From a virus: DNA of 30,472 nt. Position 1 is the stretch's first letter. Every line of letters starts with the position of its first letter. A program made the translations under genes and the position numbers. Positions 1 to 30,472 of this stretch are shown piece by piece. The stretch spans positions 1 to 30,472 of IMG/VR virus record IMGVR_UViG_3300005663_000158. One strand, given 5' to 3'. The notes under the pieces were generated by a model that was not told where the DNA came from, made no database searches, and worked only from the letters and a program-made list of their open reading frames with translations.

Positions 1-1570
1 AGACTGGAACCTCGGATGCAATAGTTACTATCACCTCATCCGGATGCGGAATAGCATTTTCAGAAAGTTTCATTTGTCCAGTGGCTGCATCGAAGCTGAT
101 ACCAGCTATTGCATCATCTAAACGAGTAACATCCACTATTTTATCACCGCTCCACAGTTCACGAAGCTGCCCGAGCATTGAGCGATACACTGCACTAACC
201 CCGAGTGCTATACCTTTAGCTGTCGGTCCTAGTGGAATATTCCCAATCTCGAACAGTGTCCCGAGTCCTGCAGCGGAATCCACGCGCCCGGGGGCATCCC
301 CCCTCAACATCTCCGACTGGGCTGCTATCTTATCCATGAGACCTACACCCAGATCAATCAATTTAACCGGGAGTAAGCCAGAATTGACTGGTTTAATATT
401 ATATGGCTTGACTTCCGGAACTGTCCAGTCAGGTTCAAATCTTGCACGTTTCAGTCCATCTTTCCCGCGCATAATTTCTGCGGGCATGCCATTTGTGGTA
501 GGTTCCATAAGAATACCGTACAGATCCCACTCCTGCAGATTCTGGTACTGGCGGGATATAGAATACTCAAGTTCAGTATTTATGGAGATTAGGCTATCTA
601 TGAAACTGCGCCCCCAGAAACCGCCAACAGGAGTATCACTTATGACTGAAATCGGTTTATGGACCCTATTCTGAGAATGGTTTGACTTATACAGGAGTTT
701 TAACTTTCTTATACCAGAAAAGATACAATAGTCTGCTAAATACCCATCAGATGTATAAGTCCACAACTCAACAAGTTTGGTTAGGTCCATTTGGGTTTTG
801 TCTTTTTTCTGTATTGTTCCCCCTATTGGATACCATGACGGGGAACTAATGTACATAGCATCCCCTGATATAGCAGTAGAGACTGTCCCCTGAAATCTAG
901 AATCGGTTTCTGAAGGAACATGCCCGGTATCGGTGCGAACCACTTCTATTTCTCCGTATAATTTTGAGTTCTTACCGGGAGTAATTGATAATTCTTTAAT
1001 CCACTGAGCAGGAACCCATCTAGTGCGTATAAGCCCACGGGTTTTGGTGGGATCCGTAACAGTTGGGGGTATAGGCACTATTTCCCATGGCATTATAGTA
1101 TCGATGCCCATCGAATTTTCATCTTCCACCCAAAGACCAATACCTACGGTCCCGTATTGCAGAAGAGGAGGAATAAGAGCCATCTTGAGTTGTTCCGCTG
1201 CACTATCTGGAAAGGCTGCATCGAGTGCCATTTGAGCAATGCCCGACTTGCGCATCCCATCAAGACTGATACCTTTCCGTTTTATAGCAGGTCGTAAGTC
1301 TATATTCAATAATTGCCCGAGCTGCGCACGATACTTAGCGAGGATATACTCAAATATAAATTCAAGCTTACCGCTCTCACTCAGATACGAAACATTGATA
1401 GTACCTGTTTTGTAGTTTATATTACTAAAATTACGAGCACCTTTCATATACCAGTGAGCTATCCACCATCGAATAGCCTGCGGATTACGGCGCTGTTCCC
1501 CGCGCTGCAGAAGGGAAGCTGCTACCGCCTCTAACTGCAGATTATCTTTAGGTAATGGAATCGTATACAT
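1..1570 (-). CDS. Portal-like protein (3' end cut by window edge)
   Basis: About 523 codons run open from ATG at 1570 to base 1 without a stop, so the C terminus lies outside the window. The protein starts MYTIPLPKDNLQLEAV. It contains PWEIVPIPPTVTDP (after VGIGLWVEDE), then PVGGFWGRSFIDSLISINTE, and later RGDAPGRVDSAAGLGTLFE. This order (a beta-rich region with a P-W-E-x-x-P segment, a long helix beginning at the GGFWG stretch, then a G-x-P-G-R-V-x-S motif) is what I associate with portal proteins of podo- and siphovirus types. The position two genes downstream of the terminase large subunit supports it. A portal forms the dodecameric ring through which DNA enters the capsid. The assignment rests on motif memory and context; no profile search was possible. 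Confidence 0.75.
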   Translation of the reverse strand, partial: MYTIPLPKDNLQLEAVAASLLQRGEQRRNPQAIRWWIAHWYMKGARNFSNINYKTGTINVSYLSESGKLEFIFEYILAKYRAQLGQLLNIDLRPAIKRKGISLDGMRKSGIAQMALDAAFPDSAAEQLKMALIPPLLQYGTVGIGLWVEDENSMGIDTIMPWEIVPIPPTVTDPTKTRGLIRTRWVPAQWIKELSITPGKNSKLYGEIEVVRTDTGHVPSETDSRFQGTVSTAISGDAMYISSPSWYPIGGTIQKKDKTQMDLTKLVELWTYTSDGYLADYCIFSGIRKLKLLYKSNHSQNRVHKPISVISDTPVGGFWGRSFIDSLISINTELEYSISRQYQNLQEWDLYGILMEPTTNGMPAEIMRGKDGLKRARFEPDWTVPEVKPYNIKPVNSGLLPVKLIDLGVGLMDKIAAQSEMLRGDAPGRVDSAAGLGTLFEIGNIPLGPTAKGIALGVSAVYRSMLGQLRELWSGDKIVDVTRLDDAIAGISFDAATGQMKLSENAIPHPDEVIVTIASEVPV

Positions 1571-1572
1571 AA

Positions 1573-1710
1573 TTAATCCTCAAACAGATAGTTATTAGTC
1601 GTACTAAGTTTGAGTTCTACGCAGCCGGGCCACAGACAATCTCCGCACTGTACTTCGTCCATCTCCGTTACTGTACTCCACTCCCATTGTATAATTATAA
1701 CCATAGGCAT
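1573..1710 (-). CDS. Small hypothetical protein, 45 aa
   Basis: A 45-codon reading frame (MPMVIIIQWEWSTVTE...) fills the gap between the upstream membrane protein (stop at 1713) and the portal start (1570). A GAGGAAG ribosome-binding sequence lies just upstream of the ATG at 1710, and the stop at 1573 sits two bases before the portal ATG. It has three cysteines in the arrangement C-x2-C-x4-C (QCGDCLWPGC), which could bind a metal or form disulfides, but there are too few ligands to call a zinc finger. It is too short for a usual gene cutoff; tight packing and the ribosome-binding site are the main support. Function unknown. Confidence 0.6.
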   Translation of the reverse strand: MPMVIIIQWEWSTVTEMDEVQCGDCLWPGCVELKLSTTNNYLFED

Positions 1711-1712
1711 AA

Positions 1713-2069
1713 TTAAGCTTCCTCTTGTTGCTCCGGTTCTATACCAATTCCCTGTACTATCGTGAATGGTTTAGGCTTTGAATCTGTTTCTTTCTCGGCA
1801 GTGGGGGGTGGCACAGGCTCCTTTTTTGCCTCTGCAGAAGCAATGCCTTTGAGGCGGGATGCTACTACGGCAGTTTGGGCAGCTTCTTTACCGCCCTCGG
1901 TATAAGCTCTGTTGATCTGGAGTTCTGTGACCAATCCTTCCATAGAGGCCGCATTTTGTGTGATTTGTCTCATTTGGGTCTTGATTATCTTGAACAAGAC
2001 AATCGTAACTGCAACAATTACTGCGACAAGTGCTAAGGTAACTATTGCCAGTAGGTTAGCCAATGACAT
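1713..2069 (-). CDS. Membrane-anchored small protein, 118 aa
   Basis: The protein opens with a hydrophobic segment (residues about 4-29, LLAIVTLALVAVIVAVTIVLF) followed by a positively charged patch (KIIKTQMR), so it is predicted to be anchored by one N-terminal helix with the rest soluble. Residues 34-80 look helical or coiled-coil, and the tail is rich in Pro, Glu and Lys. The start at 2069 overlaps the last 14 bases of the terminase gene, suggesting coupled translation. One copy of the GCCTCTGCAG motif (1828-1837) lies inside it and encodes Ser-Ala-Glu-Ala. Being between terminase and portal suggests a late gene; no function can be named. Confidence 0.75.
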   Translation of the reverse strand: MSLANLLAIVTLALVAVIVAVTIVLFKIIKTQMRQITQNAASMEGLVTELQINRAYTEGGKEAAQTAVVASRLKGIASAEAKKEPVPPPTAEKETDSKPKPFTIVQGIGIEPEQQEEA

Positions 2070-5000
2070 TCGGTCGTCTCCTTAATGCGAATTTGCTCTT
2101 ATTATTGTATGCTTTTTCGTAAGCCTTGTCAATCAAGGTTTCTATCTCTACATCAGACAACTCTCCCATATCGATTCCAGAGAGTAGGGGCAACCCGGGA
2201 ACCAGCGGTACTCCTGTTTTAAGCCTCTCAAGAAGGGTTGGGTTAGCATTCTCCGGTGGAGCATGGCCCATTCCTTTTGCATGGACTACATACTGGGCCA
2301 TTGCTACAGTATCGATAGCATCGTCGTGGCGAAGGAGTTCAAGGTCGATTGTGAAATCGTGGGTCTGAGCATACAGCATACTGAAGGGATATTTGTCTTT
2401 CAGATGGGCCGGATATTTAATACGACCGCTATAGAAACGTCGGTCCAATCCTGCGATCCGCTGACCCTTCGAGGTGTTACGGGGATATCGGATTGGATAG
2501 ACGCGGGGCTGCCAAGCACTACCCTCATTTTGCACAGATTTCTTAGCAAAGAATTCATCTACAGAGTTCGCAAAAGCTATCTGTACAGATTCAGCTTCTA
2601 TGCCTATGGCCTTGGCCTGCCATTTTTGGCTATAGCGATAGATATTCTCAATGAGGATTGCTTCCCTCGCCCGCCCCATCCACATATCAAGCACCCACAT
2701 TATATTATGCTGGTCGTAACCGAAGACACCCAAACAGGAGTAGTCATGGTACTGAGAAAGTCCAGCAGCATAATCGAAAGTGGTTATGATGAACATTTTA
2801 CTAACGAGTTCGTTGAATGGTTTTGAGTTTTTGAGCCATTGTGAAGGAGTAGCCTCTGCAGAATCACCATTTGAATTCTGTTGCTGGTTCTCAGCGGAGG
2901 TGTCTGCAGAGGCCGAACTTTTATTTTTCTCGTACCATGTTATTTTGTGTTTGTTAGTGCGGGGAGCTTCGTGGTTCCACGGAATCAGGTCGGATTCATC
3001 AAGATCGATTGTGTATTCGTTGCGTATAGGATGTACCTCGAACATACGCCCGGCTTCGGATGTTGGGGAATTCTGGTATTCTGCCGAATTATGAACTATA
3101 GCCCCCTCAACTAAGAAATTACCCTCTGTTTCGATGTCATAGACTGTTGTCTTTTCCTTCTTCCTAGTAATCTTATAAATTTTTGTGTGTTGAATACCAT
3201 CTCGAAAATAGCCAACCTTGGATGCTCTTATTCTCTTTATTTCGTCGTAGATTCGTAGGCAGTAGAGAGGACGGCACTTGTACTCTCTACCCCATATGAT
3301 TTCAGTATGCTCCGATTTTAATTTAGTTAGGCAAGAAATGATACCAAATCGTGCGAGTACCTCTTTTATATCGAAAAGTAATTGCCGACTTACGCTATTA
3401 GCAGATTTTTTACCTGCAGTTACATAACCGTCTCCAGATAGATATCCTTCTAATAAAGCCATGAAATTTTCTCTGTTAAGTTGTTTAGTTTCTGTAGTAA
3501 GATGTTTCTCCCATGACCTGCGACCGAATTCTTTAACCTTAGCTGTTAATGCTTTGCTGCCAATACATAAGTGTAATGCCCTATTACCATAACGTATCCT
3601 ACGCAGTCCTTTTAGTCCTTTCCATTTTGTAGTTTCTAGCCAGTCTCGTGTTCTCTCTAATAGATGCCTTTCGTGCGGACCGGCACAGATGTTTACCGTG
3701 TAATGGTCTTTAGGTGGCTCCCATTGACAATGCCCCTCGGCTAAATACCTACCTACAAACCACCAGTACTCTTTTTCCTTTCCTTCATCTAGTTCTGTAT
3801 AATCCACAGGGAAGAGACAAAAATCATTCGTGGTTAGGTCCTTGGCGCATACCCATTCTGGTTTTGTTAGAGTTAAGTCTACAGGATTATTACTTCCGGT
3901 AACTGCCTTGTGTTTATTAGAATGGTTATGAAATCGATTTCTATACCAAGTTTGTCTATATACTAAGAAGGGATGATCATTACTACATTTAAGTACGCAA
4001 TCATTCCCGTGTAAGCGGATATGATATATTTCCTCTACGGTGCGGTTTCCTGTTGATTTTATTTTTATGGGATTTCTATCTTTATCCAATACTATGTCCC
4101 CCCGCCGTAGATCGGATATTACGCTCCTCCCCATAGGGGTATAAACCTCTGTATCTCCCGTAAAGCAAAAAGCAGCGGGGCCTATTTCTGCACGGCGGGC
4201 TTCTAGGACTTTAACGGGCCATTTCTCTTTCCATAATACAGATACTTTGTTGGCTTGCTCTGCATTGTAGCCGATAGCGCTGTAGATTCGGCGGTTCCAG
4301 AACTCGAAACGTGAATCGTCACCCATCACTGCATTAAATAGAAAGGAACGACGGTTTATGAGAGTTCCAATCCAGAAAATTGCGGAGCCGTGCTCAAGCA
4401 TGGGGATTATCTGGCGGAACAGGATACGCTCGAATTTTTCAAGTAGGAGTTGAGAGGACTCTTGGGAATTTGATTCGGGGTCGAATTCAGGGTCATCAAG
4501 GATAAACAGGCGGGGACGCATACCACGCTTTTTGCCCATGACACTTATGCCTTGTAGGACTGCTCCATTGTTGAGGGCGAGGTGATGATGATTCCAGATC
4601 GCTTGTCCACGTTTAGGTTTCTGCTCGCCAAAGTCGTTTATGATATAGGGGTTTGCTGTCATCTGCTGAATGAAGGTATCGAAACGGTCTTCTACAAGAC
4701 TATCGGTTGCTAAACCCATCGTTATACTGTAGTACGGGCGGGTGAGAGCCAAAAATAGAGGACATTCCTTACCAATGATTGTAGACTTAGCAGATCCGCG
4801 GGGTGCAGCCTGCGAGTTACGAGCGAAGCTTCCGAGGTCATGTACCATCTGATAATGCATCTCAGGGCTATCAACGAAGCCACCGCGATAGAAGGATTCA
4901 CCAACTGGGCGCAGGTAGGTATTGCGGAAGAACTCCCATGCGATGACGAGTTTCTCGGGAGTAGATTGGTCCATCACAACTGATAGGCGGGCCTCACGCT

Positions 5001-5103
5001 GCTCCGATTCACCAAGAGAACCGTAATGCGCCGGAAGCGGCCAGAACGGATTGCTATCATCCGGAGGATGTGGAAACACAGAATTTTCAGTTTTTGTTTT
5101 CAT
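2056..5103 (-). CDS. terL: Terminase large subunit interrupted by an intein
   Basis: This 1015-residue precursor is the packaging motor ATPase/nuclease. Extein features: a Walker A-type loop PRGSAKST at residues 101-108, a Walker B ILDDPEFD with acidic residues at 203-204, and a C-terminal RNase H-like nuclease with FDYAAG (D777), GIEAES (E836) and HDDAIDTVAMAQYV (D928/D931). An intein occupies residues 313-672, leaving a 655-residue mature protein if spliced. It is inserted between AAF and SAEYQNSP; the EYQN stretch is a conserved terminase segment. A Ser/Asn/Gln-rich linker (about 728-756) lies between ATPase and nuclease domains and carries two copies of the GCCTCTGCAG motif. The start overlaps nothing upstream and lies 16 bases before the stop-end coordinate of the preceding gene. 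Confidence 0.95.
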   Translation of the reverse strand: MKTKTENSVFPHPPDDSNPFWPLPAHYGSLGESEQREARLSVVMDQSTPEKLVIAWEFFRNTYLRPVGESFYRGGFVDSPEMHYQMVHDLGSFARNSQAAPRGSAKSTIIGKECPLFLALTRPYYSITMGLATDSLVEDRFDTFIQQMTANPYIINDFGEQKPKRGQAIWNHHHLALNNGAVLQGISVMGKKRGMRPRLFILDDPEFDPESNSQESSQLLLEKFERILFRQIIPMLEHGSAIFWIGTLINRRSFLFNAVMGDDSRFEFWNRRIYSAIGYNAEQANKVSVLWKEKWPVKVLEARRAEIGPAAFCFTGDTEVYTPMGRSVISDLRRGDIVLDKDRNPIKIKSTGNRTVEEIYHIRLHGNDCVLKCSNDHPFLVYRQTWYRNRFHNHSNKHKAVTGSNNPVDLTLTKPEWVCAKDLTTNDFCLFPVDYTELDEGKEKEYWWFVGRYLAEGHCQWEPPKDHYTVNICAGPHERHLLERTRDWLETTKWKGLKGLRRIRYGNRALHLCIGSKALTAKVKEFGRRSWEKHLTTETKQLNRENFMALLEGYLSGDGYVTAGKKSANSVSRQLLFDIKEVLARFGIISCLTKLKSEHTEIIWGREYKCRPLYCLRIYDEIKRIRASKVGYFRDGIQHTKIYKITRKKEKTTVYDIETEGNFLVEGAIVHNSAEYQNSPTSEAGRMFEVHPIRNEYTIDLDESDLIPWNHEAPRTNKHKITWYEKNKSSASADTSAENQQQNSNGDSAEATPSQWLKNSKPFNELVSKMFIITTFDYAAGLSQYHDYSCLGVFGYDQHNIMWVLDMWMGRAREAILIENIYRYSQKWQAKAIGIEAESVQIAFANSVDEFFAKKSVQNEGSAWQPRVYPIRYPRNTSKGQRIAGLDRRFYSGRIKYPAHLKDKYPFSMLYAQTHDFTIDLELLRHDDAIDTVAMAQYVVHAKGMGHAPPENANPTLLERLKTGVPLVPGLPLLSGIDMGELSDVEIETLIDKAYEKAYNNKSKFALRRRPNVIG
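3088..4167 (-). other. LAGLIDADG intein within TerL
   Basis: Residues 313-672 of the terminase precursor have the blocks of a full-length intein. Block A begins with Cys1 (CFTGDTEVYTPMG). A block B-like CSNDHPFLVY has the expected His. Two LAGLIDADG endonuclease helices follow: FVGRYLAEGH around 449-458 and LLEGYLSGDGY around 550-560. Block F is TVYDIETEGNFLVEG, and block G ends in VHN with Ser as the +1 extein residue. With Cys1, the terminal His-Asn and Ser+1 present, splicing is expected. The first LAGLIDADG helix ends in Glu and the second in Asp (SGDG), so both catalytic acids appear present and the homing endonuclease may be active. Confidence 0.93.
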
Positions 5104-5803
5104 TAATCGGGGCTAGGGTTACGAACAAGGCTTCGGGGATGCGGCTGATGGACTGGAAGAAGGCGATTGAAGTTGCTACTTCTGCTGTCCACGGTAGATT
5201 TTCGATATTGTCATCCATTACCATAATGAGTGCAGGCCACAAAGCAAGTAGAGTTGCGTCTTGGGAGAGGAAACCATACACGAGAGTCTCGACGGTGATA
5301 CCCCTCTCTTTAAGGAGGTCGCACCACATCTGAGGCGGAGGACAAACACGGCCTTGGTTGGTACTGGTCATCACTGCAATATGCTGCAGGACGAGTTCCT
5401 TGCTCCATGTATTGAGGATGTAATCGCGGAATTTAGCGAACAGAGGAAGCTTCCTTTCCATCTCCTCAATAGCTTTACGAATTTGCGCCTCCGGGACTAC
5501 TAATGCCGGGGAACATTTCTGAGTGTTCGCTTGCGGGGGGCCTGTGTTGCTGGATTCCGTTGCCGGTTCCTTTGCTGGAGTTATCTCTGTTTTGATCGGA
5601 GTGTGCTTTATGTTCACATTCGACAGATTCGGTGGAGTCTCCATTGCCCCTGCTATGTCCTCCACTTTCTCCTTGCTTATCCCCTTGCTCTGCTCTGGGT
5701 ACTTCCCCTGTGTGAATATCTCCCCCGGGAGTGGATTCTGCGGGTTGGTCTGGTTGGTGCTCCGGGGACTGGTCTTCTTTGGGTTTTGGTTCTGTTTTGT
5801 CAT
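5087..5803 (-). CDS. Hypothetical pre-terminase protein, 238 aa, overlapping frame
   Basis: The longest frame begins at 5929, but an AAGGAGAT ribosome-binding sequence sits seven bases before the ATG at 5803 (MTKQNQNPKK), so I choose that start. The N-terminal ~100 residues are Pro/Thr/Asn/Lys-rich and probably disordered. From about SPALVVPEAQIRKAIEEME onwards the protein looks folded and helical (LPLFAKFRDYILNTWSKELV, then ERGITVETLVYGFLSQDA). It ends at 5087, overlapping the terminase ATG at 5103. Its first 329 bases overlap the preceding gene in a different frame. It could be a separate protein, or the C-terminal half of a frameshift product. Terminase small subunit is possible from position only. 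Confidence 0.75.
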   Translation of the reverse strand: MTKQNQNPKKTSPRSTNQTNPQNPLPGEIFTQGKYPEQSKGISKEKVEDIAGAMETPPNLSNVNIKHTPIKTEITPAKEPATESSNTGPPQANTQKCSPALVVPEAQIRKAIEEMERKLPLFAKFRDYILNTWSKELVLQHIAVMTSTNQGRVCPPPQMWCDLLKERGITVETLVYGFLSQDATLLALWPALIMVMDDNIENLPWTAEVATSIAFFQSISRIPEALFVTLAPINENKN

Positions 5804-6239
5804 TGGGATTATCTCCTTCAATAGCTTCATTTTGCGTTGCTTTTTCGGTTGTATTTTTGGTTTCATCTTTGAGGCGATCAGAAAGCATGAACTCGGTGGT
5901 GAATTCGACCGACTCTCCATCTGGGCCATAGGGGAGGCGGCGTTTGGCTTTTATGAACTGACCCGATGCAATAAGGGCATCTTTTACGAGGGTGCGGAGG
6001 AAGCGGATAGCTTGTAGTTGGTCTTTTGGGTTTTCTCCATCCTGAGCTATTGCTACTACAGTTGCAGTTTCCTTATCAGGGGTCCAGCCGTATTTCTCAA
6101 GGCGTTCTATGACAGAGATGGGATTGGTATAGTTAATGAGCATATGAAGCTGGTCCGGGGATAGCTTACCAATGAGATTGGGAATATCCAAGCCCCGAGG
6201 TTGATCTTCAACAGGTTGTATTTGGTTATCGGGATCCAT
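5475..6239 (-). CDS. Hypothetical protein, 254 aa (small-terminase position)
   Basis: The N-terminal half (residues 1-130) looks folded: LIGKLSPDQLHMLINYTNP, then ERLEKYGWTPDKETATVVAIA and a helix with FLRTLVKDALIASGQF. The C-terminal half is low-complexity, rich in Glu, Asn, Gln, Pro and His, and shares its DNA with the next gene read in another frame. The start at 6239 overlaps the previous zinc-finger gene by 14 bases. Two genes upstream of the large terminase is a common location for a small terminase subunit, but I see no diagnostic DNA-binding motif, so this stays hypothetical. The disordered tail may exist mainly because the DNA also encodes the start of the downstream protein. Confidence 0.75.
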   Translation of the reverse strand: MDPDNQIQPVEDQPRGLDIPNLIGKLSPDQLHMLINYTNPISVIERLEKYGWTPDKETATVVAIAQDGENPKDQLQAIRFLRTLVKDALIASGQFIKAKRRLPYGPDGESVEFTTEFMLSDRLKDETKNTTEKATQNEAIEGDNPNDKTEPKPKEDQSPEHQPDQPAESTPGGDIHTGEVPRAEQGDKQGESGGHSRGNGDSTESVECEHKAHSDQNRDNSSKGTGNGIQQHRPPASEHSEMFPGISSPGGANS

Positions 6240-6372
6240 ATCTATCCAATAGAGCTTTGAGATAACAAGCTACACATAGTATAACATATTCATACAGAGG
6301 TAATTTAACACAGCCTTTGTAATCACATTTTTGGCATCCTTCCCCATGGCAGCATCGGCATTCGATTTTCAT
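6226..6372 (-). CDS. DnaJ-type zinc-ribbon protein, 48 aa
   Basis: MKIECRCCHGEGCQKCDYKGC carries closely spaced cysteines in C-x2-C-x-G-x-G-C-x2-C form, resembling half of the DnaJ central zinc-binding domain. A further pair, CVAC, follows in the C-terminal half. The start at 6372 is chosen over a TTG 39 bases upstream because GGAGG lies six bases before this ATG. The gene overlaps the upstream tiny membrane peptide by ATGA and the next gene by 14 bases, consistent with one coupled operon. Such small phage zinc proteins are common and usually uncharacterised. Confidence 0.7.
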   Translation of the reverse strand: MKIECRCCHGEGCQKCDYKGCVKLPLYEYVILCVACYLKALLDRYGSR

Positions 6373-6443
6373 CTTTGCCTCCGGATTGAGAGCCACAGTA
6401 GGACTATACAAATAACTATTGCTATGTCAAGAAAAATGTTCAT
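6369..6443 (-). CDS. Tiny membrane peptide, 24 aa
   Basis: The reading frame MNIFLDIAIVICIVLLWLSI followed by four mainly basic residues encodes one hydrophobic helix with a basic C-terminal end, as expected for an inner-membrane peptide. Its ATG overlaps the previous stop (TAATG) and its stop overlaps the next ATG (ATGA), leaving no free base between three genes. That coupling on both sides is the main evidence that it is translated. Function unknown; it could be a holin-like or accessory membrane peptide. Confidence 0.5.
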   Translation of the reverse strand: MNIFLDIAIVICIVLLWLSIRRQR

Positions 6444-6790
6444 TATTTCCCCTTCAGGGCTTGCTCAAGGCCGCACTCACACTTAAAACCCTTCCAACCT
6501 CGTTTTGCCAACCAATCCGGACAGCTCATACCATGCTTGCCATATTTTCGCAGTGCCTCTTTGGCCTTGGCAAGCTCGGCTTGTAACTGCTCGTAATTAC
6601 CTTGACTTAGGCTTAATAAATTTCTGGATGTGTCATTGGCTCTATTAGCTTCTGCAAGCTCGGCTTTCAGCCTCTTGTTTTCGGATTGCTCAGATTTTTC
6701 TGGTAGCTCGCGAATTGCATCCACCAAACCTTTGTCTCCGCTGAAGACCGCCTTTGCCAATTCTTCGACTTTGTGATTATCGTCATTCAT
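6443..6790 (-). CDS. Coiled-coil protein with C-terminal cysteine cluster, 115 aa
   Basis: I choose ATG at 6790 (MNDDNHKVEELAKAVF) because a GGAAGGAG ribosome-binding sequence precedes it and it overlaps the upstream stop; the longer frame to 6982 would run through the upstream zinc-finger gene. Residues about 30-88 are a charged helical stretch (KRLKAELAEANRAND..., QLQAELAKAKEALRKYG) predicted to be coiled-coil. The end has Cys residues in CPDWLAKRGWKGFKCECGLE, possibly a small metal site. No function can be assigned. Confidence 0.75.
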   Translation of the reverse strand: MNDDNHKVEELAKAVFSGDKGLVDAIRELPEKSEQSENKRLKAELAEANRANDTSRNLLSLSQGNYEQLQAELAKAKEALRKYGKHGMSCPDWLAKRGWKGFKCECGLEQALKGK

Positions 6791-7127
6791 TTTGTTCTCC
6801 TTCCGGATGTAGCCCGAACCACTTCTGTTTCCATTCTTCGCGTTGATCGTCGGAGGCCATGTCCCAGTATACCTTGGAGACTCCATATATAGGCTCTCCA
6901 TCAGATGAGTTGTTTTTAGGACCGGGCTTGTGCTTGGCCGGGGATTTGCCGGAGCGCACCGCACGTGCGTAGGAGGCCGCACAGATTTTGCACCAACTCG
7001 CCAGCCGGTCCTTATTATGAGGAGCCGGAGAGAAATATTTGCGGGTGGCAGGCTTCTCTGCTTTACATGCGCCGCTGCATATCTTTGCTTTTGGCTCTGA
7101 ACTCGATTCTTGGCCGCTATCGTCCAT
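6783..7127 (-). CDS. Treble-clef-like zinc-finger protein, 114 aa
   Basis: The N-terminal half has C-x3-C ... C-x2-C spacing: KICSGACKAEKPATRKYFSP followed by DRLASWCKICAASYARA. This K-P-x-x-x-F plus CK-x-C arrangement is the pattern of small phage proteins related to HNH/treble-clef zinc fingers, though no HNH catalytic histidines are visible. The C-terminal half (YGVSKVYWDMASDDQREEW) is Trp-rich. It is the first gene after the TAACTTAC repeat array, starting only four bases from it, and no Shine-Dalgarno sequence is visible, so it might be read from a leaderless transcript. It overlaps the next gene by eight bases. Confidence 0.75.
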   Translation of the reverse strand: MDDSGQESSSEPKAKICSGACKAEKPATRKYFSPAPHNKDRLASWCKICAASYARAVRSGKSPAKHKPGPKNNSSDGEPIYGVSKVYWDMASDDQREEWKQKWFGLHPEGEQNE

Positions 7128-7130
7128 ATT

Positions 7131-7462
7131 TTAGCTTACGAACCATTTCTAACTTATTAACTTACTAACTTATACGTAAGTTACTTTAGCATAAAAATCT
7201 CGGCTAGTCAATATAAAAATGCAGAAAATTTGAGAAATTTTTGTTTAACTTACTAACTTACGAATTCGCGCAGGGTGACGGAGGGGAGGGGTCAACTTCA
7301 TTAACTTACGCGTAAGTTAGTAAGTTAGTAAGTTAGAAACGAGAAAAGAACTAACACATATACAACATCTAGTGTATATACTTATATATACTACTATATG
7401 TAGTATGTTAGGTATGCGTGTGCCCTACCCCCCTTGGCAATTCGTAAGTTAGTAAGTTAGAG
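7131..7462. repeat. TAACTTAC / GTAAGTTA iteron-like array
   Basis: Clusters of the 8-base unit TAACTTAC or its complement occur at about 7150-7184, 7245-7262, 7301-7336 and 7443-7460, often as tandem TTAACTTACTAACTTA. The unit is arranged in both orientations and makes a perfect palindrome ACTTACGCGTAAGT (about 7304-7317) and a near-palindrome ACTTATACGTAAGT. The region is AT-rich, has no convincing gene, and borders the start of the packaging-gene operon. This could be a replication origin with iterons, or an operator array for a regulator. Confidence 0.8.
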
Positions 7463-7756
7463 AAAAAATGTGGGTTTTTAAGCCAGAAATAAGGGGACAG
7501 GGAATGCCTCTGCAGAGGTAGGAATTTTGTGACCTTTAGTAGTATATATACTACGAAAGGCGGGGTTTGGTATGTTGCATGCGAGATGGAATGTAACAAC
7601 GGATGTGTTGGCAACGGATCTGTGGGGTATGGTATGGGGTGAAGGGGCGCTGGGGAGTACCACGTGAATTTTTGCTCGAACTTTCGCTCATGGGTATTAA
7701 AACGCCTGTGTCCTTTCCCTATACTACTACTCAAACATCAGGGGGCCGAGGGGGGG
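7463..7756. other. Non-coding region with palindromes
   Basis: No convincing gene in either strand. It holds one GCCTCTGCAG site (7506-7515, here nearly completed to a 14-base palindrome), a perfect 16-base palindrome GTAGTATATATACTAC (7539-7554), and the first copy of ACCACGTGAATT (7659-7670), which recurs near 8792 and 13460. A frame of about 108 codons on the minus strand is Pro/His-rich and lacks a ribosome-binding site, so I reject it. Confidence 0.6.
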
Positions 7757-7906
7757 GTCCGATAATGATAGCCCCTGCAGTGCTGTATCGCATATGTAGT
7801 CCGATAACAGTTGTGCGAAACATGACCGCAGCAGTGGGTTATCGGACGTACATACCGTTATCGGACGTATCACAGTGTGTTATAGGACGTGTGGTTATAG
7901 GACATA
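7757..7906. repeat. GTTATCGGACGTA repeat cluster
   Basis: Six copies of the unit GTTATCGGAC or close variants: 7757-7765 and 7799-7808 (complement orientation), 7838-7850 and 7857-7869 (exact GTTATCGGACGTA, 19 bases apart), then 7879-7890 and 7894-7906 (GTTATAGGAC variants, 15 bases apart). The same core recurs at 8226-8235, 8673-8681, 8711-8720, 8740-8749 and 13392-13400. Spacing and mixed orientation look like binding sites for a DNA-binding protein. No gene is seen between 7907 and 8022. Confidence 0.75.
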
Positions 7907-7976
7907 CGTTGCGGATAAACGATGTACGGAATGTTGTGGATAGGTTTCATCAGGTATTGAGTAGCGCAAAAGGAAA

Positions 7977-8004
7977 CGCGCTCAAGTTTGTGTGCTCAAG
8001 CGCG
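7977..8004 (-). terminator. Possible weak terminator hairpin
   Basis: Read on the minus strand, CGCGCT and AGCGCG form a six-base stem around a 16-base loop, followed by TTTCCTTTT. It lies 18 bases beyond the stop of the 56-aa gene. The loop is long and the T-run is interrupted, so this is tentative. Confidence 0.3.
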
Positions 8005-8022
8005 CCTCCGAGAAGAGGAGTA

Positions 8023-8193
8023 TCAGAGTTCGATTATCAACTGCAGCTTCTCATGTGCAAGGTCGCTATGGTGTTGGATAGTTTCCTGCAGGGCAGCATA
8101 CAAGGAATCGGCTTGGCTGATAAGACGCGCGGATTCTGTTGCCCGTTCTATTTCGGCAAGGTGTGAAAATAGTTGTTTGAGTAATGCGTTCAT
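8023..8193 (-). CDS. Small helical hypothetical protein, 56 aa
   Basis: Reading frame MNALLKQLFSHLAEIERATE... to LIIEL, preceded by GGAG eight bases before the ATG. The sequence is amphipathic and helical throughout (SARLISQADSLYAALQETIQ), so a small coiled-coil protein is likely. It lies between two clusters of the GTTATCGGAC repeat and is the last gene before the long non-coding region. It is below common length cutoffs; the ribosome-binding site and protein-like composition support it. Function unknown. Confidence 0.6.
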   Translation of the reverse strand: MNALLKQLFSHLAEIERATESARLISQADSLYAALQETIQHHSDLAHEKLQLIIEL

Positions 8194-8234
8194 TATTGGA
8201 CTCCAAATACATGGGGGGACTATGAGTTATCGGA

Positions 8235-8441
8235 CTAATCCTTTGCCGGTGCTACGTAGTCGGGATTTGGAATATAAGCGTTCAAACCTACAACTACTGG
8301 TTGCCCTTTATGCTGCGCTGTGGTAGCACGATTGCCCCCAGACGTAGCAACAATAATCGACTTCGTGCTTTTACTAACATGCGAATCAACCGGCACGGTC
8401 ACGGTCAACACATTGTCCTTGATAACTGCTTTTACTGCCAT
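8235..8441 (-). CDS. Small hypothetical protein, 68 aa
   Basis: MAVKAVIKDNVLTVTVPVDS opens a 68-residue protein that looks beta-rich, ending in GLNAYIPNPDYVAPAKD. GGGGG lies just upstream of the ATG. It is the first substantial gene after the promoter at 8616-8643 and follows a tiny membrane peptide (8494-8577). Its stop codon overlaps a GTTATCGGAC repeat copy (8226-8235). I do not recognise the family; a small DNA-binding or capsid-associated beta protein cannot be told apart by eye. Confidence 0.65.
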   Translation of the reverse strand: MAVKAVIKDNVLTVTVPVDSHVSKSTKSIIVATSGGNRATTAQHKGQPVVVGLNAYIPNPDYVAPAKD

Positions 8442-8493
8442 GGTAATACCCCCAAAAAAAGTAACATTATTCGACTCGATTTACAATACCGGA

Positions 8494-8577
8494 CTATACG
8501 CCAAGTGCAAACAGGCAAACAACATACAACATCAACAACCCAAATCCCACAACCTGCAAATAGTTTATCTGATACAT
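8494..8577 (-). CDS. Tiny membrane peptide, 27 aa
   Basis: The frame MYQINYLQVVGFGLLMLYVV followed by CLFALGV is one hydrophobic helix. GGGGG precedes the ATG by about eight bases, and the peptide lies 40 bases after the promoter -10 at 8616-8621. A paralogous leader and a similar short hydrophobic peptide occur at 9219-9275. It could be a leader peptide or a functional membrane peptide. Confidence 0.45.
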   Translation of the reverse strand: MYQINYLQVVGFGLLMLYVVCLFALGV

Positions 8578-8615
8578 GATTCTGCCCCCAAAAAAACATT
8601 TTCTGTTCTGCCCAA

Positions 8616-8643
8616 AGTCTAACATCGAAAATCGCGATTGCAA
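8616..8643 (-). promoter_or_regulatory. Promoter, TTGCAA-N16-TAGACTTTGGG
   Basis: Minus strand: -35 TTGCAA (8638-8643), 16-base spacer, -10 TAGACT (8616-8621), followed by TTGGG. It shares the -35, spacer and the CTTTGGG discriminator with the promoter at 13325-13352, and more weakly with 9321-9349. A TTATCGGAC copy lies about 30 bases upstream (8673-8681). It would drive the tiny peptide at 8577 and the 68-aa gene at 8441. Confidence 0.6.
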
Positions 8644-8893
8644 ATAAAATCCGGTATTTTTTTCAGATACTTTTATCGGACCTTACCTTCCTATATACGC
8701 GCATGGGTGTGTCCGATAACATCCCATCCCCCCATCCCAGTCCGATAACTGCCCCGTCCCATAACCATCAAGCCCCATCCTCATCCCCAAGACCACGTGA
8801 ATTATCGCTCACACCCTCATGCATACCGTTACGGATTATCCTCCGCACTCTTAGCCCCAATCTGTATCCCACACATCGTAAATCGTATCTGTT
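8644..8893. other. Non-coding regulatory stretch
   Basis: No gene is seen. It contains three GTTATCGGAC-type repeats (8673-8681, 8711-8720, 8740-8749) and the second ACCACGTGAATT copy (8792-8803). The plus strand is C-rich (the minus strand G-rich), unlike neighbouring coding DNA. Confidence 0.55.
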
Positions 8894-9211
8894 TCATCTT
8901 GCGCCTTCTTCTGATTCTGTTCGTTCATTCATTCTCTTAGTACAGGCATTGACATCATCACAAGCACAATCTATACACCTGTACTCCCCACAACCGCAAT
9001 AACACAACTCTTTCGGCTTATCATGCTTCTCACACACCGGCAGTAGATTATCGTCCGCAGGTAAAACCAGAATCAACATCTTACTACCATATTTCCTTCG
9101 GGTAGAGGCAAGAGCTTCCTCGACATCCCCAAATTCCAGTATCTCACAATCCCATCTTCCCCAGACAGTCTTACGAGTCATTATCTTATATGCTTTCAGC
9201 ATACCCATCAT
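8894..9211 (-). CDS. Cysteine-rich zinc-binding candidate, 105 aa
   Basis: The first 55 residues look like a compact alpha/beta unit (MMGMLKAYKIMTRKTVWGRW ... YGSKMLILVLPADDN). The second half is Cys/His-rich: PVCEKHDKP, then CYCGCGEYRCIDCACDD and a final Cys, enough ligands for one or two zinc ions in a small RING- or B-box-like arrangement. AAGGGGAC precedes the start. It lies beyond a promoter-like element (9321-9349) downstream of the ubiquitin-like operon. It may be an accessory partner of that operon, but this is inferred from position only. Confidence 0.7.
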   Translation of the reverse strand: MMGMLKAYKIMTRKTVWGRWDCEILEFGDVEEALASTRRKYGSKMLILVLPADDNLLPVCEKHDKPKELCYCGCGEYRCIDCACDDVNACTKRMNERTESEEGAR

Positions 9212-9218
9212 AGTCCCC

Positions 9219-9275
9219 TTAACACAATGCCAATAACACCGGCAACACTAAACCCCAAAACATTTCTCGATACAC
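9219..9275 (-). CDS. Possible leader/membrane peptide, 18 aa
   Basis: From a GTG start at 9275, MYREMFWGLVLPVLLALC ends seven bases before the next gene's ATG, with AAGGGG overlapping its stop. The upstream GGGGGTTAGAATC-GTG-TATC matches GGGGGCAGAATC-ATG-TATC before the 27-aa peptide at 8494-8577, so the two leaders look duplicated. Very short, hence low confidence. Confidence 0.35.
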   Translation of the reverse strand: MYREMFWGLVLPVLLALC

Positions 9276-9320
9276 GATTCTAACCCCCGTAGAGAAAAAT
9301 GATTTTTTTTCGCCCCACAA

Positions 9321-9349
9321 AGCATAACGCAAAAACCGCGCTCCGCCAA
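9321..9349 (-). promoter_or_regulatory. Promoter candidate, TTGGCG-N17-TATGCTTTG
   Basis: Minus strand: -35 TTGGCG (9344-9349), 17-base spacer, -10 TATGCT (9321-9326) followed by TTGTGGGG. The -10 and following bases match the promoter at 13325-13352. It starts right after the stop of the 55-aa zinc gene and precedes the leader peptide at 9275 and the gene at 9211. Confidence 0.5.
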
Positions 9350-9350
9350 A

Positions 9351-9518
9351 TTATTTTTTTAATTTTTTTTCTCCCCCCACCCTACCTGTTAGCACAACCA
9401 GTTTTCTCCAGCACATATCACACCAAAACTTGAACCGGTATAGTGTCCCAGTAGTCTTGGTGTAGTCCGGTATTATCTTTTCCCCGCAACAATTACATAT
9501 CGCTACCTTGCGTCTCAT
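9351..9518 (-). CDS. Small zinc-finger protein, 55 aa
   Basis: The frame MRRKVAICNCCGEKIIPDYT continues to FKFWCDMCWRKL and a basic tail. Two cysteine pairs (C8 with C11, and C33 with C36) give a classic C-x2-C ... C-x2-C zinc ribbon, with one extra Cys at position 10. A G-rich stretch (GTATTGGGTA) precedes the ATG. It follows the 83-aa gene after 30 bases, so it is probably the last gene of the ubiquitin-like operon before the promoter at 9321-9349. Its length is under usual cutoffs; the paired cysteines make it credible. Confidence 0.65.
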   Translation of the reverse strand: MRRKVAICNCCGEKIIPDYTKTTGTLYRFKFWCDMCWRKLVVLTGRVGGEKKLKK

Positions 9519-9548
9519 TACCCAATACCCCGCAAATTACTACTCAAA

Positions 9549-9800
9549 TTACTGCTCGGTCGCCCTTATCACCGAAACGCTCGACAACTGCGCCGCCCTA
9601 ATCAACAATATCCTATGCTGATTGAAGGCAGGCCGCATGTCATCAGGTACTTTATCAAGCACAATCGTCCCGTTATCCCAATGCGCGATTAAATGCCCAC
9701 AACTAACCAGATTGTTCCCATCAGACCGTAACCCAGTAGGCGGTTCTTTCGACTCACGGTGCAAAAAACTAATAACAATCTCCATATTCTGTGTCGCCAT
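9549..9800 (-). CDS. Small hypothetical protein coupled to E1, 83 aa
   Basis: Starts MATQNMEIVISFLHRESKEP, with the ATG overlapping the E1-like gene's stop codon (TAATG), so it is almost certainly co-translated. The middle has CGHLIAHWDNGTIVLDKVPD and the end is a beta strand/helix stretch. I do not recognise the family. Tight coupling to the E1 gene makes it a candidate accessory of the ubiquitin-like system, perhaps a regulator or substrate adaptor, though this is position-based inference only. Confidence 0.7.
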   Translation of the reverse strand: MATQNMEIVISFLHRESKEPPTGLRSDGNNLVSCGHLIAHWDNGTIVLDKVPDDMRPAFNQHRILLIRAAQLSSVSVIRATEQ

Positions 9801-10504
9801 TACTCTATACCCCCTACTGTTAACTCCATTGCTAACAAATTCAACATTAAATCCGACTCGACCTCAAATCCCCTCAGCCACTTCGTAAACTGTGCCAGCA
9901 TAAACCCTGCCGCTACGTTCGCACAATATACCGTACTCTTGGCCGTACAAGGCGCGGGATGTGCCTCTGCAGATTTGAACAGTGTACTCTCATAATCCTC
10001 GATACTGATACTGTATTCGGTTATTCCGCGCATCTCCCTGTTACACACAGTCAATACCCGCAGAGTCTCGGCAGCCATCCTACCATCCACAAAGAATATA
10101 CAATTATCCTTTACACACTTGAAGATGAACCCCCGTACCTCAATGTCATCGACACACACAAACACCACGTCAACCCCCGCTGCATCAGCCCTCGTAAATT
10201 TCTTCTTATGTGAATTCAACTCCAATTCAGAATTGATATTCAATAACTCTGGGCCTAACACAGATACCTTGTACCAGCTTAAATCAGCTTCTTTGTACCC
10301 CTGCGTAACCACGTTTGGTAAACTCACAATATCAGGGTCGATAATAACAATGTTTGTAGCCCCGATAGAGGCCAACTGTAACGCAACCTGCCGCCCTATC
10401 GCGCCTACGCCCACCACCATGCACCGCAACCCAGCGATTTTATCGGACGGAACAATCGCCGCCTGCCTCACATACCTATCACCACCATCATTTGTACCCA
10501 TCAC
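9800..10504 (-). CDS. E1-like (ThiF/MoeB) ubiquitin-activating enzyme
   Basis: A 234-residue Rossmann adenylyltransferase of the ThiF/MoeB/E1 type. E1 proteins adenylate the C terminus of a ubiquitin-like protein and carry it as a thioester. Visible features: RYVRQ near the N terminus (R10, R13); nucleotide-binding GVGAIG at 32-37; acidic DPDIV at 56-60 with the following N64; DGR at 140-142; and a Cys-containing crossover APCTAKST with candidate catalytic C186. The paired CxxC zinc ligands of many MoeB proteins are absent. Start is GTG at 10504 or ATG at 10501; AAGGGG lies upstream. It lies 15 bases after the JAMM gene in the same operon. The pattern around C186 fits E1s paired with prokaryotic ubiquitin-like and JAB proteins. 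Confidence 0.92.
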   Translation of the reverse strand: MMGTNDGGDRYVRQAAIVPSDKIAGLRCMVVGVGAIGRQVALQLASIGATNIVIIDPDIVSLPNVVTQGYKEADLSWYKVSVLGPELLNINSELELNSHKKKFTRADAAGVDVVFVCVDDIEVRGFIFKCVKDNCIFFVDGRMAAETLRVLTVCNREMRGITEYSISIEDYESTLFKSAEAHPAPCTAKSTVYCANVAAGFMLAQFTKWLRGFEVESDLMLNLLAMELTVGGIE

Positions 10505-10519
10505 ATTATCCCCTTAATC

Positions 10520-11494
10520 TTAACCACACGGGTCATCATCATCGTCAGCGAATCCAAACTTTTCATCCCACTCATCATCTATTGTCTCATCAACGCGACT
10601 ATCGGCGTAATTATACCCATCAATATGCAGATTATCCACATTCTCTGCAAGTTTCTCTAATTCCATATAATACTCTTTGTTATCCATCAGCATCAGATTT
10701 TCCCAGTCATCCTCCGTCAGCGCCAGTTTCCCTACCTCTGTCTCCCGTACAATCCGTATACTACCATCCACCGCAGATACAATATCCTTTACCTCGCCGT
10801 ATCCTGCAGAGGCAATAGGGAATCCCCAGTTAGTCATAGTCACCTTCTCATCATATTCTGCGCCCCACAGTTTCCTGTACTCATCCGGTATGTGCATCTC
10901 AGTCAATACCTTCACAGAGATAATCGTTTTGGATTTCGGTCCGATATTATACTGCAATCTGGCATATGAAGTGCCATCACCAGCAACAATACACATTACA
11001 GACCAGTGACATTTCCCGAATACACGCGCAAAAGTATCTTCATCTATACTGCTCGGAGATGGGCCAAATGTCGGGTGCGTATGGATCCATATCCGCCCAA
11101 ACTGTTCCGGCTTCAGTCCCTTATCCACACAATCATCGAAGTAATCAGCTACCCCGTTATCATCGAAGTTTGCACTGGCTTGTGATACCTCTTGCTTAAC
11201 CACAACAACATCCTTTACCAGCAGCAAATCATCCTTGTCGGTTATCCCGAAAAACCCTATCTCATTCTGGGTCTTATCCCTCAAGTGTGTTAGTTTCATC
11301 CAGCACAGCTGGGAGAACCTCAGACTCAACTTCGTCACGTCCGGAATCTTCGGCCATGTTTTCAATGGTACAGTCGCAGATGACTCCGCTGTTTTCGCTG
11401 GTAATGCGGCATTGGTTACTGCACTCTGCGCCTTCACCTGCTGGTTGTGTATCTCCGCTTGCTTGTTGTGTTTGTTCTTCTTGCTCCTACTCAT
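10520..11494 (-). CDS. JAMM/JAB metallopeptidase (deubiquitinase-like)
   Basis: The protein is 324 residues from ATG at 11494, which overlaps the E2-like stop by eight bases (ATGAGTAG); the longer frame starting at 11542 would intrude into that gene. It has the complete JAMM signature: E78 (NEIGFFG), then H138-T-H140-x7-S148-x2-D151 within IHTHPTFGPSPSSID. All metal ligands and the Ser are present, so an active zinc isopeptidase is expected. Such enzymes trim ubiquitin-like precursors to expose Gly-Gly or remove conjugated modifier. The N-terminal 45 residues are basic and probably disordered; about 170 residues beyond the JAMM core end in an Asp-rich tail. Contains a CTGCAGAGGC copy at 10804-10813. 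Confidence 0.93.
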   Translation of the reverse strand: MSRSKKNKHNKQAEIHNQQVKAQSAVTNAALPAKTAESSATVPLKTWPKIPDVTKLSLRFSQLCWMKLTHLRDKTQNEIGFFGITDKDDLLLVKDVVVVKQEVSQASANFDDNGVADYFDDCVDKGLKPEQFGRIWIHTHPTFGPSPSSIDEDTFARVFGKCHWSVMCIVAGDGTSYARLQYNIGPKSKTIISVKVLTEMHIPDEYRKLWGAEYDEKVTMTNWGFPIASAGYGEVKDIVSAVDGSIRIVRETEVGKLALTEDDWENLMLMDNKEYYMELEKLAENVDNLHIDGYNYADSRVDETIDDEWDEKFGFADDDDDPCG

Positions 11495-12755
11495 TAGTAT
11501 CATCCTCAAAATTATAGTTAACAGCATCATCATCTTCTGCAATACACGGTTTACACCATGTTACTTCACTCTCATCCTCTTTATACACACCCTCCACTAC
11601 GCAATCGTTGCATACAGTTTCACTGCAATTCTCACACTTAGCCATATTCTCATTATCACCAAAACGCCCTCCGCACACAGAACACTCGTAGAAACAATCT
11701 GGACAATATCCCTCAACAAAGTGGTCACCAACACACGTAGTACACATTTCCTCCATACAACCAACCTCAGCGCACTCTTTTATGCAGTGTTTGCATACTG
11801 TAGTGCCACACTGTTCACATATTACACCTATACCATAACAGGTCGAGTTACTACAAATCTCGCAGCAAAACGCACAATTTCCACAGTAGTTCTCACTACA
11901 ATGTTCACAATAGTAACTTTCCCCATTAGGCACCCTATCTCCGCACGCTGCACAACTACAACTCTCCCCGCCTTCGCCCCACTCATCCATCTTGATATAC
12001 GCACCAGACGGATAATAAGTCTCCATCACAACCTTGACAAGTATAGCAAGATTGAATATATCCATATTCCTAATCGCTGTTTGTATGGCCACCTTAGCAT
12101 TACCCTCACACAACTGCCCATCCGATACGTGGGGGTGGCACACACCATCATCACTATCTCCACCACTCCAATTCCCCTCACATTCCTCTATACAATAATG
12201 TAAGCCCACCACCCCGACTAAGCCAGAATGAGCAGCTATACATATATCGAAACGACCCAACTCAATTTCCTCAAATACTATATTATCCGTCCTTAGTATT
12301 ACAATAATTCCACTATGGTCTTTCCTTACCTGCATCACACCAAACTCATCTGCCAAACTCACTAAATCTTCATATATACTCCGCACAGTAACAGGAGTCG
12401 CGCAGATTATATCCTCTGAAATCTTCTCTAATTCACCTACTCCCCCCACCATCTCTGCGTATAATCTCCCGAACCTTCCTCTACTCACAACAATTATCTC
12501 TTCTATATAACTTTTAGGGTACATAATCCGCCCCGAATCCAAGCCCTTAACCAGAACATCTGCGTGGTGCTTCATACGCGGTAAGGAATTACATTCCAGT
12601 ATTTCCTCCGAAACAGCAGCCGTATTGTCCGCTATCCCCCGTATACGCTGCAGTCTCACTTTATTATAGGACTCAAAGAACGCAGTAGCGGCTCTCCATA
12701 AAGCCTTATTGTATCTCCACTTGTTCGGTGTCTTTTCTTCACCATACACAAACAT
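11487..12755 (-). CDS. E2-like protein fused to a multi-zinc (RING-like) array
   Basis: This 422-residue protein has two parts. Residues about 1-260: a helical N terminus, then a segment resembling an E2 conjugating fold, with beta strands IIVILRTDN and FDICIAAHSG, then CHPHVSDGQLCEGN at 206-219. The H-P-x-x-S-x-G-x-x-C spacing is the E2-type active-site pattern, making C216 the candidate thioester cysteine; a helix pair ending at YYPSGAYI follows. Residues 266-404 contain many Cys as C-x2-C pairs (for example CAACGD, YYCEHC, NYCGNC, VICEQC, CKHC, MCTTC, YCPDC, CSVCGG, KCENC, CNDC, CKPC), enough for four or more zinc ions, resembling stacked RING/B-box units. An E2 fused to a possible E3-like zinc module is unusual in prokaryotic systems. 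It lies between the modifier and JAMM genes. Confidence 0.8.
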   Translation of the reverse strand: MFVYGEEKTPNKWRYNKALWRAATAFFESYNKVRLQRIRGIADNTAAVSEEILECNSLPRMKHHADVLVKGLDSGRIMYPKSYIEEIIVVSRGRFGRLYAEMVGGVGELEKISEDIICATPVTVRSIYEDLVSLADEFGVMQVRKDHSGIIVILRTDNIVFEEIELGRFDICIAAHSGLVGVVGLHYCIEECEGNWSGGDSDDGVCHPHVSDGQLCEGNAKVAIQTAIRNMDIFNLAILVKVVMETYYPSGAYIKMDEWGEGGESCSCAACGDRVPNGESYYCEHCSENYCGNCAFCCEICSNSTCYGIGVICEQCGTTVCKHCIKECAEVGCMEEMCTTCVGDHFVEGYCPDCFYECSVCGGRFGDNENMAKCENCSETVCNDCVVEGVYKEDESEVTWCKPCIAEDDDAVNYNFEDDTNE

Positions 12756-12842
12756 ACTATACCCTTTCTACCTCAACAATATACACATATATAATAGCGG
12801 GGTACATCCTTGTACCCTGTTTTGGAGGAATCACTACTGGTC

Positions 12843-13076
12843 TTAGAGGATAGACCCCCCGTCTATCTTCTTCGGTGTTATTGATACTTTGTCCAAGTTC
12901 TGCAGGACATAACTTGCCGAAGCCGGTTCCCTGTTGCAACGAATCAGGTAATTCTCCGGCTTGCTGTGCTCAGGTATCTGCTGGGCGAACAGCGTACCGA
13001 GAGTGGTTCCCTCTGAGACTTCAACATCATCAGCGAAACCACCCCCATCGTTGTTAATAAATCTTACTCTAATCAT
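12843..13076 (-). CDS. Ubiquitin-like modifier precursor
   Basis: A 77-residue protein with beta-grasp character: MIRVRFINNDGGGFADDVEV (two strands), EGTTLGTLF (helix start), and a C-terminal strand DKVSITPKKI. It ends in Asp-Gly-Gly (73-74) plus Ser-Ile-Leu, so removal of three residues would expose the diglycine needed for E1 activation. Size, secondary-structure order and neighbourhood match the prokaryotic ubiquitin-like family that travels with E1, E2 and JAB genes. AGAGGTG precedes ATG 13076, and a consensus promoter lies just upstream (13100-13127). It is the first gene of the operon, typical for a modifier needed in excess. Cys47 might be a side reactive residue. Confidence 0.87.
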   Translation of the reverse strand: MIRVRFINNDGGGFADDVEVSEGTTLGTLFAQQIPEHSKPENYLIRCNREPASASYVLQNLDKVSITPKKIDGGSIL

Positions 13077-13099
13077 ACATCACCTCTACAAAAAACACT

Positions 13100-13127
13100 A
13101 TTATAATTTATTTCTATACAAAAACAA
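13100..13127 (-). promoter_or_regulatory. Promoter of the ubiquitin-like operon
   Basis: Minus strand: -35 TTGTTT (13122-13127), 16-base spacer, perfect -10 TATAAT (13100-13105). The expected transcription start is about 13093, giving a 5' leader of about 17 bases containing the AGAGGTG ribosome-binding site of the modifier gene. Confidence 0.65.
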
Positions 13128-13164
13128 TCAAGAACTCACCTTTTTTGAGGCTGAACCTCACCAG

Positions 13165-13269
13165 TTACGCGCCATTAGCGTCACCCCCCTTCGCACCCAG
13201 CAAAAATGCCAATGACCCTGCTAATGCCCCGCAGAGGAATATAACAATACACCCTAATAATAAATCCAT
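13165..13269 (-). CDS. Small membrane protein, 34 aa
   Basis: ATG at 13269 with AAAGGGG six bases upstream opens MDLLLGCIVIFLCGALAGSL followed by AFLLGAKGGDANGA. It is a single strongly hydrophobic helix with a small-residue, glycine-rich face. Frames that extend further upstream run through a promoter and A/T-tracts and are rejected. It lies between the promoter at 13325-13352 and the ubiquitin-like operon. It may be co-transcribed with that operon or be an independent membrane peptide; function unknown. Confidence 0.6.
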   Translation of the reverse strand: MDLLLGCIVIFLCGALAGSLAFLLGAKGGDANGA

Positions 13270-13324
13270 AATATCCCCTTTGTGATTAAGTGTCCGGCGC
13301 GAGTTTTTTTCGCGTTTCACCCAA

Positions 13325-13352
13325 AGCATAACAAAAAAATTTTTTATTGCAA
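13325..13352 (-). promoter_or_regulatory. Promoter, TTGCAA-N16-TATGCTTTGGG
   Basis: Minus strand: -35 TTGCAA (13347-13352), 16-base spacer of A/T runs, -10 TATGCT (13325-13330), then TTGGG. It belongs to the same family as the elements at 8616-8643 and 9321-9349. A TTATCGGAC copy lies 40 bases upstream (13392-13400). It would drive the 34-aa membrane protein and probably add to transcription of the ubiquitin-like operon. Confidence 0.6.
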
Positions 13353-13572
13353 GTAAAAAACCTAAAAAATAAAAAAATAAATAAAAAAAACTTATCGGAC
13401 GATTCCTTTTGTAGGATACAGAATCCCCTACACAGAATCTATAAAAAAAAATCCGCCTTACCACGTGAATTTCTACTCGCATTGCGCAAAAAAGAGCCTC
13501 TGCAGAAGGCAGGGGGACCTTTGTAACCTGCAGAGGCATGAGAAGAGAGAGAAGAGAAAATTTAGATTGTCT
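13353..13572. promoter_or_regulatory. Regulatory region with three motif families
   Basis: No gene seen. Contents: TTATCGGAC (13392-13400), ACCACGTGAATT (13460-13471), and two GCCTCTGCAG motifs facing each other (13496-13505 and 13528-13537) with 22 bases between. The three motif families also co-occur around 7500-8800, so this looks like a second copy of the same control logic placed in front of the ubiquitin-like operon. Confidence 0.6.
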
Positions 13573-13968
13573 TTAATCCATGTCATCATCCCGAACTAAC
13601 AAGATATATGGGCCATCCCCGGTGCAATACCGTTTGAAGGATAAGAATTCTCTCCTAGCATGAGATCCTAGGTATAGCTGCAGAAAAAGCCTCTCTGCTG
13701 GGGGAAAGGGTTTTTTCATTTTGACTTTAATATATCTATGCTCCCCTTCCGATGCAGATGGTTTAATTATAAAGGTAGAATCCGTAAGCTCATCTAGATC
13801 ATCTATGCGATCCTTGAATAGTACAAACTCTGCCTCGGAATCAATATCAATCAGTAAAGTATGATCATCTGCCTCTATAACAACCATCCCAGCGTCTTTT
13901 GCGAATTGAATAAGCTCTGGTTGTGACATTGAAGAACGTGTACCGCTGTCTAAATCACTCCATTTCAT
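13573..13968 (-). CDS. Hypothetical protein, 131 aa
   Basis: AAAGGGGAC precedes the ATG at 13968. The N-terminal half is acidic (HTLLIDIDSEAEFVLFKDRI) and the C-terminal half has RLFLQLYLGSHARREFLSFK followed by GPYILLVRDD. A similar helix with L-G-S-x-x-x-R-E occurs in uncharacterised small phage proteins that I cannot place more precisely. It is the last gene of the metabolism block, immediately before the regulatory region at 13353-13572. No catalytic motif seen. Confidence 0.7.
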   Translation of the reverse strand: MKWSDLDSGTRSSMSQPELIQFAKDAGMVVIEADDHTLLIDIDSEAEFVLFKDRIDDLDELTDSTFIIKPSASEGEHRYIKVKMKKPFPPAERLFLQLYLGSHARREFLSFKRYCTGDGPYILLVRDDDMD

Positions 13969-13984
13969 ACTAATGTCCCCTTTC

Positions 13985-14896
13985 TTAGATTATCGGATAG
14001 CTCCGCATCTCAATTTTCGGTTGTTCCAGATTAGTCCCATTTTTATGCGTACCCCAAAACGGCCATATAACTATTTTCAATGTCATCATAGGCCGAGCCG
14101 GGTAGGCGGCCATAGATTCATAAGTACTCTCACCGGGATCGTGGCTAAGTAGCCAACAGCCGGGATTACCTGCGTACCTGTGCCGTACATACGGGCGCTC
14201 GGGCAGCTTTCCTCTGTTAGGTAGGTAAAGCACTGGTTTAGGTGCGGCAATACAGAACGAGTGGGTATGCCCAGTTAAGCAAACATCCATATCATCCCAT
14301 TCTTTTAGTATAGCACCGAGTTTATTCGGCTCAGCCCCATCACTCCTACCGCTACCGTATCCATGCCTCATATATAATTTAATTGTAGAGGACGCTCCGC
14401 TTTCCCGCGTGAACTTAAATCGTATCATAGCCTCGTCTGTTAGATTCCGTACGTCAAGCATAGTGCATAATGCGGAATGTACATTAACATTCTGTTGGGT
14501 CTTCATAGACTTTTCGTGGTTGCCCTCGAGAGCGCCAATGATGTAAGGCTGTATAGGTTCAAGTAACTCTGCAGCATGTTTAACCTCTTGAGTAGAGATA
14601 TTACTGAGTATCTCAGCTACTGTAACAGTCTTCTTTGGCTCGAAAAACCAAGCAGCAAGCTCGTTGAAGTCAAATCTGCGTATATCCTTTGGGTTGATAG
14701 CATTTAACTGATCTCCCCCCAACAACACCCTTACATGCCGTCCGGGTATCTTCTTTCTACGGATAATTTCTGCTATCTGTTTCTTAATAGCCTTCTCATC
14801 GCAATTTCTCTTTCCAACGTGCATGTCGTAAAACGGAAAAATCTCTACCCTATCACTCCGTCCTTTGCACTGGATTATTTCCTCGTGAATATACAT
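13985..14896 (-). CDS. Calcineurin-like metallophosphoesterase, 303 aa
   Basis: The five metal-binding blocks of this superfamily are present in order: FYDMHVGK (Asp-x-His, near residue 24), LLGGDQLNA (GGD), LEGNHEKS (GNHE), YMRHGYGSG (His), and CLTGHTHSF (GHTH). Such enzymes use two metal ions to hydrolyse phosphomono- or diesters. In phages they are often DNA-processing or nucleotide-repair enzymes, but the substrate cannot be read from sequence. AAGGGTG precedes the ATG at 14896. It is in the block with the HD and diphosphohydrolase genes, consistent with nucleotide or DNA metabolism. Confidence 0.88.
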   Translation of the reverse strand: MYIHEEIIQCKGRSDRVEIFPFYDMHVGKRNCDEKAIKKQIAEIIRRKKIPGRHVRVLLGGDQLNAINPKDIRRFDFNELAAWFFEPKKTVTVAEILSNISTQEVKHAAELLEPIQPYIIGALEGNHEKSMKTQQNVNVHSALCTMLDVRNLTDEAMIRFKFTRESGASSTIKLYMRHGYGSGRSDGAEPNKLGAILKEWDDMDVCLTGHTHSFCIAAPKPVLYLPNRGKLPERPYVRHRYAGNPGCWLLSHDPGESTYESMAAYPARPMMTLKIVIWPFWGTHKNGTNLEQPKIEMRSYPII

Positions 14897-14920
14897 CTAA
14901 CACCCTTTCGATTTAAGAAT

Positions 14921-15184
14921 TTATTTTTTTCTCTTAGGTCTCCTGTACCCCAGCCTCCACAACAGCCTCGCTATTTCTTCGGAGGCCCTCTCAACATTTT
15001 CCTCATGCTTATTCCATTCTTCTGCATGTAAGCACTCATGTATTATAATCGTTAACTCTCTCAATGTAAAGGGACGCGCCATAATACTAATAGTGGTCCC
15101 CGGGTCTATTTCGCACATACCATCGAGATCGTGACAAAAAGCGATCCCGTAAACTATTTTATTCAGGGTTGCGGTCTTGACCAT
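14921..15184 (-). CDS. HExxH metal-binding small protein, 87 aa
   Basis: I choose ATG 15184 (MVKTATLNKIVYGIAFC) immediately after the upstream stop, rather than a start 45 bases earlier inside the previous gene. The core is LTIIIHECLHAEEW followed by HEENVERASEEIARLLWRLG: an HExxH motif with later Glu residues as a possible third ligand. This is the pattern of minimal zinc-protease folds. At 87 residues it is too short for a standard secreted protease; it could be a small metal-dependent peptidase or a relic. The basic tail RRPKRKK could bind nucleic acid. Confidence 0.7.
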   Translation of the reverse strand: MVKTATLNKIVYGIAFCHDLDGMCEIDPGTTISIMARPFTLRELTIIIHECLHAEEWNKHEENVERASEEIARLLWRLGYRRPKRKK

Positions 15185-15185
15185 T

Positions 15186-15410
15186 TCACTTCTTAATCCA
15201 ATAATTATAGATACCATTACCAAATGCAATCGTATACCATACCACTAACAGCAAAAGTAAAAACTGCTTATTCACAATAAATACATAGGCCCAGAATGGC
15301 TCAGAGCAAAGCCCAGCAATATGCCCCCACTTGGCAAACCGCTTCACGCTTAATAGTGCAATCGCCAGCCCACCTAGCACAACAATCATTATTTGCGCAA
15401 TCAAATCCAT
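15186..15410 (-). CDS. Two-helix membrane protein, 74 aa
   Basis: Two hydrophobic segments are visible: residues about 4-21 (IAQIMIVVLGGLAIALLSV) and 46-64 (KQFLLLLLVVWYTIAFG), separated by KRFAKWGHIAGLCSEPFWAY. The latter resembles a G-L-x-S-x-P-F-W pattern seen in small uncharacterised phage membrane proteins. The ATG lies directly after the upstream stop. Membrane topology is clear; function is not. Confidence 0.7.
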   Translation of the reverse strand: MDLIAQIMIVVLGGLAIALLSVKRFAKWGHIAGLCSEPFWAYVFIVNKQFLLLLLVVWYTIAFGNGIYNYWIKK

Positions 15411-15767
15411 TTACTTATCCTTTCCGGTTAGGATTTCATGCAGCATTCCCATTGTATTGAATAGCTCCGCGCACAGGGATTCTTCGATCCGCTTTGAGTC
15501 TTCTTCACTTACAATTTCTATCTTGGCTATCTCTTTACGATGGAGCCGCCATGTCTCGAAGAAGTGTCTCCATTTACTTTTCATATATACAATAATTGGA
15601 ATCCCTTTCTGCCAATTATCGCTATCCCTTAACTTCCCATCAGCTTGCTTCCTGTGCTTGTGCATATAGGCCGCGTATCTCTCTATTACCAAAGGACTTA
15701 AGAATCCTTCGTAGTCGTATTTCCCTTCTTCTGTATCCCGGGTTGCCCCACCCTTAAACTTTCTCAT
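15411..15767 (-). CDS. dATP/dGTP diphosphohydrolase-like (MazZ-type) protein
   Basis: The 118-residue protein begins MRKFKGGATRDTEEGKYDYE and continues FLSPLVIERYAAYMHKHR, then ADGKLRDSDNWQKGIP. The G-A-T-R-D-T-x-x-G-K-x-D-x-E-G-F-L-S-P stretch and RDSDNWQKG are hallmarks I recall from the phage dATP/dGTP diphosphohydrolase family, which includes MazZ of phages that replace adenine by 2-aminoadenine. Those enzymes convert dGTP (and dATP) to the monophosphate and pyrophosphate. The gene overlaps the HD phosphohydrolase gene by 14 bases. Family members also occur outside Z-genome phages, so the exact role is open. Confidence 0.75.
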   Translation of the reverse strand: MRKFKGGATRDTEEGKYDYEGFLSPLVIERYAAYMHKHRKQADGKLRDSDNWQKGIPIIVYMKSKWRHFFETWRLHRKEIAKIEIVSEEDSKRIEESLCAELFNTMGMLHEILTGKDK

Positions 15768-16308
15768 GGGTTAGCTCCTGAAATAATTGTAGAAATAAAT
15801 GCTCCGCCACCGTCGGCGCGAATGCGTTAGTAAATACCATTTTGAAATCCCCGATATTCTCTAGCCCAAATTCCGAACATCCTTCCCATCCTTCGACCCC
15901 CTGCGGTAACAGCTTCTTGGCCTCTCTTACACACAAATACCAATCCACCTTTTTTAGTTCTCGGCAGTAAAATTTTTCTTCTACTAGCCCAAACCTCTCA
16001 GCTATACAACTAAGTATCCCCCTCTCCAAAGCAATTATATTTGGCAATCTATGCTTAATGGGGGTTGGGATATCAGTCAGATATGCTTCCCCGGCATCGT
16101 GCAGCAGCCCATATATAGCAAGCTCCTTATCTAACAAGCTCGCCGTATTCGTACAATGCTCCGCTACAGAAAAAAATTCAGTTAAGTGACCGCCAAACCT
16201 GCACGTATTCGATAGCGCATGGGCGATATCCCTAATATCAATCACCTCAGGGGTTGGCTCGAACACATTAAACCTCTTACCAGTGTATGTTCTTATCCAG
16301 TCAATCAT
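15754..16308 (-). CDS. HD-domain nucleotide phosphohydrolase (YfbR/DatZ-like)
   Basis: A compact 184-residue HD enzyme. Metal ligands: H41 in CRFGGH, the HD pair H70-D71 in LLHDAGEAYLTDIPTPIK, and D122 in KKVDWYL. The opening WIRTYTGKRFNVFEPTPEVI and the IRDIAHALSNTCRFGGH block match the group containing 5'-deoxynucleotidase YfbR and the phage dATP triphosphohydrolase DatZ. AAAGGATGAG precedes the ATG. Being fused by overlap to a MazZ-like gene, it is a reasonable DatZ candidate (removing dATP so 2-amino-dATP is used), but ordinary dNMP phosphatase activity is equally compatible with the motifs. Confidence 0.85.
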   Translation of the reverse strand: MIDWIRTYTGKRFNVFEPTPEVIDIRDIAHALSNTCRFGGHLTEFFSVAEHCTNTASLLDKELAIYGLLHDAGEAYLTDIPTPIKHRLPNIIALERGILSCIAERFGLVEEKFYCRELKKVDWYLCVREAKKLLPQGVEGWEGCSEFGLENIGDFKMVFTNAFAPTVAEHLFLQLFQELTHEKV

Positions 16309-16314
16309 CGTCTC

Positions 16315-17511
16315 TCATCCTTTCAATTTTTTAGGTATATGCACACCTTCCAGCAATTTACATTCCTTCATCAGGTTATAGGTTTCCTCAGTTAATCTAT
16401 ATAGTTCAGATCCCGCCTCTCCTGCAGGCTCAATCTCTACTACTTTACTATGAAAATACTGCACCATAATCTCTTTCAGCAATCCCGGCTTCACCCTGCA
16501 CAGATTCGATAACTGCACCAGCGACATAGCAGATCTAAGCGGTCCCCTATTATACATCACCTGCACAACCCTGCGCCTGCTAATCGGTAGCGTGTCCAAC
16601 ACTACCCTCCGCACCAGCTGTAGGTCTTCCTTATCCACTGTATCCCTGTTATCAGAAATGGCCCGAGACCTCGCTAACTCTACCAACTGCTGCGTAATCC
16701 GGCTCGCCAACTCCGGCTCCACGGCCACACCAGCAACAGCTGAGGTCCTGAGTATCGCCAGTATATCAGCCAACACAATAATTATATGCAGGCACTTCTC
16801 ATCAACCTCCGGAATCGGCAATTCCCGAATACACTTCTCTCTTAACTTTTCAATCTCCCCGGATACAGTCGCTCTCAACTTCGCTCTCCACACGTCCTTA
16901 TCGGCCATTGAATCAAATATATGCCGTGCAAATGCTCGCCTCTGCAAGAAAGTCATCGGCACTCTGTTCATCCGCACCGACATAAATCTCTCTCCCAGCT
17001 GCCTGTGAGACTCGCTGTGGATATCAATCATATCAGTGACTGCAGCAATTATCCCAAAGTGTGCCCAGTACTGCCTCAGTCCTACCTTCCCAGATGCTTT
17101 ACAATAGTACCCATCGAACATCGCCCTCAAGTCACCCATAATTTTATCGACCAGCTTCGGGTCATGCTTCAATAAGTCAGTTAAATCCTTCAGTATCAGT
17201 ACCTTCTTATCCAGCCGATTCAGCAGGGAAGGATCCTCATCATTCTCATCATTCATTCCACTTGTCAAAGAGTTTTCTGTCAGGCTATCCACAAACTCCA
17301 CGTGCTCGTATCCTTCCATGGTACGTATGATTTCTGTTTTCCCGCAACTGGGAGGGCCTATAACATAGAACCACAGAGGCTCAGTAAATTTAGGATGAAA
17401 CGTACTCACCAGCACAGCCGTATAAACATCAATAGCTGCTATATCATCATCCTTTAACCTGAGCCGCTGCTGGTATCCATCCCGAATATTCTGCAGAGGC
17501 GAATCTGTCAC
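16315..17511 (-). CDS. P-loop ATPase, replication-type, 398 aa
   Basis: Walker A GPPSCGKTE at about 53-61 and Walker B-like KKVLILKDLTDLL near 102-114 define a P-loop ATPase. HFGIIAAVTD around 151 could be the sensor-1 strand and ERFMSVRMNR near 175 supplies candidate arginine fingers. The C-terminal 100 residues look like a winged-helix domain (MSLVQLSNLCRVKPGLLKEI). The layout suits a phage replication initiator or helicase loader/helicase of the AAA+ type. Start is GTG 17511 with AGGGA upstream; codons 4-7 carry a CTGCAGAGGC motif. The fold is clear, the role is inferred from the neighbours. Confidence 0.75.
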   Translation of the reverse strand: MTDSPLQNIRDGYQQRLRLKDDDIAAIDVYTAVLVSTFHPKFTEPLWFYVIGPPSCGKTEIIRTMEGYEHVEFVDSLTENSLTSGMNDENDEDPSLLNRLDKKVLILKDLTDLLKHDPKLVDKIMGDLRAMFDGYYCKASGKVGLRQYWAHFGIIAAVTDMIDIHSESHRQLGERFMSVRMNRVPMTFLQRRAFARHIFDSMADKDVWRAKLRATVSGEIEKLREKCIRELPIPEVDEKCLHIIIVLADILAILRTSAVAGVAVEPELASRITQQLVELARSRAISDNRDTVDKEDLQLVRRVVLDTLPISRRRVVQVMYNRGPLRSAMSLVQLSNLCRVKPGLLKEIMVQYFHSKVVEIEPAGEAGSELYRLTEETYNLMKECKLLEGVHIPKKLKG

Positions 17512-17521
17512 TCAGTTATCC

Positions 17522-17758
17522 CTATTGGTCTTCTAGCCTTGTTATCTTCTTTTTGGCCTCTGTGAGTCTCTTATTAACTTCTCGTAGCTCATCCTTATAG
17601 TAATTAGCCCGAAAAACAGCAGCATCCATGTCCTCATGCGACGGAGTATCGGCGAGAGCCTTTTTGTATTTAGCAAGCTTGGCTTGGAGTTGTTCAATTT
17701 TATCTTGTGTTGCCATAGTCTGCGAAATGTTATGTTTATCGCTACTATAGTTGCCCAT
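17522..17758 (-). CDS. Coiled-coil protein, 78 aa
   Basis: After a short polar N terminus, the sequence is a continuous charged helix with heptad-like hydrophobics (KIEQLQAKLAKYKKALAD, then YYKDELREVNKRLTEAKKKI). AAGGA precedes the ATG at 17758 and no such site precedes the internal Met15, so I keep the longer form. A short structural or scaffold-like role is possible, but nothing diagnostic is present. Confidence 0.65.
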   Translation of the reverse strand: MGNYSSDKHNISQTMATQDKIEQLQAKLAKYKKALADTPSHEDMDAAVFRANYYKDELREVNKRLTEAKKKITRLEDQ

Positions 17759-17770
17759 TTTCTCTATTCC

Positions 17771-18082
17771 TTATTTGGTTTTTGGTTTGCCGGTTCTACG
17801 AGCGTACTCTATAATGACTGATCCGAGCCGAGCTTTTCTCTTTTCCCGTTCTGCTTTCTTTGCAAGGCGTTTCTTTTCAGCTTCGGCATACCCGGCCCCG
17901 TGCCTAAGCATACGGGCAGTGCGAATCAGCCCACCAGTCTTGCGAGTTTTCCGTATTTCCTCTACTTCCTTACGCTGTTCTGCTTCTTCCTGCCTTCTAG
18001 CTGCTTCTTCTGCTACCTGCTTCGCCTGCTCTGATTTCTTGCGTAAGATTTGTCGCATTCCTTCTGTAATCTTCTTAGCCAT
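17771..18082 (-). CDS. Highly basic helical protein, 103 aa
   Basis: Lys/Arg/Glu/Ala-rich throughout (KKSEQAKQVAEEAARRQEEA, then AEKKRLAKKAEREKRKARLG), predicted to be long helices with a net positive charge. The ATG overlaps the upstream stop by eight bases, following an AAGGGT ribosome-binding sequence. A nucleic-acid-associated role is plausible because of charge, but composition alone cannot show it. Confidence 0.65.
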   Translation of the reverse strand: MAKKITEGMRQILRKKSEQAKQVAEEAARRQEEAEQRKEVEEIRKTRKTGGLIRTARMLRHGAGYAEAEKKRLAKKAEREKRKARLGSVIIEYARRTGKPKTK

Positions 18083-18575
18083 CTGACTTACCCTTCATAC
18101 AATTAGCTAACTTCGACTGTACTAATAGTTCTCGGGTCAGTGCTGGAACATTAAAAATATAGTACCGCTGACGACTTACCTTACCCCTGACTTCCTCGAT
18201 ATACCCCGGGGTATGGTAAGGAGCCTGCATTCTTATTATATCAGATGGGGTCCACACCTGCTTGGGAATATAGATATTAAATCCAGTAGCCCTGCTTTCA
18301 CATTTTACAGTCCCCAGCCACGTGATAGGGTCTCCCGTGCTGGTTTCCATCAAATCTGCTCCGATACTTACTAAATCCTCTAGTTCCTTCGGTCTCGTAA
18401 GTGTAATACATAAGCAACGGTGACATCCTATAAACTGGTTCTTAAACAGCTGCACTACATGACCGGGCCACAGATGTCCGGCATACAGATAGTGCCCCAT
18501 TAGCTTCTTCCCCTGTTTCTGACTCAGGTAATGAGGCCGCAACCCAACTGTTCTTGGCTCCCCTATAACTGCCAT
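18075..18575 (-). CDS. Hypothetical protein, 166 aa
   Basis: Globular-looking protein beginning MAVIGEPRTVGLRPHYLSQK and containing HLWPGHVVQLFKNQFIGCHR, ITWLGTVKCE and YHTPGYIEEV. It has a few Cys/His (CHRCLC) but no complete zinc pattern. The start codon overlaps the previous stop (TAATG). I do not recognise a family. It is one of a run of co-translated small genes between the terminator at 20244 and the ATPase. Confidence 0.65.
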   Translation of the reverse strand: MAVIGEPRTVGLRPHYLSQKQGKKLMGHYLYAGHLWPGHVVQLFKNQFIGCHRCLCITLTRPKELEDLVSIGADLMETSTGDPITWLGTVKCESRATGFNIYIPKQVWTPSDIIRMQAPYHTPGYIEEVRGKVSRQRYYIFNVPALTRELLVQSKLANCMKGKSDG

Positions 18576-18811
18576 TATTCAGCCCAGTAACATTTTCTTA
18601 ATGAGTCAGCTACTCTAGTTATTTCCGGGTATAACCACCGCAAGAGCTTTAATCGTAAGCCTTTTGGTTTTGTTAAAGCAAAATACAACTCATTAGTATC
18701 TTTCTCTAATTTTCCCAATCGTACTGAAGCTTTTCTTTCTTCTTCTCTGGCTTTTTCTTCAGCACAAATACAAGGGCTCATGTCACAACCCCCACATTCA
18801 TAACCGTTCAT
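18575..18811 (-). CDS. Small cysteine-containing protein, 78 aa
   Basis: MNGYECGGCDMSPCICAEEK has five cysteines in the first 16 residues (C6, C9, C14, C16 and neighbouring acidic residues), a likely small metal site, followed by a charged helix and a second helix (LRLKLLRWLYPEITRVADSL). TTGAGGAG lies upstream of the ATG at 18811. Function unknown. Confidence 0.65.
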   Translation of the reverse strand: MNGYECGGCDMSPCICAEEKAREEERKASVRLGKLEKDTNELYFALTKPKGLRLKLLRWLYPEITRVADSLRKCYWAE

Positions 18812-18823
18812 AGTATTTTCTCC

Positions 18824-18907
18824 TCAAATACTTAACCATATTAATCCTAAGAGTCCTATTGAAATAATAGTACCCCATACTAAACCTATTATCATTTCTT
18901 CAATCAC
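18824..18907 (-). CDS. Tiny membrane peptide, 27 aa
   Basis: From GTG 18907 (AGGGATAAAAA upstream) the frame reads MIEEMIIGLVWGTIISIGLL and then GLIWLSI; an internal ATG at residue 5 is an alternative start. It is one hydrophobic helix with Trp at both ends. The stop is followed at once by the GGAG of the next gene. It resembles the other tiny membrane peptides of this window (6369, 13165, 19722). Confidence 0.5.
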   Translation of the reverse strand: MIEEMIIGLVWGTIISIGLLGLIWLSI

Positions 18908-18924
18908 TTTTTATCCCTGCCATT

Positions 18925-19518
18925 CTACTCCTGCGATGCTAATTCTTCCGGGGGGATATGAGAATTATCCCGCCTAGTTATTTCCTCGGCGTATAAATCA
19001 GCTAATTCAGAATTCACATTACGTTCTTTCTTGTATTCGGCGACTTTCCAGATAAAGAATGCTATGATTATCACTAATACCGCATAAGGTAGCCACTCTG
19101 CAAATTCATTAAAGAAGTGAATTAGGGCCATACCTCCGAATGCAGCCACTGGAACTATCCCTGCCCACTTAGAGGGCATCTTCAAGTAGCGCAGTACAGC
19201 TATGAGAACTAGCCCACCAAGGCCACAGATGAATAATATTCCGTAAAAAGGCGTTAAACTACCCACTAACTCATTTCGACGAGCCTGAGCCGTTTTAGCA
19301 TTATTCGCAATAACCTCGGCAATAGGCTTGGCGGCATCTCCGTGCGCCTCAATCAGTACAGGCATGTTGGGGTCAATGACTATACTATTCGGGTCTGTAC
19401 TGCTGAAGAAGTCCTTGTACTGAGCAGTAATCTTCACTGAATTGCGTTGTGGAGAACATCCACCCAAAAACACCACAATTATTACTACCGCGACAATTAA
19501 AAAGTTAAGAGCTTTCAT
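18925..19518 (-). CDS. Lipoprotein with membrane helices, 197 aa
   Basis: Start ATG 19518 (MKALNFLIVAVVIIVVFLGG then C) gives a lipoprotein signal with lipobox F-L-G-G-C, so the mature protein should begin at that Cys (residue 21) and be lipid-anchored. Two further hydrophobic stretches follow, around LTPFYGILFICGLGGLVLIA and WLPYAVLVIIIAFFI, with a Glu-rich C-terminal tail. GAAAGG precedes the ATG, which overlaps the upstream gene by 14 bases. A lipid-anchored, multi-helix phage protein could modify the host envelope or block later infection, but no family is recognised. Confidence 0.75.
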   Translation of the reverse strand: MKALNFLIVAVVIIVVFLGGCSPQRNSVKITAQYKDFFSSTDPNSIVIDPNMPVLIEAHGDAAKPIAEVIANNAKTAQARRNELVGSLTPFYGILFICGLGGLVLIAVLRYLKMPSKWAGIVPVAAFGGMALIHFFNEFAEWLPYAVLVIIIAFFIWKVAEYKKERNVNSELADLYAEEITRRDNSHIPPEELASQE

Positions 19519-19729
19519 TTTTGTACCTTTCAGCAATTCTTTCTTCTACTTTACCGTATCCGTTACACAATTCGCATTTATAAGATCCTTCACCATCCGT
19601 GAATTCTGAGTATGGTATTTCTCCTTTTCCTTTACATACCGGGCACTCGACCCCGTATAAGTGCAGCCAATTCCTGTCGTACTGCTCCTGCGGACACTGC
19701 ATTGGGCGCCGTCCAGATCCTTTACTCAT
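19505..19729 (-). CDS. DnaJ-type zinc-ribbon protein, 74 aa
   Basis: Two C-x2-C-x-G-x-G units, CPVCKGKG and CELCNGYG, separated by about 16 residues, form one zinc site as in the DnaJ central domain. There is no J domain or peptide-binding domain, so this is a free-standing zinc ribbon. The start overlaps the preceding 24-aa peptide by eight bases and the end overlaps the lipoprotein start. A related half-module is encoded at 6226-6372. Confidence 0.75.
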   Translation of the reverse strand: MSKGSGRRPMQCPQEQYDRNWLHLYGVECPVCKGKGEIPYSEFTDGEGSYKCELCNGYGKVEERIAERYKNESS

Positions 19730-19796
19730 TATCCTCTCGTAAATGCCATAAAAGACATAGTAATGCTATCGACATAAGAAACAGTGACGGATTCAT
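19722..19796 (-). CDS. Tiny membrane peptide, 24 aa
   Basis: MNPSLFLMSIALLCLLWHLR plus EDNE: one hydrophobic helix followed by a charged end. Its ATG overlaps the stop of the upstream membrane protein (ATGA) and its stop overlaps the next ATG (ATGAGTAA), so ribosomes can pass from gene to gene. Too short for standard callers; coupling on both sides is the support. Confidence 0.5.
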   Translation of the reverse strand: MNPSLFLMSIALLCLLWHLREDNE

Positions 19797-20215
19797 TTGG
19801 GTTGCTTTTCTCCGTAGTGAAATAGTATGGCCCCTGTGAAATGTATTACTGCTGCGATCGGGCCGAATGCCCACCACGTAAGGGGGATACATCCGATCAT
19901 AAGTATTGCATCCAGTGATTTTTTCAACAAGCCGCGTCCGAATTTAGTAATCGTTATATGAAATACAAATATCAAAATCAACTCGGGGATGCCTGCAAGG
20001 ATTGCCTCAGTAAACCAGATACCTTCACCTAACCACGGTGTTTGTATCATTTTCACTAAGGACATCCCGAATACAAAATGCAGAACAAGCAGAAGACCAT
20101 ACGCAGCTACGCTTGTTACATACCCCACTATCTGTAGATACTTAGGATTCAAATGCCTGAGACACCAAATTTCGATGTCTGACCATGTATCTTCGGCAAA
20201 ACTTCTAAGTGACAT
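19793..20215 (-). CDS. Multi-helix membrane protein, 140 aa
   Basis: I choose ATG 20215 (MSLRSFAEDTWSDIEIW), which has AAGGGAC nine bases upstream; the longer frame begins in the terminator. About four membrane segments: IVGYVTSVAAYGLLLVLHFV, TEAILAGIPELILIFVFHIT, LDAILMIGCIPLTWWAFG and PIAAVIHFTGAILFHYG. The short cytoplasmic N terminus is helical and acidic. It is the first gene after the terminator at 20244-20288. Function unknown; a holin is possible but it has more helices than most. Confidence 0.75.
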   Translation of the reverse strand: MSLRSFAEDTWSDIEIWCLRHLNPKYLQIVGYVTSVAAYGLLLVLHFVFGMSLVKMIQTPWLGEGIWFTEAILAGIPELILIFVFHITITKFGRGLLKKSLDAILMIGCIPLTWWAFGPIAAVIHFTGAILFHYGEKQPK

Positions 20216-20243
20216 AATCTGTCCCTTCATTAAATATAATTGC

Positions 20244-20288
20244 AAAAATCAGGGTCGGAGACAATGGTGAGGGGCCACGCTCCGACCC
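20244..20288 (-). terminator. Intrinsic terminator
   Basis: Minus strand: GGGTCGGAG (20280-20288) and CTCCGACCC (20252-20260) form a perfect nine-base stem with a 19-base loop, followed by TGATTTTT (TTTTT at 20244-20248). It lies 27 bases after the stop of the ssDNA-binding candidate, so it ends the recombination-gene transcript. Confidence 0.85.
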
Positions 20289-20314
20289 GTACAAATGGGA
20301 ACTAATGTAGTATC

Positions 20315-20803
20315 TTACTCTGCTGCTGCCGCGCCCGCAACGCCAGCTGTTCCTGTGGTCGTGTCAACAACCTTCAGTACTCTGACGCGCCTGTACTCAC
20401 CATCCTTCGTGGTGGTTACGCGTATCTGCACCACCTTACCTTGGGAAGCAAGAATGACCTTACTGGCCTCGGCAAGGCTTTTCTCCACTGCCTCAACCTG
20501 TTCCGGGGCAGCTAGCAGCTTCGCAAATGTCTTAACCATACCATACTGGGTCGGCTTACGCCACATACCAAGCATAAACTTCTTCTTGTCGATGGCAGGC
20601 ATATCCGGGCACAGCAACTGACCGGTAACCCTCCATGATGGATTAGATTTGCCGCTTTCATCATCCTTAAAGGTGTCAGTTACTACATCAGAGATGAGGG
20701 CTACATACTCCCCATCGTCCGGCATCCAGTTGTCGAATGCCTGCGCCTGTGCGTAGTCAGCATTGTGCTCCGCAAGCAGACTCTCAAAATTCTGAGTACT
20801 CAT
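20315..20803 (-). CDS. Probable ssDNA-binding protein, 162 aa
   Basis: Residues 25-125 read as a beta-barrel: WMPDDGEYVALISDVVTDTF, NPSWRVTGQLLCPDMPA, MLGMWRKPTQYGMVK, then KVVQIRVTTTKDGEYRRVRV. This G-x-Y-x-x-x-I...W-x-V-x-x...G...R layout is seen in phage OB-fold ssDNA-binding proteins (DUF669-type). The tail is Ala/Gly-rich and ends in Glu. Its ATG overlaps the stop of the ATPase gene, matching the common ATPase-SSB pairing in phage recombination modules. The OB fold is inferred, not directly visible. Confidence 0.65.
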   Translation of the reverse strand: MSTQNFESLLAEHNADYAQAQAFDNWMPDDGEYVALISDVVTDTFKDDESGKSNPSWRVTGQLLCPDMPAIDKKKFMLGMWRKPTQYGMVKTFAKLLAAPEQVEAVEKSLAEASKVILASQGKVVQIRVTTTKDGEYRRVRVLKVVDTTTGTAGVAGAAAAE

Positions 20804-21708
20804 ACAGATTCTCCTTTCAATTCATTAACCGCGCGATTATAGTTATCCTTAAAGACCTGCCACCCGTCCACAAGAGGCAGTTCAAATCTTCCAGCCATGT
20901 TAGGTACACCTCTCTTCTTCCCCGGCTCCCCGTCCAGCGCCCTCATATCAAGATAGTAGGTTTCAACTACATCTACGTTGTCCCCATCCGGAACCTCTAT
21001 ATTGGCCCCGCTGGTGGGATGCTTTATAGTTTTCATCCGCTGCTGAGACTTAGCAAGGCGATAGAACGTCATCTCAAAAGATGCAAGCCGGAGTACTGAC
21101 TTATACAACGAAGGGAAGAGAGCGGGTTTAATACGAAGCCTTTCTTTACCCTTTCTGTCGGTTATTTTTTCCTCGACTATGTGTCCTGCTATCGTCCATG
21201 CATAGCCTGCATTATTAAGCTCTCTAAGCCTGTGCATGAACCGATTCCTGAGCAAGAACCATCCATGCCCCTCCCTGCCATACTCAGCGATGTCCTCAAT
21301 GTCCTTCTCATTGGCAATCCATAACGATAACATCCCCGCAGCTTCATCACCCGTATCAATGGCAACTCTATCAAAGGGTCTATTACCTGTTTTTGCATCG
21401 GCTATCAACTTAGCCAGTATCTTATCATAATGAGCGATGTCCCGGATAGGTATGCGTATTGCCTTCGGGTCGATAATACTATCAGAACCTTTTTCAAAAT
21501 CTAGCACCATAGTACGGGGCGTACTATTTATAAAGGTTGATTTCCCTTCGTTACTCGGCCCAACAACCAGCATGTTTAGCTTCTCTGGCGGAGGAGGATT
21601 GTACCCAGCTACGGCCCCTAGGTCTGCGTATCCTGCTGGTATCTTCGGCAACTCATTAGGCTTGGTCTCTATCTTTGGATTTGGTTTCTGGTCAGTTTCG
21701 GTTGACAT
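20800..21708 (-). CDS. RecA/Sak4-like AAA ATPase, 302 aa
   Basis: ATG 21708 (MSTETDQKPNPKIETKPNEL) has AAGGA upstream; an earlier start lies deeper in the preceding gene. After a Pro-rich N terminus, LNMLVVGPSNEGKSTFINST contains the Walker A loop GPSNEGKST, FDRVAIDTGDEA the Walker B acid, and YAWTIAGHIVEEK a sensor-like strand. This is the layout of phage AAA_24/Sak4 proteins, RecA-like single-strand annealing ATPases that work with an ssDNA-binding protein. The neighbours (nuclease upstream, SSB candidate downstream) fit a phage recombination or replication-repair module. Confidence 0.8.
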   Translation of the reverse strand: MSTETDQKPNPKIETKPNELPKIPAGYADLGAVAGYNPPPPEKLNMLVVGPSNEGKSTFINSTPRTMVLDFEKGSDSIIDPKAIRIPIRDIAHYDKILAKLIADAKTGNRPFDRVAIDTGDEAAGMLSLWIANEKDIEDIAEYGREGHGWFLLRNRFMHRLRELNNAGYAWTIAGHIVEEKITDRKGKERLRIKPALFPSLYKSVLRLASFEMTFYRLAKSQQRMKTIKHPTSGANIEVPDGDNVDVVETYYLDMRALDGEPGKKRGVPNMAGRFELPLVDGWQVFKDNYNRAVNELKGESV

Positions 21709-22813
21709 TAGATTTTTCCTTTTCTTTGTCCTGATGGTCAAGGTTCCCTAGAGTATACATCCCGCTAATCATATCAGGCCATATCCTCTGGTCACTCACA
21801 CACAAGTCATAGAATACACAGGTCTTCTTATAGGCCCGGCAATAGCTTTTCGTAATATCCCGCGGGAAGTTCTCCGGCACTGCCTCTGCAGAGTACAGCC
21901 GTTTCATAGTCTCAAGGTCCTGCGCCATCTCCGGCGGTAATAGTGGTTCGCTGAATAAAATACCCATCGACCTGATGGGTGATGATTCTGTATTGTCCTT
22001 GTACCACTCCTCAACTCGCTTCAAATAATTTTCAAACTTAGGCTCCCCGGAGTAGTCCTTACGTATCTCAGATTGCCCTGCACGTGCACCGCGTTTGAAT
22101 ACGTGTGTATGGGTAGTAAAGTCCCTGTCGTATTGCCCAAACTGTATCCCCGGGGTCATCATGTAGTCAAGGATGAAACCAACAATACTGTTACCTGCAA
22201 ACTTACCAAAATCGTGCAGATTTGTTTTAAGATATGCTTCGGCAAGTAGTCTGTACCACCGACACTGAATAGAAAACTCGTATCCGGTATACAAATCCTC
22301 AAATGGCAGGCTACTGGATTTCTCGTCCCGTATCCACACCTGCCCCGTCTCCGAGTCACCCTGTACATGGTCAAGTATACCCTTAGCCGGTAGCCCTGCA
22401 ATCACGGCCTCGATTGTTTCTTCCTTGCAGAGGGTAACAAGTCTTGGGTTCGGAGGATAAGCTGCCCAGAATATCTGAGCCATCACCAGAGCCTTATGGT
22501 ATAAATTTGTAATCTCCCCGGCCAGCCGCGCAAGATCCCCAGTCATGTCCTCTCCGTTTTCAATCTGCTCCACAAGGCGGTCTTGCATCTTACGTACAAT
22601 CTCCCGCACCTTCTGCGTACCTTTAAGGCTGGGACCTTCCTTCTTGAGCAGGTGATAGAAGTCACCCAGCGTAGCAGCTGGCGCATACTGCCGAGTCTTA
22701 AGTCTGAGTCCCCACCTATACTTAAGTAGGTAGCACCGCTTGCACCGCATCCCACACCCAAATGACGATTGACTAACAGGAGCTTTAATGTCAGGTATTT
22801 CAGTCAGTTTCAT
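21692..22813 (-). CDS. PD-(D/E)XK nuclease, Cas4/RecB-like, 373 aa
   Basis: ATG 22813 (MKLTEIPDIKAPVSQS) is chosen because AGGAG lies ten bases upstream and it follows the previous stop by four bases. Near the N terminus there is CGMRCKRCYLLKY and near the C terminus CRAYKKTCVFYDLC, cysteines typical of an Fe-S-stabilised Cas4/AddB-like nuclease. Between them, GILDHVQGDSETGQVWIRDE supplies the core acid and D-E of the motif, followed by QCRWYRLLAEAYL as the QxxxY-like helix. These enzymes degrade or resect DNA ends. Contains a GCCTCTGCAG copy at 21882-21891. Confidence 0.75.
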   Translation of the reverse strand: MKLTEIPDIKAPVSQSSFGCGMRCKRCYLLKYRWGLRLKTRQYAPAATLGDFYHLLKKEGPSLKGTQKVREIVRKMQDRLVEQIENGEDMTGDLARLAGEITNLYHKALVMAQIFWAAYPPNPRLVTLCKEETIEAVIAGLPAKGILDHVQGDSETGQVWIRDEKSSSLPFEDLYTGYEFSIQCRWYRLLAEAYLKTNLHDFGKFAGNSIVGFILDYMMTPGIQFGQYDRDFTTHTHVFKRGARAGQSEIRKDYSGEPKFENYLKRVEEWYKDNTESSPIRSMGILFSEPLLPPEMAQDLETMKRLYSAEAVPENFPRDITKSYCRAYKKTCVFYDLCVSDQRIWPDMISGMYTLGNLDHQDKEKEKSNVNRN

Positions 22814-22817
22814 AAGC

Positions 22818-23054
22818 TTATTTCTCCTGCATTTTACCCCTAGCATCCACTTGAATACCCATCCGGGGATACGCCGCCCTACTGAGGATGCATCTATGAA
22901 ACTTTCCATCATAAAAGCGCATCAATATTTGCCGATCTTTGGTTGCTGGATTCGTAGCTACTAAACTCACATAGTTGCCCCCATCATTTCTCAGTTTTAA
23001 TCCTACAACTGCAGCAACGTCTTTTTTGTCTTCCTGTTCAATTTCAAATCTCAT
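22818..23054 (-). CDS. Hypothetical protein, 78 aa
   Basis: A beta-rich small protein: MRFEIEQEDKKDVAAVVGLK, then GGNYVSLVATNPATKDRQIL and GKFHRCILSR. AGGAGAT precedes ATG 23054, which overlaps the upstream gene by 11 bases. Not recognised; its tight spacing to the nuclease suggests co-expression. Confidence 0.65.
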   Translation of the reverse strand: MRFEIEQEDKKDVAAVVGLKLRNDGGNYVSLVATNPATKDRQILMRFYDGKFHRCILSRAAYPRMGIQVDARGKMQEK

Positions 23055-23232
23055 TGGTATCTCCTGTAATAGTGCCGGGGAACTTAAAGTGAAAATCTTT
23101 CACGCAGTCCACCACAGCTTCGTTGAAAATTTCTGAGACTACAAAATCAGGAGGCACACTCTTTCCTATGACTACCGGAGTACCGTTCCCGATAAGTGTC
23201 AGCCTACCATCTACCATCTCTATGTTAATCAT
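23044..23232 (-). CDS. Hypothetical protein, 62 aa
   Basis: MINIEMVDGRLTLIGNGTPV continues to a helical/strand stretch with VSEIFNEAVVDCVKDFHFKF. GAAG lies upstream of the ATG. It overlaps the following gene by 11 bases. A beta-rich start and no motif; function unknown. Confidence 0.6.
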   Translation of the reverse strand: MINIEMVDGRLTLIGNGTPVVIGKSVPPDFVVSEIFNEAVVDCVKDFHFKFPGTITGDTNEI

Positions 23233-23261
23233 TCTTCAACTCTCTGGTATTTCAGTTAGGT

Positions 23262-23804
23262 TCATTGTAGCCAATTCTCCACCAAGATTGCAAGGTCTGC
23301 AAAGTTTACGTGGCCCCTGCCATCAATATCCCCGGGTGTCCAGTTCTCGCCGGATATGAAACTTTGATCGAAGTAAAAAGTAACGTTTTCGTCCCCATTG
23401 ATTACACCAAGCCCACTAATCCTGCCATGCTGTACATTTACCACACCATCACCTGTAAATCCCAGAGTCCATGCACCTGTATTGACGAACTCTATAGACC
23501 CACCGCCAACTAAAAATACGTCCGAGTAGTACAGGTCCACATACTGCATAGTTTCTATCCGCCCCAATACCTGTAGCGAGACATCGTAACCCAACTCAAC
23601 ATATATACCTACCATCGTAGCTTCGGTAGGTACAATTAAGTCCTCACTAATCAACACCCCGAGAAATGGGTTTGTAGGCGGTCCAAGTGTCCAATTATTT
23701 GCGTCCCAATACCCATTTGGTTCTGCGCCGATGTACTCTGTTTCTATAGCACCTACCGACACCGCAACGAGCAGCATCAACACTGTAAAAATTTTAGCTA
23801 CCAT
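23262..23804 (-). CDS. Secreted protein with dockerin-like C terminus, 180 aa
   Basis: A Sec signal peptide is evident (MVAKIFTVLMLLVAVSVGA, cleavage near residue 19-20). The middle starts with YWDANNWTLGPPTNPF and contains repeated beta strands (VSLQVLGRIE, SIEFVNTGAW, VVNVQHGRIS), as in beta-helix surface proteins. The C terminus, GDIDGRGHVNFADLAILV then ENWLQ, matches the calcium-binding dockerin-type tail common in planctomycete secreted proteins. AAAGGG precedes the ATG. A phage carrying a host-like exported protein suggests acquisition from the host; it might alter the host surface or join the virion. The dockerin-like call is by eye. Confidence 0.75.
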   Translation of the reverse strand: MVAKIFTVLMLLVAVSVGAIETEYIGAEPNGYWDANNWTLGPPTNPFLGVLISEDLIVPTEATMVGIYVELGYDVSLQVLGRIETMQYVDLYYSDVFLVGGGSIEFVNTGAWTLGFTGDGVVNVQHGRISGLGVINGDENVTFYFDQSFISGENWTPGDIDGRGHVNFADLAILVENWLQ

Positions 23805-23832
23805 TTTATACCCTTTCAGTATATCCGCTCAT

Positions 23833-24054
23833 TTATTCTTCTGGTATTATTACAACTTCCATTCCGATTTCTATATGGGGATAGGTGTAATCAACGGAGA
23901 CAGTCTTACCAACCAAATCTTCTGGTGTTATGTCACTATCATGGAAATCTCCGTTGACCATTAAATCCACTCTATGCTCTTTGCCATTTTCATCTGTGCA
24001 CTCGTGGTAATATTGCCCGACCCCATCAAGATATTTTCTTACTTTTAGAATCAT
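23833..24054 (-). CDS. Hypothetical beta-rich protein, 73 aa
   Basis: MILKVRKYLDGVGQYYHECT then EHRVDLMVNGDFHDSDITPE and VGKTVSVDYTYPHIEIGMEV look like a small beta-barrel. AAGGAAGG precedes the ATG. No catalytic or metal motif is visible. It is between the XRE regulator group and the secreted protein. Confidence 0.65.
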   Translation of the reverse strand: MILKVRKYLDGVGQYYHECTDENGKEHRVDLMVNGDFHDSDITPEDLVGKTVSVDYTYPHIEIGMEVVIIPEE

Positions 24055-24064
24055 TTGGCCTTCC

Positions 24065-24259
24065 TTAAAATCTTAATGTTCTATACTCATAGGAAAACTG
24101 AAAACATAAAAACCATAGTTTTATATACAAATGTATCTCTTTGTGCGGAATAAAAGAACCTCTTCTTCTTGCCTTACTATAGCGATATTTTACCGCAACT
24201 GGTAGTGCCCACTCAGCAAGTTCGGTACACGCATAGAATATGTGCTTTGGGTTTTTCAT
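24065..24259 (-). CDS. Hypothetical protein, 64 aa
   Basis: ATG 24259 overlaps the XRE-regulator stop (ATGA), so I choose it over an earlier GTG. It reads MKNPKHIFYACTELAEWALP, then a basic stretch (KYRYSKARRRGSFIPHK) and an aromatic hydrophobic segment (LYIKLWFLCFQFSYEY). It may be membrane-associated. Nothing identifies the family. Confidence 0.5.
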   Translation of the reverse strand: MKNPKHIFYACTELAEWALPVAVKYRYSKARRRGSFIPHKEIHLYIKLWFLCFQFSYEYRTLRF

Positions 24260-24585
24260 TTTTTGGTCCACGGTTCCCGGGGGCGTAGGATGATATAGAT
24301 ATCGTGACTCATTACGTCCGCCAGTTGTGTTAGTTTTGATAGCTGCAGGTCATCTGACTTAATCATCTGCCTGACTGTCTTCTTTGTTTCGCCCATTCTC
24401 TCGCCTATATCAGATTCTGTTATATCCAAATCCTTCATCAGCATAGACAATGCTTCGGATAGATTCGCGCGGCATCTCTCGTATGCTGCCTGTCGCCTAC
24501 GTCTTGTCACCTCTGCGGGGTCGTCTAACTCTAACAATCTTGCTCCGTGTCCGCCCGTTAGAGACCTCTGTCTGAATCGTGTCAT
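24256..24585 (-). CDS. XRE-family helix-turn-helix regulator, 109 aa
   Basis: Residues 41-95 form a Cro/C1-type DNA-binding domain: LSEALSMLMKDLDITESDIG, then ERMGETKKTVRQMIKSDDLQ and LSKLTQLADVMSHDIYI. The helix-turn-helix is roughly 55-75. The N-terminal 40 residues are basic and rich in Arg. It overlaps the upstream 83-aa gene by 89 bases in another frame. Both lie behind a strong promoter (24839-24868) flanked by 23-bp direct repeats and a CTGCAGAGGC site, so autoregulation is plausible. Confidence 0.8.
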   Translation of the reverse strand: MTRFRQRSLTGGHGARLLELDDPAEVTRRRRQAAYERCRANLSEALSMLMKDLDITESDIGERMGETKKTVRQMIKSDDLQLSKLTQLADVMSHDIYIILRPREPWTKK

Positions 24586-24748
24586 GTATAGTTCCGTAAA
24601 GTTTCGGGTCAGATACTACAAGGACTTTCTCAACATCCAGTTTCCCCTTCCTCATGTAGCTTTTGTCTGGTATAAACACTACTGGAATTTTCGGTACGGT
24701 GATGTTGGTCCCACATCGTATCTTTTTGAGTTTAGATAATATTCCCAT
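24497..24748 (-). CDS. Hypothetical protein, 83 aa
   Basis: MGILSKLKKIRCGTNITVPK leads into IPVVFIPDKSYMRKGKLDVE and KVLVVSDPKLYGTIHDTIQT, ending in a very basic Arg/Lys tail. It is the first frame after the promoter at 24839-24868, with an 84-base leader, but no clear ribosome-binding site. The 89-base out-of-frame overlap with the regulator gene is a caution, so I am less sure this is translated. Confidence 0.5.
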   Translation of the reverse strand: MGILSKLKKIRCGTNITVPKIPVVFIPDKSYMRKGKLDVEKVLVVSDPKLYGTIHDTIQTEVSNGRTRSKIVRVRRPRRGDKT

Positions 24749-24838
24749 TGTCGGTCTTAATCACCCAGCCCCGTAAAATCGGAAGGGGCAGCCATCCTGA
24801 GATAACTACCCCTGTCCTGCAGAGGCTTTTACCTTTTC

Positions 24839-24868
24839 ATAATACACTACTCCACATAGCTAAGTCAA
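24839..24868 (-). promoter_or_regulatory. Strong sigma70-type promoter
   Basis: Minus strand: -35 TTGACT (24863-24868), 18-base spacer, -10 TATTAT (24839-24844). The start is expected near 24832, so the CTGCAGAGGC site at 24817-24826 would sit at about +6 to +15, a natural repressor position. Confidence 0.75.
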
Positions 24869-24885
24869 GTAAAAAATAAAAAAAT

Positions 24886-24940
24886 TTTTGACTACATATA
24901 TATAGTTTTTTTACGCATTTTGACTACATATATATAGTTT
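24886..24940. repeat. Two 23-bp direct repeats, 32-bp period
   Basis: Copies at 24886-24908 and 24918-24940, both TTTTGACTACATATATATAG plus TTT, identical over 23 bases and spaced 32 bases start to start, about three helical turns. They lie 18 to 72 bases upstream of the -35 at 24863-24868, between it and the end of the LamG gene; likely regulator-binding sites. Confidence 0.85.
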
Positions 24941-24941
24941 A

Positions 24942-25964
24942 TTACCCTGCGTCGATGAACCCGAAGAACTCTACGCCGAATCCACCATCTGTTTCGCCAA
25001 TTCGAAGCGGATTATTACGTCCGATCTTTATAGCATGCGGGAACGTCAAAGCTACAGGACCAAAGGCTGCTCCTACCCCGCAGGCAATCTTGGTGCTCTT
25101 CTTCAATGTATGCCCATCAATAGGTAGCCCTGTACCATCTTCCCATTCAGTGTTACTAAGAGAACCGTCATTAGCGGCTACCAAATCATTACAGGCAGTA
25201 GATACGCCCTCGTCAAGATTCATAGCAAAGCTGATATTGGTTTCGTCTCCTTTGAATTTACTACCGCAGCCACCACCAATCCCATCATCAGTGCCCCATC
25301 TGGACTTGGCTTGAGCAGCAGTAAGGAATCCACCTTTGTAGAGTCCAAGGGTGCTGAGATAGAATGTCTTACCCGCTGAACCAGTACAGATTAGATCAAT
25401 CCCGCCGCCTGTGATGGAATCCACGTCCGTAGGATCTACAGCAGCAGCTGCAGCTACACCGTCAACGTACATATTAAGCCCAGTCACTACATCCCTGTCA
25501 CAACTGATAACGACCTCGTGCCACTCCCCATCATTGATAGGATTGTAACTAGTGATAGAAGCAGTATCTGTACCATCTCCAATAGTACATTTCAAACGCC
25601 CGCTTGAATCTACCTCTACCACATACTTATTATTGCTGGAATCATCCTTGCTGATGATATCACTTAGCGATACATCTGCAGTTTTGATACCAAACACCAG
25701 AGAGAAGTCACCTGCAACAGGTTCCAGCGCAGCACTGTCGGTGATGGTTAGGGTATCCGTAGCCCCGTTAAACTTCACCGAAGCTCTGCGGATAAAACTA
25801 AATCCATCCCCATCAGCGCCGCCTGTCATCAGTATCCCGGTAATATAGTAACTATTATTTAAGCCGGGGGAATCCTTTACGTGTGTAAACGCGGCAGCGG
25901 CGTTAGTATGCGAAATTGGAAACCCATCATTAGGCTTGGTTGGAGTAATAAAATTCACTGGCAT
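24942..25964 (-). CDS. LamG/concanavalin-like domain protein, 340 aa
   Basis: Residues 60-210 have the laminin-G-like jellyroll pattern: ASVKFNGATDTLTITDS, FSLVFGIKTADVSLSDIIS, KYVVEVDSSGRLKCTIGDG, NDGEWHEVVISCDRDVVTGL and NMYVDGV, then KTFYLSTLGLYKGGFLTAAQ. The GEWHEVVIS and YVDG segments are typical. No signal peptide. In phages, such domains occur in tail-fibre, decoration or other virion proteins that bind carbohydrate, which fits here. AAAGGG precedes ATG 25964 and the upstream ACTGAAAGGGTA leader is shared with the dockerin-like gene. Confidence 0.75.
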   Translation of the reverse strand: MPVNFITPTKPNDGFPISHTNAAAAFTHVKDSPGLNNSYYITGILMTGGADGDGFSFIRRASVKFNGATDTLTITDSAALEPVAGDFSLVFGIKTADVSLSDIISKDDSSNNKYVVEVDSSGRLKCTIGDGTDTASITSYNPINDGEWHEVVISCDRDVVTGLNMYVDGVAAAAAVDPTDVDSITGGGIDLICTGSAGKTFYLSTLGLYKGGFLTAAQAKSRWGTDDGIGGGCGSKFKGDETNISFAMNLDEGVSTACNDLVAANDGSLSNTEWEDGTGLPIDGHTLKKSTKIACGVGAAFGPVALTFPHAIKIGRNNPLRIGETDGGFGVEFFGFIDAG

Positions 25965-25985
25965 AACAGTACCCTTTCAGTATTA

Positions 25986-26309
25986 CTATTTATTTTTCTT
26001 GGTTAAGGCAGCAGAAACTACCTTGGTTTTTCTAGCACTGACTTCCTGCGCCGATAAATCATCTGGCATATGTAATTTTCTAACCTCAAAACGGTAGCGG
26101 TATTTTTTCTTTCGGTTACTATCCGAACCAATCTCTGTTAGTTTCATATCCACTTGGGCACGTATGGTTCTTCCGATATCCTCATCATCAAACGAAGCAA
26201 CCCCACCTACCCCATCATCCTCAAAAGACAAGCCGGGATACCATACCTCTTTAGAGGGACTTACAGATTTCCTATCTGATGGCCTGTCGGCCAAATCATA
26301 TGTCTTCAT
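25986..26309 (-). CDS. Hypothetical protein, 107 aa
   Basis: The protein reads MKTYDLADRPSDRKSVSPSK, then VWYPGLSFEDD, a stretch ending DIGRTIRAQVDMKLTEIGSD, a basic strand pair KKKYRYRFEVRKL, and a Lys-rich tail. The ATG overlaps the preceding stop (TAATG). It may be an OB- or beta-rich virion component, but no family is recognised. Confidence 0.65.
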   Translation of the reverse strand: MKTYDLADRPSDRKSVSPSKEVWYPGLSFEDDGVGGVASFDDEDIGRTIRAQVDMKLTEIGSDSNRKKKYRYRFEVRKLHMPDDLSAQEVSARKTKVVSAALTKKNK

Positions 26310-26503
26310 TATATTTTCCCTTTACGTCTTGCTTTAGTGACCGCAGTAATAACTTTTCTTTTCTTGCCTCTCTGCCACTGGCTATGACACACAGCTGCCC
26401 TCTGTTCCTGCGCTGGGAATTCAGAACTCATAGTACCATCTCCCATACAGCGAGACATAAAGTCGTCCTTACCTTCAGTATCATTTGGTGTAACCAATGG
26501 CAT
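26309..26503 (-). CDS. Small hypothetical protein, 64 aa
   Basis: MPLVTPNDTEGKDDFMSRCM then SSEFPAQEQRAAVCHSQWQR and a very basic tail (KKRKVITAVTKARRKGKI). The F-M-S-R-C-M ... Q-R-x-A-V-C-x-S-x-W pattern recurs in small, uncharacterised phage proteins near capsid or portal genes. The ATG is two bases after the ERCC4-like gene's end; no clear ribosome-binding site. Function unknown. Confidence 0.6.
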   Translation of the reverse strand: MPLVTPNDTEGKDDFMSRCMGDGTMSSEFPAQEQRAAVCHSQWQRGKKRKVITAVTKARRKGKI

Positions 26504-26505
26504 AA

Positions 26506-27072
26506 TTATACCAGAATAGGAAGTACATCCAAATTCTTATGGATAGCACAACTCAACATAATATGTAACATTACCTCTCCAAGTGTCTTGCGCCTTGCCG
26601 CGCTCCGCCCCCACGGTATCCACAATAGATGCAGTCCATACTTAGCCATAGCCACGGTCAGCTTATGAATCACCAAATCAGGTTGTCTAACATTCGCTGA
26701 AACTTTCATCAACTCTGCTGGGGATGCTTCCACCAACAAATATGGATATTCACAAGTAGATAATTTCCGGAATGATTTAGCTTGTCGGATAGAGTCCCTG
26801 TGGTCCATTACATTCTTAAAGAGTTCCAGCTGCGATGCCTTACGCTCTATGACACAACAGATAGGAAACTTCTTTAGTCTATAATCTCCGTAATCCAATT
26901 TAACTCTCTGGGTATTAACTTGCAGCACAATAAATACCCCGGCCTGCTCCGGGTGTTGTATCCTGATAGTGCTGGGGAACAGCACAGGAGTTTTCTCCCG
27001 GGTATCGACCTGTACCGTCAAGACCTCGGGAATCTCATATCGGCTGCAAATCTCTGTGTTATTATGTGGCAT
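26506..27072 (-). CDS. ERCC4-type nuclease, 188 aa
   Basis: Residues 20-80 have the ERCC4/XPF nuclease core: VQVDTREKTPVLF (D23-T-R25-E26-K27), KLDYGDYRL (D60, D63) and VIERKASQLEL (E76-R-K78). The E-R-K motif is the hallmark of this family, which cuts branched or flap DNA. The remaining half is helical with a Trp/Arg-rich segment. No helix-hairpin-helix tail is visible, so it is a stand-alone domain. The ATG overlaps the polymerase stop by 11 bases, tying it to replication or repair. Confidence 0.82.
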   Translation of the reverse strand: MPHNNTEICSRYEIPEVLTVQVDTREKTPVLFPSTIRIQHPEQAGVFIVLQVNTQRVKLDYGDYRLKKFPICCVIERKASQLELFKNVMDHRDSIRQAKSFRKLSTCEYPYLLVEASPAELMKVSANVRQPDLVIHKLTVAMAKYGLHLLWIPWGRSAARRKTLGEVMLHIMLSCAIHKNLDVLPILV

Positions 27073-29650
27073 CGCAGAGCACTTCCTTACTATATTCTAT
27101 AGGCACAGATCGTCCTACAGCTTTCTCTATTGTAGGCAAAATAGGTGGCCTCGTCAACACATAATTTAGCTCCCTGTCAACCCACTCCTCCTCCTCTATA
27201 GCTACCTCCAGATACAGAGCATCATAGGCATAGCTCACTATCTTGGTCAGCATATATCCCTCGTATAGCCTCTGCAAGAAGGCAAACTGTGCCGACTGCA
27301 TCAGCTGGGCGCTGAGGGTCTGTATAGGGAAGTTACATATCTCGTTTATGTATGCAGATACCCCCTGTTTGCCGAGACCCCATGACCTGCTCCACCCGGT
27401 AGGAAGTTCGGTATATCCCTTACGGGCAGCCTTCTCAATCTCACTCTCCTGCCACTGATAGAACACGGAATGCTTCCTGTAAAATGCACGGACTGCTTCT
27501 TTGCAGTATTCATCCGGTAAAGATAATCCCATCTCCTCTCTTGCTACCTCCTGTAATCTTCTCCACCCTCCCCGGTATAAAACTAGGAAATTCTCTTTCT
27601 TGGCAAGTTGCCTCTTATCGTTCCAGTCCTCATCTTCCTCGGAAGACCCCGGGTAGAGTATGTCTTTAGCTGTAGCGGCATGTCGGTCTCTCCCGTTCAT
27701 ATAATCATCCATCATAAACGGGTCCCCGGATAGCAGAGCAGCCATGCGGAGTTCTATCTGGCTCAGGTCCCATACTATCAACTTGTATCCATGTTTCCTA
27801 CACGCCATACATTCCTTAACAAGCGGCGGGAAAGTAGGTACTGATGGTTTCTGTGCGCTGAACCTGCCCTGTACTGTCCCCCCTCCTTTGTCTTCTTGGC
27901 TTCCTCCTCTACTGTGATAGCTAGGAATAGGATACCAAGATGGATATACAATGCCTCTACCCCTACAAGGACTCATCACAATACCCTTACGCGGTTTAGT
28001 CTGCAGAGGCTTTGCGTAACGTGATATGATGTCCCGCGTAGCCTTAAACTTAGTAATGTTTTTGAGTGTAGCAGCCAATGCTCCCTCAATTAAATATTGT
28101 TGTAGTAGTGCTATGTTGCCTTTATCGATACATATCTTTTTGTCAGATTTCGTATACCCCAGTCTCTTATCCCCCAGCAGCCCGCATTCATCTGCAGCTT
28201 TCCATACAAATTCACGCAGAGATTTTTCAGAGCCTTCGCCTGCTACTATTACCCCGGATTTCTTTAGTTCTTTCTGCAGCAAATCACAAACAGTTTGGCT
28301 GTCGTCTTTTAATTTAGAGAGTTTAGCGGTATCCAGACAACACCCGTTCTTCTCAAGCTCGACTGTATCCCATATAATTGCATTACGTAAGGCAGCACAC
28401 TCGGCATTAAGCTTTGGTGTATTTTTACCATACTTGTGTCCTATGTCTTCTCTACAATCTCTATCAAGCAGCAAAGTCATCCCGGCATCTAGACAATTAT
28501 AGTAATGTAGATCCGGATCTGTTGGCCCGCTAGCGGTTCCATGCTTGGCGGTTATTGCACAGTCTTCATATCCGCCATACCCACGCAGCACAGCTATCTC
28601 CTTCAATCCTTTCTCCGGGCTTTGATCATATAGCAGGAACCCAAGTAACAATGTATCATCTAGTTTCATGCGGTTAGGTGCAAGCCAGTATGCACACAAG
28701 GGACAGTTGTGTATAAGATATAGCACATCGAATTTTATATTTTGACCTACTATGGTTTTTCCCTGCTGCGATACTCTCTCTAACCATGCAACCAACTTGG
28801 CTCTATGGTCCCTCCTACCAAACTGGAATAGATAGGTTATCAGGGAACCATCCCCATCCCATAACCCTATTGACACGGTTTCAATCTGCTTACCGAACTC
28901 TATTCCGTCTATGTATTTGGACTTGACAGGGTTGAATACCGTTTGCTCAACTCCCTTCAGAATACCATACGTCTCTATGTCGAGTGATATCCTGTCAGGT
29001 AACTCAAGGGGAGGATACATAGGGGACAATGGCTCTACCTTTACTTTTTGTGGCACTATGTCCCCTGTGAGATACCTCCTAACGAGATTGAAGTGTGCCT
29101 CTATCGCTCCAATCAATGCGGGCTTACGGCTTGGGTGCAGTATTGCCGGATGATTGGTAAAGAAACACGGTATACCTTCATCCCCGAACAGCTTACTATC
29201 AATACCTTGATTGCGAAATGCCAGCGCGAGTGTTTTAATTTTGGAGATACTGTACGTAGCAGGCCCCCCGCAGGCGAATAGGACTACATTCTTATATTGC
29301 CTCTGCAGAATCTCGATGTCCTTCTGTAAGTAGGGTCTGCATTTATTTGTGTAGCCTTGCGTCATAGAGATAGACTGCGGCCTGTAGCACCGGCAGGCAT
29401 TGCTCAGGTATATATCACACAGGTCTCCCAGCTTAGAGGCTGCAATGAGTTTCTCTAGAAGCTGACCTGCATACCCAACCCACGACTTACCTGCTAAGTT
29501 CTCATTATAACCGAGAGACTCCCCAACGAAAACCAGTGCAGTATCTTTACCGGTTACTTGCAGGGGCCGCGTAGGCACACCACGATTCTTTGCGTTAGTG
29601 TGCAGGTTACAGTCTGCACACTCAGGATAGGTCGGAAAGGTCAGGTTCAT
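27062..29650 (-). CDS. Uracil-DNA glycosylase-3'-5' exonuclease-DNA polymerase A fusion
   Basis: The 862-residue protein has three parts. Residues 1-195: a family 4/5-like uracil-DNA glycosylase, with CADC at 11-14, GESLGYNE near 43-50, further Cys at 86, 88 and 104 for an Fe-S cluster, and NHPAILHPS at 166-174. Residues 220-400: 3'-5' exonuclease with D224-I-E226, N304-x2-F307-D308 and Y384-x3-D388. Residues 610-862: polymerase with motif A VWDLSQIELR (D628), motif B RQLAKKENFLVLYRGG (K684/K685) and motif C SYAYDALYLEV (D810). Motif C has Tyr-Asp-Ala in place of the usual His-Asp-Glu; the two key aspartates remain. AAGGAACGC precedes ATG 29650. Confidence 0.9.
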   Translation of the reverse strand: MNLTFPTYPECADCNLHTNAKNRGVPTRPLQVTGKDTALVFVGESLGYNENLAGKSWVGYAGQLLEKLIAASKLGDLCDIYLSNACRCYRPQSISMTQGYTNKCRPYLQKDIEILQRQYKNVVLFACGGPATYSISKIKTLALAFRNQGIDSKLFGDEGIPCFFTNHPAILHPSRKPALIGAIEAHFNLVRRYLTGDIVPQKVKVEPLSPMYPPLELPDRISLDIETYGILKGVEQTVFNPVKSKYIDGIEFGKQIETVSIGLWDGDGSLITYLFQFGRRDHRAKLVAWLERVSQQGKTIVGQNIKFDVLYLIHNCPLCAYWLAPNRMKLDDTLLLGFLLYDQSPEKGLKEIAVLRGYGGYEDCAITAKHGTASGPTDPDLHYYNCLDAGMTLLLDRDCREDIGHKYGKNTPKLNAECAALRNAIIWDTVELEKNGCCLDTAKLSKLKDDSQTVCDLLQKELKKSGVIVAGEGSEKSLREFVWKAADECGLLGDKRLGYTKSDKKICIDKGNIALLQQYLIEGALAATLKNITKFKATRDIISRYAKPLQTKPRKGIVMSPCRGRGIVYPSWYPIPSYHSRGGSQEDKGGGTVQGRFSAQKPSVPTFPPLVKECMACRKHGYKLIVWDLSQIELRMAALLSGDPFMMDDYMNGRDRHAATAKDILYPGSSEEDEDWNDKRQLAKKENFLVLYRGGWRRLQEVAREEMGLSLPDEYCKEAVRAFYRKHSVFYQWQESEIEKAARKGYTELPTGWSRSWGLGKQGVSAYINEICNFPIQTLSAQLMQSAQFAFLQRLYEGYMLTKIVSYAYDALYLEVAIEEEEWVDRELNYVLTRPPILPTIEKAVGRSVPIEYSKEVLCDAT

Positions 29651-29657
29651 GCGTTCC

Positions 29658-30472
29658 TTATTGTTTCTTTTTCAATCTCTTCACGACAGAATCCCATTTC
29701 ATTGCCACTGCCAAAATATTGTCTCGGTGATTGTCTTGTTCTACGAACAGGGCGATACGCTTATCTTCGTCCGTATAACCAGCAACCGCATCTTCGATTA
29801 AGTTGGTAATAGTACGTGGGTCAAGCGCATCAAGCTCCCATGATTCATTGCCGTACTCATCCACGTAGCCTTGACACCTACTATCTGTTAATTTTGCGGG
29901 GTTTGGGGGCGGGTTATATTCTTCGATCTGTTCCATTATTAAAGCAATCCGTTCCACAGAACAACTGCTTTCAAACAGGCGGAGACGGGCTTGGATATCT
30001 CTAGTCATATCAATACCACTTGGGTCGTGGTCTCCAAGGTGTATCAGATAGGTTTCTTTGCCATTTTCTTCCTGCTCAATAAACCTCTGGGCAGCTTGCC
30101 ACATAGCACTTTGGCTAACGTACCCCCTGCATGAAAAGTAAGGCACATCAATGTCTTCGCAAACCTTTTCCAGCACACCGATAAGAGCATCTTTCTCTAC
30201 CCATACCTCTATATAGCAATCTTGGTCAGAACGAGTATTGAGTTGGAATTGTTTTCCTATGGCAGTGATTATTTCTTGCGGAGAATCCCAATGGGTATTA
30301 CCTCTACTTGGCCTTGTTCGGTCAACTATATCTTCCCAATCAATCATACCTGCCAGCCGAGCATCATTTATAACTGAGCCAAGCCGCTTATATTCTCTGT
30401 CGCTATTCGGGATTATATCTCTGGCAACAAACTGGTAATAGAGTTGCCTCAGTGTCAAGTCGTACCCCTCAG
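29658..30472 (-). CDS. Toprim/topoisomerase VI A-like protein (5' end cut by window edge)
   Basis: The frame is open to the window edge; an internal TTG at 30458 is not the real start, because in-frame codons EGYD precede it. It reads LTLRQLYYQFVARDIIPNSD, then KRLGSVINDARLAGMIDWED, then IEVWVEKDALIGVLEKVCED, and LIHLGDHDPSGIDMTRDIQ. The last segment is a Toprim-type D-x-D core, and VEKDAL supplies the usual Glu. The R-Q-L-Y-Y-Q motif resembles the 5Y-CAP/winged-helix region of Topo VI A/Spo11-like proteins, with tyrosines in position for catalysis. It may cut or modify DNA; the substrate is unknown. The stop lies seven bases before the polymerase start. Confidence 0.75.
   Translation of the reverse strand, partial: EGYDLTLRQLYYQFVARDIIPNSDREYKRLGSVINDARLAGMIDWEDIVDRTRPSRGNTHWDSPQEIITAIGKQFQLNTRSDQDCYIEVWVEKDALIGVLEKVCEDIDVPYFSCRGYVSQSAMWQAAQRFIEQEENGKETYLIHLGDHDPSGIDMTRDIQARLRLFESSCSVERIALIMEQIEEYNPPPNPAKLTDSRCQGYVDEYGNESWELDALDPRTITNLIEDAVAGYTDEDKRIALFVEQDNHRDNILAVAMKWDSVVKRLKKKQ

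Follow-up and report, generated by a model that had tools for sequence, protein, structure and literature searches.

Whether a phage can itself own a complete ubiquitin-like system is the question raised by the locus described here, complete bacterial systems of this type having hitherto been known mainly as anti-phage defenses or from plasmids. The window, i.e., the whole stretch of DNA analyzed, comprises positions 1 to 30,472 (30,472 nucleotides) of IMGVR_UViG_3300005663_000158, a virus of bacteria. An earlier note on this DNA proposed that it carries a complete modifier/E1/E2/JAMM set, and this proposal is backed by the folds, the catalytic residues, and the conserved gene order of the encoded proteins. 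The present analysis adds a wide occurrence in phages, a link to planctomycetes, and the presence of the same genes in cultured phages.

Operon Organization

The window ORFs encode, on the minus strand between 9800 and 13076, (i) a β-grasp modifier, (ii) an E2-like protein, (iii) a JAMM peptidase, and (iv) a ThiF/E1 enzyme. All four adjacent, same-strand genes are found where the earlier note had placed them, and its values for the gap between the modifier and E2 genes (87 bases) and for the E2/JAMM overlap (8 bases) are correct. The gap between the JAMM and E1 genes, given there as 25 bases, is really 15 bases (10505-10519). The proposed TATAAT promoter in front of the operon is rejected: no sigma-70-like site lies directly before the modifier gene, and a scan of the region yields nine such sites versus 10.7 expected by chance.

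The Ubiquitin-like Modifier

The modifier (12843..13076, minus strand) is a 77-aa protein with a single β-grasp domain, as judged from its predicted structure and family profile; structures were predicted for the window modifier and the window E2. The modifier model has a pLDDT of 83 and adopts a β-grasp fold, with Caldiarchaeum ubiquitin as the top Foldseek match (4.6e-5) and VIA Z scores of 10.3 to MoaD and 9.6 to SAMP1. The window protein alone matches nothing at cut-off in Pfam, while 22 of 26 modifier family members match the Pfam ThiS family (E up to 1; best 2.3e-7). D62 and G73 are invariant in 26 relatives. The window protein ends in PKKIDG-GSIL, with the conserved Gly73 at 12858-12860, and this C-terminal-region glycine would become exposed by processing. 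In every one of the 80 window-type modifiers that carry the P.K[IV].G motif, at least one residue follows the glycine, so that none end on it, and the crAss-type modifiers (59 of 59) carry an invariant-Gly motif at the end of the β-grasp followed by an extension, with SG in all but one. In cr106_1, the modifier gene is split directly after the motif glycine.

The two modifier types are connected by a weak profile link (E 0.018). The sole match of the crAss-type modifiers in profile searches is a weak one (0.019) to the DIX domain of Dishevelled, which itself has a ubiquitin-like fold. The modifier of one relative, L007, has three ubiquitin-like domains versus one in the window protein.

The E1-like Enzyme and the JAMM Peptidase

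The E1-like enzyme (9800..10504, minus strand) is a 234-aa ThiF-fold adenylating protein with a GTG start. Judged by profile, its identity is certain: a single ThiF match spans residues 21-213 (5.5e-22), and the family profile retrieves ThiF (3.1e-19) and Uba1 (1.2e-18). As in ubiquitin-like conjugation systems, its sequence combines a predicted ATP-binding loop (GxGxxGRQ) with a conserved cysteine, C186 (9947-9949), which is invariant in both phage lineages described below.

The JAMM/JAB metallopeptidase (10520..11494, minus strand; 324 aa) is identified from Prok-JAB, its family profile, and its ligands. The window protein alone matches Prok-JAB at only 0.0019, while the family profile leads to the Caldiarchaeum Rpn11-like protein at 1.5e-8. 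The ligands, which the earlier note described as intact, are E78, H138, H140, and D151 together with S148 (HxH..S..D at 11042-11083); these residues are invariant in 18 diverse relatives, and the ligands are invariant in both phage lineages.

The E2-like Protein

The putative E2-like conjugating enzyme (11487..12755, minus strand) is a 422-aa protein with a helical N-terminus, a predicted E2/UBC core at about residues 116-261, and a Cys-rich C-terminus. Sequence searches return no E2 family for the 23 window-type proteins in Pfam, NCBIfam, PADLOC, or the PDB, nor for 18 crAss-type proteins in the PDB. Two lines of evidence support assignment of the core: comparison of structures and an HP..C.G motif that is strictly conserved. 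Of the top 50 PDB rows obtained with residues 116-261, the majority are E2/UEV/RWD domains, with a best Z of 7.7, a value that unrelated folds can also reach, and the model is of low confidence overall (pLDDT 50, pTM 0.33). The candidate active-site motif, H207-P-H-V-S-D-G-Q-L-C216 (12108..12137, minus strand), is read directly from the sequence and contains H207, P208, and C216, which along with G218 are invariant in 23 relatives, while H209 is nearly so. This HPH..C arrangement resembles the eukaryotic HPN..C loop. C216 and the C186 of E1 are the two cysteines singled out in the earlier note, and both prove to be the conserved ones. That note had also made the conjugation route depend on a β-grasp fold in the 77-aa protein and an E2 core in the 422-aa protein; the former models as a β-grasp and the latter probably has an E2-like core, albeit in a low-confidence model.

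The C-terminal tail (11541..11954, minus strand) is a predicted RING/FYVE-like zinc-binding region on the basis of its 29 cysteines after residue 262 and of Cys columns that are conserved among relatives. Foldseek retrieves FYVE domains (prob 1.0, with E values no better than 0.019), and a profile search gives a match to the RING-like domain of TFIIH p44 (3.1e-4). The crAss-type E2 proteins, to which the window type is joined by a weak profile link (E 8.8e-4), have tails that are not Cys-rich (median 3 Cys).

Distribution in Phages and Hosts

All four genes occur together in 97 phage loci (not de-duplicated), 96 of which have the order modifier-E2-JAMM-E1. Because the same genes and order recur in about a hundred phage loci, the four-gene set is far beyond chance. 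The loci form two lineages: one that is planctomycete-linked and includes the window, and a crAss-like/Flavobacterium lineage that includes the cultured phages crAss001 and DAC15. The catalytic residues of E1, E2, and JAMM are conserved across relatives. Group I introns, which typically occupy strongly conserved functional sites, are located in the H|SH codons of JAMM and E2, where they split the catalytic-histidine codons.

The crAss-type operons have primase as a neighbor in 58 loci and uracil-DNA glycosylase as one in 54, and they are syntenic within a replication gene block in all sampled relatives. Window-type phage loci have no fixed neighbor. Planctomycete chromosomal copies are sporadic, with a full-length E2 match in 4 of 199 genomes, and may adjoin CRISPR-Cas I-C, integrase, and transposase genes. 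In the E1 tree, host clades are nested among phages. A Heimdallarchaeota match (L152) is not accepted as an archaeal copy, as it groups with phages in the same tree.

Many other phages, some of them cultured gut phages, carry the four-gene kit unrecognized. In crAss001 and DAC15, its genes are annotated merely as "thiamine biosynthesis" and "metalloprotease", and such labels hide an operon that some phages ranking among the most abundant in the human gut keep in their replication block. The cultured carriers, crAss001 with Bacteroides intestinalis as its host and DAC15 with B. thetaiotaomicron, open a genetic route to the purpose of viral protein tagging. Profile alignments are required to see these relationships: single-protein scans of IMG/VR with queries P0001 and P0003 return nothing, named phages give no match when searched by tblastn with the window E2, modifier, and JAMM, and a megablast search of phage records with the window is likewise empty. 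The literature searched, with bioRxiv and most subscription journals outside its scope, nowhere describes the operon from a phage, and the searchable papers do not describe the crAss001 or Fipvunavirus genes as a ubiquitin-like system; no priority is claimed.

Relation to Known Systems

The Bil and PRTRC genes named as parallels in the earlier note are the right neighbors; the operon would work like both yet lacks their defining E1 and E2 features and is a member of neither. Bil (BilABCD, the bacterial ISG15-like defense operon) shares with the window the modifier, E2, JAMM, and E1 genes, a JAMM deubiquitinase encoded in the operon, a frequent association with mobility or defense, and processing of the modifier precursor by the JAMM enzyme, which we infer for the window. 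However, the Bil modifier has two ubiquitin-like domains rather than one, and its E1 comprises inactive and active adenylation halves plus a Cys domain, whereas the 234-aa window E1 has one adenylation domain and neither an inactive half nor a separate Cys domain. The Bil E2 carries a CEHH motif with the His after the Cys (PMC11354881). The window E2 has no CEHH and no His within 30 residues after C216; instead, His-Pro-His precedes the Cys. The Cys-rich E2 tail and carriage by a phage further set the window apart.

PRTRC (group 6d of Iyer 2006) shares a stand-alone small modifier with a conserved C-terminal Gly as well as separate E2, JAB, and E1 proteins. Its E2 has no His before the Cys and a conserved His downstream (PMC1779556), whereas the upstream His-Pro (H207) is invariant in the window type. 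The window E1 scores 32.2 bits, below the PRTRC_ThiF cut-off of 144.75 bits, and PRTRC_A is reached by only 3 of 18 JAMM relatives.

Among solved structures, those nearest to the modifier (Foldseek rank 1) and to JAMM (profile rank 1) belong to the Caldiarchaeum subterraneum operon (Ub, E1, E2, Rpn11-like, and small RING), which also shares a RING-type zinc domain. In the window, by contrast, the RING-like part is fused to E2, the E1 is minimal and of ThiF size, and the carriers are bacterial viruses rather than an archaeon. A minimal E1 and an HPN-like E2 that carries a RING-like domain may have a bearing on how the eukaryotic cascade was assembled.

The same gene order is found in crAss001 gp76-gp79 and the Flavobacterium Fipvunavirus genes, which encode homologous E1 and JAMM proteins and, at corresponding positions and with corresponding motifs, an E2-like protein and a modifier; unlike that of the window, this modifier continues into a fused C-terminal extension. 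CBASS type II (Cap2/Cap3) and Bub share E1, E2, and JAB chemistry. Cap2 is an E1-E2 fusion that acts on a CD-NTase, no separate modifier being involved, and Citrobacter BubCD is a JAB-E1 fusion, whereas E1, E2, JAMM, and modifier are all separate genes in the window, where no CD-NTase is found among the named proteins.

Proposed Modification Cycle and Biological Role

Taken as a whole, the locus is probably best explained by a phage-encoded, self-contained ubiquitin-like modification cycle, for which we infer every chemical step, target, and benefit to the phage as follows. JAMM would cleave the modifier precursor behind a C-terminal glycine (Gly73 or Gly74), removing the short tail. E1 would then adenylate this glycine with ATP, probably hold the modifier as a thioester on C186, and hand it to C216 of E2, where the HPH loop may position the attack that links the modifier to lysine residues of its targets. 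The RING-like zinc tail fused to E2 is probably a built-in E3 or target-selecting part, and JAMM would later take the tag off its targets.

Since the operon occupies a fixed position in the replication block of crAss-type relatives, we favor, as its usual role, a part in the infection program of the phage itself over inter-phage defense. Its targets may be replication/repair proteins of the phage or, during takeover, proteins of the host. A more tentative proposal is that an ancient phage-borne system, composed of a minimal E1, an HPN-like E2 with a fused RING-like domain, and a dedicated JAMM enzyme, would be a core gene set of both large lineages, would modify replication-stage proteins, and would have passed from phages into planctomycete chromosomes, not in the opposite direction.

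Bil-like defense against other phages or superinfection, in which a tag on the structural proteins of competitors leads to defective particles, is rather unlikely, though the likeliest of the alternatives. The gene functions and order match the Bil letters A-D (functions: PMC11354881), the host clades nest among phages, and the sporadic planctomycete copies beside CRISPR-Cas or integrase genes point to defense or mobility. On the other hand, the fixed synteny of the crAss-type operons is unlike exchangeable defense cargo, and E1, E2, and the modifier are without the Bil-defining features.

Sulfur transfer to a nucleotide or tRNA by a ThiS/ThiF-like modifier and E1 pair, to which the E2-like protein and JAMM would be mere accessories, is improbable. 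It would accommodate the ThiS/MoaD matches of the modifier family, the ThiF/MoeB matches of E1, and the thiamine annotation of the crAss records, but the same operon encodes JAMM and a conserved E2-like protein with an invariant Cys, the protected precursor tails suit a DUB-processed modifier, and no rhodanese, sulfurtransferase, or thiamine/molybdopterin genes are seen in the loci.

Tail assembly in the manner of lambda TAPI/TAPK, in which virion assembly makes use of a ubiquitin-like protein and a JAB domain but involves no conjugation, fits the phage context and weak PHROG tail matches (JAMM, 0.028; modifier, 0.034) but is highly improbable given that E1 and E2 are also encoded, that the operon lies among replication rather than tail genes, and that the virion-cargo text of the crAss001 structure paper lists gp45, 46, 47, 49, and 50, not gp76-79.

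The phage-encoded modification operon may extend beyond four genes: an 83-aa ORF (9549..9800, minus strand) matches no family in profile searches, and its start codon shares one base with the E1 stop (TAATG), a position that makes it a possible fifth member.

Operon layout and phage context

The window record is a linear IMG/VR virus contig of 30,472 bases and represents a fragment of a tailed phage. Its genes encode an intein-bearing terminase large subunit, an AAA ATPase, and PD-(D/E)XK and ERCC4 nucleases; the intein splitting the terminase (2056-5103, minus strand) carries a LAGLIDADG domain. Four adjacent minus-strand open reading frames, all present where the earlier note had placed them, encode a modifier (77 aa, 12843-13076), an E2-like protein (422 aa, 11487-12755), a JAMM protein (324 aa, 10520-11494), and an E1 (234 aa, 9800-10504). 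The modifier and E2 genes are separated by 87 bases and the E2 and JAMM genes overlap by 8, as that note had it, but the JAMM-E1 gap is 15 bases instead of 25, and the promoter it proposed ahead of the operon is unsupported (9 sites in a promoter scan versus 10.7 expected).

Components of the proposed conjugation system

The window E1 matches ThiF (5.5e-22), bearing out its proposed identity, and its family profile matches ThiF (3.1e-19) and yeast Uba1 (1.2e-18). The nucleotide loop and C186, the cysteine named beforehand, are invariant among relatives. The window JAMM protein alone gives a weak profile match (0.0019), and a profile of 18 relatives matches a Caldiarchaeum Rpn11-like protein (1.5e-8) and yeast Rpn11 (1.6e-6). 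The ligands reported as intact, E78, H138, H140, and D151, are, together with S148, invariant across both lineages that carry the operon: the planctomycete-linked window-type and the crAss-type of crAss-like and Flavobacterium phages.

Group I introns usually lie in strongly conserved functional codons. Two interrupt the JAMM catalytic-histidine codons (H|SH), in relatives L017 (4109-4321) and L044 (3489-3748), and one interrupts those of a crAss-type E2 (YMH|SH; L041, 2177-2408), the H|SH codons broken in L017 and L041 being identical. Insertions at or close to the JAMM site also occur in L026, L027, and L030.

The modifier model (pLDDT 83) has a beta-beta-alpha-beta-beta order, with Caldiarchaeum ubiquitin as top Foldseek match (4.6e-5) and Z scores of 10.3 against MoaD and 9.6 against SAMP1 in VIA structure comparison, in agreement with the suggested beta-grasp fold. 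ThiS is matched by 22 of 26 modifier relatives (best 2.3e-7). In 80 window-type modifiers, each bearing the P.K[IV].G motif, the sequence always runs on past the glycine, by one to many residues of which the first is usually Ala. In all 59 crAss-type modifiers the beta-grasp closes with a motif whose Gly is invariant (SG with one exception), and an extension follows. The crAss-type upstream gene begins with a beta-grasp-like domain, ending in KKIKSG or KQVKSG in the loci examined. In cr106_1, an HNH gene breaks the modifier gene two residues past the conserved glycine, so that the modifier stands free (KKIKSGKF) and the C-terminal part is encoded on its own. Both the tails and this split fit processing of the modifier by the JAMM protein. 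In L007 and L008 (1372-2109), the modifier gene comprises three tandem beta-grasp domains ending in KNVKGA.

For the E2, context and motif give strong support and the fold moderate support: the whole model is poor (pLDDT 50), but among the top 50 PDB rows aligned to residues ~116-261 the majority are E2, UEV, or RWD domains (best Z 7.7), and H207, P208, C216, and G218 (HP..C.G) are invariant in 23 relatives. The earlier E2 call holds for the motif, including C216, and for a Cys-rich tail, while its core fold comes from a poor model. The tail contains 29 Cys and is similar to FYVE and RING domains; by profile it also hits the zinc domain of TFIIH p44 (3.1e-4).

Distribution and lineages

With the E1 as tblastn query, 74 phage records were retrieved, belonging to crAss-like phages (Steigviridae wherever taxonomy was read) and to Flavobacterium phages; a ~430-aa protein, JAMM, and ThiF follow in that order in all five loci examined. 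The crAss E2 query likewise returned 74 records, including crAss001 and DAC15. An E1 alignment search of IMG/VR gave 77 loci, and a window-type alignment 36 more. Iterated profiles place the full four-gene set in 97 phage loci (54 crAss-type and 37 window-type from IMG/VR, five named phages, and the window), which is not a species number because some are copies of one phage (e.g., L066 is crAss001); many incomplete loci are truncated at contig ends. The order modifier-E2-JAMM-E1 holds in 96 of 97, the exception being L072, with E1 ahead of JAMM. In crAss001 (NC_049977.1, gp76-gp79), E1 and JAMM are labelled thiamine biosynthesis protein and metalloprotease, likely misannotations of a ubiquitin-like system. 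A literature search of limited coverage found no description of the operon in phages.

In the E1 tree, a crAss-type phage clade (support 99) stands apart from a window-type clade (98), in which 36 phage and 80 genome sequences intermix. Homology of E1 and JAMM across lineages is well supported. For the E2 and the modifier, the profile link is weak (8.8e-4 and 0.018; in another comparison 4.3e-4, controls at least 0.012, and 0.0049, controls at least 0.048), and their relationship is based mainly on position, motif, and E1/JAMM homology.

The 80 genome sequences, kept from 176 relatives found by genome scan, are nearly all from Planctomycetota and reach 53% identity to the window E1. The window modifier shares mostly 45-55% identity with planctomycete modifiers versus 31-37% with most other phage ones. 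A secreted protein (23262-23804, minus strand), without a match in a Pfam search, has a dockerin-like end, GDIDGRGHVNFADLAILVENWLQ, typical of planctomycetes and a hint of the host. Given this kinship and the dockerin-like protein, the host is likely a planctomycete, judging from sequence. Only 4 of 199 sampled Planctomycetota genomes have a full E2 match. The genome of Planctomycetes bacterium GWF2_41_51 has five E2 copies, which suggests mobility.

Role and relation to known systems

The crAss-type operon has a fixed position in the replication block, between primase (family in 58 loci) and uracil-DNA glycosylase (54 loci), an argument for a core function during the phage's own cycle. In the window, a uracil-DNA glycosylase domain is fused to the N-terminus of DNA polymerase A (27062-29650, minus strand). 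Where the crAss001 structure paper (PMC10172136) treats virion cargo, it lists gp45, 46, 47, 49, and 50, with gp76-79 absent there. A defence function is also possible because chromosomal copies lie in host islands and the chemistry is shared with Bil, the bacterial ISG15-like defence operon. Inspected copies adjoin CRISPR-Cas I-C genes, or integrase and IS66 (names read from sequence): on the planctomycete PNC21 chromosome (L208, 3152-18499), the operon is next to an apparent I-C locus with arrays. Upstream of other planctomycete copies, genes for an AAA ATPase, DUF2958, and HATPase are conserved.

Of the parallels drawn previously, Bil and the PRTRC genes, similarity of working stands and membership does not. 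In Bil, the modifier has two domains, the E2 carries a CEHH motif, and the E1 is built of two halves (PMC11354881); the phage operon has none of these. PRTRC/6d E2s are without the upstream His (PMC1779556) that is invariant in the phage E2, and the PRTRC_ThiF model scores far under its cut-off on the window E1. On these features, the phage operon would work like both but belongs to neither. In four large phage contigs (L075, L076, L077, and L083), two E1-like genes flank a small gene of another kind that ends in KG, a separate, uncharacterised system.
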